From positions 1 through 64,000 of the forward strand of contig CATOJY010000012.1 in assembly GCA_951800685.1 (NCBI GenBank): a stretch of DNA of 64,000 nucleotides, read 5' to 3'. Position numbers and translations under genes: made by a program. Shown here piece by piece: positions 1 to 64,000 of the stretch. The first letter of the stretch is position 1; each line of letters starts with the position of its first letter. The stretch comes from an uncultured Lachnospiraceae bacterium. Lineage in GTDB: Bacteria; Bacillota; Clostridia; Lachnospirales; Lachnospiraceae. The notes under the pieces were generated by a model. The model did no database searches, was not told where the DNA came from, and saw nothing but the letters and a program-made list of their open reading frames with translations.

Positions 1-72
1 CGTCGTTACATGAATATGGATCACCTCTCCAAACCGGAGGAGGAACTGCTGTCTGATATCATAGCCGGCTGA
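1..72 (+). CDS. C-terminal end of a truncated gene, possibly a tyrosine recombinase (RRYMNMDHLSKPEEELLSDIIAG*)
   Basis: Frame 1 is open from the window edge to TGA at 70-72; the ending resembles the 'T.RYM' tail of XerC/D-like recombinases. Very short, so the family call is weak. Confidence 0.3.
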   Translation, partial: RRYMNMDHLSKPEEELLSDIIAG

Positions 73-742
73 CTATTGGCTACCAAACGGTGGAAATTAA
101 ATTTGCGAAAAAATCTTGACACTATCGGCTTGTAATGGTTTCATTGATACATTTTAGGGTAACGCCTGAAAAGTGGCTAGAATCGGCTTGTAGCGTGCTT
201 ATTTTGTGTGATTTATTGCTTGCTTTCGGTCTGTATGATGATATAGGGGCGGTGGGTGCAAGGGTGTATGCCGGTAGGTTTACATTATTAAAATCTGACT
301 TTATTCTGCTAAAGCCCCTATCTAATCTTCGCACACAATACGCCTCATTTTTGATATCGAACGAACCCATAGGGGGGGGAGGATTCAATCCAAAATATAA
401 AATTCCATATATAAGGGTATACCCTATAAAAAATACGCCCTCTAAATATCACCAATAATCTAATGTATATCTTAAAATTTTAAACTCAGTAGATTTACCC
501 CATCAACTTATCAAATGCAATCATTCTATTCCTAATTCTAAGATATATATTAGAATAGAGAACAAAAGACATATAGTTACACCCTAAAACATATCAAAAT
601 CAAACGGACCAAGACTTGCATCTTCTAACGCTTCTATTTTTTCATCATCATCCATCATCTCAAATTCAAATGAATCTATACCCACCTCTTCCAATTGTTC
701 TTCCTGTTCACTATACAATATCAAATTATCATATAAATTACT

Positions 743-1051
743 TCAATAAGAAGTACTAGATTGAAAGCCGCTTATATGTGAATCTGATTCATCCAAATCA
801 TCCGAATCGTCACTATATGTATAACTACTACTACAGCCATTTGTCGCATTACCCTTCATCGAATCCAAAGCATTAATTGTCTCTCCTAATTTCAATGAAT
901 CTTCAAATGTCCATTTCTGTCCTGATCCAATAGTCGCCCCGATAGCTGCCTCAAATACTGCTGCTTTATCAGTTTTCTTATTTTTATCAAACGCACCACT
1001 TGCACCTAATGCGGCTCCCAAAATTCTATTTTTATTTCCGAAAAATCCCAT
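743..1051 (-). CDS. hypothetical small protein; the same frame stays open beyond its TGA to 584
   Basis: Provided ORF; Gly/Ala-rich N-terminus and acidic C-terminus; located in the AT-rich accessory segment. Confidence 0.5.
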   Translation of the reverse strand: MGFFGNKNRILGAALGASGAFDKNKKTDKAAVFEAAIGATIGSGQKWTFEDSLKLGETINALDSMKGNATNGCSSSYTYSDDSDDLDESDSHISGFQSSTSY

Positions 1052-1772
1052 ATCAATGTTCCCCCTGTTTATATGTCTCTATGCTCTTACTAATAAACAT
1101 TTTACAACAACAAAAACTTCACATCAAAAGGGTTACTTCAATATCCACATCAAGCATCATTATATATGGAACTATTCCTCCAAGTATTGTCAATAATCTA
1201 ACGTACAACTTAAAATTTCAGCATAACACCACTACCCTACCAACTTATCAGCTGTGGCTATTCTATCTGAAATTTAAAGATAGACTATTGATTACAGAGC
1301 AAGATCAAAGTATATAAGAAGGTGAGGGATATGTTTAAATCTCTCATATATTTACCACCTTATATCACGCATATCGCTTATACAGAACGCTTAATTTTTA
1401 CCGAACATTTTCACCGTATCCCAATAACTGCAAGAAAACATATAGATTTTGGGATAGATAGCATCCTATATAAATGTAAGAAATCATACAGTAAATGGAA
1501 TTATATCACTACACAAATTCTTCTTACTAAAAACATTCTTTCCTACGTCATTATGGATTTCTGGCTACAGCATACATTATGCTAAATATCACTTTTGCAA
1601 TCAATAATTTTCAGTGTCTATTTATCTTTGATAAATCGTCCAAAAATAACTATATAAGATAAATTGTGGCATACAATATAGCCATCATATTACCATTAGG
1701 AAAGATTTTCCATCTGGAAATTTTAAGTACCTACTATATATTAGATACACCATACAAATTAATATATTATTT

Positions 1773-2795
1773 CTACCAAAATTCCCATCCACTTCCATCA
1801 TCAAATAAATTATTATCTATGATATATTTTACTAAAAATTCTTCTGAACAATACTTCCTTTTTCCTGATATTTCTCCTGAATAGATCAAATCCATATGAA
1901 TACTCGTAGAACCATCTGCAAATTTATAAACATATATAGTATGTGTATGAGGATCAGCATTACTTTCCCCATCTTCAATTATATGTGTTGTAGAAATTAA
2001 GTATGTTCCATGCCCTGTATCCCAAAAAAAATTATTATCCCTTGAAGAAACCATAGATAAGTTAAATTTTTCATCACTATCATAATAATTATAATATTCT
2101 CCACTATCTATTTCGTTATCGGAAATATCATAAGTGCCAACTAAATGATATTTTCTGTCTCTTATTGAATAACCAAATATTCCATTTATATAAATCCCTG
2201 CGCTTCCACCACCACTTTCATAAAAATTTATACAAATTTCTGGTATTTTGTCCCCATTTAAATCAATAATATCATCAATTTCTGCCTTATAACTTGCACC
2301 ATAACTATCACTAGCCAAAGCAAACTGATATCTTAATGAATAGTTACTTCCAAATCCAAATAGATTATATAACTGGTTTAAGATTCCATTATTAACCTCA
2401 TCAAAAATTAGAATTTGTGTTCTTGGATCTATTTTCGATGTATACTCACCTATTTCAAAATCATATCCATATGGAATTTTTTGTGTAATTACAATTATAC
2501 TATTATTACCAAATCCATGTACATCTGAAGAAACTATTTCTTCTATAACATAATCATTTTCAAGTGTTTTTTGAATACAATCTAATATCAAATCGTCATC
2601 TGTTTTATAATAATTAGATATGTTTCCTATTATGTAAAGAAAAATCCCTGAGAAAACAGTAAACGTTGATATAATCGACAAACCAATATATAGTTTTTTT
2701 AAAAAAAAGGACATTTTTCCTAAAAGATTTCTAAGTCTTTTTATAAAAAAGACTAACTTTTTTTTATATTTCTTTCTTGTTTTTTTTATTTTCAT
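1773..2795 (-). CDS. hypothetical membrane-anchored protein with a Lys-rich N-terminus, one TM segment and a large exterior domain (DLNGDKIPEICINF motif, VCBS/FG-GAP-like)
   Basis: 340 aa ORF; hydrophobic stretch LYIGLSIISTFTVFSGIFLYIIG after a basic N-terminus. Confidence 0.65.
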   Translation of the reverse strand: MKIKKTRKKYKKKLVFFIKRLRNLLGKMSFFLKKLYIGLSIISTFTVFSGIFLYIIGNISNYYKTDDDLILDCIQKTLENDYVIEEIVSSDVHGFGNNSIIVITQKIPYGYDFEIGEYTSKIDPRTQILIFDEVNNGILNQLYNLFGFGSNYSLRYQFALASDSYGASYKAEIDDIIDLNGDKIPEICINFYESGGGSAGIYINGIFGYSIRDRKYHLVGTYDISDNEIDSGEYYNYYDSDEKFNLSMVSSRDNNFFWDTGHGTYLISTTHIIEDGESNADPHTHTIYVYKFADGSTSIHMDLIYSGEISGKRKYCSEEFLVKYIIDNNLFDDGSGWEFW

Positions 2796-3038
2796 ATTTT
2801 AATTTCTTCCAAGGATCAATCCTTCATTATCAAAGTCAAATCCAATATATTTTTTATCATACCACACCCATAAATTAATTGCCATAACTTAACAAAATTT
2901 GTAAATAAGGCGCACCAGACTTTCACATCCTATATGCCTTATAATCTCACATCACCTAATCATCAATTTCAATCTTCTATATACGGCTTCACTTCAAGCC
3001 TCAACAGTGCATCATATACCTTCCTCGACACTTTATTC

Positions 3039-3985
3039 TTATACTACCATGATCAATATATCAGCCTGTTTATGTCTTTTATACTCTTCAAATGCTTCTT
3101 CTGGTGTCACCCAATAGGACAGCCTGATTACTTCATCATGCCCATATGGTTTAATCTCCCCATAATACATGTTCATTTTACTGTCATATCTCACACCCAA
3201 CGGCAAATCAGTTCTCGCATTCCTCCATCTTGATCTATGCTGCTTACAATTAGACAACATGGTATTCAATGTTTGAGGAATAATATAACACTTATCAGGA
3301 GCTTGCTTTTTATTGCCTGGAAACAGTAAATCTTTATCTACTGCCATGGATCACCATCACACTCGTAATATTCCGCGCTCCACTACTCTGCAAAAGAATC
3401 CTTGTCATTCAGCCATAAGTCGCACATAGTTGAACCATTTTTATCCTTATAATATCTAATATAGATACCATTCCAGATTGAATATGCAGTATTTGATTTC
3501 AATGTGATATATGATTTGTATTCCTGCTGCCTTCCTAATTCTTCTACAAGCACGATCCCACGCTGTAAATCTATGTATTCATTATTATTTACCCAGATAA
3601 GATTCCTGTAATAGCAGTTATCCCTGTCAATATGCCAAATCTTGTTATAGTTATGTGGATTTTCAAGGAAATGTTCTGCAACCAACTTATCTGTATACGT
3701 TTCAATTTTAGTATTAATCCCACTAAGCGTATAATGTGCATATCCTGTTTTATGCATGTGGAAATTATTTCGCAGATTATTAACCATTCTTCCATGATTA
3801 GATATCCCGTAATTATTTGTACCATTCACCAGCACAAACACTTCATCATCAGCAATCAATTCTATACCTGATTTCTTGATATCCAATACTCTTTTATCCG
3901 CTATGGACAGATATTCTTTAAATTCTTTTCGTTGTTCTAATTTCTTTTTACTACCCATTATTACTTCTAAAATTCCTTTCGACAT
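3039..3985 (-). pseudogene. HNH endonuclease (NUMOD4/HNH plus AP2-like C-terminal domain), interrupted by a stop codon and a frameshift
   Basis: ORF 3383-3985 carries YGISNHGRMVN...WHIDRDNCYYRNLIWV (HNH-like). ORF 3039-3347 carries MAVDKDLLFPGNK...LPLGVRYDSKMNMYYGEI...TPEEAFEEYKRHK (typical C-terminal part). The intergap encodes *WSAEYYECDGDP in the first frame. Confidence 0.7.
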
Positions 3986-4064
3986 GATAATAGATAGCCA
4001 ACATAATTTTGTGTCAGCTAATAATTGAGCATCCAGATTTGTATGCTCCGATTCCTATTCACAA

Positions 4065-4099
4065 TAAAAGAGACAATACGATTGATTCATACTGTCTCT
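4065..4099 (-). terminator. Rho-independent terminator downstream of the primase gene
   Basis: Minus strand AGAGACAGTA...TATTGTCTCTTTTATTG hairpin followed by a T-rich tail. Confidence 0.6.
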
Positions 4100-4168
4100 G
4101 TAAATGCTGTATTTAGTTTTAGTGTGTTTTTATTGGATATTTTCAAATTTGCTATTGACAGTCAATGC

Positions 4169-4233
4169 GGTAAAAGGAGAGGGGTATATAACAGAGATAT
4201 ATAAGTTATATTACCCCCCCCCCACCTTTTACC
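4169..4233. repeat. Imperfect inverted repeat containing a C10 homopolymer
   Basis: GGTAAAAGGAGAGGGGTATATAAC (4169-4192) versus GTTATATTACCCCCCCCCCACCTTTTACC (4205-4233). Confidence 0.7.
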
Positions 4234-4247
4234 CTACCTACACCATA

Positions 4248-6131
4248 TCAAGCTACATCTTCAATAATGATATTGGGATAACCGTCTGATTTAATATGAT
4301 ACTGCTCCTTCAATGCCTTATTTGCTTTAACCTTTTTCAGTCCATATGAGTCCATAATCTCATTTAGACTACGCTTAATCTGTGTTTCAGTGACTTCATA
4401 TCTGTATTTATTGCCAAGAATATAGACAACTTCCTTTTCAGTACAATATCCTTTTTGCTGGACGCACTGTAATATTATCTCGGAAATCTTCAAAGTACGT
4501 TCATCACTCGCTTTTGTGGTGGTACGTTCTACAATCTCTCCATATTCATTCTTCTTTTTCTTATATTGCGGATATATGGAAGCTGCTACATCGAATCCTT
4601 CAGAACGGTAGAACATATCAAAAGATACTCCTGCAATCCTATAGCCTTTTTCTTTCCACCTGACACCGTTATTCTCAATAGTGCTTAACTGTTGAATTAC
4701 CCATGAAGGGATAGCATAGAAATTAACGTGTTTTCCTGTCCTTTTATCTGTACCTGAATACTTGATTGCTTTGAACAATAATTCTTTTGATACTTGTTCA
4801 TCATCAAGAATACGGATCAAATCATGGTAAATGAGCATTTTAATATATTTGCCAATCTTATCTATCTTACTTTGACTGTAATCTTTCCCCAGACATTCAG
4901 CGATTTTCTTTGTAGTCACAAAGAACACAATTTCTCCATCATCATTAGAGAATTTCTCACTGTAGACATTATTCCTTGCAATAGAAAGCATCATAAGAAA
5001 TGTATCTTTCGCATACTTGATATTTTTATCTGCTTGTGGACACAATTCTTTAAACTTATTCAGCGTAATATTGCTAATCATAAGGTCAATATTTTCTCTC
5101 TGTTCTATGCTCCATTGGGATTCTTTGATTGATAGGTTATAGATATTCATGATAAATTGGATTGCCTTGTATTCAGATTTGAAATCGCCTAATAATTCAA
5201 TTAACTGCTTGATATTCAGAGTAAGATTTTCAGAACAACATCTGTATTTCTGTACGCCATTTTGTGTAGTAAATATATTTGCAGATGGATTATGGTCATT
5301 ATGCAACACACAACAAAATGACCTCGGATCGTCTATACCAATTAGTTCTGCTATATCCAATTCAGAGTAGATATAATCCCAAAACTCATTTTTATTCTCA
5401 AATTCTATCGGATCATGCGCTAATACCTTGCGTAAATACTCAATATCATGCTCTTTGATTGCTTTTACATTTAGATTTTCATATGTAGTACACTCTTTTG
5501 CAGTATCAGTATCTTTATTTTTGATGCCAGCAGCAGTACTATCCTTTCTTTTCTTTATCTTTTCATCTGGAATAAATTGACGGTATTCTTCTTTCCAGTA
5601 TTTTTCAATAATATTTTCAGCGTTAATCCTTATATCAAAATCAGGATGTAAAACAATCTGTCCTTTACCACCGTAAAATAATCTGTCGCGGTTACGGCAT
5701 ACTGGATCAACGTCTTCCATAATTCCCATAAGCGTAGCTTGCAGCTTATCTCTGTAATTACCGTCCGTTATAACTTTATCATTGCAGAAAACCATACGGA
5801 ATTTATGTTCTTCCTCACTATGGCTGAATGTTGTATACATGAAGCATGGTTTTATTCCAAGCATTATTGCTTTATTATATTTTTCTTCTATCGTTGTATT
5901 ATGGTCAAAATCCAAACCAAATAACTGTTGCTCTTTCCAATCGTTCTTTGAACGTCCATATAGTACCCCAGGTCTAAAAGATGCACCATGTACCAAAGCC
6001 TCTGATAAGTCTTTGATTGTGATATTTGCTGGTTTTAAATCACATTGTATCTTTCTAGCACCGTCACTATCTGGTTTATTTTTAAACCACAGACTGCTAA
6101 AGGTACATTTTACTTTTATGTCATTACCCAT
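4248..6131 (-). CDS. Primase / replication protein with AEP-like motif and a Cys/His primase-type zinc motif
   Basis: GLDFDHNTT (hDFDh) ... HKFRMVF typical of archaeo-eukaryotic-type primases; CCVLHNDHNPSANIFTTQNGVQKYRCCS resembles a CHC2-type zinc ribbon. Confidence 0.75.
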   Translation of the reverse strand: MGNDIKVKCTFSSLWFKNKPDSDGARKIQCDLKPANITIKDLSEALVHGASFRPGVLYGRSKNDWKEQQLFGLDFDHNTTIEEKYNKAIMLGIKPCFMYTTFSHSEEEHKFRMVFCNDKVITDGNYRDKLQATLMGIMEDVDPVCRNRDRLFYGGKGQIVLHPDFDIRINAENIIEKYWKEEYRQFIPDEKIKKRKDSTAAGIKNKDTDTAKECTTYENLNVKAIKEHDIEYLRKVLAHDPIEFENKNEFWDYIYSELDIAELIGIDDPRSFCCVLHNDHNPSANIFTTQNGVQKYRCCSENLTLNIKQLIELLGDFKSEYKAIQFIMNIYNLSIKESQWSIEQRENIDLMISNITLNKFKELCPQADKNIKYAKDTFLMMLSIARNNVYSEKFSNDDGEIVFFVTTKKIAECLGKDYSQSKIDKIGKYIKMLIYHDLIRILDDEQVSKELLFKAIKYSGTDKRTGKHVNFYAIPSWVIQQLSTIENNGVRWKEKGYRIAGVSFDMFYRSEGFDVAASIYPQYKKKKNEYGEIVERTTTKASDERTLKISEIILQCVQQKGYCTEKEVVYILGNKYRYEVTETQIKRSLNEIMDSYGLKKVKANKALKEQYHIKSDGYPNIIIEDVA

Positions 6132-6158
6132 TGAACCTCCTAGATTAACAGAAATTCA

Positions 6159-6224
6159 AGAAATGTTTAGAGCATCACAAAACTTTTGTGAGTCTAACTT
6201 TAGTAAAATTTCAGAAATGTTAAG
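6159..6224. promoter_or_regulatory. Two direct repeats flanking a perfect palindrome upstream of the primase start
   Basis: agaaatgtttag (6159-6170), cacaaaacttttgtg (6176-6190), agaaatgttaag (6213-6224). Confidence 0.4.
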
Positions 6225-6238
6225 TTTTTTGCATTACA

Positions 6239-6269
6239 AAAAGACCACACCAAAACAGTGCGGTCTTTT
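6239..6269 (-). terminator. Rho-independent terminator downstream of ORF 6454-6747
   Basis: Minus strand AAAAGACCGCAC-tgttttg-GTGTGGTCTTTT; the stem closes fully with a G.U pair. Confidence 0.7.
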
Positions 6270-6453
6270 ACTTATAATTTTTATTTTCAAATATTTAGTT
6301 TATAATCATCACTTAATGGAATCTCATTGTGCAGACTTGCACAGTGAAGTGGTTGACAGTTATTAGATATTCTTGAATTTCAGTTTTACAGCTTATTTTG
6401 ATTGCTCTGTAAGGGCAATTATCTTACGATATGTCTATCTTGGCAGCAGCCCT

Positions 6454-6747
6454 CTAATAACAATCATTCTCTACCAGAAAATCAATCGCTTTCTTGATCC
6501 TTGCTATCTCATTGCTGTATATCCTGTATGCCACATTCTTAGCCAATTCTACAGAATCATACTTCTCAGGCTCTAATCTCCTGATACTTCCCTTGCCGAA
6601 AGAATACAGATAATATTTATTTTCTTTTGGTTCATGGTTTATACGAAATTCTATTTTAATTACACCGCATATACTCAATTCACATGTACTGCAGACAATT
6701 ACATCATCTGAAATATGGTCTCTCCATACTAATTCTTTGAACTGCAT
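6454..6747 (-). CDS. hypothetical protein
   Basis: 97 aa ORF in a co-directional run of accessory genes. Confidence 0.55.
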   Translation of the reverse strand: MQFKELVWRDHISDDVIVCSTCELSICGVIKIEFRINHEPKENKYYLYSFGKGSIRRLEPEKYDSVELAKNVAYRIYSNEIARIKKAIDFLVENDCY

Positions 6748-6789
6748 ATAAGTTTACCTCATCTTTCAGCGTTCCCATAATCTTGGGAA

Positions 6790-6969
6790 TTAACTATTCT
6801 CTCTCAATGGACACCACTCAGGGCTTGTCTTCGGTAAATTATCAACGCCCAACTTCCCCATATCGTCACTTCTGTCTACATGGTCGCAATAATATATCCT
6901 GTTGGCGGAATCATACATTCTCGTATATTCGCATTCAGCGCAATTTTGCTCCTTATTATTCAATTCCAT
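6790..6969 (-). CDS. 59-aa Cys-rich (putative Zn-binding) small phage/plasmid-type protein, absent from the supplied ORF track
   Basis: My translation: MELNNKEQNCAECEYTRMYDSANRIYYCDHVDRSDDMGKLGVDNLPKTSPEWCPLRENS*. CxxC...CxH...WCPLR pattern; GGAGGGAAGAG RBS 9-10 nt upstream. Confidence 0.7.
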   Translation of the reverse strand: MELNNKEQNCAECEYTRMYDSANRIYYCDHVDRSDDMGKLGVDNLPKTSPEWCPLRENS

Positions 6970-6975
6970 ATGTAT

Positions 6976-7272
6976 TTACTCTTCCCTCCCTATTTCGTCA
7001 ATCTTATCAGTCAACGTCTCACTTGCATGAAATTTCATCACTCTATGTTCCGGTATAACGCATTCTGCTCCACTTAAAGGTACTCTGCCCCTTCTTTCTT
7101 TAGTTGTTTTCATCTCAAATCTGCCTAATCCCACTAATAGTACTTTCTCTCCCTCTGCCATACATTCCATTAATGTTTCAAAGAAAAGATCAAGTCCCTG
7201 CTTTGCTGCTTTCTTTGTAATACCGCCATTTTCTGCCATCCTGTCTATAAATTCTTTCTCCAATACTGCCAT
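6976..7272 (-). CDS. HU-family DNA-binding protein
   Basis: FIDRMAENGGITKKAAKQGLDLFFETLMECMAEGEKVLLVGLGRFEMKTTKERRGRVP is an HU/IHF-like sequence; RBS AGGGAG. Confidence 0.85.
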   Translation of the reverse strand: MAVLEKEFIDRMAENGGITKKAAKQGLDLFFETLMECMAEGEKVLLVGLGRFEMKTTKERRGRVPLSGAECVIPEHRVMKFHASETLTDKIDEIGREE

Positions 7273-7729
7273 TATACTTCTCCCTTTGTTTTATGTTCTT
7301 ACTGAAAATCCTTTGCTCTTTAGATAATCTTAATGCCAATCTTAGAAGTTCTCCATTATCTACCGTCTCACGCATTGTATCATCCCATACATGAGGCTTG
7401 TGATCTACTTCTATGCCGCCATGAAGACCTTCGTTACTCCACTTTGCTACTTGATAACCACTAACATTCCTATAGCTGTCCATAGCATCCGTATTAATAT
7501 ATACACATGCTCTTACACCGCCTTTATATGGTTGTGCTTCTACCTTTACCGCTGAAAACAGAAAATCTTTTGTTCTCTGGTAACTTGATGGTTCATATCC
7601 TGCATAGTAGTCCTGTAGAAAATAATTCAACGTCTCATATACCCTGTCTGCCAACTGGTCAGTCATTTTCAATAGTGTTGGTTGTAGTGCTTTTGCAAGT
7701 TCTTTCATGTTTTTTACATGTACTGCCAT
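7190..7729 (-). CDS. hypothetical accessory (phage-like) protein overlapping the HU gene
   Basis: Start MAVHVKNMKELAKALQP with upstream GGAAGAAAAATA; 3' end overlaps the HU start by 83 bp. Confidence 0.55.
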   Translation of the reverse strand: MAVHVKNMKELAKALQPTLLKMTDQLADRVYETLNYFLQDYYAGYEPSSYQRTKDFLFSAVKVEAQPYKGGVRACVYINTDAMDSYRNVSGYQVAKWSNEGLHGGIEVDHKPHVWDDTMRETVDNGELLRLALRLSKEQRIFSKNIKQREKYNGSIGERIYRQDGRKWRYYKESSKAGT

Positions 7730-7952
7730 TATTTTTCTTCCTTTCCGGTGCTTCAATCACCATAAGATTTCTTGCGTTGTAATCACTTCTGTCATTTTGG
7801 AACGGTTTAAAGAATACAAAATAACCAGAGTCTATATACTCACCGTTCAGTTTTGAATGATGAATAAAATACATATTACCATCTTCACCTCGGATAAATC
7901 CAAACTTTCTGTCATGGAAATATTTTGTTACATGTCCATACAATATGATCAT
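7659..7952 (-). CDS. cold-shock domain-like protein
   Basis: GHVTKYFHDRKFGFIRGEDGNMYFIHHSKL matches the RNP1/RNP2 pattern of cold-shock domains. Confidence 0.7.
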   Translation of the reverse strand: MIILYGHVTKYFHDRKFGFIRGEDGNMYFIHHSKLNGEYIDSGYFVFFKPFQNDRSDYNARNLMVIEAPERKKNNGSTCKKHERTCKSTTTNTIEND

Positions 7953-8131
7953 TCCTCTTCTATGGCTTGGTATTTACAGCTGCTATGAAATTGTTATTTT
8001 AAGTTAGTGTTAGATATGGGCTGTGAATGTGTGCAAGTAACATTTAGATACCCTTCTGACGCTCTGTAAGGCTCATATAGGCGTTTTAGAATTGGTTATG
8101 AAGATTTTCATGATCCATTGTTAAACCACAT

Positions 8132-8181
8132 AAATAAGCCCTCTATCAATCATATTTCTACAACTGATAGAGGACTTATTT
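8132..8181 (-). terminator. 17-bp hairpin between the accessory genes and the tRNA; possible terminator or regulatory stem
   Basis: AAATAAGYCCTCTATCA / TGATAGAGGRCTTATTT; fully paired in the minus-strand RNA via G.U. Confidence 0.5.
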
Positions 8182-8262
8182 AAATGTCCTAACAACATAT
8201 GAAATTGTCACGATGTGCAGAATTTCTCCTTTCTTCTACGCTTTTGAATCGAACATATGTTA

Positions 8263-8291
8263 GATTACTTTTTTGATTACCTTTTGATTAC
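8263..8291. repeat. Three phased GATTAC direct repeats next to the tRNA
   Basis: gattac at 8263, 8275 and 8286; the latter two are within TTTTGATTAC. Confidence 0.5.
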
Positions 8292-8330
8292 TCACATTTG
8301 AAAAAGCCTGTAAAATCAAGGCACAAAAAG

Positions 8331-8403
8331 AGCGCGAGACGGGACTCGAACCCGCGACCCCGACCTTGGCAAGGTCGTGCTCCACCAACTGAGCCACTCG
8401 CGC
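8331..8403 (-). tRNA. tRNA-Gly (GCC anticodon)
   Basis: Minus strand GCGCGAGTGGCTCAGTTGGTGGAGCACGACCTTGCCAAGGTCGGGGTCGCGGGTTCGAGTCCCGTCTCGCGCT; acceptor GCGCGAG/CTCGCGC, anticodon GCC, GTTCGAGTCC T arm. Confidence 0.97.
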
Positions 8404-8625
8404 ATATCACTTATCCGGCTTTGTTTTCCTTATGTATCGCTCGGACAAGTAATAATATACTACATAGGTTCCACTTTGTCAACACCATTTTTTAAATTTG
8501 TAAAATTCAATAATCTTTTTATTTTTTTCTAATTTTACACGCAATTCATTCTTTTTAAATTGTGCCTTTGATTATCCTAGCCCATTCTCTCCTATATGCA
8601 TCCTGAAGGCAAATACACCATAATT

Positions 8626-10191
8626 CTATTCCAACTTATCAGCGCACTTTAAGCGGAAGATACGCTCCAAAGACTCGTCAATTCGTTCCTCAGAAATCGT
8701 TCCATCCTTTACAGCCGCCAAGACCGCTTCATACGCTGCATTGAAATCATCTGGCATAAGAAGCATATCCACACCGGCTTCAATCGCCATCACAGAAGCC
8801 TCCTCCGATGTATAGTACTCCGTAATTGCACTCATATCCAAAGCATCCGTAATGATCACCCCCTGAAAACTAAGCTCATTGCGCAGAATATCCGTAACAA
8901 TTACTTTAGACAGAGAAGAAGGCAACGCTTCCTCATCCACCCCAGATGCAATAATATGACTGACCATAACAAAATCTGCACCTGCATTTATCCCTGCCTG
9001 AAACGGAAGAAATTCATAATTTCTCATCTCATCTAGTGTCTTAGCAGTCTCTACCCTACTCTCATGCATATCCCCTTCTGCGTCTCCTATTCCTGGGAAA
9101 TGCTTCAGACAGGAACTTACTCCCGTCTCTTCTATTCCTTCTACCGTACTGGCCACCATCTCACTCACTGCCTGCGCATCCGAACCAAAAACACGATCTC
9201 CCAATACGCCCTCTTCTGTGTCTGCCGTATCTGCTACCGGCGCAAAATCCAGATTAAATCCAATCTCGTCCAGATATGATCCAATCGCCTTCCCGGCTTC
9301 TTTAGCCTGAGAAACGTCACCAGATGCACCAATCGTAGCCATATCTCCTACCTGCGGCACATCAATCCCACTTTCTGCTACTCTGCTGACAGTACCACCC
9401 TCTTCATCCACTGCCAAGAAGATTGGATATTTGCTCATCGAAATGGTATTGGACAACATTTCTGTTACCTGCTCTTTGTTTAATATATTTTGTTTGAAAT
9501 ATACCAGTCCTCCTACTGCATAAGTATTCAACGCTTCTCGTGTACCATCTCCTGCCTGTGTAACCGTTGATACTCCAGTGATCGCCTCCGGTCTAATAAT
9601 AAACAGCCCTGCTACTTTATCCTCAAGCGGCATCTCGGAAATATACGCGTTTACAATTTCACCCAGATAATCCTCTTCCGGCTCTTCTTCCAACGTTTCT
9701 GGCGTATCAATCACAACATCATGAGCTTCCTGCTCTTCCTGTAATCTTTGCTGTTCTTCCGCCAGACTCCGCTGTTCATCTTCAAGTTTTTTCTGCCTAA
9801 CTACATTGACGATACCTCTTCCAGCCCAAATACAACTTCCAATCACGGCTACTAAGAATACGAGCACAACAGAATATACAATGATCTGATTTCGAATTCT
9901 TCTGCGACGTCTGTAAGCGCGGCGGTCATCTTCCTCCCACTCATCTTCCTCATCATCCTCTATCTCGTCCTCGTCTGGATCATCATCTGCTTCTAGCTCG
10001 TCGTCATCTGCTTCTTCGTCTTCCTCATTATCGTTCTCTATCTCATCCTCATCTGGATCATCGTCATCCTCGTCTGATCCATCATTCAGATCTTCCTCGT
10101 CTATTTCATCCTCTTCTATCTCATCGTCAAATTCTTCATTTTCATATTCATCTTCTGAATACTTCTTTTTTCTGCCGAATAGCTTTCCCAT
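8626..10191 (-). CDS. nagZ: Glycoside hydrolase family 3 beta-N-acetylhexosaminidase-like, membrane-anchored, with hyperacidic N-terminus
   Basis: AVDEEGGTVSR, CLKHFPGIGDAEGDMHESR, GVIITDALDMSAI are NagZ/GH3 motifs; TM IIVYSVVLVFLVAVIGSCIWAG; RBS AGGAGG before ATG at 10191. Confidence 0.85.
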   Translation of the reverse strand: MGKLFGRKKKYSEDEYENEEFDDEIEEDEIDEEDLNDGSDEDDDDPDEDEIENDNEEDEEADDDELEADDDPDEDEIEDDEEDEWEEDDRRAYRRRRRIRNQIIVYSVVLVFLVAVIGSCIWAGRGIVNVVRQKKLEDEQRSLAEEQQRLQEEQEAHDVVIDTPETLEEEPEEDYLGEIVNAYISEMPLEDKVAGLFIIRPEAITGVSTVTQAGDGTREALNTYAVGGLVYFKQNILNKEQVTEMLSNTISMSKYPIFLAVDEEGGTVSRVAESGIDVPQVGDMATIGASGDVSQAKEAGKAIGSYLDEIGFNLDFAPVADTADTEEGVLGDRVFGSDAQAVSEMVASTVEGIEETGVSSCLKHFPGIGDAEGDMHESRVETAKTLDEMRNYEFLPFQAGINAGADFVMVSHIIASGVDEEALPSSLSKVIVTDILRNELSFQGVIITDALDMSAITEYYTSEEASVMAIEAGVDMLLMPDDFNAAYEAVLAAVKDGTISEERIDESLERIFRLKCADKLE

Positions 10192-10294
10192 TATTATCCT
10201 CCTGTTATATAGCACATAACTTCTCAATTCACTATAACTTATTTTCAGAAAATATGCTACCCGATTTTACATTTTTCGATATTCTTTACACAGC

Positions 10295-10333
10295 GAAGCG
10301 GGTACTAATCCTCTGAGAATTAATACCCGCTTC
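10295..10333 (-). terminator. Hairpin terminator of a small transcription unit
   Basis: GAAGCGGGTATTAATT...GATTAGTACCCGCTTC. Confidence 0.65.
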
Positions 10334-10354
10334 TATACTACACTATCCAATGGC

Positions 10355-10465
10355 TTATACCTCCATCTTTTCTCTTTCGTACTCTTTCCACTCTTCTTTC
10401 GTATGCATATACTGTAACGTCTTCTTCTTTTCTTTCTTCTTCTGTGATTCGTTACTTTCTCTCAT
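10355..10465 (-). CDS. candidate Lys/Glu-rich microprotein (36 aa)
   Basis: MRESNESQKKKEKKKTLQYMHTKEEWKEYEREKMEV*, between a consensus promoter and a terminator. The frame is open a further ~11 codons upstream (NDKTRNVVEY) without a canonical start. Confidence 0.4.
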   Translation of the reverse strand: MRESNESQKKKEKKKTLQYMHTKEEWKEYEREKMEV

Positions 10466-10602
10466 GTACTCGACTACGTTTCTTGTTTTGTCATTGGTTC
10501 CTTATTCATTTGTACTTTAAAATGGATGTTAGATTATGTTTTCGGTGGACTATACCTCCTTTTTCTAAGATATCTATCTGAATTTGTTTTGTTTATGATT
10601 TA

Positions 10603-10630
10603 ATTATAACAGCTTATTTTTATTTGTCAA
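10603..10630 (-). promoter_or_regulatory. Consensus sigma-A promoter TTGACA-N16-TATAAT
   Basis: -35 at 10625-10630, -10 at 10603-10608, minus strand. Confidence 0.75.
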
Positions 10631-10841
10631 CACATTTTTTCAAAAAAATTATTATTTTTACAATTTATTTCCAAAAAATGCAAATTATCACATTTTTAAT
10701 TTATTTATCAATTATTTACAGTTATTTCCCATTGTAGAGACCAATAAAACAAAATAACCGACTCGTTGCGGCAAAGTCTCGGTTCCACAACTGCTCGCAG
10801 AATAGCACACCCGGCACAATCTTTTTATATAACGAAGTACC

Positions 10842-11840
10842 CTATTTTATTTTCTCAAGGAACTTCCTGATCGTTTCATAATATATCTCTGGTTCCTTAT
10901 CCTGAGCCTGTGCGTGTCCCGCTTCCTCCACAATTAGCAATTCCTTATAACAGCCTGCTGCTTCATATAGATCCCTCGTCATTTGTACATTGATCATAGC
11001 GTCGTCCTCACCATGGATAAAAAGGGTAGGCACCTGGCTCTCCTTCACAGCATCGATCGCCGACGCATCTTTCAGTTCATATCCGCCTCGCAGCTTAAGT
11101 GCCAGACATGCTGAATCCACTAGCGGAAATGCTGGCAGACTGAACCACTCTGTGATCTTTTCCCCAAACATCGAATAGGCATCCGTATAGGCACAGTCCG
11201 AGATCACTGCAATGATATTATCCGGTAATTCTCTCTCCCCCGTCATCATCAAGGCAGTAGCCGCACCCATAGACTGGCCATGAATCACAATCTCTGCATT
11301 TTGATCCTGCTCCAATATATAAGCAATCCAAAGCATACAGTCATAGTGATCCGTCCACCCCATTCCGATGAAATCCCCCTCGCTTTCACCCTGACAGCGC
11401 AGATCCGGCACAATAACATGATAGCCTTCTTCATGATACCAATATGCAAAAGGATACATTTCTTCTTTCCAGCCTGTATATCCATGTAGTACAAGTACCC
11501 ATCTGTGTCCTTCCTCATCCGCCGGAAATTCCTGTGCTACCAGTCTGTAACCATCTGTACTTATCACAGAAATCTGATACATCTTAGCTGTCTCCAGCCA
11601 CGCATCTGTTGCATTTAAAGCAAGCTGCCGATTCACCTGAATATCTGATGTCTGCACCTGAGCAGCATAACTTTCTTCCGTGATCCGCTCGAAAGCCTCC
11701 AGTTTCTCCATAAAGGAAGGAACCAGCGCAGCACTGACAAGACAATTCACCAGAATAAAATACAGCGTAATAGCCAAACCAATGACTATACCCACCGTAA
11801 TCATGACTTTCTTTCTTCTGGAACTCCCCTCTTTTACCAT
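10842..11840 (-). CDS. alpha/beta hydrolase, membrane-anchored
   Basis: VLHGYTGWKEEMY, IHGQSMGAATALM nucleophile elbow, FIHGEDDAMI, EAGHAQA. Confidence 0.85.
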   Translation of the reverse strand: MVKEGSSRRKKVMITVGIVIGLAITLYFILVNCLVSAALVPSFMEKLEAFERITEESYAAQVQTSDIQVNRQLALNATDAWLETAKMYQISVISTDGYRLVAQEFPADEEGHRWVLVLHGYTGWKEEMYPFAYWYHEEGYHVIVPDLRCQGESEGDFIGMGWTDHYDCMLWIAYILEQDQNAEIVIHGQSMGAATALMMTGERELPDNIIAVISDCAYTDAYSMFGEKITEWFSLPAFPLVDSACLALKLRGGYELKDASAIDAVKESQVPTLFIHGEDDAMINVQMTRDLYEAAGCYKELLIVEEAGHAQAQDKEPEIYYETIRKFLEKIK

Positions 11841-12110
11841 AGACACTCTTTCCTTACTATGTATTGGAAGTGTCATAAGTTTCCCCAAAACATTCTAGGC
11901 TTTACTTTCACTTCACAATTTTATTTTACCTTAAACTATCTCGCAATTCCACCATATATCTTTTATTTGTCTTTGCCATTTTATACCAACACTACAATAT
12001 GTTCCCAATTCTGATAAATTAACTCTATCCAATATACATTAACAAATATTATGTGATTATCACAAAATCCCATAAAACACAGCGCGGTTATTTCTCACCC
12101 TTAATGCGAA

Positions 12111-12147
12111 AAAAGAGACAGACCCGCTTCTATGCAGTCCGCCTCTC
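12111..12147 (-). terminator. Terminator after aspartate kinase
   Basis: Minus strand AGAGGCGGACTGC...GGTCTGTCTCTTTTTT. Confidence 0.6.
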
Positions 12148-12210
12148 TATTCCACTTCTTTTCCTTTAACCATCTCTTATTGGCCTGTATCTCATATATC
12201 CAAAACAGCG

Positions 12211-13530
12211 TTATATCTGCATCAATACAAAGATATCATAAATTGCCTTAATCGCAGTCTCAAAGTCTGCATTGGACACGCCAATAATAATATTTAGCTC
12301 ACTGGACCCCTGGTCAATCATCTTAACATTGACATTCGCATGTGCAAGGGCTGAGAAAATTCTTCCTGCTGTACCACGGGTTGACTTCATACCCCGTCCC
12401 ACAACAGCGATCAGTGCAAAATCCCCTTCAATGTCAATATGATCTGGATCTGCCAGCCTGTGAATCGCCGACACGACTCTCTGCTCCTTATGCATAAACT
12501 CATCCTGATGTACAAACACTGTCATCGTGTCAATACCTGATGGTACATGTTCGAAGGAAATGCCATTCTCCTCAAAAGCCTGCAGTACTTTACGTCCAAA
12601 TCCGATTTCAGAATTCATCATATCCTTATCAATGTTCACAGCACAGAAACCCTTTTTCCCTGCTATGCCCGTGATAACATATTTCGATTTCTGGCATGTA
12701 CTTTCCACAATCCAGGTTCCATTATCATTCGGTGCGTTGGTGTTACGTATATTAATCGGAATTCCTTCACATCTGACTGGAAAAATCGACTCTTCGTGTA
12801 ATACAGATGCTCCCATATATGCCAGCTCCCGCAGTTCCTTATAAGTGATCGTATCAATCCCTTCTGGCTTATAGATGATCCTCGGATCTGCAATCAAGAA
12901 CCCGGATACATCCGTCCAATTCTCATACACATTCGCTTTGATCGCCCGCGCTACAATAGATCCCGTGATGTCAGATCCTCCTCTTGAAAAGGTCTTTACC
13001 GTACCGTCTGCATACGCACCGTAGAATCCGGGAATGACCGCAGCATCTAATCCCTCCAGTCTTTCTCTCATCTTTCTGTTAGTGACTTCCACATTATACT
13101 CGCCGTTTTCTTCAAAAAGGATCACCTCAGCAGCATCTACAAATACAAATCCAAGATACTCCGCCATAATGATACCATTGAGATACTCTCCTCTGGAAGC
13201 TGCATAGTTACTGCCTGCCTTATTCTTAAAGTTGTTCTCGATCGTCTTAAACTCTTCTTCAAGAGAGAGCTTTAAACCCAATCCATCGATGATCTCTTGG
13301 TATCTGTCTTTGATCGCCTTAAGCTGACTACTGAAATCCTTTCCAGCCTCTGCCAAATCATAGCAGGCATACAGCATATCCGTTACTTTCGTATCATCCG
13401 CATATCTTTTTCCTGGTGCAGACGGAACGACAAATCTGCGCTCCTTGTCTGCATGGATAATGTCCCCAACCTTTTTAAACTGTTCTGCGCTGGCCAGCGA
13501 ACTGCCGCCAAACTTTACTACTTTTTTCAT
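12211..13530 (-). CDS. lysC: aspartate kinase
   Basis: MKKVVKFGGSSLASAEQFKKV; FSRGGSDITGSIVARA; C-terminal ACT-like regions. Confidence 0.93.
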   Translation of the reverse strand: MKKVVKFGGSSLASAEQFKKVGDIIHADKERRFVVPSAPGKRYADDTKVTDMLYACYDLAEAGKDFSSQLKAIKDRYQEIIDGLGLKLSLEEEFKTIENNFKNKAGSNYAASRGEYLNGIIMAEYLGFVFVDAAEVILFEENGEYNVEVTNRKMRERLEGLDAAVIPGFYGAYADGTVKTFSRGGSDITGSIVARAIKANVYENWTDVSGFLIADPRIIYKPEGIDTITYKELRELAYMGASVLHEESIFPVRCEGIPINIRNTNAPNDNGTWIVESTCQKSKYVITGIAGKKGFCAVNIDKDMMNSEIGFGRKVLQAFEENGISFEHVPSGIDTMTVFVHQDEFMHKEQRVVSAIHRLADPDHIDIEGDFALIAVVGRGMKSTRGTAGRIFSALAHANVNVKMIDQGSSELNIIIGVSNADFETAIKAIYDIFVLMQI

Positions 13531-13586
13531 ATCCTGCTCCTCTGAATTGAAATACTCATTGCTATGATATCTTATTTTCGCTTCTT

Positions 13587-14795
13587 TCACGCACTGAAAA
13601 TGCGGATCCGGTTAATGCAGCCGCCAATCTTTTCAATTTTATCGTTAAATTCCTGCTCCGTCATCATCTGGGTCATAAACGCAAATTCTTCCGTAATTCC
13701 CACATTCACCTCAGCCAGAGAACCAAAGATTTCCATTGCCGCCTCTTTCTGTACACTGCCTACCCTGACAAAAAACTTTCTTTGATCTTCCTTAATGTCA
13801 GCAACCCGAACATTGTCATTTTCCCAGAAGCACATAATCGTTTTGCCTGGATGTCTTGCACAATCCACAACATCGGATACTACCGCACTGGCCGTCGGAA
13901 GCTTGCCGGCACCCCGGCCGTAATACATAGAATCTCCCAGCATGTTACCATGTACATAAATTGCATTGAAGACGCCGCTCACGCTGTAGAGCGGATGGGA
14001 TTTGGATATCATAAAAGGCGCAACCATCGCAAAAAAACCTTCTTCTTTATCCCTGCTCATCGCCAAAAGCTTTATAGATTTGCCCATCTGCTTTGCATAT
14101 AAAAAATCTGCCGCTGATATCTTCGTGATGCCCTCGGTGTAGATTTCTTCATAACTGACATTCTTTCCACACATCAACGAAGAAAGAATAGCAATTTTAC
14201 GGCAAGCATCATATCCTTCCACATCCGCTTCTGGATTCCGCTCAGCATAGCCTTTCTCCTGCGCTTCTTTCAGGACATCCGCAAAATCTGCCCCTTCTTT
14301 ATCCATCTTAGTTAAAATATAGTTGGTTGTGCCATTTAAAATACCTGTAATAGAGTCAATCTTCTCCGCCGTCAACGAATAATTCAATGGACGAATGATC
14401 GGTATACCGCCGCCCACACTCGCCTCAAACAGATAATTACAATGATTCTCTCTGGCAATCTCTATAAGCTCCGGTCCATAACTCGCTACCAGCTCTTTAT
14501 TGGAAGTACATACACTTTTACCTGAGAGCAGCGCCTGCTTAGAGAATTCATAGGCTGGATGGAGTCCTCCCATTGTCTCGCAAATCACGGTTACTTCCGG
14601 ATCATTCATAATAATATTGAAATCATGAACTATCTTATTCTCATATGGATCCCCAGGGAAATCCCTCAAATCCAGAATATACTTGATATTGAGCTTAGCC
14701 GCCGCCCTCTTATCGATCGCAGTCTTGTTCGTCTCGATCACCTCAACGACACCGCTCCCCACTGTTCCGTATCCTAATACTGCTACATGAATCAT
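13587..14795 (-). CDS. hom: homoserine dehydrogenase
   Basis: VAVLGYGTVGSGVVEVI; GGGIPIIRPL; GILNGTTNYILTKM; C-terminal ACT domain. Confidence 0.95.
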   Translation of the reverse strand: MIHVAVLGYGTVGSGVVEVIETNKTAIDKRAAAKLNIKYILDLRDFPGDPYENKIVHDFNIIMNDPEVTVICETMGGLHPAYEFSKQALLSGKSVCTSNKELVASYGPELIEIARENHCNYLFEASVGGGIPIIRPLNYSLTAEKIDSITGILNGTTNYILTKMDKEGADFADVLKEAQEKGYAERNPEADVEGYDACRKIAILSSLMCGKNVSYEEIYTEGITKISAADFLYAKQMGKSIKLLAMSRDKEEGFFAMVAPFMISKSHPLYSVSGVFNAIYVHGNMLGDSMYYGRGAGKLPTASAVVSDVVDCARHPGKTIMCFWENDNVRVADIKEDQRKFFVRVGSVQKEAAMEIFGSLAEVNVGITEEFAFMTQMMTEQEFNDKIEKIGGCINRIRIFSA

Positions 14796-14852
14796 ACCGC
14801 TGCTCCTTCCTTAATCCCTCATTGTATCGTATCTATCTTGTCCTACCGCAGA

Positions 14853-14927
14853 CTTCCCGTGCATATTGCAAACCCACTTATCATCCTGCCTAAATAAAAA
14901 ATCGAAAAAGCTTTGTTTTTCAATCTA
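14853..14927 (+). repeat. Dispersed hairpin repeat, copy A (degenerate), in tandem with copy B
   Basis: CCCGTGCATATTGCAAACCCACTTATCATCCTGCCTAAATAAAAAATCGAAAAAGCTTTG...TTTCAATCTA. Confidence 0.8.
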
Positions 14928-14999
14928 TCCCCGTGCATATCGCAAGCCCGCTTGCGATACTGCTTAAATAGAAAATTGAATAAGCTTTTTTTCAATCTA
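14928..14999 (+). repeat. Dispersed hairpin repeat, copy B
   Basis: CCCCGTGCATATCGCAAGCCCGCTTGCGATACTGCTTAAATAGAAAATTGAATAAGCTTTTTTTCAATCTA; ends on the pheB stop codon. Confidence 0.85.
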
Positions 15000-15440
15000 C
15001 TCTCTTGCAAGGATCTTCACATTATGAACTCCTAACTTCCTCTCCATAGCTTCGATCATCTCCGAGATGTCTCCTGTTGTTGGCAGCACCTGTACACTGA
15101 GACTCAGAGAAGCCACGCCATTGATCGGAATACTCTGATGGATTGTCAGAATATTCGCTCCATAGTCCGCCACAATTTTTAACACATCCGACAGAAGACC
15201 CGTCTCATCATCCATTTGAAAAGTGAGCGTAATCGTTGTCCCCTGCGAGTTTTCATGAAAAGGGAAAATATCATCTTTATATTTATAGAAGGAACTCCGA
15301 CTGATTCCTACATCTTCGACTGCTTCTTGTACAGATCCTGCCCTTCCGGACTCCACCAGCCGCTTTGCTTCCACTACCTTGAGAAGGACCTCTGGAACAG
15401 CTTTCTGCCTCACTACAAAATAGCCGCTTTTTTCCCACAT
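14997..15440 (-). CDS. pheB: ACT domain-containing protein (PheB/UPF0735)
   Basis: YFVVRQKAVPEVLLKVVEAKRLVESG...GISRSSFYKYKDDIFPF plus a C-terminal ACT domain. Confidence 0.88.
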   Translation of the reverse strand: MWEKSGYFVVRQKAVPEVLLKVVEAKRLVESGRAGSVQEAVEDVGISRSSFYKYKDDIFPFHENSQGTTITLTFQMDDETGLLSDVLKIVADYGANILTIHQSIPINGVASLSLSVQVLPTTGDISEMIEAMERKLGVHNVKILARE

Positions 15441-15642
15441 ATTACAATCATACCTCTCTGCATTACTCTGTTATCTGTTCGTCCCGGTATTTGTTGCTCT
15501 CTGCATGTCCTTTTTGTGCGGACACTTGTTTTTATCTGTCCTTATATTGAAGACATTTGTCTGCCAACGAAAGATATTCTAGCATAACTGACTAATAAAG
15601 GCAAGCAGTTTTTGTGAAAAAGAGCGAAAAAGGAAAAATCGA

Positions 15643-15669
15643 AGGGGCAAACCATCAATGCCTGCCCCT
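15643..15669 (-). terminator. Terminator after glyA
   Basis: Minus strand AGGGGCA...TGCCCCTTCGATTTTTCC. Confidence 0.65.
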
Positions 15670-15784
15670 CCTACCACATTATATTTTTACAGACCCCCTC
15701 CAGTATCTCATCGCGATATCTCAGAGCAGAACAGAGAATGTCCCCTTCCAAGCATCCACCAAAGAAGATTGTTTACGAATTGTA

Positions 15785-17023
15785 CTAGATCAGCGGGTAT
15801 TTGTCTGTAAGCGTCTTTACGATCGCCTGCGCTTTCTCGATTCCAGCTTCACCCTCTTTGATAACAATAGCGACAGCTTCTGCAACCTGATCCATGTCTT
15901 CCGTATTCAGACCACGTGATGTCGCCGCTGGTGTTCCAAGTCGGATACCGCTTGTGACAAAAGGAGACTTAGGATCATTCGGAATCGTGTTCTTATTCGC
16001 TGTAATATGCGCCTCATCCAGAAGCTTCTCCAGCGCCTTACCTGTTACGTTATAGGCAGTCAGATCAACCAGCATCAAATGATTATCTGTACCGTCTGAA
16101 ACAATCTTAATATCTCTCTTCTGCAATCCCTTACAGAGTGCCTGTGCATTGTCAATCACACCCTGCTGGTACTCCTTGAAAGAAGGATCCAGCGCTTCCT
16201 TGAAGCAGACAGCCTTCGCCGCGATCACATGCATCAGCGGCCCCCCCTGTGTACCGGGGAATATAGCTTTGTTGAAATTATATTTATCTGCCACTTCCTG
16301 GCTGGACATGATCATACCGCCGCGGGGACCGCGAAGCGTCTTGTGCGTCGTGGTCGTAGTCGCATGAGCGTAAGGGATCGGACTCGGATGCAGTCCAGCT
16401 GCTACAAGCCCTGCAATGTGAGCGATGTCTACCATGAGTACAGCATCCACTTCATCGGCAATTTCTCTAAATTTCTTAAAATCAATGGTCCGTGCATAAG
16501 CGGAAGCTCCTGCCACGATCATCTTCGGCTTACATTCCAACGCGATCTTTCGCACATTATCATAATCAAGAAATCCTTCATCATTGACGCCGTAAGGCAC
16601 ACAGTTAAAATATTTACCAGACAAATTCACTGGTGAACCGTGAGACAGATGGCCGCCGTGATCAAGATTCATCCCCATAAAAGTATCGCCTGGCTCCATT
16701 ACGGCAAAAAAGACCGCCATGTTAGCCTGTGCGCCCGAATGCGGCTGTACATTAACATATTCACATCCAAATAATTGCTTTGCCCTGTCTCTTGCCAGAT
16801 CTTCTACTACATCTACGCACTCACAGCCGCCATAGTATCTCTTGCCTGGATAACCTTCTGCATATTTGTTCGTCAACGGACTTCCCATAGCTGCCATAAC
16901 AGCTTTGCTCACCCAGTTCTCCGAAGCAATCAGCTCGATATGGGAATTTTGACGCTGTTCCTCCGCCTCGATCGCCTGTGCAATCTCCGGATCTGTCCTC
17001 CTTACTTCATCCAATGAATACAT
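15785..17023 (-). CDS. glyA: serine hydroxymethyltransferase
   Basis: [29 protein letters not shown]; start MYSLDEV at 17023. Confidence 0.96.
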
Positions 17024-17304
17024 TCCTTGTTCCTGCCTTTCCTTAATCCAATTATCATACTTGTGACATAAGCTTAAAATAATGCATAAAACCGGTATAA
17101 GTATATCACAAGCTCCATTTGGGACGCAACAGCATGTTTCGAAAAATACCAATGGGCAGAAGTCCTAAAAACATGATATACTTTTCTTATCCAGCATACT
17201 ATACCTATATATCTATATGCTGATATACCCTTATTACAATATATCTATATTACGATATATTCATACTACATACCCAATACTACAGACAAGGAATTATAAC
17301 GCCT

Positions 17305-18261
17305 ATGTATCACATTATCATGAACCCGACTTCCAAATCCGGCAGAGGATTATCTATATGGCAGACCTTAAAGCCTGTCTTGTCTGAAAGAAACATTTCT
17401 TATGTATTGCACGAATCCACCTGTCCAGGGGATGTGACAGAGTTGACGCGCCAAATCACTTCTACAGGACAGAAAGTCGATCTGATCCTGCTGGGCGGTG
17501 ACGGCACTGTCAATGAAGCTTTACAGGGAATTACAGATTTTGACAACATAAGTATTGGTTATATCCCTACCGGATCCAGCAATGATCTTGCCAGAGCACT
17601 CAAGCTTGAGCCCCATCCAGTTGAATTGCTCTCAAGGATTCTAGAGGGTACCCATGTCCACATGGTCGATCTAGGAATTCTAACTTATAAAAGCAATTCC
17701 GAAGAAACATCCAGACTTCATCACCGGCCTACATATAAGAGCCGGTACTTTATCGTCAGCAGCGGCATAGGCTTCGATGCTGCTGTCTGTAAAGAAGCCT
17801 TATCTTCTCCTATTAAAGATACATTAAACAAACTTAAGCTTGGCAAACTGACTTATCTGTGCATAGCACTCAAGCAATTGTTTACCGCCAAAGCTATATC
17901 CTGTAAGCTGACATTAGACGGTTCCAGATCTATTTTTGTACCCAAACTGCTTTTCAGCACCTTTATGAACCATCCCTATGAAGGTGGCGGTTTCTGTTTC
18001 TGCCCACAAGCAGATAACAGTGATGGCCTCCTTGATCTGTGTGTTGTTGGCGATCTCTCCAAACTGCTTATCCTTTTCGCATTGCCCACAGCATTCTTCG
18101 GCAAACATTACATTTTCCCGAAAATTGACCACTATACCGCTTCCTCTATCCATCTGCAGACATCTGCACCACTGTGGATACATACGGATGGAGAAGTATC
18201 GACTAAATCCGACCAGATCAGCATTTCCTGTCTGAAACAGAGAATCCGTTTTCTGGTATAA
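17305..18261 (+). CDS. diacylglycerol/lipid kinase family protein
   Basis: IMNPTSKSGRG, LLGGDGTVNEALQG, GYIPTGSSNDLARAL. Confidence 0.9.
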   Translation: MYHIIMNPTSKSGRGLSIWQTLKPVLSERNISYVLHESTCPGDVTELTRQITSTGQKVDLILLGGDGTVNEALQGITDFDNISIGYIPTGSSNDLARALKLEPHPVELLSRILEGTHVHMVDLGILTYKSNSEETSRLHHRPTYKSRYFIVSSGIGFDAAVCKEALSSPIKDTLNKLKLGKLTYLCIALKQLFTAKAISCKLTLDGSRSIFVPKLLFSTFMNHPYEGGGFCFCPQADNSDGLLDLCVVGDLSKLLILFALPTAFFGKHYIFPKIDHYTASSIHLQTSAPLWIHTDGEVSTKSDQISISCLKQRIRFLV

Positions 18262-18426
18262 TCAGCATGTTGGACACTTTTTCATGAAAAATTAAGAAAT
18301 ATTTATGGAAATCTTATTTTGACTTTTTATCCTAATCTGCTATGATATCTTCTATGAACTGACCACATACCATATGGGAACGGTTTATCATGCAGCTATC
18401 AATCAGACAAATGGGGAATTGTCATC

Positions 18427-19173
18427 ATGGAAAAATTTCGTCAAAAATATCAGAAAACAATACAGGCGTCCGCCTTTTTAAAGAAATGTGATCCGCTTGT
18501 CCAGCTCTTTCTTAAATACCGGCACGCGTTGCCTTTGATCATATATGGGATTATCTATCTCTCGTGGTTTGGTCACCTGGAACGCACAGTGACAAGTCAT
18601 TACCGGGTCATTCACGTAGCCTTTGATGACTATATTCCGTTTTGTGAAATATTTGTCCTTCCTTATTTGCTCTGGTTCGCTTATGTGGCAGTGGTTGTAA
18701 TGTACTTCTTTTTCCGCGACAAGGACGATTATTTCAAAACCTGTACTTTTTTGTTCACTGGAATGACTATCTTTCTTCTGGTATCCACACTCTGGCCTAA
18801 TGGTCATCATTTGAGACCTTATATCATGCCACGGGACAACATCTTTACACAGATGGTAGCGGCGCTCTACAGAGCAGATACCCCTACTAATTTATGGCCC
18901 AGCATTCATGTATATAATTCTCTCGGATGCCACATAGCCATAATGAAGAGCCAACAGTTAAGGAAATATACAGGTATCCGTATTGGTTCCTTGATCCTGT
19001 GTGTGTCGATCATCCTGTCGACTGTATTCATCAAGCAGCATTCTCTGTTCGATGTAATGACTGCTTTCATCATGGCTGCTGTCATGTATGGTGTCGTGTA
19101 CCGTTTTGATGTAGTGCTTCACTTCTATCGAAACACACTGGGTCGCATAAAACGCAAGCCTAAAGTAGGTTAA
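18427..19173 (+). CDS. PAP2-superfamily membrane phosphatase
   Basis: Multiple TM segments; PSIHVYNSLG and KQHSLFDV motifs. Confidence 0.8.
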   Translation: MEKFRQKYQKTIQASAFLKKCDPLVQLFLKYRHALPLIIYGIIYLSWFGHLERTVTSHYRVIHVAFDDYIPFCEIFVLPYLLWFAYVAVVVMYFFFRDKDDYFKTCTFLFTGMTIFLLVSTLWPNGHHLRPYIMPRDNIFTQMVAALYRADTPTNLWPSIHVYNSLGCHIAIMKSQQLRKYTGIRIGSLILCVSIILSTVFIKQHSLFDVMTAFIMAAVMYGVVYRFDVVLHFYRNTLGRIKRKPKVG

Positions 19174-19176
19174 ACG

Positions 19177-19236
19177 ATCTCCCGTCAGTCTGGACGCCGT
19201 TAGGAATTATTCCACCGTCTCCTGGCTGACGGGATC
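19177..19236. terminator. Hairpin between convergent genes
   Basis: CCCGTCAG...CTGACGGG. Confidence 0.55.
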
Positions 19237-19243
19237 TCTTATA

Positions 19244-20269
19244 TCAATTGAACTTATAGAATCTCCGGCAGATCTTATAACCTTCCACCGATATCTTTCG
19301 TCCCCCCTTGCCAGGAAGATTCATGGAATTCCCCAGCACACCATAGCGCAGACGCATGTACATCCCCATATCTTTCTGCTTGATATACTGCCATAATTCC
19401 TGTTTCTTCTCCAATGCCTCTTCCGTCCCATCCCGTATCAACAGAATCGAGGAAATAACCGTTATGATCTCCAAATACCTAAACATATAATTTCTCAGCT
19501 TGCGGTTAGAAGCCACCTTTGCCTTATGATCGGACAGATAATCAACCATGATCTTATTAACCTTGATCTGCTGGTCAACTCTGGATATCATTACCTGTTC
19601 ATTGACCGACTGCCCCTCTCTGCCTATATAATAGCGGTAAAAATTAACATCCAGATAATACAGATTCTTTACAAACGGAAGTGGTTCAAATACAAAAATA
19701 TTATCCACGTAGAAAGTATGCTCCGGCAGTTTCAGTCCACATTCTTTCAACAACCTGGTTCTAAAGATGACCGAATGCATTAAAATATATTGTCCCTTAT
19801 GAAAATGCTTCACTTCATTCCAGGTGAAGACCCTGTCCTGTGGAAGAGCATGCCGGTACTTCATGACTTTATGTTTCCTCTCGCCCTCTTTTTCATAGAC
19901 GAAATTACTGATCAGCATATCCAAACTGGAATCTCCCGTCGCAATGTCCCTGAGAACGTCCAAAATCTTGAAATAGGCGCTCTCCTTCACCCAGTCATCG
20001 CTATCGACTACCTTAAAATATAAGCCAGTAGCATGTTCCAACCCAGCATTGACCGCCGATCCATGACCGCCATTCTCCTTATGGATCGCCTTGACAATCG
20101 ATGGATATCTCGCCTCATATCCATCCGCAATAGCTCCTGTTCCATCTGTAGAGCCATCATCAACGATCAGTATCTCTACGTCTTCTCCACCCACAAGCAA
20201 TGATTCAATACATTTGCGCATATAAGCTTCTGAATTATAGCTCGGTATTGCCACTGATAATAATTTCAT
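19244..20269 (-). CDS. glycosyltransferase family 2
   Basis: LLSVAIPSYNSEAYMRKCIESLL...ILIVDDGSTDGTG...VVDSDDW. Confidence 0.9.
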   Translation of the reverse strand: MKLLSVAIPSYNSEAYMRKCIESLLVGGEDVEILIVDDGSTDGTGAIADGYEARYPSIVKAIHKENGGHGSAVNAGLEHATGLYFKVVDSDDWVKESAYFKILDVLRDIATGDSSLDMLISNFVYEKEGERKHKVMKYRHALPQDRVFTWNEVKHFHKGQYILMHSVIFRTRLLKECGLKLPEHTFYVDNIFVFEPLPFVKNLYYLDVNFYRYYIGREGQSVNEQVMISRVDQQIKVNKIMVDYLSDHKAKVASNRKLRNYMFRYLEIITVISSILLIRDGTEEALEKKQELWQYIKQKDMGMYMRLRYGVLGNSMNLPGKGGRKISVEGYKICRRFYKFN

Positions 20270-20481
20270 ATTCACTATCCCCTTATTACATTGTCTGTTT
20301 GCCGTTCCACTGAACATCTGCATAGGAATTCCCTATATCATAGAATACCCACATAAGATTATCTTCATAACTGTTTAGTGAGAAGGTTTCTATATTTTTT
20401 AAACAATGACCTTCTATTCAATGTTGTGCTGCCTTAGCCATCCATGTAAATAGCAACGCAGATCTCTGTTGCAGGCAGTAC

Positions 20482-22248
20482 TCAAACTCCCCTCTTCATC
20501 TCCATATGATCTGCATAGGCAGCAAACGCTGACGGAATCGGATATCTGTTCTTAGTCTCTGCAGGATCGATAAAAATATATTGCTGTCCGTCCACTTCTT
20601 CCCCAGCGTTCTTTCTCATCTTCATCAATTCATCTACGCGTATTTGATAACCAATCATATGCCATTCCTTATGGGTAAAGATATGTTTGGAAGGTTCCAA
20701 CCGCTGTATACGGAGTATCGCCATGCCAGACTGCTTCAAATAGGAGAGTACTTCTTCCTCACTCCTGTGTCCCTCCATCATCGGAAACTCATACATACCT
20801 GCAAGCAGTCCCTTGTTTTCCCTCCTATGAAGCGCCACATAATGTTCGTCCAAAATAACCATAACTGTTTTCTTCTCAATCGAACGCGGTTTCTTCGGCT
20901 TCTTTCTCGGATAATCCAAAACGCACTCCTGCAGTCTCGCCTGACACAATCCTTTCCACGGACATTCCTCGCATTTCGGTAGCCCATTGGGAATACACAC
21001 CATTGCTCCTAGTTCCATTAACGCCTGATTAAAATCACCCGGCCGGTCTTTCGGTATCACAGCCCTGAGTTCCTCTTCTATCGATCTTTTGACGCCTGTA
21101 TCCAGAATATCACGGTCATCCATCCGCAATCTGGCAAGAATCCTCAATACATTACCATCAACCGCAGGAACTGCTTTTTGAAAAGCAATCGAGGCAATCG
21201 CACCTGCTGTATAACTACCAATACCCGCAAGCTTAATCAACTGTTCATATTCTGGCGGCATCTCACCGCCATACTCCGTCATGATCTGCATAGCGGACTT
21301 TTTCAGATTCCTCGCCCGATTGTAATATCCCAGCCCTTCCCACAATTTCAGAAGCTGTTCCTCTTCCACTGCCGCAAGGCTCTCTATATCAGGAAGATAC
21401 TGCAGAAACCGGTCGTAATAAGGCTTCACCGCCTCCACCCTTGTCTGCTGCAGCATGATCTCTGACAGCCAGACATGGTATGGCGTTGGTTCTTCACGCC
21501 AGGGGAGAATTCTTCTCCCCGCATCATACCAGGCAAGCAATGGCCGTGCGATCAAATCCAGACGATCCAATACAACAGGCACTTGTCTGTCCAACACAAG
21601 GCTGTCCTTCCCTACCAGACAATCATAGGCAAGTAAATGCACCCCTGCACTTCGCGCCTTCTTCAACGCTTCCCCGAAAGCTGGCTGTGTCTTCCAATTC
21701 GGTTCCACATGTGCAATCCCTTTCATCTGGACAACGAAGATCAGATATGCCTCATAGCCCAGGGCATGTGCTTCCACTAGCTCTTCTACATGTTTTACCG
21801 CGCGTGCAGATGGTGCGTCTGGAAATGCCGCTATATTATCATTCTCCAATGTGACGCCTTTGACCTCTATAAATGCCCTGCATCCCGCCTCACTCTCCAC
21901 ATAAAAGTCAAACCGGGAATTCCCAAAGACTGTCTCCGGCCGCAGCAGAGTGATATCCTCGTATAATCCTCCTGACGACAGCCACTCACCCACTACCTTA
22001 TTCGGTGCATTCGAATCCATATTAATCAATCTTCCCGCCTTATCCACCGCTACAAGATCATAAGCCGTAGAACGATTCCGATTATCGCTCTGCTCCAGAT
22101 ATACCTGTGCATTGTCACGCAGCAATTCCCGACATCTCCCCGTATTCTTAACATGTACCTTCGTTTTTGTGCCATCTATATCCACATAGGCTATAAAACG
22201 GTTCGGTCTCTCTATAAAATTTGCTGTGATTATCTCATTATATCTCAT
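20482..22248 (-). CDS. Fusion protein: SfsA nuclease-like N-terminus + MutY A/G-specific adenine glycosylase with FeS cluster and NUDIX-like C-terminus
   Basis: SfsA: VHVKNTGRCRELL, RFDFYVE...FIEVKGVTLENDNIAAFPDAPSARAVKHVEEL. MutY: ILPWREEPTPYHVWLSEIMLQQTRVEAV, LAGIGSYTAGAIAS, VDGNVLRILARL, Cx6Cx2Cx5C. Confidence 0.93.
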   Translation of the reverse strand: MRYNEIITANFIERPNRFIAYVDIDGTKTKVHVKNTGRCRELLRDNAQVYLEQSDNRNRSTAYDLVAVDKAGRLINMDSNAPNKVVGEWLSSGGLYEDITLLRPETVFGNSRFDFYVESEAGCRAFIEVKGVTLENDNIAAFPDAPSARAVKHVEELVEAHALGYEAYLIFVVQMKGIAHVEPNWKTQPAFGEALKKARSAGVHLLAYDCLVGKDSLVLDRQVPVVLDRLDLIARPLLAWYDAGRRILPWREEPTPYHVWLSEIMLQQTRVEAVKPYYDRFLQYLPDIESLAAVEEEQLLKLWEGLGYYNRARNLKKSAMQIMTEYGGEMPPEYEQLIKLAGIGSYTAGAIASIAFQKAVPAVDGNVLRILARLRMDDRDILDTGVKRSIEEELRAVIPKDRPGDFNQALMELGAMVCIPNGLPKCEECPWKGLCQARLQECVLDYPRKKPKKPRSIEKKTVMVILDEHYVALHRRENKGLLAGMYEFPMMEGHRSEEEVLSYLKQSGMAILRIQRLEPSKHIFTHKEWHMIGYQIRVDELMKMRKNAGEEVDGQQYIFIDPAETKNRYPIPSAFAAYADHMEMKRGV

Positions 22249-22338
22249 ATTATGTAAACTGCAAAATCTTCTCCATCCCTTTATCTTTTATATCAAGACC
22301 GTAACCCTTCTTAATTTCGTCTTTTTAGCTCCTCAAGA

Positions 22339-23283
22339 TTAACTACTGTCCAATTCCTCTTCTGTCTCGTCACAGGGAACCTTCTTCTTGTACGGCACTC
22401 TGGCGGCAGGCACTACTTCTGATGCTGGCACCGTATGCATTGACTGATCATCGAAGAAAATATGTGCTCCAAATGCATGCAATACCTCTTTCTTGCGGAC
22501 TCCCCCAAGGAAAAACACTTCATCGATACGCACATTCCATGCCCGCAGGGTACGGATCACTCTCTCATGCGTCGGTGCACATCTTGATGTCACAAGTGCG
22601 GTTCTGATCGGTGCTGTCTCTACAGTGCAATCCTTCTGCAGCTCAGACAACATCTTAAGAAATTTAGCAAAAGGTCCTGCCTCCAGTGGATTGTTGGCAT
22701 TCCTTCTCTCATTCTCCGCAAAAGCCTCCAGTCCCTGTTCCTTAAAAATTTGTTCCGAGTCATCCGAAAATAGTACCGCATCTCCATCAAACGCAATCCG
22801 AATCTGTCTAATCTGATGATCACAATCGTAAGTGCACAATCCTTCCGTACAGATGATACCCGCCGCTATATTGGAATCAATTGCGCTCTGTACATCATCC
22901 TCGTATGCCGATAAAAATAAGTCCGTCTTAAAAGCCGACAGATACGGTGCCAGAGAAGCGCCACTGGCAAGAACAGCTCTGGTGATATCGAGACCATAAT
23001 GCTCTATCGTGTTAAAAACACGTAGCGAAGAATCCGGGCTATTCCTGGACATGATAATTACTTCCACACTGCCTTCCCTGCCTGGCAGATGATTCAGATT
23101 AAGAAGTGCCTTAACCAGGGGAAAACCTGGACCTGGCCGCAGGATCTCATTTTCATGTTCGATCTGATACCTGCAGTATGCTTCCACACCATCTGACTCA
23201 AATATAGTATTCTCATAAGTCAGGTCAAACAACGCCCTGGATGATACACCTACCACCAGTTTATTCTCTAGATCATACGCCAT
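22339..23283 (-). CDS. 5'-nucleotidase (cytosolic NT5C1-like family)
   Basis: LVVGVSSRALFDL...GPGFPLVKALLNLN...SRNSPDSSLRVFNTIEHYGLDITRAVLASG...RIAFDGDAVLFSDDSE. Confidence 0.85.
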   Translation of the reverse strand: MAYDLENKLVVGVSSRALFDLTYENTIFESDGVEAYCRYQIEHENEILRPGPGFPLVKALLNLNHLPGREGSVEVIIMSRNSPDSSLRVFNTIEHYGLDITRAVLASGASLAPYLSAFKTDLFLSAYEDDVQSAIDSNIAAGIICTEGLCTYDCDHQIRQIRIAFDGDAVLFSDDSEQIFKEQGLEAFAENERRNANNPLEAGPFAKFLKMLSELQKDCTVETAPIRTALVTSRCAPTHERVIRTLRAWNVRIDEVFFLGGVRKKEVLHAFGAHIFFDDQSMHTVPASEVVPAARVPYKKKVPCDETEEELDSS

Positions 23284-23358
23284 AGATTACCTCCCGGTCC
23301 GAATCAAACGCTTATTCTACTACCTCTTATTTGATCCGCCGGAAGACACTCCTAAAAA

Positions 23359-23913
23359 CTACCGCAGCCTGTTACACTCATACTTCTCAAACGTCAACAG
23401 GCAGTTCCTGAATTCCTCATAGCGCTCTTCTACACTGCCTTCCTTAATTTCCAGATCGACAGCCATCGCCATCGTGTTGATCATCTCATCCGTAATCCTA
23501 TGCCGGAGCGCCGCCAGAACATTGAGTCTCTGTTCATACGTGTCTGCTTCCAGGAATTCCATCACCAGTGGATCAATATTTAGTTGTTCCTCCAATCCTG
23601 CTGCCTGTTCCTCCTGCAAAGATGAGATCTGTTCTGATATCTCTTCTCTGTCTGCCTCCTGCGGCGAAGACTCCAACTCCATATCCTGCAGCAGTTCAAA
23701 GCGATACTTCTGCGTAACATTTGGATATTTCGTAGAATCTACCTCTTCCATAAACATAGCAAGCGGTCTGACATAGATCTGAAAAGTATCATACATGGCC
23801 TGATAGACTACCATCATCTCTCTTGTCTCACTGTGCTTTGCAAGACAGCGGATCTGATAAATATTTCCTTTAAAATGTCTGTACATTTCCTGTGGTTTGG
23901 GATTCGGTCTCAT
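23359..23913 (-). CDS. DUF1653 domain-containing protein
   Basis: EMYRHFKGNIYQIRCLAKHSETREMMVVYQAMYDTFQIYVRPLAMFMEEVD; RBS GGAG before ATG at 23913. Confidence 0.85.
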   Translation of the reverse strand: MRPNPKPQEMYRHFKGNIYQIRCLAKHSETREMMVVYQAMYDTFQIYVRPLAMFMEEVDSTKYPNVTQKYRFELLQDMELESSPQEADREEISEQISSLQEEQAAGLEEQLNIDPLVMEFLEADTYEQRLNVLAALRHRITDEMINTMAMAVDLEIKEGSVEERYEEFRNCLLTFEKYECNRLR

Positions 23914-24051
23914 ATACTGCTCCAATCTACCTAAAATAGAAAAGTCATTTCCGTTTCAGCTGAAAATTCCTTTCCTGTAAACGTTGCTTTCATCTAGTAT
24001 AATCCCAAATCGTGAAAAAGTCATTCTTAAAGTTTTCATATCACCAAAATA

Positions 24052-24099
24052 GAACAAATGTTCTGTTTTGATGATAGAACATATATTCGGTTTTGTCAA
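24052..24099 (-). promoter_or_regulatory. Sigma-A promoter overlapped by two LexA (SOS) box-like sites
   Basis: Minus strand TTGACA (24094-24099)-N17-TATCAT (24071-24076). GAATATATGTTC lies in the spacer (24077-24088) and GAACATTTGTTC is downstream (24052-24063). Confidence 0.75.
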
Positions 24100-24103
24100 T
24101 AGT

Positions 24104-24463
24104 TTACAGATCATATTGAAAGATACAGGTACCACGTCCAAACTCTGCCTGTGACAATGACTTCCTCAAAAACAACTTATCTTCTGCTGTCATCCGTTCC
24201 AGTCTCCTGTGATGAATCTGTACTCTGTATTCCCTGCTGCCGTCCCCATAAGTTACCCTGGTCATCATTACACCACAGTCGACAAAACCCTGTTCTCTCA
24301 GGTAGATCTTCGTATTCTCCACATATTCCTGTTCCAGTCCCAGATAGTATTCATTCTCCTGTGCGCGCTGTGGATTTCCCTTACTCATCACAGTACCTTT
24401 CACACAGAAAATAATGACCACTACCAGCAGAATTGTAAATATTGTAAATCTTCTCCCCGACAT
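24104..24463 (-). CDS. hypothetical membrane/secreted protein
   Basis: N-terminal TM FTIFTILLVVVIIFCVKG, then ~85 aa exterior. Confidence 0.65.
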   Translation of the reverse strand: MSGRRFTIFTILLVVVIIFCVKGTVMSKGNPQRAQENEYYLGLEQEYVENTKIYLREQGFVDCGVMMTRVTYGDGSREYRVQIHHRRLERMTAEDKLFLRKSLSQAEFGRGTCIFQYDL

Positions 24464-24604
24464 AAATAGCCTTCCTCCTTCGCTCCCATATCTTCTTAAA
24501 TCTGACAGCAGGCTCTCCGAAAACCTTGATAATAATAAAATAGCATAGGATATGTCCCATTAGACGGACTTACACAATTTTCCTCTAAATTTCTTTTCCA
24601 CAAA

Positions 24605-24693
24605 AACAGCCGCAAAATAACGGCTTTACACAGTATATGGTCTTTCTTTATTGCTCTCCCATATACCACAGGCCTGTTGCTTTTGCGGCTGTT
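24605..24693. other. Nested inverted repeats (possible structured RNA or terminator)
   Basis: Outer AACAGCCGCAAAA (24605-24617)/TTTTGCGGCTGTT (24681-24693); inner GTATATGG/CCATATAC. Confidence 0.6.
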
Positions 24694-24746
24694 ACTCAGT
24701 TATAAATTTCCTATGATAAATACTTTTCCTTCTATAATAAATAGTT

Positions 24747-24790
24747 TTTTCTATTTAAGCAGTATCGCAAGCCAGCCTGCGATCTGTATG
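24747..24790 (-). repeat. Dispersed hairpin repeat, copy C
   Basis: Minus strand CATACAGATCGCAGGCTGGCTTGCGATACTGCTTAAATAGAAAA. Confidence 0.85.
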
Positions 24791-24809
24791 AGGATTAGAT
24801 TACACGGTG

Positions 24810-26282
24810 TTACTCTATCGTGACGCGAAATACCACCGGCTTGTTGCTCCTGACAGTGGTGGTAATCTGCAAGCCTTCCTCATCCCGTTCCCATACCGGT
24901 TCCTGATCCTGTCCTAAGATCTCCACTTTCCCGATGATTCCACTGAAATTAGCTACTCTTGACGCATCCTTTATCCCCAAAGACCGCACACAATATTTCC
25001 CTGTCTCGCTACATTTCAGTGCCGTGATATACAGCTTTCCTCCCCTAGTCGTAAAACGAAAATCCTGACTTGTAAAATTCTTCTTAATACCGTCCGAAAA
25101 TTGTCCTTCCACAATCTGCGTGGGACCTTCCCCATAGACCCGCCATGTTTTTGTCCCATAAACAGCCTCTCCATTCACTGCAAGCCAGTCCCCGATTTCC
25201 ATAAGAACCCTGGTCTCCTCCTCTGAAATCGTGCCATCCGCTTTGGGTCCCACATTTAAGAGAAGGCGTCCATTCTTACTCACAATATCCACCAGATCAC
25301 ACAGAAGTTCCTCTGCCGGACGATAGATATTGTTCTCCGTATATCCCCAGGAATTCAACGCAATCGCCGTGTCTGTCTGCCAACTGTACTGCTTCATATC
25401 TGCAAACTGTCCTCTTTCCACATCAGGAACTGCCGTTCCGAACAGATAGGCATCGTGTTTATAGTTAATCACAACCTGTTCTCCCCACTGCTTCGCCCTA
25501 TTATAATAGTACGCCGCCAGCTTCCTGATATAAGGCTTGGCACTGGCATGCTGGATCCACCAGTCAAAATATAGAATCTTCGGCCGGTATAAGTCTATCA
25601 GTTCACAAGTCCTGACAAGCCAGTCCTGCAGAAATTCTTCACTCGGTACCGGCTGACTTAAAATATCATGATACTCTGCTTCGGACATCGCCGGCCAATA
25701 AAGATCTCCCCGCTTTAAAGGTTCCTTGACATCACTGTCAAACTCCCTGCCATGCCCCAGAAAGAACCAATGTTCAATGCGATGAGATGACACACCAAAG
25801 GTAAGACCCTTTTGCGCAAAGGCCGCACCAAGTTCTCCTAGCACATCTCTCTTTGGTCCCTTTTCCCATGCATTCCACTCAGAAATCTGGCTTTTATACA
25901 TCTGAAATCCATCATGATGCTCCGCCACGGGTACTACATACTCAGCTCCTGCCCTTTGAAATAACTGTGCCCATGACTCCGGATCAAACGCCTCCGCTTT
26001 GAAAAGTGGTATGAAATCCTTGTACCCAAACTCCTTATGTGGACCGTACGTCTTGATATGATGCTGATATTCTTTTTCTCCCTGTATGTACATATTCCTG
26101 GGATACCATTCGCTTCCAAATGCCGGCACACTGAACACACCCCAATGAATGAAGATACCAAATTTCTTTTCTTCATACCAGACAGGAACCCGATATTCTG
26201 ATAAGGATTCCCAGCTGTCTTTGTAGGGCCCCTCCTGTATCACCTTTTCAATCTCATTAAGATATGGTTTCATGTCATACAT
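24810..26282 (-). CDS. alpha-L-fucosidase (GH29)
   Basis: WYEEKKFGIFIHWGVFSVPAFGSEWYPRNMY; AEHHDGFQMYKS; LYFDWWIQH; NGRLLLNVGPKADGTI. Confidence 0.93.
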   Translation of the reverse strand: MYDMKPYLNEIEKVIQEGPYKDSWESLSEYRVPVWYEEKKFGIFIHWGVFSVPAFGSEWYPRNMYIQGEKEYQHHIKTYGPHKEFGYKDFIPLFKAEAFDPESWAQLFQRAGAEYVVPVAEHHDGFQMYKSQISEWNAWEKGPKRDVLGELGAAFAQKGLTFGVSSHRIEHWFFLGHGREFDSDVKEPLKRGDLYWPAMSEAEYHDILSQPVPSEEFLQDWLVRTCELIDLYRPKILYFDWWIQHASAKPYIRKLAAYYYNRAKQWGEQVVINYKHDAYLFGTAVPDVERGQFADMKQYSWQTDTAIALNSWGYTENNIYRPAEELLCDLVDIVSKNGRLLLNVGPKADGTISEEETRVLMEIGDWLAVNGEAVYGTKTWRVYGEGPTQIVEGQFSDGIKKNFTSQDFRFTTRGGKLYITALKCSETGKYCVRSLGIKDASRVANFSGIIGKVEILGQDQEPVWERDEEGLQITTTVRSNKPVVFRVTIE

Positions 26283-26451
26283 CGTTTTCCCCTCCTTGAT
26301 CCTAATTTCAATAATACCGTTTTTTGACATCCAAAGTCTGCATAGAAAGCGTCTCAGACCTCAATCTGAGTAAGGCTATGTCCCCTGCGCAATCAAAGTC
26401 TTTTTCTTTCTGAATACAATGATTATACTATATGGATATCCTTTCCAAACT

Positions 26452-28617
26452 TTAAGTGCCTGGGAGCTCCAATTCCATCTCTACTGCCTTCCTGCCCATC
26501 AATTCCTCACTCCGCTCATCCGGCTGGAATGTAGCGGCATACAGGATAAAATGTGTGCCATCCATCTTGCGCACCCCTTCCGGGCTCACCACTGTAAATG
26601 CCTTATGCCCGATCTGCAATGTCACCTTTGCCTGCTCCCCTGCCTTTACGTGCACCCGCTGAAAAGCGCAGAGCGTTGGATTCTTCACCGCATATACAGA
26701 ATCTTTATTCCGGATGTAAATCTGAATAACATCATCTGTATCGCACTTTCCTTGATTCTGCACGGTTACTTCTACAGCCGCCGTATACTGGTCATCTTTG
26801 TTCTGTGCATCCTCTGTCTTCTGCTTCCTGTCGTCACAAACTTCCTTCTGGATTCCGCAGACTTCTGCCTCTGTCACGACTACATCCCCGTAAGTCAGCC
26901 CAAACCCGAACGGATACGCCGCCTTATCCTGCATATAGCGGTAAGTTCTCCCCTTCATACGGTAATCCGTAAATTCTGGAAGACTATCGCTGTCTTTATA
27001 AAAGGTAACTGGAAGCTTACCGGAAGGAGAGACCTCTCCAAACAGGATCTCGGCGGCATTTCTTCCTCCCCTGGCCCCTGGATACCATAACTGCAGTATG
27101 GCATTGAAATGTTCTGCCGCAAAGCGCAGATCCATGGCGCTTCCTGTCATCAGGCATAAGATCACTGGCCGCCCAACGGCTGCCACCGTTTCCATCAGTT
27201 CTCTTTGTGGCTTCGGAAGGAGCAGGTCAACCTTATCTCCTGACGCATAGCTGTTCCCGGTATCTCCTTCTTCCCCTTCCAAAGTCTCGTCCAACCCCAG
27301 ACAGAGCACCACCACATCACTGTGCTCTGCAATGATCTGTGCTTCCGTAAGCCTGTCTCCTGCCATAGCAAGCGCCTCTGTCTTATCTTCGAACAGGCCG
27401 CACCCTTCCGAGAATAAAACCCTTACTTTTCCATCTACATACCTGCGGATCCCCTCCGCCACTGTAATGTATTCCGATGAAGTCCCATGGTAATTACCCA
27501 TTAATGCCCTCCGGCTGTCCGCATTGGGACCAATTACGCCAATTGTCCTGATCTCATCCACAGCAAGGGGCAGAATTCCATCGTTCTTGAGCAGGACCAT
27601 GCTCTCTCTTGCCGCCCGGTCTGCAAGCGCGATGTGCTCACTGCATTCTACCACCTCATAGTCTAGACCATCATACATATTCGTCTCAAACAGCCCCAAT
27701 AAGAAACGGGTTGTAAACAGACGTACAGCAGCCTCCGTAATGTTCTCTTCCGTCACAAGCCCCAGTTGCAGCGCTTCCAGCAGATGCAGATAGGTAACGC
27801 CACAGTTGAGATCACATCCTGCATTCAGCGCCATTGCTGCAGACTGTGCCGGCGTTGCAGTCACCATATGATTCTCATGGAAATCCTTGATCGCCCAGCA
27901 GTCAGATACGAAATGTCCCTCAAAGTTCCATTTTCCGCGAAGCATATCCCGAATCAGCGCCTCACTCCCACAGCAGGGTTCCCCGTTCACTCTGTTATAG
28001 GCACCCATAACCGCTTCTACATGAGCTTCCTTAACCAGCGCCTCAAAAGCAGGCAGATAAGTCTCTTCCATATCTTTCGGGCTAGCCTTCGCATTAAATT
28101 CATGCCGCAGTGCCTCCGGTCCGGAATGCACTGCAAAATGCTTCGCACAGGCCGCCGCCTTCAGGACTTCTCCGTCCCCCTGCAGACCTTTGACAAACGC
28201 AACGCCCAATCTGGAAGTCAAATAGGGATCCTCTCCATAAGTCTCGTGCCCTCTCCCCCATCTGGGGTCCCGGAAGATATTGACATTTGGCGACCAAAAA
28301 GTGAGTCCTTTATAAATATCCCTGTCATGATGCGCAGAAAATTCATTGTACTTCGCTCTGCCCTCCGTTCCCACGCAGTCTCCGATCTTGCCGGCCAATT
28401 TTTCATCAAAAGCCGCCGCAATACCAATTGCCTGCGGAAACACAGTGGCAGTCCCCGCTCTGGCCACTCCGTGCAGCCCTTCTCCCCACCAGTTATAAGC
28501 AGGAACACCTAAACGTTCTATTGCTGGTGCATCATACCTAAGCTGCCCGGCGCGTTCCTCCACCGTCATCTGCGCCACAAGCTCTACTGCTCTCTTTCTC
28601 GCCTCTTCTCTATTCAT
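26452..28617 (-). CDS. glycoside hydrolase family 3 (beta-glucosidase/beta-xylosidase type)
   Basis: PAYNWWGEGLHGVAR, FWSPNVNIFRDPRWGRGHETYGEDPYLTS, AACAKHFAVHSGPE, GHFVSDCWAI. Confidence 0.93.
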   Translation of the reverse strand: MNREEARKRAVELVAQMTVEERAGQLRYDAPAIERLGVPAYNWWGEGLHGVARAGTATVFPQAIGIAAAFDEKLAGKIGDCVGTEGRAKYNEFSAHHDRDIYKGLTFWSPNVNIFRDPRWGRGHETYGEDPYLTSRLGVAFVKGLQGDGEVLKAAACAKHFAVHSGPEALRHEFNAKASPKDMEETYLPAFEALVKEAHVEAVMGAYNRVNGEPCCGSEALIRDMLRGKWNFEGHFVSDCWAIKDFHENHMVTATPAQSAAMALNAGCDLNCGVTYLHLLEALQLGLVTEENITEAAVRLFTTRFLLGLFETNMYDGLDYEVVECSEHIALADRAARESMVLLKNDGILPLAVDEIRTIGVIGPNADSRRALMGNYHGTSSEYITVAEGIRRYVDGKVRVLFSEGCGLFEDKTEALAMAGDRLTEAQIIAEHSDVVVLCLGLDETLEGEEGDTGNSYASGDKVDLLLPKPQRELMETVAAVGRPVILCLMTGSAMDLRFAAEHFNAILQLWYPGARGGRNAAEILFGEVSPSGKLPVTFYKDSDSLPEFTDYRMKGRTYRYMQDKAAYPFGFGLTYGDVVVTEAEVCGIQKEVCDDRKQKTEDAQNKDDQYTAAVEVTVQNQGKCDTDDVIQIYIRNKDSVYAVKNPTLCAFQRVHVKAGEQAKVTLQIGHKAFTVVSPEGVRKMDGTHFILYAATFQPDERSEELMGRKAVEMELELPGT

Positions 28618-28875
28618 ATCCCTCTCCATTCCGGAACGTTCTCCCAAAATATTCTGTTTTTGTGCCTTTCCCTTCACCACACCTGCCATCAAACCTTCTG
28701 CACTCTGGTGCAGAAGATACGCTATACCAGAATCGTTGCCGCAATAGCGACCACCGCTATCCCAAACAGTTCCTCCGGCATCCCTCTAATTCCACCACTA
28801 AGAACCTCGCCATTGGCACAAAAATAGATGACAATTAAATATATCATATCATATAGACCAGAATCATAACAGGAC

Positions 28876-29190
28876 TTATCGCCTTTTCCCTGTTTTCTCT
28901 TTCCTACCTATCTCCAACCCAGAATATACCGTTACAGACGCAGCAATCAGTTCCCTTTTTCCATCCTCTCTTATTTTATCAGAATATTCAAAATCATCAG
29001 AAATTGTACAGCTATGAAGTGTCGCAATAGTAAATCCACAACGAATAAATTCCGGCAATAGTAATTTCAGCAAAGAAATCTGATCCATTACATAAATATA
29101 CATTCTTTTGACTTTTTTCTTGTGTAATATAACATGCAGTGGTATACTATCCTCGGCAGTCATGCTAAACATCTCATATCTGCTATTCAT
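28876..29190 (-). CDS. hypothetical protein (uncertain)
   Basis: Open frame with plausible composition, divergent from nhaC; no strong RBS. Confidence 0.3.
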   Translation of the reverse strand: MNSRYEMFSMTAEDSIPLHVILHKKKVKRMYIYVMDQISLLKLLLPEFIRCGFTIATLHSCTISDDFEYSDKIREDGKRELIAASVTVYSGLEIGRKEKTGKRR

Positions 29191-29333
29191 GGCACAGTAT
29201 AGTTTATGAATTTTTATACAAAATGCATGCTGGAAATGTCTTTCCCACGACATACCGTATGATTCTGCACCCTGCTGTCCGGAAAGTTGGAAGGCATGAC
29301 AAGCCAATTCTATAGAAAAGGGAGTACAAAAGA

Positions 29334-30935
29334 ATGAAAAAGAAAAAACTGTTACGAGGAGCTGGTCTTTTGATCCTCTGTATGGCTCTTCTGCCGCTTA
29401 CTGCATTCGCTGCAGAGGAAGGGGCGGAATATACCCCTGCCATGTATGCCACCTTCTGGGCGCTGGTGCCTCCCATTGTGGCCATCGTATTGTCACTGAT
29501 TACGAAGGAAGTTTACAGTTCTCTCTTCGTCGGGATCTTAGTTGGCGGATTGTTCTATTCAGGATTTTCCTTCGAGAAGACCCTTACCCACATCTTCAAC
29601 GACGGATTTGTGGCTGTTTTGTCTGACAGCTATAATGTGGGTATCCTAATCTTCCTCGTGATCCTGGGCGCTATGGTAAGTCTGATGAATCGCGCTGGTG
29701 GATCCGCCGCTTTCGGTCATTTCGCTAAGGAAAAGATCAAAACCCGTGCAGGTGCACAACTTGCAACTATCGCTCTTGGCGTGTTGATCTTTATCGACGA
29801 TTATTTCAACTGTCTCACCGTTGGCAGCGTTATGAAGCCTGTCACAGACGAGCATAAAGTTTCCAGGGCGAAGTTAGCTTACCTGATCGACGCCACTGCA
29901 GCGCCAGTCTGCATCATCGCCCCGATCTCTTCCTGGGCGGCGGCCGTTTCTGGTTTCGTGGAAGGAGAAGATGGCTTCTCTATCTTTATCCGTGCGATTC
30001 CTTATAACTTCTATGCCATCTTGACAATCATTATGATGATCTCTATGGTGATTTTAAAGGTTGACTTCGGTTCCATGAAAACCCACGAAGCAAACGCATT
30101 AAAAGGCGATCTGTTCTCCACAGGAAAAAACACTGCCGTACAGGAAACTGTACCCGTTAACGCTAAAGGTAAGGTGATCGATCTTCTGATCCCTATCATT
30201 GCACTGATTATCTGTTGTGTCATTGGTATGATTTACACCGGCGGATTTTTTGACGGCGCCGACTTCGTTACCGCCTTCTCCAATTCTGACGCATCCGTTG
30301 GCCTTGCGCTGGGCAGTATCTGCGCTATGATCTTGACGATCATCATCTACCTGATCCGGAGAGTTTTGAATTTCACAGAATGTATGAAGTGCCTGCCTGA
30401 CGGATTTAAGGCCATGGTTCCAGCTATTTTGATCCTTACTTTTGCGTGGACCCTTAAAGCCATGACTGATTCTCTTGGCGCGGCAGTCTTTGTGGCTGAC
30501 GCCGTACAGAAGAGCGCAGGATCTTTTATGAATTTCCTGCCAGCCATCATTTTCGTTGTAGCATGTTTCCTTGCCTTCTCTACTGGGACCTCCTGGGGAA
30601 CTTTCGGAATCTTGATTCCTATTGTGGTAAATGTATTTATGAATACTAATCCTCAGCTTATGATCATCTCCATTTCTGCTTGTATGGCTGGCGCAGTATG
30701 TGGCGATCACTGTTCTCCGATTTCTGACACCACGATCATGGCCTCGGCAGGTGCGCAGTGTGATCATGTCAACCATGTGGCTACACAGCTGCCTTATGCA
30801 GTTCTGGTTGCCGTTATCTCTTTCATCACATATCTTGTAGCCGGTTTTACACAGAGCGCATGGATCTCCCTGCCAGTAGGAACCGTACTGTTGCTGCTCA
30901 CACTCTTTGTGATCAGGAACAGAGTCCAGGAATAG
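29334..30935 (+). CDS. nhaC: NhaC-family Na+/H+ antiporter
   Basis: Polytopic; SSWAAAVSGF, GTSWGTFGILIPI, GDHCSPISDTTIMASAGA motifs; N-terminal signal-like segment. Confidence 0.9.
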   Translation: MKKKKLLRGAGLLILCMALLPLTAFAAEEGAEYTPAMYATFWALVPPIVAIVLSLITKEVYSSLFVGILVGGLFYSGFSFEKTLTHIFNDGFVAVLSDSYNVGILIFLVILGAMVSLMNRAGGSAAFGHFAKEKIKTRAGAQLATIALGVLIFIDDYFNCLTVGSVMKPVTDEHKVSRAKLAYLIDATAAPVCIIAPISSWAAAVSGFVEGEDGFSIFIRAIPYNFYAILTIIMMISMVILKVDFGSMKTHEANALKGDLFSTGKNTAVQETVPVNAKGKVIDLLIPIIALIICCVIGMIYTGGFFDGADFVTAFSNSDASVGLALGSICAMILTIIIYLIRRVLNFTECMKCLPDGFKAMVPAILILTFAWTLKAMTDSLGAAVFVADAVQKSAGSFMNFLPAIIFVVACFLAFSTGTSWGTFGILIPIVVNVFMNTNPQLMIISISACMAGAVCGDHCSPISDTTIMASAGAQCDHVNHVATQLPYAVLVAVISFITYLVAGFTQSAWISLPVGTVLLLLTLFVIRNRVQE

Positions 30936-30970
30936 CGCAAGATTCCAATAATTAAATAACTAGTGAAATA

Positions 30971-31034
30971 AAATACCCCGCCAAAGGATCTGCCATGTCC
31001 TTCCAGACATAGCAGCCCTCCCGGCGGGGTACTT
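30971..31034 (+). terminator. Long hairpin terminator after nhaC
   Basis: TACCCCGCC...GGCGGGGTA with inner GCCATGTC/GACATAGC. Confidence 0.65.
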
Positions 31035-31145
31035 GCTTCCAACCAAACTCCTGTACTCCGTGGAACATACAGATACTGTCCTGTATATAGGTGGTTTTAT
31101 CAACCAAAACATTAAATCATAATATAATTTATTTCTATTTTCTCA

Positions 31146-32222
31146 TCAATCTGGCTTTCCAGCGTCAAGCACATGCATTTCCATATCTCGACAATCTTTT
31201 TGCAAATCAAATCTATCTTTAATTTCTTGTGTGAGATAAATTTTTCGGTCCTCTGTGACAAGAATCACATCAAATTCCTGTTCTTCCCGATGTTCCTTCC
31301 AATAAGCCACCGCATCTTCCAGGCCCATCACAAAAAGTGACGTGGACAAAGCATCGCACAATTTTCCTTCTTTTGCAATGACTGTCACCGACGCAAGACC
31401 ATTGTTCACAGGATATCCCGTGGCTGGATTGATAATATGTCCATAGCGGACACCGTCTTCACCAATAAAATAACGCTCGTAATTACCAGAGGTCACAACG
31501 GCAAGATCCGAAATCAGAAGCGTTCCAAATATCCCCTCCCCAAATGGACTCCGCAATCCCAGACGCCAGTCGCTGCCATCCGGTTTACTTCCCACTGCCT
31601 GGACATTACCGCCTATGTCCAGAAGCGCAGAGGTAATTCCCCTCTCTTCCATAACCTGCACTACACGGTCGCCTGCACAACCTTTGCCGACAGCCCCCAG
31701 ATCAAACATCATACCTTCCTCCAGCGTGATCTGCTTTCCCGCCACCAGCACCCGATCGTATCCAACCTGTCCCAGAAGTTTATTGATCTGCTCTGTAGAG
31801 GGAATCCGATTCTCCTCCGTCGTAAATCCCCATGCCGTCAGCACAGGATACAGTGTCGGCTCCAATGCACCTTCTGTATTTTGTGCCATTTCCAGCGCAA
31901 ACAGGATCGTCTGCGCAGTTTCTTCCTGGACAGCCACTGGCCGGCCTCCTCCATGATTGACCGCATAAATATCGCTGTCTGCATCGGTAACCGACCATAA
32001 TGCCTCTAACCGCCCGATCTCTTCCTGGGCTTGCCGCAAAGCTGACTGTGCCCTCTTTGCATCCTCATCATACACGGTAAAAGTCATGTATGTATCCATA
32101 GCAAAGAAAGATTTGGAATAAGCTTCTTCACGCCTCTGCATTCCAGCACAGGCAGTCAGTATACCAGACAGAACAATGATCCATACAGGCAGGACGAACC
32201 GCTTAAGGCCATCCGGCTTCAA
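31146..32222 (-). CDS. apbE: FAD:protein FMN transferase
   Basis: FFAMDTYMTFTVY, DLGAVGKGCAGDRV, ALLDIGGNVQAVG, HIINPATGYPV. Confidence 0.92.
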   Translation of the reverse strand: MKPDGLKRFVLPVWIIVLSGILTACAGMQRREEAYSKSFFAMDTYMTFTVYDEDAKRAQSALRQAQEEIGRLEALWSVTDADSDIYAVNHGGGRPVAVQEETAQTILFALEMAQNTEGALEPTLYPVLTAWGFTTEENRIPSTEQINKLLGQVGYDRVLVAGKQITLEEGMMFDLGAVGKGCAGDRVVQVMEERGITSALLDIGGNVQAVGSKPDGSDWRLGLRSPFGEGIFGTLLISDLAVVTSGNYERYFIGEDGVRYGHIINPATGYPVNNGLASVTVIAKEGKLCDALSTSLFVMGLEDAVAYWKEHREEQEFDVILVTEDRKIYLTQEIKDRFDLQKDCRDMEMHVLDAGKPD

Positions 32223-32818
32223 AATGCCTGACGGATTGCCGCCATCAGCTCTTCATAAGTATCATAAGCCGCAAACTGCGGATTATCCCTAATAATCTGT
32301 TCTGTACTCTTAAAGAGAAATCCTGCTTTACTTGCCCGGATCATTCCCAGATCATTATGGCTGTCACCGGCAGCAATCGTCTCAAACCCAATCGACTGCA
32401 GCGCTTTCACCGTGGACAGTTTGGAATCCTCTATTCTCATTCTAAATCCCGTAATTTCACCATCCGGCGCAACCTCAAGCGTATTGCAGAAGATTGTGGG
32501 CCAGCCGAGTTTCTCCATCAGCGGCCCTGCAAATTGCGTAAAGGTATCGCTGATGATAATCACCTGCGTCATGCTGCGCAGTTCGTCCAGAAACTCCTTT
32601 GCGCCCGGAATGGGATCGATCTTCGCAATGGTGTCCTGAATCTCTTTCAGGCCCAAACCATGTTCTTTCAACACGCCCAGCCGCCATCGCATCAATTTAT
32701 CATAATCTGGTTCCTCTCTGGTCGTTCTCTTTAACTCCGGAATTCCGCTGGCTTGTGCAAAAGCAATCCAAATCTCCGGCACCAGCACCCCTTCCAGATC
32801 CAGACACACAATATTCAT
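32219..32818 (-). CDS. thrH: ThrH-like phosphoserine phosphatase / homoserine phosphotransferase
   Basis: MNIVCLDLEGVLVPEIWIAFAQASGI, VIISDTFTQFAGPLMEKLGWPTIFCN, AAGDSHNDLGMI. Confidence 0.85.
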   Translation of the reverse strand: MNIVCLDLEGVLVPEIWIAFAQASGIPELKRTTREEPDYDKLMRWRLGVLKEHGLGLKEIQDTIAKIDPIPGAKEFLDELRSMTQVIIISDTFTQFAGPLMEKLGWPTIFCNTLEVAPDGEITGFRMRIEDSKLSTVKALQSIGFETIAAGDSHNDLGMIRASKAGFLFKSTEQIIRDNPQFAAYDTYEELMAAIRQAF

Positions 32819-32907
32819 ACCCATATCCTATCCTCCCATTCTTCTCCTGTATGAGACCTCGTACTTTTTAACGAACTACCCTCTGGCATGTGTCTTAGAA
32901 CTACTTC

Positions 32908-33708
32908 TCACTGCCCTACTTTCCTTCTCTCTCCTGGATGCAAACTGATCACCTGCTCCCCATCACACAGACACAACGTAACCGCCGACGGATTATAAAC
33001 AAGGTCTCCTTCCACAGAAATCACAAGCGACCGCATCGCCGTCACATACTCATAAATCTCCAGATTCGTAGCATACCACACATCTTTCTGCCCCTGCAGT
33101 CTGTCGCATATCTTCTCGATATGATCCCAGGTGCCATCCCGTTCAAACTCATAACTGTGTCCCCAAATATAAAGAAGGGACATATTGCGATACGCCGGCT
33201 GCGTTAAGAAATCTTCCAGCATCGTCTCTGTCACCTGGTCATGATGCCAGGTCGGATGCCAGTGCATAAAATCTGCCGGCAGATCAAAATGCATCGTCGG
33301 CTCTATACTGCGGCTGTACACAATCCCCGCATTAAGCGACGCCTGGATCAGCCTATCATTGTATTCCCCATAAGGATAAGACATCCCCTGCACAATCTTA
33401 CCACTGTACTTCTCCAACGCACGCCTGTCCTCATAGACTTCCCGTACCGTCTGCGTCAATGACAGCTGGTTAAAAAAGGGATGGGTCACGCCGTGACACG
33501 CCACTTCATGTTTCTCGTAAAGTTGCTCCACTTCCCCACTCGCAATAAATCCCGGCTGTCCTAACGTTCCGCTGTTAAGATGAAAGGTTGCCTTAATTCC
33601 CTTTTCATTAAAAAGGCTGACAAGCCTCCTGTCATGGATCTGCGCATCATCGTAACTGAACGTCAACGCCTTTCTTTTTCCCTCCGGAAATAAAAATTGT
33701 ACCGCCAT
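32908..33708 (-). CDS. polysaccharide deacetylase family protein
   Basis: KALTFSYDDAQIHDRRLV...ATFHLNSG...EVACHGVTHPFF...MSYPYGEY. Confidence 0.88.
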   Translation of the reverse strand: MAVQFLFPEGKRKALTFSYDDAQIHDRRLVSLFNEKGIKATFHLNSGTLGQPGFIASGEVEQLYEKHEVACHGVTHPFFNQLSLTQTVREVYEDRRALEKYSGKIVQGMSYPYGEYNDRLIQASLNAGIVYSRSIEPTMHFDLPADFMHWHPTWHHDQVTETMLEDFLTQPAYRNMSLLYIWGHSYEFERDGTWDHIEKICDRLQGQKDVWYATNLEIYEYVTAMRSLVISVEGDLVYNPSAVTLCLCDGEQVISLHPGERRKVGQ

Positions 33709-33723
33709 CCTGCTGCCTCCTTT

Positions 33724-34707
33724 TTATTTTACCGCACTGTACTTCACAATCAGCAATTCTATACTCATAACATCATTCATCCTGCCTGTCTTGACACGTT
33801 CCTCTGTCTCCACGCAGTCTGTCAAGGCCCTGCGCAGATCCTCCTCCCTAAACCTGGCCGCCTGCGCCACATACTTCTTAGCGATAAACCCAGCCAAGCC
33901 CACTTTGGCGCCAATGGTATTGGCGTCATGTCCTTTCTTTTTCAACTCCTTAACCTGCAGCAACAGATTAAACTGTCTCGTAATCAGAAAGAGAATACGC
34001 ATTGGCGGTTCTTTCAGCGTCAACAGGTCGTAGTACAGATCGAGCGCCTCCCTCTGCTTCCTCTCCGCCACAGCGTTGATCATCTCAAAGATCTGGCTGT
34101 TCACCTGTCTGGTGCAGACTGCCTCAATATCCTGCGCTGTGATCACATCCCGCTCCATACAATAACAGAAAAGTTTCTCAAGCTCTCCCCTGACATTCTC
34201 CATATTCGGTCCAGTCTTATCCAGGAAAAGGTTCAGATCACGTTCCGTGATCTTTTTGTTCTCCTTTTTCAAAAGACCTAAAATCCACCGTTTGAGTACA
34301 GCCTCGTCCTGCGCCGTAAACTCGATGGCCCGCCCCTTCGCTGTTGCCGCCTTATACAGTTTACTTCGCTTATCTACCATCGTCTCCACAAAAACGAAGT
34401 AGGCCGTCTCGGCCGGACTATGCAGATACGCCGCCAATTCCTCCCCGCCGCGCGCAAAGAATCCGCTGTTCTCCAGCATCAGCACCCTGCGTTCCGCGAA
34501 GAAGGGCATGGTCTCAGCTAAGTCGATCACTTCCCCTGGTGAGATATTCTTCCCCTCAAAATAGTGAAAATTCATAGTATCCCCGTCGCCTAACAATGCC
34601 TTTTTCACTTTATCCTTGTACTGGCTGCGCAGGTATGTCTCTTCCCCATATAGCACATATACCTGCCTCATCTGTCCTGATCTGATCTCTTCCGACAATT
34701 TCTGCAT
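33724..34707 (-). CDS. holA: DNA polymerase III subunit delta
   Basis: YVLYGEETYLRSQYKDKVKKAL...FFAERRVLMLENSGFF...LITRQFNLLLQVKELK. Confidence 0.9.
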   Translation of the reverse strand: MQKLSEEIRSGQMRQVYVLYGEETYLRSQYKDKVKKALLGDGDTMNFHYFEGKNISPGEVIDLAETMPFFAERRVLMLENSGFFARGGEELAAYLHSPAETAYFVFVETMVDKRSKLYKAATAKGRAIEFTAQDEAVLKRWILGLLKKENKKITERDLNLFLDKTGPNMENVRGELEKLFCYCMERDVITAQDIEAVCTRQVNSQIFEMINAVAERKQREALDLYYDLLTLKEPPMRILFLITRQFNLLLQVKELKKKGHDANTIGAKVGLAGFIAKKYVAQAARFREEDLRRALTDCVETEERVKTGRMNDVMSIELLIVKYSAVK

Positions 34708-34719
34708 ACCCTAATTCCC

Positions 34720-35796
34720 TTAACCCGCTCTTCCGTCCATATCAATCTTGTTGCGCAGATCCTGCATCTGATGATCCAGCATCTCTATGGAATCTGCACA
34801 GAGTTTGAGCTGCTCCACGATCTCTTCCGCATTGTTCACATCTTTCTTATATTTCAGCTTATGTTCCAGACTCGCCCAGAAGTCCATGGCAATCGTGCGG
34901 AACTGCACTTCCGCTTTCATATATTTCTTCTCATTCGACAAGAAGATTGGCACGCTCAAGATAAGGTGCAGACTCCTGTACCCATTGTCCTTAGGATTCT
35001 GTATGTAATCCTTCTTGCGCAGAAGAAGGATATCATCCTGCCGGATCACCAGATCCGCCAGACGGTAAATATCATCTGGAAAAGAACAGATGACCCGCAG
35101 TCCGGCCACATCCGTCAGACGCTCCCTGATGTTCTCCACCGTGATCGGATATCCCTTCCGTTCCAGCTTCTCATAGATGCTCTCTGGGGTTTTCAGCCGG
35201 CTCTTGATAGACTCAAAAGGATTCCGCTTGTACTCCCTGGAAAATTCTTCGTTCAGCACCTTAAGCCGCGTCTCGATCTCCATAATAGCAAACCGGTATT
35301 CCATCATCAGACGGTTGAACGGCTCGGCTTCTTTCAGTTTCTCTGCCTGGATGCGGATGATCCGGTCCTGCTGCCGCAGCGTCTGACGCTGTGCTTCCAC
35401 CTGCTCTTCCAGACTATTCTTATAGGCAAACAGATCGATCGTATTCTTAACTCTGTTCTTGACGATCGAACCGTCGAAAGGTTTGTGGATAAAGTCAGAG
35501 ACCCCGATCTCCAGGCACCTGTTCTCGACTTCCGCTGCATTCTCGCCGCTGATCACAAGCACCGGAATCTGCTCCAACCACCCATTTCCCTTCATGGCGT
35601 CTATCACCGCATAGCCGTCCATCTCCGGCATCTGCAGATCCAGGAGGACCGCCGACAGCACACTCTTGTATTCCAGCAGCTTTCGGAGCGCCTGATGTCC
35701 ATTCTCCGCCATTTCAATCTCATAATTTTCTTCTAACATTTCCCGCAGCAGCTCGCGGTTGACTGCCGCATCATCTACTACTAGTATCTTTTGCAT
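34720..35796 (-). CDS. Response-regulator receiver domain fused to a RelA/SpoT-type small alarmone synthetase
   Basis: REC: ILVVDDAAVNRELL, LLDLQMPEMDGY, VISGENA, IHKPF. SAS: NPFESIKSRLKTPESIYEKLERKG, LTDVAGLRVICSF, DYIQNPKDNGYRSLHL, AEVQFRTIAMDFWASLEHKLKYK. Confidence 0.92.
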   Translation of the reverse strand: MQKILVVDDAAVNRELLREMLEENYEIEMAENGHQALRKLLEYKSVLSAVLLDLQMPEMDGYAVIDAMKGNGWLEQIPVLVISGENAAEVENRCLEIGVSDFIHKPFDGSIVKNRVKNTIDLFAYKNSLEEQVEAQRQTLRQQDRIIRIQAEKLKEAEPFNRLMMEYRFAIMEIETRLKVLNEEFSREYKRNPFESIKSRLKTPESIYEKLERKGYPITVENIRERLTDVAGLRVICSFPDDIYRLADLVIRQDDILLLRKKDYIQNPKDNGYRSLHLILSVPIFLSNEKKYMKAEVQFRTIAMDFWASLEHKLKYKKDVNNAEEIVEQLKLCADSIEMLDHQMQDLRNKIDMDGRAG

Positions 35797-35942
35797 TTCC
35801 GTATTCCCCAAGGGATCCTTCAGCTCCCTGTCCTTTTACTACACAATTTACAGAATCTTTCGACTGTTGCACACTCAACACTTTCCGTTCCTTTTCCCAT
35901 TACTTCTGCCTGAAGAAATGTCGTCTCACATTCTCTGAACAG

Positions 35943-36866
35943 TCAACGCACAATCGACGAAGCCATCCGATGATAGGTGTGCCTGATGCCACGTACAGCG
36001 ATCGAATACGCCTGGATGTTCTCCGGCAGCGCCATACCCGTATATCCTGTATCCCCCAAATGATGTATATCCGTACCAGTCATCTTACACAACAGCGCAA
36101 TCTGGCGGATCGTACTCGTATCCGTACCTTCCTGGGAAGTCCCTATCGCTGTAATCGTCAATGCGCCCAGACTGTGTGCACAGCTCACCAGATCTCTCAC
36201 ATATTCCATCGTAATACCTGGTACTGTTCCTGGAGCAGGAAACAACAGAATATCCGCACCTGCTTCCCGGAAACGTCTGATATCATCTTTCGTTATGATA
36301 TGCTCCGCTGCCTCCGAAAGGATTCCCGCTGCATGCATCTTACCTGCCGCAAGAATAACCCGGTCCCCCAGATTTTCCCGGTACATCCGAAGCGTTGTCT
36401 CAATCGCTTCATTGCTGACCCCCATGCCTGGATTACCTGTCAGAAGAATCATATCCACTCCCATATCACAGGCAATCTGTGCATTTTCAAGCGTCGCCCT
36501 GCGGCCATCAGACATCTGCCAAAGCGGTGAAGCCTCCGCTTCTCTTCCGCTTTCTACGGGCTCCAAATTGATTCCAACAGGACGCCCAGTCAGTTTCTTA
36601 ACAAGACGCACGATATCCTCCGGCTTTCCTCCCGGCAGCCCCTGTATTTCAGGATGCTTTACATCAAACATATTAAGGAGCAGAAAATCAGCCCCCATAG
36701 CGGAGACAAACTCTGCATTCGTCACATCTCCTAGCATGGGACGCACTGTGCCGATCGTCTCACAGAGTATGACGCGTCCCTCGCTCTTACCGATCGCCAT
36801 AAGCAGATCCTCTTTTGAAAATCCTGCAAAATCCGACGCATAACAATCCAGAATCCTTTTCACCAT
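35943..36866 (-). CDS. conserved TIM-barrel-like protein of unknown function (DUF7916-like)
   Basis: RILDCYASDFAGFSKEDLL, VGINLEPVE, AGKMHAAG, TAIGTSQEGTDTSTIRQIALLCKMTGTDIHHLGD. Confidence 0.65.
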   Translation of the reverse strand: MVKRILDCYASDFAGFSKEDLLMAIGKSEGRVILCETIGTVRPMLGDVTNAEFVSAMGADFLLLNMFDVKHPEIQGLPGGKPEDIVRLVKKLTGRPVGINLEPVESGREAEASPLWQMSDGRRATLENAQIACDMGVDMILLTGNPGMGVSNEAIETTLRMYRENLGDRVILAAGKMHAAGILSEAAEHIITKDDIRRFREAGADILLFPAPGTVPGITMEYVRDLVSCAHSLGALTITAIGTSQEGTDTSTIRQIALLCKMTGTDIHHLGDTGYTGMALPENIQAYSIAVRGIRHTYHRMASSIVR

Positions 36867-37122
36867 GTAATCCGTTCTCCTTCCTATCTTACTATTATCT
36901 CTGTGAAACCAGCAGAATATACCATATTTCCAGGAAGAATGCCAAAACCCTCCACTCCAATTCAGATTTTACAACCGCTCTCAGCTCTTTTCTTTTATCC
37001 TGAATCAGATCGGAAGGTTTCTGTACAATATCTATTTTATTATACAACAGACCCACAGAATCGAAAAGCCTGTAAGCATAACAAATTTATAACCGTCAAA
37101 ATCCATGGAACTGCTTCTCTTC

Positions 37123-39501
37123 CTAGCGCTCCGGCTCCACATATCCTTCCACCGTCACGTTCTTTCCCTGCACTCTCACAGTCACTGCTCCACTTGGCTG
37201 TGTGCTGTAGATTGCACATCCCTGTTTTTCAAGACGTTCCAACAATTCCTTGTGAGGATGTCCATACCTGTTATTCCTGCCAGATGATATCAATGCGATC
37301 CTTGGCGCAGTCTCCTGCAGAAACCATGTACTGGTTGAGTTTTTGGAACCATGATGTGCCACCTTGAGCAACGTGATATTCTGCAGCGCTGCCTCCTTCT
37401 CAATAATCTTCTCTACCCGCCGTTCTCCCTCACCTTCCAGATCTCCTGTGAAAAGTGCCGTGAAATCACCATAGGACAAATGCAGTACTGTGGAATAGGC
37501 ATTGGCTTCTTGTGTATTCCATCCTTTCTCTGGATGCACACAGGTTAGTCTAACATTTCCACATTGCAGACGGTCCTTGTAACTGAGATAGCGTACTGGC
37601 ACTTTAGCCTGTCTGGCCATCCTTTCCAGTTCATGATACTCCTCCTTACGCCCCATTTCTCCTACATCTGGCAAATATAAAGTTCCAATCGTAAACCGGT
37701 CGGCCTCCGCCACCTCTTCCAGCAAATCACAGATGCCATTTATGTGGTCGCTGTCTGGGTGTGTAATGAAAACCGCATCCAGATGGGATACCCCTTCATA
37801 TTTCAGGAAAGGTACAATCTGGTACTGGGCCACCCCTTTCTTATCCGAGCTGCCACCATCAATCAGCATACAGATGCCGCTCTCTTCCGAGAGATAAATA
37901 CAGTCCCCCTGCCCCACATCTATCATCGTGATCTGCAGGCCGCCAGACAGCCTGATCCCAAACACAAGCAGCGCACACAGCATTCCCTGCCAAAAGAGAA
38001 GTTTCGGCATTCTTTCATTCCACACAACTATTCCTAGAAGAAGCCCGAAGAAAAGCAGTACCTGCCATAATGCAGGACGCCCTGCCGCCCAGATATGGCC
38101 AGGCAGCTGCGTACAAACCACACAGCACTTTTCGTAGAACCACAGCAGAAAATGCACCAGCAAGGCTGGCAGCTCTCCCAGAGAAAGGATAAACGCCGCC
38201 ATACCAAGACTTGCCAGGCCGCCTAATAGAACCAATGTCATACAAGGAATCACGATCAGGTTTAAAAGCACAGAATAAGGCGGAAACTCATAATAAAAAC
38301 ACAGATAAACAGGCAGCGTGGAGATAGAAACCGCAATACCTGACAGCAGCGCTTTCTCCACTCTGCCCTGTCCAAAGAAATTCTGTTCCACAGCGGGAAG
38401 CAGAATCCCAATCCCACAGACAGCGCCGAACGAAAACAGGAAACCACTGTGCCTCAGATACAATGGCTGCTGCAGCAGGATGATAAGCGCCGACACAATC
38501 ATCGCTGTCAGCAGATCATAGGTTCTTCCGATCAGTTCCGCAAACAGGTGCATAACAAACATAATATAGGCTCTCATCATAGAGGTACCCATTCCTGTTA
38601 TCGTCCCGTAACAATACATCAGACTAATACACAGACTTATGTCAACTATCCGCGGCATTCTGACATGACGGAAGAATGTATGACATCCCATTCCAATGAC
38701 AGACAAATGCAGGCCGCTGACCGCCAGTATATGTATGATTCCATTCATTTGATACAACTCTTTGAGTTCTGCATCAAGCGTTCCCTTTTCTCCCAGGAGC
38801 ATCGCCTTCATAACAGAAGCGTCTTTCTCCTCATAACAGGCGTCCAGCAACAGGGAAAGGTACTCCCGGAACCGGTACATTGTCTCCTGAAAAGCACAGT
38901 AGGAACCGCTTCTCGCAAGCAGTATTCCATCCATGACCCTACCTTGTCTGCCTAAGACCGCATAATACTCTGCAGAATCGAACTCCCCCGGATTTGTGGC
39001 ATGGGTAAAGGCACGGTAACTTCCTTGTATCATCACAATACCACCCATTTCAGGCATATCTTCTTCTTTCATATAACAGAGAATGCCCTGTATCCCCACC
39101 GCATCTTCTCTCTGTAGTTTTGTCTTATTCTTTTCCCAAAATTTCAATAGATCACGCTTTGGAATTTTATCAGAATCTGATAAGAATTGTTCCAGAACTG
39201 GAACTTGACTTTGTTTTAGAATTACTGCATCGGATAAAAATATGACAGGCGTTTTACCATTCTGGGATAACCGGTATTCCTTCCAGTCCACATACCCGGC
39301 GGCGACGATCTGCTCTCGATCCAGCGCATCACAGACCGCCGTCTTGTTCGTCAGGCCATAAAGCACAAGCCAGACTGCCGCCACATACACCAATCCGAGC
39401 AGGCATAGTGGTCTTCTCAATAAAACCCTCCATTTCTGCTTGCGATTCTTCCTATTTCCTTCCACATTAAGGTGTAACCAACAGATCCAGATTCCGTTCA
39501 A
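37123..39501 (-). CDS. comEC: ComEC/Rec2 family DNA-uptake protein
   Basis: HILAVSGLHLSVIGMG; C-terminal metallo-beta-lactamase-like IDVGQGDCIYL, FITHPDSDHINGI, LKVAHHGSKNST. Confidence 0.93.
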   Translation of the reverse strand: MNGIWICWLHLNVEGNRKNRKQKWRVLLRRPLCLLGLVYVAAVWLVLYGLTNKTAVCDALDREQIVAAGYVDWKEYRLSQNGKTPVIFLSDAVILKQSQVPVLEQFLSDSDKIPKRDLLKFWEKNKTKLQREDAVGIQGILCYMKEEDMPEMGGIVMIQGSYRAFTHATNPGEFDSAEYYAVLGRQGRVMDGILLARSGSYCAFQETMYRFREYLSLLLDACYEEKDASVMKAMLLGEKGTLDAELKELYQMNGIIHILAVSGLHLSVIGMGCHTFFRHVRMPRIVDISLCISLMYCYGTITGMGTSMMRAYIMFVMHLFAELIGRTYDLLTAMIVSALIILLQQPLYLRHSGFLFSFGAVCGIGILLPAVEQNFFGQGRVEKALLSGIAVSISTLPVYLCFYYEFPPYSVLLNLIVIPCMTLVLLGGLASLGMAAFILSLGELPALLVHFLLWFYEKCCVVCTQLPGHIWAAGRPALWQVLLFFGLLLGIVVWNERMPKLLFWQGMLCALLVFGIRLSGGLQITMIDVGQGDCIYLSEESGICMLIDGGSSDKKGVAQYQIVPFLKYEGVSHLDAVFITHPDSDHINGICDLLEEVAEADRFTIGTLYLPDVGEMGRKEEYHELERMARQAKVPVRYLSYKDRLQCGNVRLTCVHPEKGWNTQEANAYSTVLHLSYGDFTALFTGDLEGEGERRVEKIIEKEAALQNITLLKVAHHGSKNSTSTWFLQETAPRIALISSGRNNRYGHPHKELLERLEKQGCAIYSTQPSGAVTVRVQGKNVTVEGYVEPER

Positions 39502-40399
39502 ACAGATCGCTCAGATTAAATTTCTCCCGATAGATCATATTTGTCTCACCGCCGATGGCTATCTGCACCTTATTCACGTTAGACAGCTCCACGAGAGAAT
39601 TCGTGATGGAATAAATCGTTACCTCCGCGCTCGCATTGCTGGGCTGATTTAAAAAATTATCTCCAAAGTTTACATAGCATATACCATCTTTCACTGATAC
39701 GCTGGTAATCTTTGTGGACGGATCAATGGTCGGATACGCCCCCTCCATCTGTGGCCCTTTCACAATTTGCTCCACTACCAGCTTCTCCAGGGAAATATTG
39801 CTGTTGTACACCACATTTCTCCGGTTCTCTTCCACCAGCCTCGTGCCGTCCTCATTGGCAAAATACAGCTTAAGGTTTACCTTCTCATAAGCATTGATTT
39901 CATCTCCTGCATTTTCGATAAAGGTGTCTGCAGACATCGTACCAATCGCCATACCACTGCTATCTGTCAACATCTCACCTTGTACCGTGAAAGAAACATA
40001 GCTGATCTCAGGAATCTGAGTCACTGTCCTAACGATCGCGGCCCTTGTCAACACTTCCCTCGTAATCTCCATCGTCTTGTACTGTTCATCGAAATTCATC
40101 GTCAGCTGTCCATTATCCAAAGTATATTCAAGTAACGTAAAGTTGCCCGCAAGAGGTGGCTTATACTCCAGCTTAGAAGGCACTGTCCCCAGCTGCTCCA
40201 ACAGCTCCGCAAGCAGCTTTTCGGGATCCACTGTCTCACTACAGTACTCTCCGGAAAGCGTATTGGTCTCTTCATTATTTACATAATATATCTTATAGAC
40301 TTTTCCATTCTCTACGGCTTCTTCACTTCCACATGCTGTACACAAAGACATCAGCAGAAAAATAACCACAGCCGTCAACTGTTTCCATTTTACACCCAT
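39467..40399 (-). CDS. GerMN-domain lipoprotein
   Basis: Lipobox LCTACG; two GerMN-like segments (VYKIYYVNNEET..., NLKLYFANEDGTRLV...). Confidence 0.82.
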   Translation of the reverse strand: MGVKWKQLTAVVIFLLMSLCTACGSEEAVENGKVYKIYYVNNEETNTLSGEYCSETVDPEKLLAELLEQLGTVPSKLEYKPPLAGNFTLLEYTLDNGQLTMNFDEQYKTMEITREVLTRAAIVRTVTQIPEISYVSFTVQGEMLTDSSGMAIGTMSADTFIENAGDEINAYEKVNLKLYFANEDGTRLVEENRRNVVYNSNISLEKLVVEQIVKGPQMEGAYPTIDPSTKITSVSVKDGICYVNFGDNFLNQPSNASAEVTIYSITNSLVELSNVNKVQIAIGGETNMIYREKFNLSDLFERNLDLLVTP

Positions 40400-40433
40400 C
40401 AGACACTCTTTTCTGTTTTCTTGCCAGCACATC

Positions 40434-41906
40434 CTAAACCGGAATATATTTTAGCGGAATCCTGATCGTAAAGGTCGTCCCCTCTCCTTCTGCACTTTCC
40501 ACTTTGATCATACCCCTGTGCATCAAAATTGCACTTCTGGTAATCGCTAACCCAAGCCCAGTACCACCAATTTCTTTGGAACGCGACTTATCCACGCGGT
40601 AAAATCTCTCATAGATGTGATCTACACTCTCTGCCGGGATCCCAATTCCGGAATCAGCAACCTCAACCGTAAAATATTGGTGGTCTGCATCCAATTTGAC
40701 CTTAACCCACCCATGCTCTTTATTGTACTTGATGGCGTTTTCCACCAGATTAGATATAACCAACGTCATTTTCACTTCATCCACTGCCGCTGTGACTGGC
40801 CGTACACTCTCGTATACTACCTCCACATCCCGCTTCTGTGCAATCGGGCGCAGTCTGCGCATAATCAACTCTACCAAAGCATTGACATCCACTTCGGTGA
40901 TATTCAGGTCTGCAGCAGTTCTGTCCATTTTCACAAGAGACAGAAGATCCGTGATAATCTTATCCTCACGCTCAATCTCCTCCGCAATATCCGCCATAAA
41001 TTCCTGGTATAGCTCAAGCGGCACATCTTTCTGGCTGATCAGGGAATCCGCCAGCACTTTCATGGAAGTGATTGGCGTTCTCAACTCGTGGGACACATTG
41101 GATACAAATTCCTGCCTGGAAGTATCCAGCACTTTCATTCGGCCAAGCACACGGTTAAAGGCATCTCCAATATGTTCTGTCTCCACACAATCCATCACGC
41201 AGATAGGATCATCCGTATACCCCTCCTGAGCCTGATCCAACGCCTCCGTGATTTTCTCAAAAGGACGGATCAACACTTTGGCTGCCAGCACTGATACAAT
41301 CGTCATAGCAACAATCACGATCATTTCCACGATTAGAGCCTTACGGCTTAATATCTCCATCGTCATACTGATACTGTCTGTAGAAGCACTTACCAGCATG
41401 ACGCCTCTTACAATCTCTTTTCTCTTTACGGGGTCCTTGTCATCACCGCCCAGCGTTACTGTCTCTGTAATCGGGATTGTCATCTCTACATAGCCGTTAT
41501 TTTTGTCATACCGGCTGGTATTTTCTCCCTTGATACAGCGTATCACTTCCTCCGAAATGACCGTCTTATTTTCACTGATACCATAAGTATCCTTAACAAT
41601 CTTAAGATCATTGTTGATCACCAGCACACGGCCGTCATAAAGACCAGACAACTGGTCCAATTCCGCGTTGATCACCTCAGAAGATGTATCCTGTAAATAA
41701 TGATAAGTGATCAGATGATTCGCCAGGATCTTAAGCTGCGTGGACACATCAGAAATTTTAACATTGACCGCACGCTGCTCATAATTCTGTAAAATCGCAT
41801 ATCGCATACTGACGCACGGAACGAGTCCCACGATAAGCAGGATCAGAAAGATTCTTGATTTCAGACTTCTTAGAATTTTAATATTACACAATTTCTTTTT
41901 AAGCAA
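40434..41906 (-). CDS. sensor histidine kinase (HAMP, HisKA, HATPase)
   Basis: FVSNVSHELRTPITSMKVLAD; NLVENAIKYNKEHGW; DSGIGIPAESVDHIYERFYRVDKSRSKEIGGTGLGLAI. Confidence 0.95.
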   Translation of the reverse strand: MLKKKLCNIKILRSLKSRIFLILLIVGLVPCVSMRYAILQNYEQRAVNVKISDVSTQLKILANHLITYHYLQDTSSEVINAELDQLSGLYDGRVLVINNDLKIVKDTYGISENKTVISEEVIRCIKGENTSRYDKNNGYVEMTIPITETVTLGGDDKDPVKRKEIVRGVMLVSASTDSISMTMEILSRKALIVEMIVIVAMTIVSVLAAKVLIRPFEKITEALDQAQEGYTDDPICVMDCVETEHIGDAFNRVLGRMKVLDTSRQEFVSNVSHELRTPITSMKVLADSLISQKDVPLELYQEFMADIAEEIEREDKIITDLLSLVKMDRTAADLNITEVDVNALVELIMRRLRPIAQKRDVEVVYESVRPVTAAVDEVKMTLVISNLVENAIKYNKEHGWVKVKLDADHQYFTVEVADSGIGIPAESVDHIYERFYRVDKSRSKEIGGTGLGLAITRSAILMHRGMIKVESAEGEGTTFTIRIPLKYIPV

Positions 41907-42585
41907 AATAGTATCCTACACCCCACTTCGTACGCACATAGACTGGATCACTAGGGGTATTTTCAATTTTTTCTCTCAGTCTTCTGATATGTACGTCTAC
42001 CGTCCTGACATCTCCAGGATAATCATTGCCCCACACAAGTTTCAACAGATTCTCACGGCTGTACACCCTGCCCTGGTTCTTCATCAGAAGTTCCAGTACC
42101 TCAAATTCCTTGGCGGTCAGATTGATCTCTTTGTCGTCAATATAGACTCTTCTACTATCGCATACAAGCCGCATGCCGCCCTTCTCCACGATCTTAGCGC
42201 TCTCCTTCGATTCTCCGCTCCGGGCAGTTCTTCTCATGATCGCCTTGATCCGCGCCTTGACTTCCAGAATATTAAAAGGTTTGGTGATATAATCATCAGC
42301 GCCATATTCAAGCCCCAGGATCTTATCCATGTCTTCCCCTTTAGCGGTCAACATAACTATGGGCACATTGGAAAATTCCCGTATCTGCTGACATACTTCG
42401 AATCCCGTCATCTTAGGCAGCATCACATCTAACAACACCATATCGTACGTATTGTGACGTGCCAATTCCAGCGCTTCCTCACCATCATAAGCACAATCTA
42501 CTTCCATACCGTCCTGTTCCAGACTGAATCGGATTCCTTTCACAATTAATTTCTCATCGTCAACCACTAATACTTTCTGACCCAT
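41899..42585 (-). CDS. OmpR/PhoB-family response regulator
   Basis: VLVVDDEKLIVKGI, VLLDVMLPKMTGFE, DYITKPF, C-terminal winged helix GDVRTVDVHIRRLREKIE. Confidence 0.96.
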   Translation of the reverse strand: MGQKVLVVDDEKLIVKGIRFSLEQDGMEVDCAYDGEEALELARHNTYDMVLLDVMLPKMTGFEVCQQIREFSNVPIVMLTAKGEDMDKILGLEYGADDYITKPFNILEVKARIKAIMRRTARSGESKESAKIVEKGGMRLVCDSRRVYIDDKEINLTAKEFEVLELLMKNQGRVYSRENLLKLVWGNDYPGDVRTVDVHIRRLREKIENTPSDPVYVRTKWGVGYYFA

Positions 42586-42666
42586 TCCTTATACACGTCC
42601 TTCACTATAATGATTCCATCACATCCCTTATGTCTGCCTGACAGATCCGTCCTGCCGCCTGGGATG

Positions 42667-43401
42667 TCAATCCACTGTAATGCTGTCTTTTATTTTTGCA
42701 TAAGTGCCTTCCTTAATCCCACTGACCTTCATGATCTCTTCTATGGAAGCGAAACTGCCATTCTCCTGTCTGTACGCCGCGATCGCCGCTGCCCGCGTGG
42801 CCCCGATACCCGGAATCTCACACAGCTGCGCTTCTGTCGCCGTATTGATATTAATCTTACCGTTTCCACCAGGCTGTTCAGCAGCTGCCTGCTCTATAAT
42901 ACCAATCCCGCCTGTATCCGCCGAAAGACCCTCAGCAGCTTGCTGCGTCTGTTCCAGCGTAGGAATCATAAGCTTCGCGCCGTCTGCTAATTGCTGCGCC
43001 TGATTAACATAGCTTTCGTCCGCATTCTCCGCAAAACCTCCTGCCTTTTCCACAGCTTCATATACCCGGCTGTCCGGCGGCAGTTCATAAACACCAGCCT
43101 TATTAACCGCTCCGCAGACATGCACGCAAATCGTCTTTTTTTCTGTTTCTTCTGTCCGCGTCTGCACACTTTGGCCTATTGGCTTGTCTTCCGAAGCATC
43201 TGACTGCTCTGCAGGCGTCCGGCCCTGACCCTCTTCCTCAAAAAGCACTGCCTGTTCTTTCTCCACCGCCGCAGATTCTGCACCACGCGGCTCAAGCACA
43301 AGCTGTTCTCTACGGGTGCATCCACACAACATACCTGTTACAACAGACATAACCAGCCACACCCGCAATACGGTCATAACTCTTATCTTTTTATTGCACA
43401 T
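42667..43401 (-). CDS. comEA: ComEA-like helix-hairpin-helix protein
   Basis: SLBB-like VHVCGAVNKAGVYELPPDSRVYEAVEKAGG and HhH INTATEAQLCEIPGIGATRAAAIAAYR; lipoprotein-like N-terminus. Confidence 0.92.
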   Translation of the reverse strand: MCNKKIRVMTVLRVWLVMSVVTGMLCGCTRREQLVLEPRGAESAAVEKEQAVLFEEEGQGRTPAEQSDASEDKPIGQSVQTRTEETEKKTICVHVCGAVNKAGVYELPPDSRVYEAVEKAGGFAENADESYVNQAQQLADGAKLMIPTLEQTQQAAEGLSADTGGIGIIEQAAAEQPGGNGKININTATEAQLCEIPGIGATRAAAIAAYRQENGSFASIEEIMKVSGIKEGTYAKIKDSITVD

Positions 43402-43480
43402 AATTTCCTTTCCAGACACTATCGTCCTGCAAGGAAGCTCCCGCTATGCACTGTATTTCCATTGTAAAATAAATTCTCAT

Positions 43481-43912
43481 TTATGTCCACTTAAAAATAA
43501 CAATTCCGGCTATGGCAACTGCCATGCCAACGATTTTACGCGCCTCCAGCGGCTGTTTTTCCACACCAAAAAGGCCAAACATCTCAATCAGATACGCGAC
43601 AATTAACTGAGAGATTACAATAATCATGACAGCTCGCGCAGGACCTAACAGCTCCATGCCCTTAATCACTGTATAGGTAATGACCGCGCCGATCGTGCCT
43701 CCAAGCAGCATATATTTCGGTTCCACTTTCCATAAAGCACCAAAAGAAGACCTATCTGTGACAAACCATGCCGCCAGACAGACGAGCAGCGCTGTAAACT
43801 GTACAAATGCATTCGCTACCCAAATCCCCGACGTCTTTGTTACCTGTGTATTGAATACTCCCTGTACGCTCATAAGCGCCCCTGATAATAATGCGATCAA
43901 AAAACCAAACAT
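43481..43912 (-). CDS. DMT-superfamily (YdcZ/DUF606) membrane protein
   Basis: LLSGALMSVQGVFNTQVTK...; 4-5 TM segments. Confidence 0.8.
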   Translation of the reverse strand: MFGFLIALLSGALMSVQGVFNTQVTKTSGIWVANAFVQFTALLVCLAAWFVTDRSSFGALWKVEPKYMLLGGTIGAVITYTVIKGMELLGPARAVMIIVISQLIVAYLIEMFGLFGVEKQPLEARKIVGMAVAIAGIVIFKWT

Positions 43913-43960
43913 ATAATACCCCTTTCCTGATCAGACTTGTTCCGAATCAAAACATAAAAA

Positions 43961-43995
43961 TAAGACAAAGTATACGCTATACTTTGTCTTATTAT
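43961..43995. terminator. Perfect 16-bp hairpin terminator
   Basis: AATAAGACAAAGTATA-cgc-TATACTTTGTCTTATT. Confidence 0.75.
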
Positions 43996-44076
43996 TTCCA
44001 TTTTGTGTATCAATATGCGTCCGCCATCTGCCTTTTGCTTTCCTATCGCACTAGACGATACCGTGCTTTGGCAATA

Positions 44077-45681
44077 TCAGCCTTCCTCTGATGATTCCTC
44101 CTCCATTCCTTCGTCATCTATATATTCTTCTACCACTTCTTCTGGAACATCGATATACTCTTCTGTATATTCCTCGCCCACAACCTGTGACATAATCTTC
44201 TCAGAAAGCGCCTTTAAATCCTGGTTCGCATCCTCTCCACTCCAAATCTTGGCAAAGGCAATCTCTAACTCCACCCAGAAATTACTGGTTTCTACCATTT
44301 TCGGCATCGGAACCGAGTTCTTATATTCCTGCAGGAAGGCGGCCCTCTTGGCATCCTCGTAAGTATCTTTCGTACTGACAACCGGCAGTTTGCCTGTTCT
44401 TGCAAAAAGTGCATCGGAAGCGTGCTGTATCAGATATACCGCAAAATCATTCGCCATCTCCTTCTTGACAGAATAGCCGTTAACCACCACACATTGTGTG
44501 ACTGACAAAGAAGCCGAGCTTAACGACTCACTCACATCCGGCAGCACAGAAACGCCATATTCATAGGCAAAATTACCCTCTGCCTTTGCTGTCTCAATCT
44601 TAGACAGCGCATCCGATGTCGCTACCGTATACACAATCTTGCCGTCCATAAAATCCTGCAGGACACCGTCATAACTGATCTCTTTCGTATCAATGGAAAA
44701 GAACTGGTTCAGATTCTGATAAACCCGCATACACTTGATGGCTTCCTCGTTATAAATACGGATCAAGTCAGCCTGGTCGCCATTGACGCCTCCAACGTCA
44801 ATAGCGCCTCCCACAAAGAAATAATTGTAGAAGATATCTGACACATCCCATTTAAAGACTGCCTCCACCTGTTCCGGCGCGTCATATTCATCTGCAAACG
44901 TAAGAATGTCATCGATCGTCTTTGGAAGTGCCTGCATCACTTTATCATTCACTGCATCCTCCAAACTGTCCGCAGCTTCTAAAGTCCCCTCTTCTTCCAG
45001 ATTCCCGTCATCAGCACCTGCCTCTTCTGTTCCCTCAGAGTCCTCGCCTGACTCACCACTTTGTGTATCTCCCGAATTTTCTTCCTGTCCGGCGTCGATC
45101 TGCTCTCCTGCCTCAGCCTCCGCCATGTCCTGCTCTGCCTCAAGCTGCGCTCTCGCCCAGTCTTCCAGGTAAGTCAGATTATACAGGAAGCAGCTTGTCT
45201 CAAAATAGAATGGATAGGCAATCTGTTTCTCATGATAGGTCGCCGCATGGACCGCTGTTTCCGGGAACCATTGTTCCATCGGGAGTACGCCATCCGGCAG
45301 TTTAACTTCTGAGGCAAGTCCAGACAGATATGCCTTTTCCAGAGAATCATTACTGGTAATATATAGATCGGGAACCTCATCTGTATGCAAAGACGCCTGA
45401 TTGACCGTCTCCAGATATTCCCGTCCTGATGTGAAAACCGGTACCACACGTACCTCATCCTGGTATTCACTGTATGCTACTGCTGCACTATTCAGATAAT
45501 CTGACAACGCTTCGTCTGTATACCATAGATAGAGTGTCTCCCGATGTCCAAACAACGAGTCCTCTTCCGTCTCTGTCTCCTCACTCTGTCTGACCGTAAG
45601 TCCGAAATACCCGGCAGCATATACACCACCTGCACACAATACAATGATCAGAATCGTAATCAATCTTTTTTTCAGAGTCAC
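44077..45681 (-). CDS. membrane-anchored extracellular solute-binding-like protein with internal acidic insertion
   Basis: ETLYLWYTDEALSDYLNSAAVAYSEYQDEVRVVPVFTSGREYLE...; acidic stretch AEQDMAEAEAGEQIDAGQEENSGDTQSGESGEDSEGTEEAGADDGNLEEE. Confidence 0.75.
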   Translation of the reverse strand: MTLKKRLITILIIVLCAGGVYAAGYFGLTVRQSEETETEEDSLFGHRETLYLWYTDEALSDYLNSAAVAYSEYQDEVRVVPVFTSGREYLETVNQASLHTDEVPDLYITSNDSLEKAYLSGLASEVKLPDGVLPMEQWFPETAVHAATYHEKQIAYPFYFETSCFLYNLTYLEDWARAQLEAEQDMAEAEAGEQIDAGQEENSGDTQSGESGEDSEGTEEAGADDGNLEEEGTLEAADSLEDAVNDKVMQALPKTIDDILTFADEYDAPEQVEAVFKWDVSDIFYNYFFVGGAIDVGGVNGDQADLIRIYNEEAIKCMRVYQNLNQFFSIDTKEISYDGVLQDFMDGKIVYTVATSDALSKIETAKAEGNFAYEYGVSVLPDVSESLSSASLSVTQCVVVNGYSVKKEMANDFAVYLIQHASDALFARTGKLPVVSTKDTYEDAKRAAFLQEYKNSVPMPKMVETSNFWVELEIAFAKIWSGEDANQDLKALSEKIMSQVVGEEYTEEYIDVPEEVVEEYIDDEGMEEESSEEG

Positions 45682-46922
45682 TTTCTTTCTCCTTCAGTAA
45701 ACCTTTCTCTTGTGGAAAGTGGACTGGCTTCCCGGATACTCTCTCTCAGAATCGTGATCATAGTGTCCACATTCTCCTGCGTAATCACAAGCGATGGCAC
45801 AAATCTGATGACATCGCTTCCTGCATTAACCAGAACAAGCCCTTTCTCCATAGCCTTTGCAATGATATCCCCGACCGGCTGGTCAAAAACAAGTCCCTGC
45901 AGCAGTCCCACACCTCTATGCGTTTTCACGCAGTCAAACTCCTCTACCAACCGTTCAAGATGATCGGACAAATAAGCGCTGACTGCGTTCACATTATCCA
46001 GAATCCTCTGCTTCTCAAACAGCTCAATTACCTTACACACAGCCGCACAGGCTAACGGATTGCCGCCATAAGTCGTACCATGGTCACCAGCCACCAGCGA
46101 ATGGGCTCCGACCTTCTCCGTCATCAGAAACGCGCCAACCGGCACACCGCACCCCAACGCCTTAGCTGTAGTCATCACATCCGGTTTCACACCAAACCGC
46201 TGCCAGGCAAACATGGTTCCTGTCCGTCCCATACCACATTGGATCTCATCTAAGATCATCAGAATATCTCTCTCATCACAGAATTTGCGCACCTTGCGCA
46301 GAAAATCTTCCGTAGCCGGATAAATGCCGCCTTCTCCCTGCACTGTCTCAAACAAGATTGCACAGGTCTTGTCTGTCACCTGTGCCAGCACACTGTCAAA
46401 ATCATTCAGCTGCGCAAACCTGATATTCCCGATCATAGGTTCAAACGCTTCCCTGTAATGGGGATTGCCTGTTACTGACAACGCTCCCATAGTCCGGCCA
46501 TGAAAAGAATGGTTCATAGCAATGATCTCATGGTCTGTACCGCCATCCTTCAAATAAGCATACTTCCTGGCTGTTTTGATCGCGCCCTCGACTGCTTCCG
46601 CGCCACTGTTCGTAAAGAACACCCGGTCCATGCCGGATATCTCTTTGAGCTTTTTTGCCGCTTCAATCGCTGGAACGTTATAATAATAATTTGAAGTATG
46701 GGTAATCTTGTCTATCTGCGCCTTCAATGCGTCATCATATTCTCTATTATGATACCCTAAAGCAAACACCGCAATACCAGACACGAAATCCAGATAACGT
46801 TTTCCTTCCAGATCGTAAAGATATACGCCGTCTCCTCTCTCAAACACCACCTGATAGCGGTTATACGTGTGCAAAAGGGCTTTCTCAGCCTCGTCTATAT
46901 ACTGCTGCATTATTGTACTCAT
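45678..46922 (-). CDS. argD: acetylornithine aminotransferase
   Basis: LYDLEGKRYLDFVSGIAVFALGY, NSGAEAVEGAIKTARKY, HSFHGRTMGALSVTG, DEIQCGMGRTG, GDHGTTYGGNPLAC. Confidence 0.94.
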   Translation of the reverse strand: MSTIMQQYIDEAEKALLHTYNRYQVVFERGDGVYLYDLEGKRYLDFVSGIAVFALGYHNREYDDALKAQIDKITHTSNYYYNVPAIEAAKKLKEISGMDRVFFTNSGAEAVEGAIKTARKYAYLKDGGTDHEIIAMNHSFHGRTMGALSVTGNPHYREAFEPMIGNIRFAQLNDFDSVLAQVTDKTCAILFETVQGEGGIYPATEDFLRKVRKFCDERDILMILDEIQCGMGRTGTMFAWQRFGVKPDVMTTAKALGCGVPVGAFLMTEKVGAHSLVAGDHGTTYGGNPLACAAVCKVIELFEKQRILDNVNAVSAYLSDHLERLVEEFDCVKTHRGVGLLQGLVFDQPVGDIIAKAMEKGLVLVNAGSDVIRFVPSLVITQENVDTMITILRESIREASPLSTRERFTEGERK

Positions 46923-46959
46923 TTTTTATTCCTTTTCTCTTTTATCTCATGGCCGTTCT

Positions 46960-47847
46960 TTATAATTTATCTTCCTCTGCGATGATCGCTGTTCCAATCC
47001 CTTGGTCTGTAAAGATCTCCAGCAGCAGGCAATGTGCGATACGTCCATCCAAAATATGCACCCTGTTGACTCCTTCTTTGATCGCATCTGTACAGTTGCT
47101 GAGCTTCGGCAGCATCCCACCCCCGATGCAGCCGCTGCTGATCAGTTCATCCGCCTGCGATGCCGTAAGTCTGGAAATAAAACTCCCTTTATCCTCGATA
47201 TCCCGGTACAGGCCTTCAATATCAGTCAAAAACACGAGCTTATCTGCACCCACTGCCTTGGCAATCGCACAGGCTGCATCATCCGCATTAATATTATAGG
47301 TCATAAACGCCTCATCCAGACCGATCGGCGCTACAATCGGCAGGAAATCCTTCTCCAGCAGATCATAGAGCACTTTCGGATCTACGCCGCAGATCTCTCC
47401 CACATAACCGATATCTTCCCCGTCAGGACATTTCTTGGTGCACTGCAAAAGCCCTGCGTCTTTACCACTGATTCCCACTGCTTTGACCCCCAGTTTCTCT
47501 ACCATCCTGACCAAGTTCTTATTGACCTTGTTGAGAACCATCTCCGCAATCTCCATGGTTTCTTCGTCTGTCACCCGCAGCCCATTCACAAACCGCGCCT
47601 CTTTGCCGACCTTGCCAACCCAACGGCTGATCTCCTTGCCGCCACCGTGTACGATAATAGGTTTGAATCCTACCAGCTTTAGCAGAGTAACATCCTTAAT
47701 CACGTTCTGCTGCAGTTCCTCGTCGCTCATGGCGCTGCCACCATATTTCACGACGATGATCTTGCGGTTAAACTTCTGAATATAGGGCAGAGCCTCAATC
47801 AGGACCTCGGCCTTCCCTAAGATTTTATCCATTTCCTTCTGTTCCAT
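46960..47847 (-). CDS. argB: acetylglutamate kinase
   Basis: [62 protein letters not shown]. Confidence 0.95.
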
Positions 47848-47906
47848 ATCTTCTATTTTCCTTTTTGATTTTACTATTTTGCATTTATGCCTGGATTTAC
47901 AACGCG

Positions 47907-49130
47907 TCAACTTCTGTAATCCGCGTTGATTTTCACATACTCATAGCTTAAGTCACATCCCCACGCTGTAGCCTCTGCCTCTCCCATATGCATATCCACT
48001 AATACCCGGACTTCCGGTGACGCCAATACCTGGGTCGCCTCTTCTTCACTATACTCCACCGCTGCACCGTCCTGATAGATGAGAATGCTCTTCTCCTCAT
48101 TTTCAAAATAAAGCGCTATCTTCTCTGGATCGAACTGCACCCCGGAATAACCCAACGCACATAAGAACCTGCCAAAGTTAGCATCATGTCCGAAAATGGC
48201 CGCTTTACACAGACTCGATCTAATTACCGATTTACTCAAAATGCGCGCCTCTTCTTTGGTTGCGGCATGAATTACTCTTGTCTCAAAAAGCGCAGTCGCG
48301 CCCTCGCCGTCCCCAGCCATCTTCTTTGCCAATGTGGTGTTAATATAGTTTAACGCTTCCTTGAACCTGACATAATCCTCACCCCTGCTGGTAATCTCAG
48401 GATTGCCCGCCGCACCGTTGGCCAGCACCACCAGTGTGTCATTGGTAGAGGTATCTCCATCCACAGAGATCATGTTAAAAGTGTCCACCACATCCTCACG
48501 CAGCGCCTCCTGCAGCATTTCTTTGGAAATCGCCGCATCTGTTGTCACAAATGCAAGCATCGTACACATATTCGGATGGATCATGCCAGATCCCTTGCAC
48601 ATGCCGCCAACCGTTACCGTTCTGCCGCCCAGCTCCACCTGTACTGCTGCCTGTTTCGATACCGTGTCCGTCGTCATGATTGCTTCCGCTGCCTGGGTAC
48701 CCGCCTCTCTTGTATTCGTCTTAGCTGACGCCAGTTTCTCCACACCTGCCAGAAGCTTCTCCACCGGCATCTGATTACCGATCACCCCTGTTGAGGCTAC
48801 CAAAACAGCATCTGAAGAGATCGAAAGAAGCTGTGCTGTCTTCTCCGCCGTCTGTCTGCAGCAGTCATATCCTTGTTTTCCCGTACAAGCATTGGCAATA
48901 CCAGAGTTCACAACCACCGCCTGAACCGCCGGGGCATGTGCGATGATCTCCTGATCCCACAGCACTGGAGCCGCCTTGACTACATTGCTGGTAAAGACGC
49001 CTGCCGCAGTGCAGGGCACATCACTGTACACCATCGCCATATCTTTCCTGTTCTGATATTTAATCGCCGCCTCAACACCTGCTGCTTCAAAGCCCTGTGC
49101 TGCGGTAACGCCGCCTTCTATGATCTTCAT
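47907..49130 (-). CDS. argJ: bifunctional glutamate N-acetyltransferase/ornithine acetyltransferase
   Basis: [57 protein letters not shown]. Confidence 0.95.
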
Positions 49131-49283
49131 CCTCTCGTTGTCCTTTCTTCCTATAAACTGTTAGTCCCACGCCTTTCCATACATTTTCACACCATCCCGT
49201 ATGCAGACAGGCCCTTTTGACTCACTGTTTACCATTCTAATACAATTATTCCCCGTTGGGAAGTTAAACTTTTGCCACGTGAT

Positions 49284-49916
49284 TCAGATATTCCCTGACT
49301 CTGGCGCCTCATTCTCCAGGCCGATATCCGGAAGCTCCACATTGATCTGCGTTTCCTCCGCCATCTCATGAGGGTTTGGATTCTCACCCTTCTCCTTTTC
49401 CTCTCCCCATAGGGATTCATACTCCTTATGTTTCTTATCTGCATTCATCACAGCCATATTTTTGGCCGCCTTATATACCTCTATATTGAAATCCATCAGC
49501 TTCTTCTCATCCGAAGCAGGTACCTTATCCCCATTGGCAATCCGTCTGGCAATCTCCAGGCATTTGGCGACCTCTTCCCCATATTCCTGCATGCCTTCGC
49601 CCTGCTGCTTCGCTGCTTCTACATTGGCGATCCCGGTCTCCAGCTCGATCACCTCATCCCGCAGCTTCACATGTTCCTCGATCTGCTCTTTCACCTGATC
49701 AATCTTTTCCTGCAGCTCCTGCGCACGCTTACGATATTCCTCTGACAGTTCGACTACCACCCCGGAGCCGCCATTCCAGGCTTCCTCCGGTGAACCATAT
49801 TGGAACTTCCTATTATGCTCTTCCTGTTCTTTCAGCAGCTTTCTCTGTCTGTTCCGAAGCACTTCCAACTGCGCCGTATATGCCCGTCTGGCCTCTTTAA
49901 TCTTCATCGTTGCCAT
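49284..49916 (-). CDS. hypothetical coiled-coil protein
   Basis: Heptad-rich Glu/Lys sequence over the whole length. Confidence 0.65.
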   Translation of the reverse strand: MATMKIKEARRAYTAQLEVLRNRQRKLLKEQEEHNRKFQYGSPEEAWNGGSGVVVELSEEYRKRAQELQEKIDQVKEQIEEHVKLRDEVIELETGIANVEAAKQQGEGMQEYGEEVAKCLEIARRIANGDKVPASDEKKLMDFNIEVYKAAKNMAVMNADKKHKEYESLWGEEKEKGENPNPHEMAEETQINVELPDIGLENEAPESGNI

Positions 49917-49949
49917 CTCATACCCTCCATGTACGCTTTCCCCGCCTCT

Positions 49950-50399
49950 TCACATCTGATTGAATGCCGTAATGTTCTTCTCATTCAGTGTAAAGTCATA
50001 GTAATTTAAATCTTCCCGTTTCGTCCAGCCGATCTGCCGCCAGAAAGCATTGCCGATATCGTTTGCTGTAAAGGCGATCAGAGAAACCTTATTGATCTGC
50101 TCCGCCTTAAGCGCCTCCATGCAAAAAACCACCATCTGCCTTCCAATGCCCCTCATCCGGTATTTCTCCGCCACACAGACATGGTACAGACAACCTCTCC
50201 TGCCATCATGCCCACACAAAATCGCTCCCACGATCCTGCCATCCTCCACCGCTACGACACTGCTGGAAGGGTTTCTGACAAGGAAACGTGCGACACCTTC
50301 TCTAGAATCGTCCAGGCTTCTGATCGCAAATCCTTTGATGGAAAGCCACAACGCCTTCACGCCTTCATAATCCTCTATCGTCATCGTTCGTATCATCAT
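49950..50399 (-). CDS. GNAT family N-acetyltransferase
   Basis: IVGAILCGHDGRRGCLYHVCVAEKYRMRGIGRQMV. Confidence 0.88.
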   Translation of the reverse strand: MMIRTMTIEDYEGVKALWLSIKGFAIRSLDDSREGVARFLVRNPSSSVVAVEDGRIVGAILCGHDGRRGCLYHVCVAEKYRMRGIGRQMVVFCMEALKAEQINKVSLIAFTANDIGNAFWRQIGWTKREDLNYYDFTLNEKNITAFNQM

Positions 50400-50492
50400 C
50401 TTATTTTCCTTGCCTTTCTATCATCCTATCAATCCACATTGCAGTCAAAATAAGCTTTTTTAAAAAACTCTCCCATAATGGTACTGTTTAGA

Positions 50493-50981
50493 TCAATACC
50501 CCAGCGTCCCCTCCAGAGACTCGTCCTCATCAATCCACTGCTGTACCGGAATCACCCGGTAATCATCCTCGGTATCCCGAATATAAACCGTCTCGATGCC
50601 CGCATTGATAATCTGCCGTTTGCACATAGAGCAGCTGCAGGAATGCTTCACATATTCCCCAGTTCCTGCCTCAACCCCCACCAGATACAAAGCACTGCCG
50701 ATCATCTTATCTCTGGAAGCGCTGATAATGGCATTCGCCTCTGCATGAACGCTCCGGCATAATTCATAACGCTCACCGCGGGGAATCTCCATCTTGATTC
50801 GGACGCATTCCCCAATATCTGTACAGTTTTTCCTGCCCCGCGGCGCTCCCACATATCCCGTAGAAATCACCTCATCATTTTTGACGATCACCGCGCCATA
50901 ATGCCGCCGCAGGCAGGTAGAGCGCTGCGCCACCATCTTCGCCAGATCCAGATAATAGTTTATTTTGTCTCTTCTCACCAT
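50493..50981 (-). CDS. deoxycytidylate deaminase / ComE operon protein 2-like
   Basis: HAEANAII...CSCSMCKRQIINAGIETV (H-A-E and PCxxC-like zinc site). Confidence 0.88.
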   Translation of the reverse strand: MVRRDKINYYLDLAKMVAQRSTCLRRHYGAVIVKNDEVISTGYVGAPRGRKNCTDIGECVRIKMEIPRGERYELCRSVHAEANAIISASRDKMIGSALYLVGVEAGTGEYVKHSCSCSMCKRQIINAGIETVYIRDTEDDYRVIPVQQWIDEDESLEGTLGY

Positions 50982-51064
50982 GTCATGTCCCTATTCCTTT
51001 CCTGTTCCCTATCTGCTAGCTTCCATTCCTTTAGACCCGCTTTTTCCTCCTGTTTCCCAGACTG

Positions 51065-52132
51065 CTACGGGAAGATTGGCACGAACGCCAGCCCCTCATT
51101 CTCCGGAAGGCCAAACATCAGATTCATGTTCTGTACCGCCTGTCCTGCTGCCCCTTTGACCAGATTGTCCAGCGCTCCCATCATAATGATTCTGCCGGTC
51201 CGCTCATCAATCACAAAATTAATGTCTACATAATTGCTTCCTTCCACCCACTTCGTCTCCGGACAGATCCCCTGCTCCAACACACGAATAAAATTTTCTT
51301 CCCCATAATATTTCTCATACACCGCCCTAATTTCTTCATCGGTTGGCAGACTCTCCTGTCCGTCCGCCCCTTTTACAGGAAGCAGCTTTGCATATTCCGT
51401 CACCAGAATTCCTCTGTTCATGGGAACAAGATGCGGTGTAAAATTCAAAAGAATCTCCTTGCCGGCAGCATATCCCAACTGTTCTTCAATCTCCGGTGTA
51501 TGTCTGTGGCTGGCCACACCGTAAGCCTTGATATTTTCATTCACTTCGCAGTACAGATTCGGTACTTTAGCGCCGCGTCCAGCCCCTGATGTGCCGCTCT
51601 TGGCATCGATGATCAACGTATCTGGATCAATCATACCCTCTTTGACAAGCGGATACGCCGTCAGAATAGAACACGTCGTATAGCAGCCCGGATTTGCTAC
51701 CAATCTTGCCTTCTTCACATCCTCTCTGTTTATTTCACAGAGTCCATATACCGCTTCTTCTATGTACTGTGGAGATTTATGCTCTATCCCATACCACTTC
51801 TCATAGACAGGCACCCTCTTGATCCGGAAATCTGCGCTCAAATCTACGATCTTTGTCTTCGACAAAATCCTGTCATTCAACATAGACGCACAGAATCCCT
51901 GTGGCGTAGCCGTGAATATGACATCCACCTGATTAGCCAGTTCTTCCATATTATCATCCATACAAGTATCATCCACAATCTGAAAGAAATTTCGGTACAA
52001 GGATGCATACTTCTGATCCACATAACTGCGGGAACCATACCATTTGATCTCTACTTCTTTGTGTCCTGTCAGAATCCTGACCAATTCTCCTCCTGCATAC
52101 CCTGTTGCCCCTATAATTCCTGCTCTGATCAT
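51065..52132 (-). CDS. argC: N-acetyl-gamma-glutamyl-phosphate reductase
   Basis: MIRAGIIGATGYAGGELVRIL; VANPGCYTTCSIL; RBS GGAGGAAGAG before ATG at 52132. Confidence 0.95.
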   Translation of the reverse strand: MIRAGIIGATGYAGGELVRILTGHKEVEIKWYGSRSYVDQKYASLYRNFFQIVDDTCMDDNMEELANQVDVIFTATPQGFCASMLNDRILSKTKIVDLSADFRIKRVPVYEKWYGIEHKSPQYIEEAVYGLCEINREDVKKARLVANPGCYTTCSILTAYPLVKEGMIDPDTLIIDAKSGTSGAGRGAKVPNLYCEVNENIKAYGVASHRHTPEIEEQLGYAAGKEILLNFTPHLVPMNRGILVTEYAKLLPVKGADGQESLPTDEEIRAVYEKYYGEENFIRVLEQGICPETKWVEGSNYVDINFVIDERTGRIIMMGALDNLVKGAAGQAVQNMNLMFGLPENEGLAFVPIFP

Positions 52133-52150
52133 CTCTTCCTCCATTCTAAT

Positions 52151-52222
52151 GCCCATGCATATAGCAAACTTGCTTGAACAAGTTTGCTTACAATACTGCT
52201 TCAATAGAAAAACACAGTAAGC
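52151..52222 (+). repeat. Dispersed hairpin repeat, copy D
   Basis: GCCCATGCATATAGCAAACTTGCTTGAACAAGTTTGCTTACAATACTGCTTCAATAGAAAA; 10-bp stem AGCAAACTTG/CAAGTTTGCT. Confidence 0.85.
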
Positions 52223-52261
52223 TGTCAATTTAGTTTTCCAACTCCATATCGCATAATAATA

Positions 52262-52290
52262 CATCATTATTGCATATTATTCAATATAAA
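52262..52290 (-). promoter_or_regulatory. ArgR (ARG) box-like site upstream of argC
   Basis: Minus strand TTGAATAATATGCAATAAT. Confidence 0.5.
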
Positions 52291-52492
52291 TTTTATTTTG
52301 AATGTTTTTACTAATAATTAGTAATAAATATACATTCATATGTGACCACTCCTCAGGTTTCCTCACAAATACAAACTGCCATCCCTGTATTGTTTCTATT
52401 CTATCATAAATCCAAAACCATGAAAACGGTGGATTCTATCATTCCCCCGCCTTCTCGCCCTGCCGCAACAGATTGCATAATTTTTCATTTTT

Positions 52493-52508
52493 AATGAATA
52501 ATATTCAG
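52493..52508 (+). promoter_or_regulatory. ArgR (ARG) box-like site upstream of argG
   Basis: TGAATAATATTCA perfect palindrome at 52495-52507; further TTGCATAA-type half sites at 52473-52590. Confidence 0.55.
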
Positions 52509-52749
52509 TTTATCTTCTACTTTTTGCATAAAAAACGAAAAATAATTGCTTTAAAAATGCATAAAATCACACTTGCAATCTACACCGCCATGATGTATAT
52601 TGTTTTAGGAACAAAGCGTAACAGGATTTTACCCGGTTTTTATTCTGCAACCGGGCAAAAATCTCTTAAAACCCATACCACAACCATTTCCGGTAATTTG
52701 ACCGGCCGGTTAAGCTATGGAATAAAGAAAAGACAAAGGAGACTACACC

Positions 52750-53973
52750 ATGAAAGAAAAAGTTGTTCTTGCGTATTCAGGCGGACTCGACACCACAGCG
52801 ATTATCCCCTGGTTAAAGGAAAATTTTGATTACGAAGTAATCTGCGTATGCGGTAACTGCGGCCAGGCCGAAGAGCTTGACGGTCTGGAAGAACGGGCCT
52901 TATCCAGCGGCGCCTCCAAACTCTATATCGAAGATCTCACAGACGAGTTCTGCGACGACTTCATCATACCCTGTGTACAGGCAAATGCGGTATACGAGAA
53001 CAAATATCTGTTAGGTACCTCCATGGCACGTCCTGTCATCGCCAAGAAATTAGTAGAAATCGCCCGTAAAGAAGGCGCTACTGCGATCTGCCACGGTGCT
53101 ACCGGGAAAGGCAACGACCAGATCCGTTTCGAGCTGGGTATCAAGGCTCTAGCGCCCGATTTGAAAATCATCGCTGCATGGCGCAATGAGAAATGGACGA
53201 TGAACTCCCGTGAGGAGGAGATCGAATATTGTAAACAGCACGGTATTCATCTTCCTTTTTCCGCTGATTCAAGCTACAGCCGTGACCGTAACCTGTGGCA
53301 CATCAGCCACGAAGGTTTAGAGCTGGAAGATCCTTCCAACGAGCCTAACTATGAACACTTGCTCGTTCTTGGCACTACGCCGGACAAAGCGCCTGATGAG
53401 GGCGAGTACGTCACTATGACTTTCGAAAAGGGTATTCCCACTTCCGTCAATGGAAAGCAGATGAAAGTGTCCGAGATCATCACCACCTTAAATGAACTGG
53501 GCGGCAAACATGGTATTGGCATCATTGATATCGTAGAGAACCGTGTAGTAGGCATGAAATCCCGCGGCGTTTATGAAACACCTGGCGGCACCATTCTTTA
53601 CGAAGCACATCAGCAGTTGGAGGAGCTGATCCTCGACCGTGATACTTATGCACTCAAGAAAGACCTGGGCAATAAATTCGCACAGATTGTATACGAAGGC
53701 AAATGGTTTACCCCAATCCGTGAGGCAATCCAGGCATTCATCCAGTCCACCCAGAAATATGTGACAGGTGAAGTAAAATTCAAACTCTATAAAGGCAACA
53801 TCATTAAAGCGGGTACCACTTCCCCGTACTCTCTCTACAACGAGAGCATTGCATCTTTCACCACTGGCGATCTGTACGATCATCACGATGCAGAAGGGTT
53901 TATCAATCTGTTCGGATTATCCTGCAAAGTCCGTGCAATGAAAATGCAGGAAAATGGACAAAACCTGCTTTAA
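52750..53973 (+). CDS. argG: argininosuccinate synthase
   Basis: [46 protein letters not shown]. Confidence 0.96.
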
Positions 53974-53990
53974 TCCAAGAGGGTCTGATT

Positions 53991-54027
53991 ACAAACGGCT
54001 GCCACTTCGTGACAGCCGTTTGTTTTT
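53991..54027 (+). terminator. Terminator after argG (UUCG tetraloop)
   Basis: ACAAACGGCTGCCACTTCGTGACAGCCGTTTGTTTTT. Confidence 0.88.
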
Positions 54028-54072
54028 ATCTCTATACGCTTTCCCATAATACCTAACCATAAGATTGACCTC

Positions 54073-54894
54073 TCATCCTTTCACAGCTCCTGCCGCAATT
54101 CCCTTGATGATATGTTTCTGCATCACAAGATAGAAGATCACAATGGGAATACTGGAAATCAGGAAGTTTGTCAGAATCAGATTCCACTGGTTACTGTAGG
54201 TCCCGAAGAAATACCGCTGGGACAATGGCAATGTCATAGGTTTTCCATTTCCATACACCAGGAAGGCTACCAGGAACTCTCCCCACACCCACAACGCGTT
54301 TAACACAGCTACTGTGGCCAGGATCGGCTTCATCAGCGGCAGAATAATAATGAATACCATCTTTCCTTTAGAACAGCCGTCAATAGTTGCTGCCTCCTCA
54401 ATCTCCCTGGACATGCCTACACAGTAACTGCGGCAAAGGAAGATGGGAACTGGCATCCCTAACGCCAGATAGACCAAAATAAGACCAAACAACCGGTTGA
54501 CCAACTGGAGATTCCGCACCACTACGATCAGAGCCACCATATATACTTGAAAAGGCACAAATAAGGTAGACATAATCACCAACAAGATAACCGTACACAG
54601 CCTGCTGTTCCATCTAGCCAACGCATATCCTGTCACTGCAGATACCAATACCGTCAACCCGGTCGTCATGACCACAACAAACAGACTGCACAAAAACGAA
54701 GACACAAAGCTTGCTTCCGTCATAATGCGCTCAAAATTTCCCAAATACAAAGAGGATGGCATAGCTATCGCCGAGTCCATAATCTCCCCTTTGGTTTTAA
54801 AGGAATTAATCAGGACGAGGAGCAGCGGAGATGCAAAGATTGCTGCCAGAATCCAGATTACGACCGTTTGAATCCATATTTTACTGTTTTTCAC
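54073..54894 (-). CDS. ABC sugar transporter permease (CUT1, MalG-like)
   Basis: Polytopic; EIEEAATIDGCSKGKMVFIIILPLMKP EAA motif. Confidence 0.92.
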   Translation of the reverse strand: MKNSKIWIQTVVIWILAAIFASPLLLVLINSFKTKGEIMDSAIAMPSSLYLGNFERIMTEASFVSSFLCSLFVVVMTTGLTVLVSAVTGYALARWNSRLCTVILLVIMSTLFVPFQVYMVALIVVVRNLQLVNRLFGLILVYLALGMPVPIFLCRSYCVGMSREIEEAATIDGCSKGKMVFIIILPLMKPILATVAVLNALWVWGEFLVAFLVYGNGKPMTLPLSQRYFFGTYSNQWNLILTNFLISSIPIVIFYLVMQKHIIKGIAAGAVKG

Positions 54895-55760
54895 TGCAGC
54901 CTCTCCTCTCTTTTCTTCATGAAATAATTTAATACCAGACTGATCCCTCCAATAATGATAAACAGAACGACTGACTGTGCCGCCGCATAACCGTTGCGGT
55001 TCGCGTTAAATGCAGTCTTATAGATCTTGAATACCATTGTAGCGGATGCTCCCACCGGACCGCCGCTCGTCATCGTATAAGGCAGTTCAAACACCCGCAT
55101 GTTAGAGGCAACCGCCAAGATCAGACAAGTGATGATGGTTGGGGAGATCAAAGGTAGTTTCACATAGCGCAGCACCTGCATCACACTGGCGCCGTCAATC
55201 CTGGCTGCTTCCACCAAATCCTCCGAGATTCCCTGCAGGGCTGCAAGATAAATCACCATATAATATCCCGCACTGTTCCAGATCCCGACTGCCGCAAGCG
55301 CTGGAATCACTGCATTTTTATTCCCCAAAACTGCAATGCTGCCGCCGCCTAGACCCATAATCAGATCAGGCGCAACCTGCTGGTAGATAAACAACCAGAT
55401 ATAGCCCACCACAAGAAGGCTCATCATATTCGGTATAAAGAAAAATGTCCGCAGCACCGCTTTTAACCGGATTCTGGAATCTAAAAGCAATGCCAGCACC
55501 AGAGAAAGAATATTCCCCGGTATCACCACAAGAATCGCATATTTCAAAGTCACGCTTATCGTCTTTAGAAAGCTTCTGTCTGTAAACGCTTCCTGATAAT
55601 TCGCAGCTCCCACCCAATTATAACTGGTCTTCATCCCATAGGAATCCGTGAAGGACAGCCACAGACTCTGTACTACCGGTATGATAAAAAACACGATAAA
55701 CAGAATGACTGCAGGCATCAGCAATGCGAGATAAAAAATATTCTGTCTTCTTCTCTTCAT
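54891..55760 (-). CDS. ABC sugar transporter permease (CUT1, MalF-like)
   Basis: Polytopic; EDLVEAARIDGASVMQVLRYVKLPLISP EAA motif. Confidence 0.92.
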   Translation of the reverse strand: MKRRRQNIFYLALLMPAVILFIVFFIIPVVQSLWLSFTDSYGMKTSYNWVGAANYQEAFTDRSFLKTISVTLKYAILVVIPGNILSLVLALLLDSRIRLKAVLRTFFFIPNMMSLLVVGYIWLFIYQQVAPDLIMGLGGGSIAVLGNKNAVIPALAAVGIWNSAGYYMVIYLAALQGISEDLVEAARIDGASVMQVLRYVKLPLISPTIITCLILAVASNMRVFELPYTMTSGGPVGASATMVFKIYKTAFNANRNGYAAAQSVVLFIIIGGISLVLNYFMKKREERLQ

Positions 55761-55883
55761 CTTCCTTCCCCTTTCCTTTTCATGTCACGCAGGTCCAGAT
55801 AGTCCAAAAGGGTATCCTGCCGTATACAGCAAGACACCCCTCGGCTTTATACTCACTTTACTTGATCGTGTATCAGACAAATT

Positions 55884-57254
55884 TTACTGTGCCGCCTCAT
55901 CTCTGGCCTTATCCCAATAAGTATCCAGTTCCTCTGACAGACTTGCCCAATCGCTCTCCCCTAACATATAGTAAGAGAAGATCTCCCACAGCTTGTCTGT
56001 ATAGACGCTGCGCAGGACTCTATCACCATAAGGTGTAAACTGTCCGCTTGACAGATAGGAATCAATGTCAGAAGCGATCGGATCATACTCCACGGACACG
56101 CCCTTTACTGACGAAGAAACCCTGACATTTTCAGACCAGATTGTGCCCGCTTCTTCACTTGCCACATAAGCTAAGAAATCTTTTGCTACATCCTGGTGCT
56201 CCGAATCAGCGCAGACAGACAGGGATGTTTCTGGGAAACAGAGCAGCTTAGCATCCGCCTGGTTCTCCGAAATCGGGAACGCCATCAGTCCAATATTAGC
56301 ATCTGGGTTTGCCGACCGGATATCCGCAAGCGCCCAAGAACCATTGCCGTAGAAAGCAGCTTCGCCGTTCGCAATCAACGCGGCGCAATCCTCATACGTA
56401 TTGTTGTAAGCGTTATCAGGATCCGAATATTTGTATACCACATCCGTCAAAATATCAAAAGCCTTTTTCCAGCCACCGTCTTCTGCCGCAATCGTCACCT
56501 CCGAAGCATCTCTCTTAGCGCTCCAGTCAGGATCAGCCCCATATACAGTTTCCGCAAACAAGCCAATCAATGACATATAAGGAACTGACAGATTACTTAA
56601 GCTCAATGCAAAGGGCGTTACCCCATTCGCCTGCAATGTCTCACAGCAGGAAACCAGCTCACTTAAAGTTTCTGGCGCTTCTAAACTGTTCGCCTCCAAA
56701 ACATCCTTATTATAATACAGAGCGATATACCCATTATCAATCGGCATTGCATAAATACCATTCTCATAGATCGCATTGGCTCCAGCCACCGTATCTGCAT
56801 TCAAGCCATCTAGGAAACTCTCACCAGAAAGATCTACCAGGAATTCCGGTTCCACTTCTTTCATCCAGGTGATGATATCCGGCATGTCTCCCGATGCACT
56901 TCTTGCGCGAAGCGTAGTCTTTAAATCATCAGACCCCATAGACTGCAGTTCAAATTTTACATTGGGATGCTCCGCCGTATAATTATCAAACATCTGTTGG
57001 AAGGAAGCCTGCGCAGACTCTTCCGTCTTCAGGGAAAGAATCTCCAGCGTAACGCTTTCTCCCTCCACATCTCCCGCTGAATCTGCTGCATCCGTATTTT
57101 CGGCCTCTGCAGTATTCTCATCAGCAGTTTCTGTATCCTGCGTCTGTTCTTCTGCGGGAGCGGCATCAGATGAATTATTTCCAGATCCGCATCCCATCAG
57201 CATACCGGCTGTCATACTGACGCACAACAGCATTGCCACAATTTTTTTCCTCAT
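55884..57254 (-). CDS. ABC sugar transporter substrate-binding lipoprotein
   Basis: Lipobox LMGCGSG; VTLEILSLKTEESAQASFQQMFDNYTAEHPNVKFE. Confidence 0.92.
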   Translation of the reverse strand: MRKKIVAMLLCVSMTAGMLMGCGSGNNSSDAAPAEEQTQDTETADENTAEAENTDAADSAGDVEGESVTLEILSLKTEESAQASFQQMFDNYTAEHPNVKFELQSMGSDDLKTTLRARSASGDMPDIITWMKEVEPEFLVDLSGESFLDGLNADTVAGANAIYENGIYAMPIDNGYIALYYNKDVLEANSLEAPETLSELVSCCETLQANGVTPFALSLSNLSVPYMSLIGLFAETVYGADPDWSAKRDASEVTIAAEDGGWKKAFDILTDVVYKYSDPDNAYNNTYEDCAALIANGEAAFYGNGSWALADIRSANPDANIGLMAFPISENQADAKLLCFPETSLSVCADSEHQDVAKDFLAYVASEEAGTIWSENVRVSSSVKGVSVEYDPIASDIDSYLSSGQFTPYGDRVLRSVYTDKLWEIFSYYMLGESDWASLSEELDTYWDKARDEAAQ

Positions 57255-57338
57255 ACCTTCCTCCTTCGGATTTACTCCTGATCATAATTTCATATTTATT
57301 CAATCCCACAGTACGCGTTCCTGCCGGATCAAACCAGA

Positions 57339-58544
57339 TTAAGTAACTGCAAGAGATAACTTCGGTTTGGCGAAAAGATGCTCAAACACATAGCAGCACG
57401 CCCCAAGAGCATATTCTTCCCTACGCAGTCTGCCTGGCCGTATATCCAGATTCATCTCCATGTCATGGACCAGGCTGTCCCTGACTGTATTCTTCAGGGT
57501 CTCCCAATAAACGGAACCTTCCAGATTCCCACAGCCCCCAACAATGACTGTCTCTACTTCCAACGTTTTCAAAAGGTTGGACAATGCAATCCCCAGATAA
57601 AATGCTGCCCGCTGCAGGATTAAAGCGCTGTTTCTATCTCCTTGCTTCGCTTTCTCTATGAAATCATAAAGCGTATAATACTCTTCCAGATTGTCCTGTC
57701 CTGTCTGGGTGCGGTAGAACCGGTTCATAGCCAGCTCTCCGGAAAAGGCATCCAGACACCCCTTGTTTCCACAGACACATTCCGGTCCGTTCACATCTAA
57801 GATCGTGTGACCGATATACCCTGCATTCCCATTATTACCATCAAGCGGTCTGTTATGATAGAAAATTGCACTACCAATACCGGAACGGATTCCTATATAT
57901 ACGAAATCTTCCGTGTCCGCCGCAAGATACTTTTCTTTTTCGACCAGCGCTAACAGATGTACATCATTCTTCATGTAGACAGGATACTGGAATTTTTCTT
58001 CCAGGATTTCTTTCATATTAATATAATCCCATCCCCGGATCCTCTTAATGTGCAGCGATTTTCCTTCTCTCTTATGAATCGTTCCCGATATTCCCAAACC
58101 TATACCCACGATCTTTTCTCTGGGTTTCCCCGCTTCCGCGATCAGAGATCCAATTTCATCCAAAAGCCTGGACAATACCAGATCCGCTTCACTATCGATA
58201 TGGAATTTCATTTCCCTGCTCGCTATGATCTCCTTCTTCATGTTGGCGAAAGACATCCTTACTTTAGGAAATTCAAAATCAATCCCCACCGCATACGCAG
58301 AATCTTTATTAATACAGATCAGCTCTGCCGGACGCCCGCCCGTGGATTCCGAAAACCCATTCTTCACAATATAGCCGGCCTCTAAAAATTCTTTCACCGT
58401 CTCCAAAACAGTTGGACGGCTCAGAGAGGTTCTTGAAGTGATCTCCTCTGTGGTTACAGGTTCATACGTCTGGATACACTGCATAACCAGATACTTGTTG
58501 GCAGCCTTTAAAACTTTTGTTGTATTTTTCTTCATAAATGGCAT
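57339..58544 (-). CDS. ROK family transcriptional regulator
   Basis: N-terminal HTH; GIGLGISGTIHKREG; CVCGNKGCLDAFSGE zinc motif. Confidence 0.9.
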   Translation of the reverse strand: MPFMKKNTTKVLKAANKYLVMQCIQTYEPVTTEEITSRTSLSRPTVLETVKEFLEAGYIVKNGFSESTGGRPAELICINKDSAYAVGIDFEFPKVRMSFANMKKEIIASREMKFHIDSEADLVLSRLLDEIGSLIAEAGKPREKIVGIGLGISGTIHKREGKSLHIKRIRGWDYINMKEILEEKFQYPVYMKNDVHLLALVEKEKYLAADTEDFVYIGIRSGIGSAIFYHNRPLDGNNGNAGYIGHTILDVNGPECVCGNKGCLDAFSGELAMNRFYRTQTGQDNLEEYYTLYDFIEKAKQGDRNSALILQRAAFYLGIALSNLLKTLEVETVIVGGCGNLEGSVYWETLKNTVRDSLVHDMEMNLDIRPGRLRREEYALGACCYVFEHLFAKPKLSLAVT

Positions 58545-58594
58545 CTCCCCTTATCCATTTCTGATTGTATTGTCATTATAGCATCTATGTTTTG

Positions 58595-58630
58595 TTTTGT
58601 AAATAACTTTTGTAAATATTTTTTATAAAA
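58595..58630. promoter_or_regulatory. Candidate ROK operator (TTTTGTAAATA direct repeats)
   Basis: ttttgtaaata at 58595-58605 and 58608-58618, then tttttataaaa. Confidence 0.4.
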
Positions 58631-58766
58631 CTACTTTTCATATTAAATATCCTGTGCTATACTACAGCTAAAGCACAGAAAAACATAATGATCGTATACC
58701 ATATGATCCGATGGCGCACTCTATCATCAGGGTTACGATCATGCTTATTAGTAAGGAGGACATTTC

Positions 58767-59912
58767 ATGTATTGCAAATTAGAAACCAGCCTGGCAGAAC
58801 TTTCTTCTATTCTAATAGAGAACTGCAAGGCAAACGCTTACGACGGCACGATCCTTTACACCCCGGACGGTATCTCCAGTTATAACGCACTGTGGCTTCG
58901 GGATTTTTCTTATATGGTAGAGTATGCCGGATCTACTATTCCACAGACAGACATTGCTGCCTGTATCCGATATGCCATCCGGCACCGTCGGGAAGATGGC
59001 TGGATGCCCGACCGGGTAACCGGGGATGGAATCGGCATATATGCCGCTGGGGAAATGGGCTCTCCTGTAGGCGAAGCGAACCTAGATAACACCCCTTTCC
59101 TGATCTATACTGTATACAGTCTGTACCAGCGCATGGAGCAGAATGCCTTTGCCTCTCTGTTTCGGGAATGGGAACCAGCCCTGACCCAGGGGATGTCTTT
59201 GATTCCTTTACATGAATCCGGTCTGGTTTACAATGATCCCCAAAAGCCTCATTCTCCTTACGGCTTTACAGATACTGTCTGCAAGACCGGAACGCTTTAT
59301 ATGGAGTCTCTGCTGTTCTGGCGCGCATGCCGTATGATGGAAGAACTTTGTACCACTTTTGGCCAAGGCAGTGCTGAACAATATGCCGCCTTGGCCACAT
59401 CCATAGAAGATGCCATAGCATCCTTCCGGGAAGCATCCGACGGATCCTACTACGCTGCTTCCGGTGACTGCCATCAGAAAGATATCTGGGGCATGGCTTA
59501 CATGCTTTACATCGGATTTCCTGTTCCTGCCTCAGACAGGGATGCCCTTCTAGATTTCCTATGTGCCAACTATGAACGTTATATGTATAAAGGCCAGGTG
59601 CGCCATCTGCTGACTGGCGAATACTGGCAGAAACTGCTGATCGAGGTAGAGCCGGAAACCTACCAGAACGGTGCCTACTGGGCAACTGCCACAGGCTGGC
59701 TGGTCTGGTGCCTGGCACAAAGGGACGTCTCCCTGGCAGCCCGCACTGCCATGGAAGCAGTATCTTATCTGAAAGAGGAAGGTTCCTATGAATGTGTGAA
59801 TGAGAATTACCAGAAACTACCTAGCATGGTGGTCAGTGCAACCAACCTTTATGCCGGGTTAAAACGTGCTGCTGCAGAATTTCCAGCCCTGCGAAGCGCT
59901 CTGGATTCATAG
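58767..59912 (+). CDS. putative six-hairpin ((alpha/alpha)6-type) glycosidase-like protein of unknown specificity
   Basis: LWLRDFSYMVEYAG, RREDGWMPDRVTGDG, KTGTLYMESLLFWRA, YQNGAYWATATGWLVWCLA; RBS AAGGAGG. Confidence 0.6.
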   Translation: MYCKLETSLAELSSILIENCKANAYDGTILYTPDGISSYNALWLRDFSYMVEYAGSTIPQTDIAACIRYAIRHRREDGWMPDRVTGDGIGIYAAGEMGSPVGEANLDNTPFLIYTVYSLYQRMEQNAFASLFREWEPALTQGMSLIPLHESGLVYNDPQKPHSPYGFTDTVCKTGTLYMESLLFWRACRMMEELCTTFGQGSAEQYAALATSIEDAIASFREASDGSYYAASGDCHQKDIWGMAYMLYIGFPVPASDRDALLDFLCANYERYMYKGQVRHLLTGEYWQKLLIEVEPETYQNGAYWATATGWLVWCLAQRDVSLAARTAMEAVSYLKEEGSYECVNENYQKLPSMVVSATNLYAGLKRAAAEFPALRSALDS

Positions 59913-60149
59913 GCCTTTTTCTATAATAGTATGGGCAGAAGGTTGGATACAGCCAGTTTTGCAGATGCGGTTCATCTCCCCGGATGACATCCGCCGGGAA
60001 TTATCCCGCGGTGAATTACATCGCAGAATACAAAACCAGCGCCGCCTTCCCGCCCACCTTTTCTGAACATAAGAAACATCATAAAGAAACTTTTATGTTT
60101 ATCATGACAATTTGTGCCGCCAACAGCAGAGCGGCGGAATGGAGATCTT

Positions 60150-61037
60150 ATGAAATATGGAATTTATTTTGCTTATTGGGAGAAAGAATGGAACACGAAA
60201 ATCGTTCCCTATATCAAAAAGGTGAAAGATCTGGGCTTTGATATCCTGGAAATTTCCTGTGCAAGCCTTGTTCACGCATCCACAAAAGAACTGGATGTTC
60301 TCAAACAAGCTGCCGCAGACAACGGTGTAATCCTGACTGCCGGCTATGGACCTGGTCCATCTGAAAATCTGGCAAGTCCAGATCCTGCCATCGTAGAAAA
60401 TGCGATAGCCTTTTACACGGATATCCTGCAGAAGCTGGAACATCTGCAGATTCACACCATCGGCGGCGGCATCTATTCCTATTGGCCCGTAGATTATACC
60501 ACCCCTATTGATAAACCTGCAGACTGGGCGCGCAGTGTCACCAATGTACGAAGAGTGGGAAAAATTGCTGCAGACTGCGGGGTCCATTACTGCCTCGAAG
60601 TTCTGAACCGTTTTGAAGGTTATCTGCTCAACACAGCCGAAGAGGCGAAACAATTTGTGGAGGAAGTCGGACTTGATTCTGTCATGATCATGCTGGACAC
60701 CTTCCATATGAATATTGAAGAGGATAACATGGCTAATGCCATCCGACTGGCCGGAAACAAGCTGGGACATTTCCATGTAGGCGAGAATAACCGCAGAGTG
60801 CCTGGCAAAGGAAGCCTTCCCTGGGCAGACATCGGTACCGCACTCCGGGAAATCAACTATACAGGTGCTGTGGTCATGGAACCATTTGTTACACAGGGTG
60901 GAACCATTGGAAGTGATATTCGTATCTGGCGTGATCTAAGTCATGGTGCAGATATTTCCAGACTGGATAAAGATGCTGCAGGTTCTGTTGCTTTTCTCCG
61001 CCATGTCTTTTCTGGCCCTTATGGGGATCACTGCTAA
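60150..61037 (+). CDS. sugar phosphate isomerase/epimerase family protein (D-tagatose/D-psicose 3-epimerase-like)
   Basis: MKYGIYFAYWEKEW, VHYCLEVLNRFEGYLLNTAEEA, MIMLDTFHMNIEE, FHVGENNRRVPGKGSLPW. Confidence 0.88.
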   Translation: MKYGIYFAYWEKEWNTKIVPYIKKVKDLGFDILEISCASLVHASTKELDVLKQAAADNGVILTAGYGPGPSENLASPDPAIVENAIAFYTDILQKLEHLQIHTIGGGIYSYWPVDYTTPIDKPADWARSVTNVRRVGKIAADCGVHYCLEVLNRFEGYLLNTAEEAKQFVEEVGLDSVMIMLDTFHMNIEEDNMANAIRLAGNKLGHFHVGENNRRVPGKGSLPWADIGTALREINYTGAVVMEPFVTQGGTIGSDIRIWRDLSHGADISRLDKDAAGSVAFLRHVFSGPYGDHC

Positions 61038-61153
61038 ATCAGATGCATCGCTTCAAATACGGTATCTGCATTTTTTGTCATAAAGCACCATAAATTCAAC
61101 TACAGTCGTTCTTATCAGCAAGCGCGGTAAAGCGCTTTGAAATGGAGGAAAAC

Positions 61154-62923
61154 ATGAAGACATACCCAATAATCGGCATCCGTCCGGTGATAGACGCCAG
61201 ACTTCTGGGAATCCGGGAAGCACTGGAAGCAAAAACCAGACGTATGGCCGAAGAAGCCAAAAAACTAATCGAGTCAACTATATATTATATGGACGGTTCT
61301 CCCGCCCGCTGCGTAATCTTCTCCGGTTCCATCGGTACAGGAGAGGAAGCTGCCCGCTGCGAAGCCGAATTCACAGCTCATAATGTATGTGCCACCTTAA
61401 GTGTCACCCCCAGCTGGTGCTATGGAAGTGAAACCATGGATATGAATCCTTCCACCATCAAAGCTGTCTGGGGCTTTAATGGCACTTCCCGTCCCGGCGC
61501 AGTTTATTTGGCTGCCGTCATGGCTGCCCATGCCCGTACAGGACTGCCGGCCTTTTCCATTTATGGAAGAGACGTTCAGGACATGGAAGATGATACCATT
61601 CCTGCCGATGTAACCCAAAAGCTGCTGCAGTGGGCCAGATGCGCTCTTGCGGCAGGACAGATGCATAATAAAGCCTATGTCAATATTGGTTCTGTTTCCA
61701 TGGGTATTATGGGCTCTTATTGCGACATAGATTTCTACCATCAATACCTTGGAATGCGCACTGAATGGGTAGATATGACTGAAATCCTGAGACGAGAAGC
61801 TCTTGATATTATAGATACGGAAGAGTATGAACGGGCATTGCGCTGGATCCAGGCAAACTGCCCTGAAGGAACGGACCCGAACCCACCACAACGTGCCCGC
61901 AGTTCACAGCAGAAACAACAGGATTGGAAATTTGTTACCAAGATGACTCTGATTATCCGTGACATCCTTCTGGGAAATGACCGCCTGGCTGCTATTGGAT
62001 GGAAAGAAGAATCTCTGGGCAGAAATGGACTCCTGGGCGGCTTCCAGGGACAGCGCATGTGGACAGATTGGAAACCAAACGGTGATTTTACCGAAGCCAT
62101 CCTCAATTCAACTTTTGACTGGAACGGAAAGAAACAGCCTACTATCCTGGCTACCGAGAACGACAATCTCAATGGCGTTTCCATGCTGTTTGCCCATCTT
62201 CTCACAGGCTGTGCCTCTCTCTTTGCCGATGTGCGCACCTATTGGAGTCCAGACGCTGTTGCAAGAGTTACCGGATGGATGCCGGAAGGCATGGCTGCGG
62301 GTGGATTTATCCATCTTACCAATTCCGGGGCAGCCTGTCTGGATGCCACAGGCGCCGCTAAGAACGAGCGCGGCCAGGGCGTCATGAAGCGCTGGTGGGA
62401 AATGACCGACGAAGATATCCACGCCTGCCTGCAGGCAACCGACTGGTGTCCAGCGGAGCTATGCCAATTCCGGGGCGGCGGCTTCTCTTCCCATTTTTCC
62501 ACCGCTGCATCCATGCCGCTCACCATGATCCGCCTGAACCTGGTGGAAGGAGTCGGTCCATGCCTGCAGATCGCGGAAGGGTACAGCATCCTTCTGCCGG
62601 AAGAAGTACACCGTATCATCGATCAGCGCACCGATCCTACCTGGCCAACTACATGGTTCGTACCTAATACCACCGGGAACGGAGCTTTCCGGGACGTCTA
62701 CTCCGTCATGAAACACTGGGGTGCCAACCATGCCGCCTGCGCTTACGGTCATATCGGCGCAGACCTGATCACTCTATCTTCCATGCTGCGGATTCCTGTG
62801 TCCATGCACAACGTAGCTCCAGAGCGGGTTTACCGTCCTCATTGCTGGAGCGCCTTTGGCACAGAGTCACTCCAGACAGCAGATTATGCAGCCTGCAAAG
62901 CTTATGGTCCGCTATATAAATAA
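61154..62923 (+). CDS. fucI: L-fucose isomerase
   Basis: YPIIGIRPVIDARLLGIREALE, CYGSETMDMNP, VWGFNGTSRPGAVYLAAVMAAH, GSVSMGIMGSYCD. Confidence 0.93.
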   Translation: MKTYPIIGIRPVIDARLLGIREALEAKTRRMAEEAKKLIESTIYYMDGSPARCVIFSGSIGTGEEAARCEAEFTAHNVCATLSVTPSWCYGSETMDMNPSTIKAVWGFNGTSRPGAVYLAAVMAAHARTGLPAFSIYGRDVQDMEDDTIPADVTQKLLQWARCALAAGQMHNKAYVNIGSVSMGIMGSYCDIDFYHQYLGMRTEWVDMTEILRREALDIIDTEEYERALRWIQANCPEGTDPNPPQRARSSQQKQQDWKFVTKMTLIIRDILLGNDRLAAIGWKEESLGRNGLLGGFQGQRMWTDWKPNGDFTEAILNSTFDWNGKKQPTILATENDNLNGVSMLFAHLLTGCASLFADVRTYWSPDAVARVTGWMPEGMAAGGFIHLTNSGAACLDATGAAKNERGQGVMKRWWEMTDEDIHACLQATDWCPAELCQFRGGGFSSHFSTAASMPLTMIRLNLVEGVGPCLQIAEGYSILLPEEVHRIIDQRTDPTWPTTWFVPNTTGNGAFRDVYSVMKHWGANHAACAYGHIGADLITLSSMLRIPVSMHNVAPERVYRPHCWSAFGTESLQTADYAACKAYGPLYK

Positions 62924-62950
62924 AGAAATCCTCTAAGCAAAACAACAGCA

Positions 62951-62999
62951 AAAGGGACTATCGCAAAATCCATTGATTTTGCAGGATAGTCCCTTTTTG
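62951..62999 (+). terminator. Terminator after fucI (probably bidirectional)
   Basis: AAAGGGACTATCGCAAAATC-catt-GATTTTGCAGGATAGTCCCTTTTT. Confidence 0.85.
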
Positions 63000-63042
63000 T
63001 GATCAACGTAGTAAATAAGCAGATCCAGCCAAACTGCTGCTT

Positions 63043-64000
63043 TCAATATACCTCTATCTTCTTCATGATCACTTCATCCCTTGCTGCTGTCACCTGTACC
63101 TTAAGTGTTGTAATCTCCTGCGGGGCCTCGCCTGTCAAAGGATTCTGCAGCGCAAAAGGATCTTCCAGCTGACAGATCTTTTTGTGTCCAATACAAGTCC
63201 CCTGATACAAAGGATATTGTCCTCCTCTGGCAGACTCTGCTATAATTCGGAAACTCTCTACCCTCTGTCCCTGCGCAATCTCCTCCTGCAGCACCACGTA
63301 CCGGATCTTCTTAGCCGGCTGGTCAATGCAGATTCTGTAGACAGGCTGGGTAGGTGCATGCCCTGCTTCCCTCTCCACTGACACCGGAATTGCTGTTCCA
63401 AACTCCCGTCTTAATAATTCTCCAAACTCTTTCAGACGTTTTACATCTCTCTCATCAAACAATCCATCCCTGTTGGGCGGAATATTCAGATTCAGACAGG
63501 CATTTCCACCTACACTTGCCAGATAAGCAGCAAATAGACGTTCAAGCGAATGCGGCTTTTCTTCCTGGTGCCAAAACCAGCCTGGACGGATAGACATATC
63601 AATTTCTGATGGTGCAAATACCAGCCCTCTGGAATACAGAATATTCGCGATGCTTCCCAACTCTTTTTCCGTATTATAAAGATAAGATAGACTTCCCATC
63701 TCTGCCATTGGGCCAGGATTAGTCTGCACCGGACTGTAATAACACAATTCCGACGGCACCACCGCCCATTCAGCGCTGCGCCCCACACCCGCCTCATTAC
63801 CACACCAGCGGATATCGGGTCCAAAATCATTAAAGATCACTGCCTCAGGCTGAAGCTTGTGGATCAGATCAAAATATCTTGGGAAATCATAGACCTGCTT
63901 CCTGCCTTCTGGTCCCTCTCCACACGCATTATCAAACCATACGCAGAAAATATCGCCGTATCCGGTCAAGAGCTCGGTCAACTGGTTACAGAAGTAATCA
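63043..64000 (-). CDS. alpha-L-fucosidase (GH29), 5' end outside the window
   Basis: The frame is open to the window edge (DYFCNQLTELLTGYGDIFCVWFDNACGEGPEGRKQVYDFPRY...LNLNIPPNRDGLFDERDVKRLKEFG). Confidence 0.9.
   Translation of the reverse strand, partial: DYFCNQLTELLTGYGDIFCVWFDNACGEGPEGRKQVYDFPRYFDLIHKLQPEAVIFNDFGPDIRWCGNEAGVGRSAEWAVVPSELCYYSPVQTNPGPMAEMGSLSYLYNTEKELGSIANILYSRGLVFAPSEIDMSIRPGWFWHQEEKPHSLERLFAAYLASVGGNACLNLNIPPNRDGLFDERDVKRLKEFGELLRREFGTAIPVSVEREAGHAPTQPVYRICIDQPAKKIRYVVLQEEIAQGQRVESFRIIAESARGGQYPLYQGTCIGHKKICQLEDPFALQNPLTGEAPQEITTLKVQVTAARDEVIMKKIEVY

Follow-up and report, generated by a model that had tools for sequence, protein, structure and literature searches.

A housekeeping operon encoding a DUF1653 protein, a cytosolic 5'-nucleotidase and an SfsA-MutY fusion has probably (a likelihood of about 0.8) been placed under LexA control by one clade of a Lachnospiraceae genus, where an upstream promoter, P1, would raise the whole unit after DNA damage. 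LexA binding, damage induction, co-transcription and a joint function of the products are all predicted from sequence. The window, which is the whole 64,000-nucleotide stretch analysed here, belongs to contig 12 of a draft assembly of 3.9 Mb (95% complete, 5% contaminated). The nearest named relatives are mostly gut Lachnospiraceae genomes, metagenome-assembled. The families used for comparison were sampled, not exhaustive. The locus is composed of the following features.

24104..24463, minus strand: small membrane-anchored ORF (119 aa) without Pfam family; upstream of P1, not downstream of it
24071..24099, minus strand: P1, sigma-A-type promoter; TTGACA (24099-24094), 17-bp spacer, TATCAT (24076-24071)
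24077..24088, minus strand: predicted LexA box 1, GAATATATGTTC; one mismatch to GAAC-N4-GTTC; touches the -10 and occupies the 3' portion of the P1 spacer
24052..24063, minus strand: predicted LexA box 2, GAACATTTGTTC; exact GAAC-N4-GTTC, just 3' of the P1 -10
23996..24024, minus strand: P2, box-free promoter, ATGACT-17-TATACT; conserved house promoter of DUF1653
23359..23913, minus strand: DUF1653 protein (184 aa); PF07866, 6.7e-25; N-terminal SH3/Tudor-like barrel and C-terminal four-helix domain
22339..23283, minus strand: cN-I-type (NT5C1-like) cytosolic 5'-nucleotidase (314 aa); PF06189, 2.4e-130; DGD, ALVT, GGVRKKE and FFDDQ motifs
20482..22248, minus strand: SfsA-MutY-NUDIX_4 fusion (588 aa); SfsA with OB and PD-(D/E)XK domains; TIGR00230 and TIGR01084 both above cut-off
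19244..20269, minus strand: family-2 glycosyltransferase; the next same-strand gene; where enough of a genus locus was read, it mostly follows MutY

Across the family Lachnospiraceae, the membrane-anchored ORF is conserved next to the operon on its upstream side. The three genes, with profile matches to PF07866, PF06189, TIGR00230 and TIGR01084, and their coordinates are as assigned in an earlier note on this DNA. The nucleotidase matches PF06189 with 434 bits over residues 1-300, and its HAD motifs (FDGDAV, LVT, GGVRKKE and FFDDQ) are invariant or nearly invariant in 11 sequences. The comparison of its sequence with solved structures gave no match. The SfsA part reaches 162 bits against TIGR00230 (cut-off 126.5) and contains an OB domain and RFD...IEVKG, the PD-(D/E)XK half-motif. 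The MutY part reaches 315 bits against TIGR01084 (cut-off 286.5) and is followed by a C-terminal NUDIX_4 domain (PF14815). WLSEIMLQQT, VDGNV and C-7-C-2-C-5-C are present in its sequence, representing the catalytic Glu and Asp and the four-Cys iron-sulphur motif. No other MutY in the genome is above the family cut-off. The catalytic motifs of MutY, SfsA and the nucleotidase are read as intact.

The genus was represented by 60 genomes. DUF1653 was found in 55, among them all 28 of good quality, and 54 of the loci were read. The three genes are on the same strand, in conserved order, and the gaps of 75 and 90 bp between them in the window contain no terminator. The nucleotidase gene follows DUF1653 in all 54 genus loci and in 13 of the 15 family relatives having DUF1653. 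MutY comes next in 48 of the 54; one more locus is cut by a contig end, and five go directly to the glycosyltransferase. Across the genus, the gap after DUF1653 is mostly 40-130 bp, and the nucleotidase and MutY genes are often 1-15 bp apart or overlapping. The terminator scan of the operon gaps in the genus gave one weak, AT-rich candidate in one species and none that was convincing. No terminator was found in the gap between MutY and the glycosyltransferase either, and the latter is probably the end of the same transcription unit. In some relatives, MutY lacks the SfsA part or SfsA is encoded by a gene of its own. This layout agrees with the single operon proposed earlier, and co-transcription of the three genes is inferred from it.

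Gene order was also compared beyond the genus. It is present in about a dozen other genera, without boxes, and P1 is limited to one clade; the gene order is, judged from these comparisons, older than the SOS control. For this reason, the earlier note's view of the operon as essentially an SOS module is not supported. Since the order predates the boxes, co-location alone does not imply a damage function. MutY is present in all 38 assessable operons of the P1 clade, while the sister clade has it in 9 of its 14 operons (Fisher p 0.0008, a value that ignores relatedness).

P1 (TTGACA-17-TATCAT) scores 11/12 as a promoter. Box 1 fills its spacer, and box 2 is located 25 bp further downstream. Plain counting of boxes was rejected as evidence, as the window contains 22 one-mismatch boxes against 18.3 expected, which is the chance level. 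The evidence is therefore based on a scoring matrix, on the conservation of the box pair and on the layout at recA. The matrix was trained on recA and lexA boxes only, without the operon sites. Box 2 scores 24.3, the first rank in the 64 kb, and exceeds every training site (maximum 23.5); box 1 scores 15.0, the third in the window. The genome's 29 other exact GAAC-N4-GTTC sites that were scored all stay below box 2 (best 22.3). The boxes of recA, uvrB and lexA in the same genome score 21.1, 17.3 and 17.0, respectively. Another LexA-like box in the window, GAACATATGTTA at 8251-8262 (matrix score 15.7), is in the gap upstream of a minus-strand gene, 7190-7756, which looks phage-like.

The core of the operon boxes is the same as the cores upstream of recA and lexA in the same genome, and related cores are present upstream of uvrB and a radical-SAM gene. 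At one such locus (L003, G000:C43:31235), a strong LexA box (22.3) is found ~140 bp upstream of a radical-SAM gene which, by eye, looks like the DNA-repair/UDG-linked type. A recA box pair is present in all 27 genomes where recA was found, mostly with ~25 bp spacing. It consists of GAACATTTGTTT and then GAACAAATGTTC, or close variants, regardless of the presence of boxes at DUF1653. The promoters of recA and of the operon (P1) are nearly alike (ATTGACAAAACCGAACATTTGTTT against ATTGACAAAACCGAATATATGTTC), and a box of the species' own type lies over P1. The rank in the recA/lexA matrix, the conserved pair and the same layout at recA support the prediction, already made in the earlier note, that P1 is under LexA-type control, with LexA binding and damage induction as its expected consequences. 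In addition to the LexA-like gene at C14:5168, the genome has a second, full-length one at G000:C1:105390-105983 (L031); at most one was seen in each of the other tested genomes of the genus.

Two boxes 23-29 bp apart were observed in 39 of the 54 genus species, where 0.02 pairs were expected by chance from Markov-shuffled upstream regions. The matrix scores over the 54 loci are bimodal, 39 being at least 16.0 and 15 at most 4.2. The TTGACA-N5-box-TAxxxT layout is conserved in the 39 species with boxes. In the tree of nucleotidase proteins, these 39 species and one species without boxes form one clade (98/93). A second group (90/90) holds the remaining 14 species, all boxless. The simplest reading of this single-gene tree is that the box pair was gained once and lost once. 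Boxes at orthologous loci are confined to this one clade; outside the genus, ~80 DUF1653 loci of the same family have no convincing box. An exact box in another genus (GAACACTAGTTC; G087/L039) was considered as a second gain and rejected. Its matrix score is only 7.1, and it was treated as chance because ~0.4 such matches are expected among the loci. The pair is retained at varying distances of P1 from the gene, with box 1 at about -115 to -371. In three loci (L156, L157 and L161), short repeated palindromic elements are inserted between P1 and P2, making the leader longer and leaving the boxes intact. As far as sequence can tell, neither of the two observations that the earlier note named as evidence against its proposal, separate promoters with no damage induction or unconserved gene order and boxes, applies here.

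P1 is not the sole promoter, because the box-free P2 sits between P1 and DUF1653. The overlap of a strong promoter with LexA-like boxes holds as described before; that it is the only one does not, as P2 (24024-23996) is conserved. P2, an ATGACA-17-TATAAT-like promoter, lies immediately 5' of DUF1653 at nearly every genus locus, whether P1 is there or not. A P2-like promoter is also readable in most operon loci of other genera. Wherever the promoter pattern matched, members of the P1 clade have TATACT as the P2 -10, the one species that lost the boxes among them, and those of the sister clade have TATAAT. The control of the operon is best seen as basal transcription from P2 plus transcription from P1 that is predicted to be damage-induced. 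P2 could dominate, with a minor contribution of P1, which would count against the main view. The presence of a glycosyltransferase in the unit also speaks against this view.

It is possible, at rather low odds, that P1 is LexA-controlled and that what matters among its products is DUF1653 (with the nucleotidase) alone, MutY and the glycosyltransferase being passengers of the older operon that are not raised to effect. The operon is indeed older than P1, some relatives have it without MutY, and DUF1653 is also found beside other repair genes without the nucleotidase. Although the 75-90 bp gaps could hold processing sites, no terminators were found in them, many species have nucleotidase and MutY genes that overlap or almost abut, and MutY is kept in every assessable operon of the P1 clade.

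An unlikely alternative is that P1 makes a separate short product, a small RNA or an SOS peptide, before DUF1653, while P2 runs the operon. The location of P2 between P1 and DUF1653 and the highly variable distance from P1 to the gene would fit such a product, but the leader sequence is unconserved apart from P2 and has no common ORF. A leader peptide is not supported, as putative ORFs with a ribosome site are present in only 9 of the 39 P1 loci, are mostly unrelated in sequence and are absent from the window. It is highly improbable that the boxes bind another palindrome-reading repressor instead of LexA. Even though the genome encodes a second LexA-like protein, the sequence, spacing and promoter fit of the boxes match those at recA of the same genomes, and the top scores came from a matrix to which the operon sites did not contribute.

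In the long-form DUF1653 protein, the PF07866 domain is joined by a conserved helical domain at the C-terminus (model mean pLDDT 87.6, with a low-confidence linker). The sole significant match in the fold search was the DUF1653 structure 3be3. The Tudor/RID domains of CarD, Mfd and PcrA were below significance (E 0.2-0.7), so RNA-polymerase binding is a lead only. DUF1653 directly precedes a UvrC-like gene in seven other genera with gaps of -4 to 53 bp (L051, L059, L060, L062, L063, L075 and L092; 4-bp overlap in two); the UvrC-like identity is based on Pfam for four genera and on matching N-terminal sequence for the other three. In four other genera it directly precedes SfsA or MutY. These adjacencies support a repair role for the long form. 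Across the rest of the phylum, short DUF1653 proteins prevail and their neighbours are mostly unrelated to repair, so the repair link is confined to the long form found in Lachnospiraceae. In many genera, a CYTH-domain gene (triphosphate tunnel enzyme type) is convergent to DUF1653 (L071, L074, L086, L087, L089, L097, L103 and others). The literature searched, with partial coverage, contained one proteomics table on DUF1653. Because the operon promoter is built like that of recA, the family probably belongs to the DNA-damage response. As a tentative idea, long-form DUF1653 might be a genome-maintenance factor, possibly a Tudor-type adaptor binding RNA polymerase or repair enzymes, whose partners are UvrC or MutY depending on the lineage; in one clade it would be strongly LexA-controlled, along with a nucleotidase whose role would be to clear damaged nucleoside monophosphates.

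LexA bound over a -35/-10 spacer and a transcript start blocks the promoter until its RecA-stimulated self-cleavage. In the reading favoured here, an old Lachnospiraceae operon (DUF1653, cN-I 5'-nucleotidase, SfsA-MutY and glycosyltransferase) would be basally transcribed from P2. One clade would have gained the upstream P1 with two LexA operators placed as at recA, one in the -35/-10 spacer and one at the transcript start. LexA would shut P1 until RecA is activated by damage, and the whole operon would then be raised. More MutY would remove A opposite 8-oxoG in base-excision repair, and the nucleotidase would trim damaged or excess nucleoside monophosphates. SfsA may contribute a nuclease, and DUF1653 may be an accessory repair factor. 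A link of the nucleotidase to 8-oxo-dGMP is speculation; the literature on 8-oxo-dGMP nucleotidases, covered in part, gave one review and no direct support.

The locus shares with the LexA/SOS regulon of Gram-positive bacteria the GAAC-N4-GTTC box, the position at a sigma-A promoter and the boxes at its own recA, lexA and uvrB. It differs in its predicted target, the DUF1653/cN-I nucleotidase/SfsA-MutY operon. The in silico LexA regulon of C. difficile, one survey in Clostridia, does not mention the nucleotidase, mutY, sfsA or the DUF (PMC4234289). No report of such a LexA-controlled operon, of an SfsA-MutY fusion or of a nucleotidase with a LexA box was found in the literature searched, whose coverage was partial. 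The operon holds the MutY arm of the GO system (MutT/MutM/MutY) for 8-oxoguanine repair, with the NUDIX_4 reading domain. Unlike in that system, MutY is linked here to a cN-I nucleotidase, SfsA and DUF1653, with predicted LexA control. The mutY gene is not known to be a classical LexA target. In Vibrio cholerae, mutY is reported to be raised by mitomycin C, among responses beyond SOS (PMC5963079). The SfsA family is predicted to be a PD-(D/E)XK nuclease (PMC1189080). Like this family, the window protein has the OB domain and a nuclease domain bearing the EVK half-motif; it differs in that SfsA is fused to the N-terminus of MutY. The N-terminal domain of the DUF1653 protein matches 3be3 (Bordetella, function unknown) in sequence and fold; the long Lachnospiraceae form adds the C-terminal four-helix domain, which most short forms in the rest of the phylum lack.

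Among abundant gut bacteria, the predicted control would bring the uncharacterised DUF1653 family into the SOS response; the ties of the family to uvrC and mutY offer a concrete entry point to its function. The operon would also be a clean case of an existing operon wired into the SOS network by one clade, with a recA-like promoter gained once. The change of the P2 -10 from TATAAT to TATACT marks the same clade as the gain of P1.
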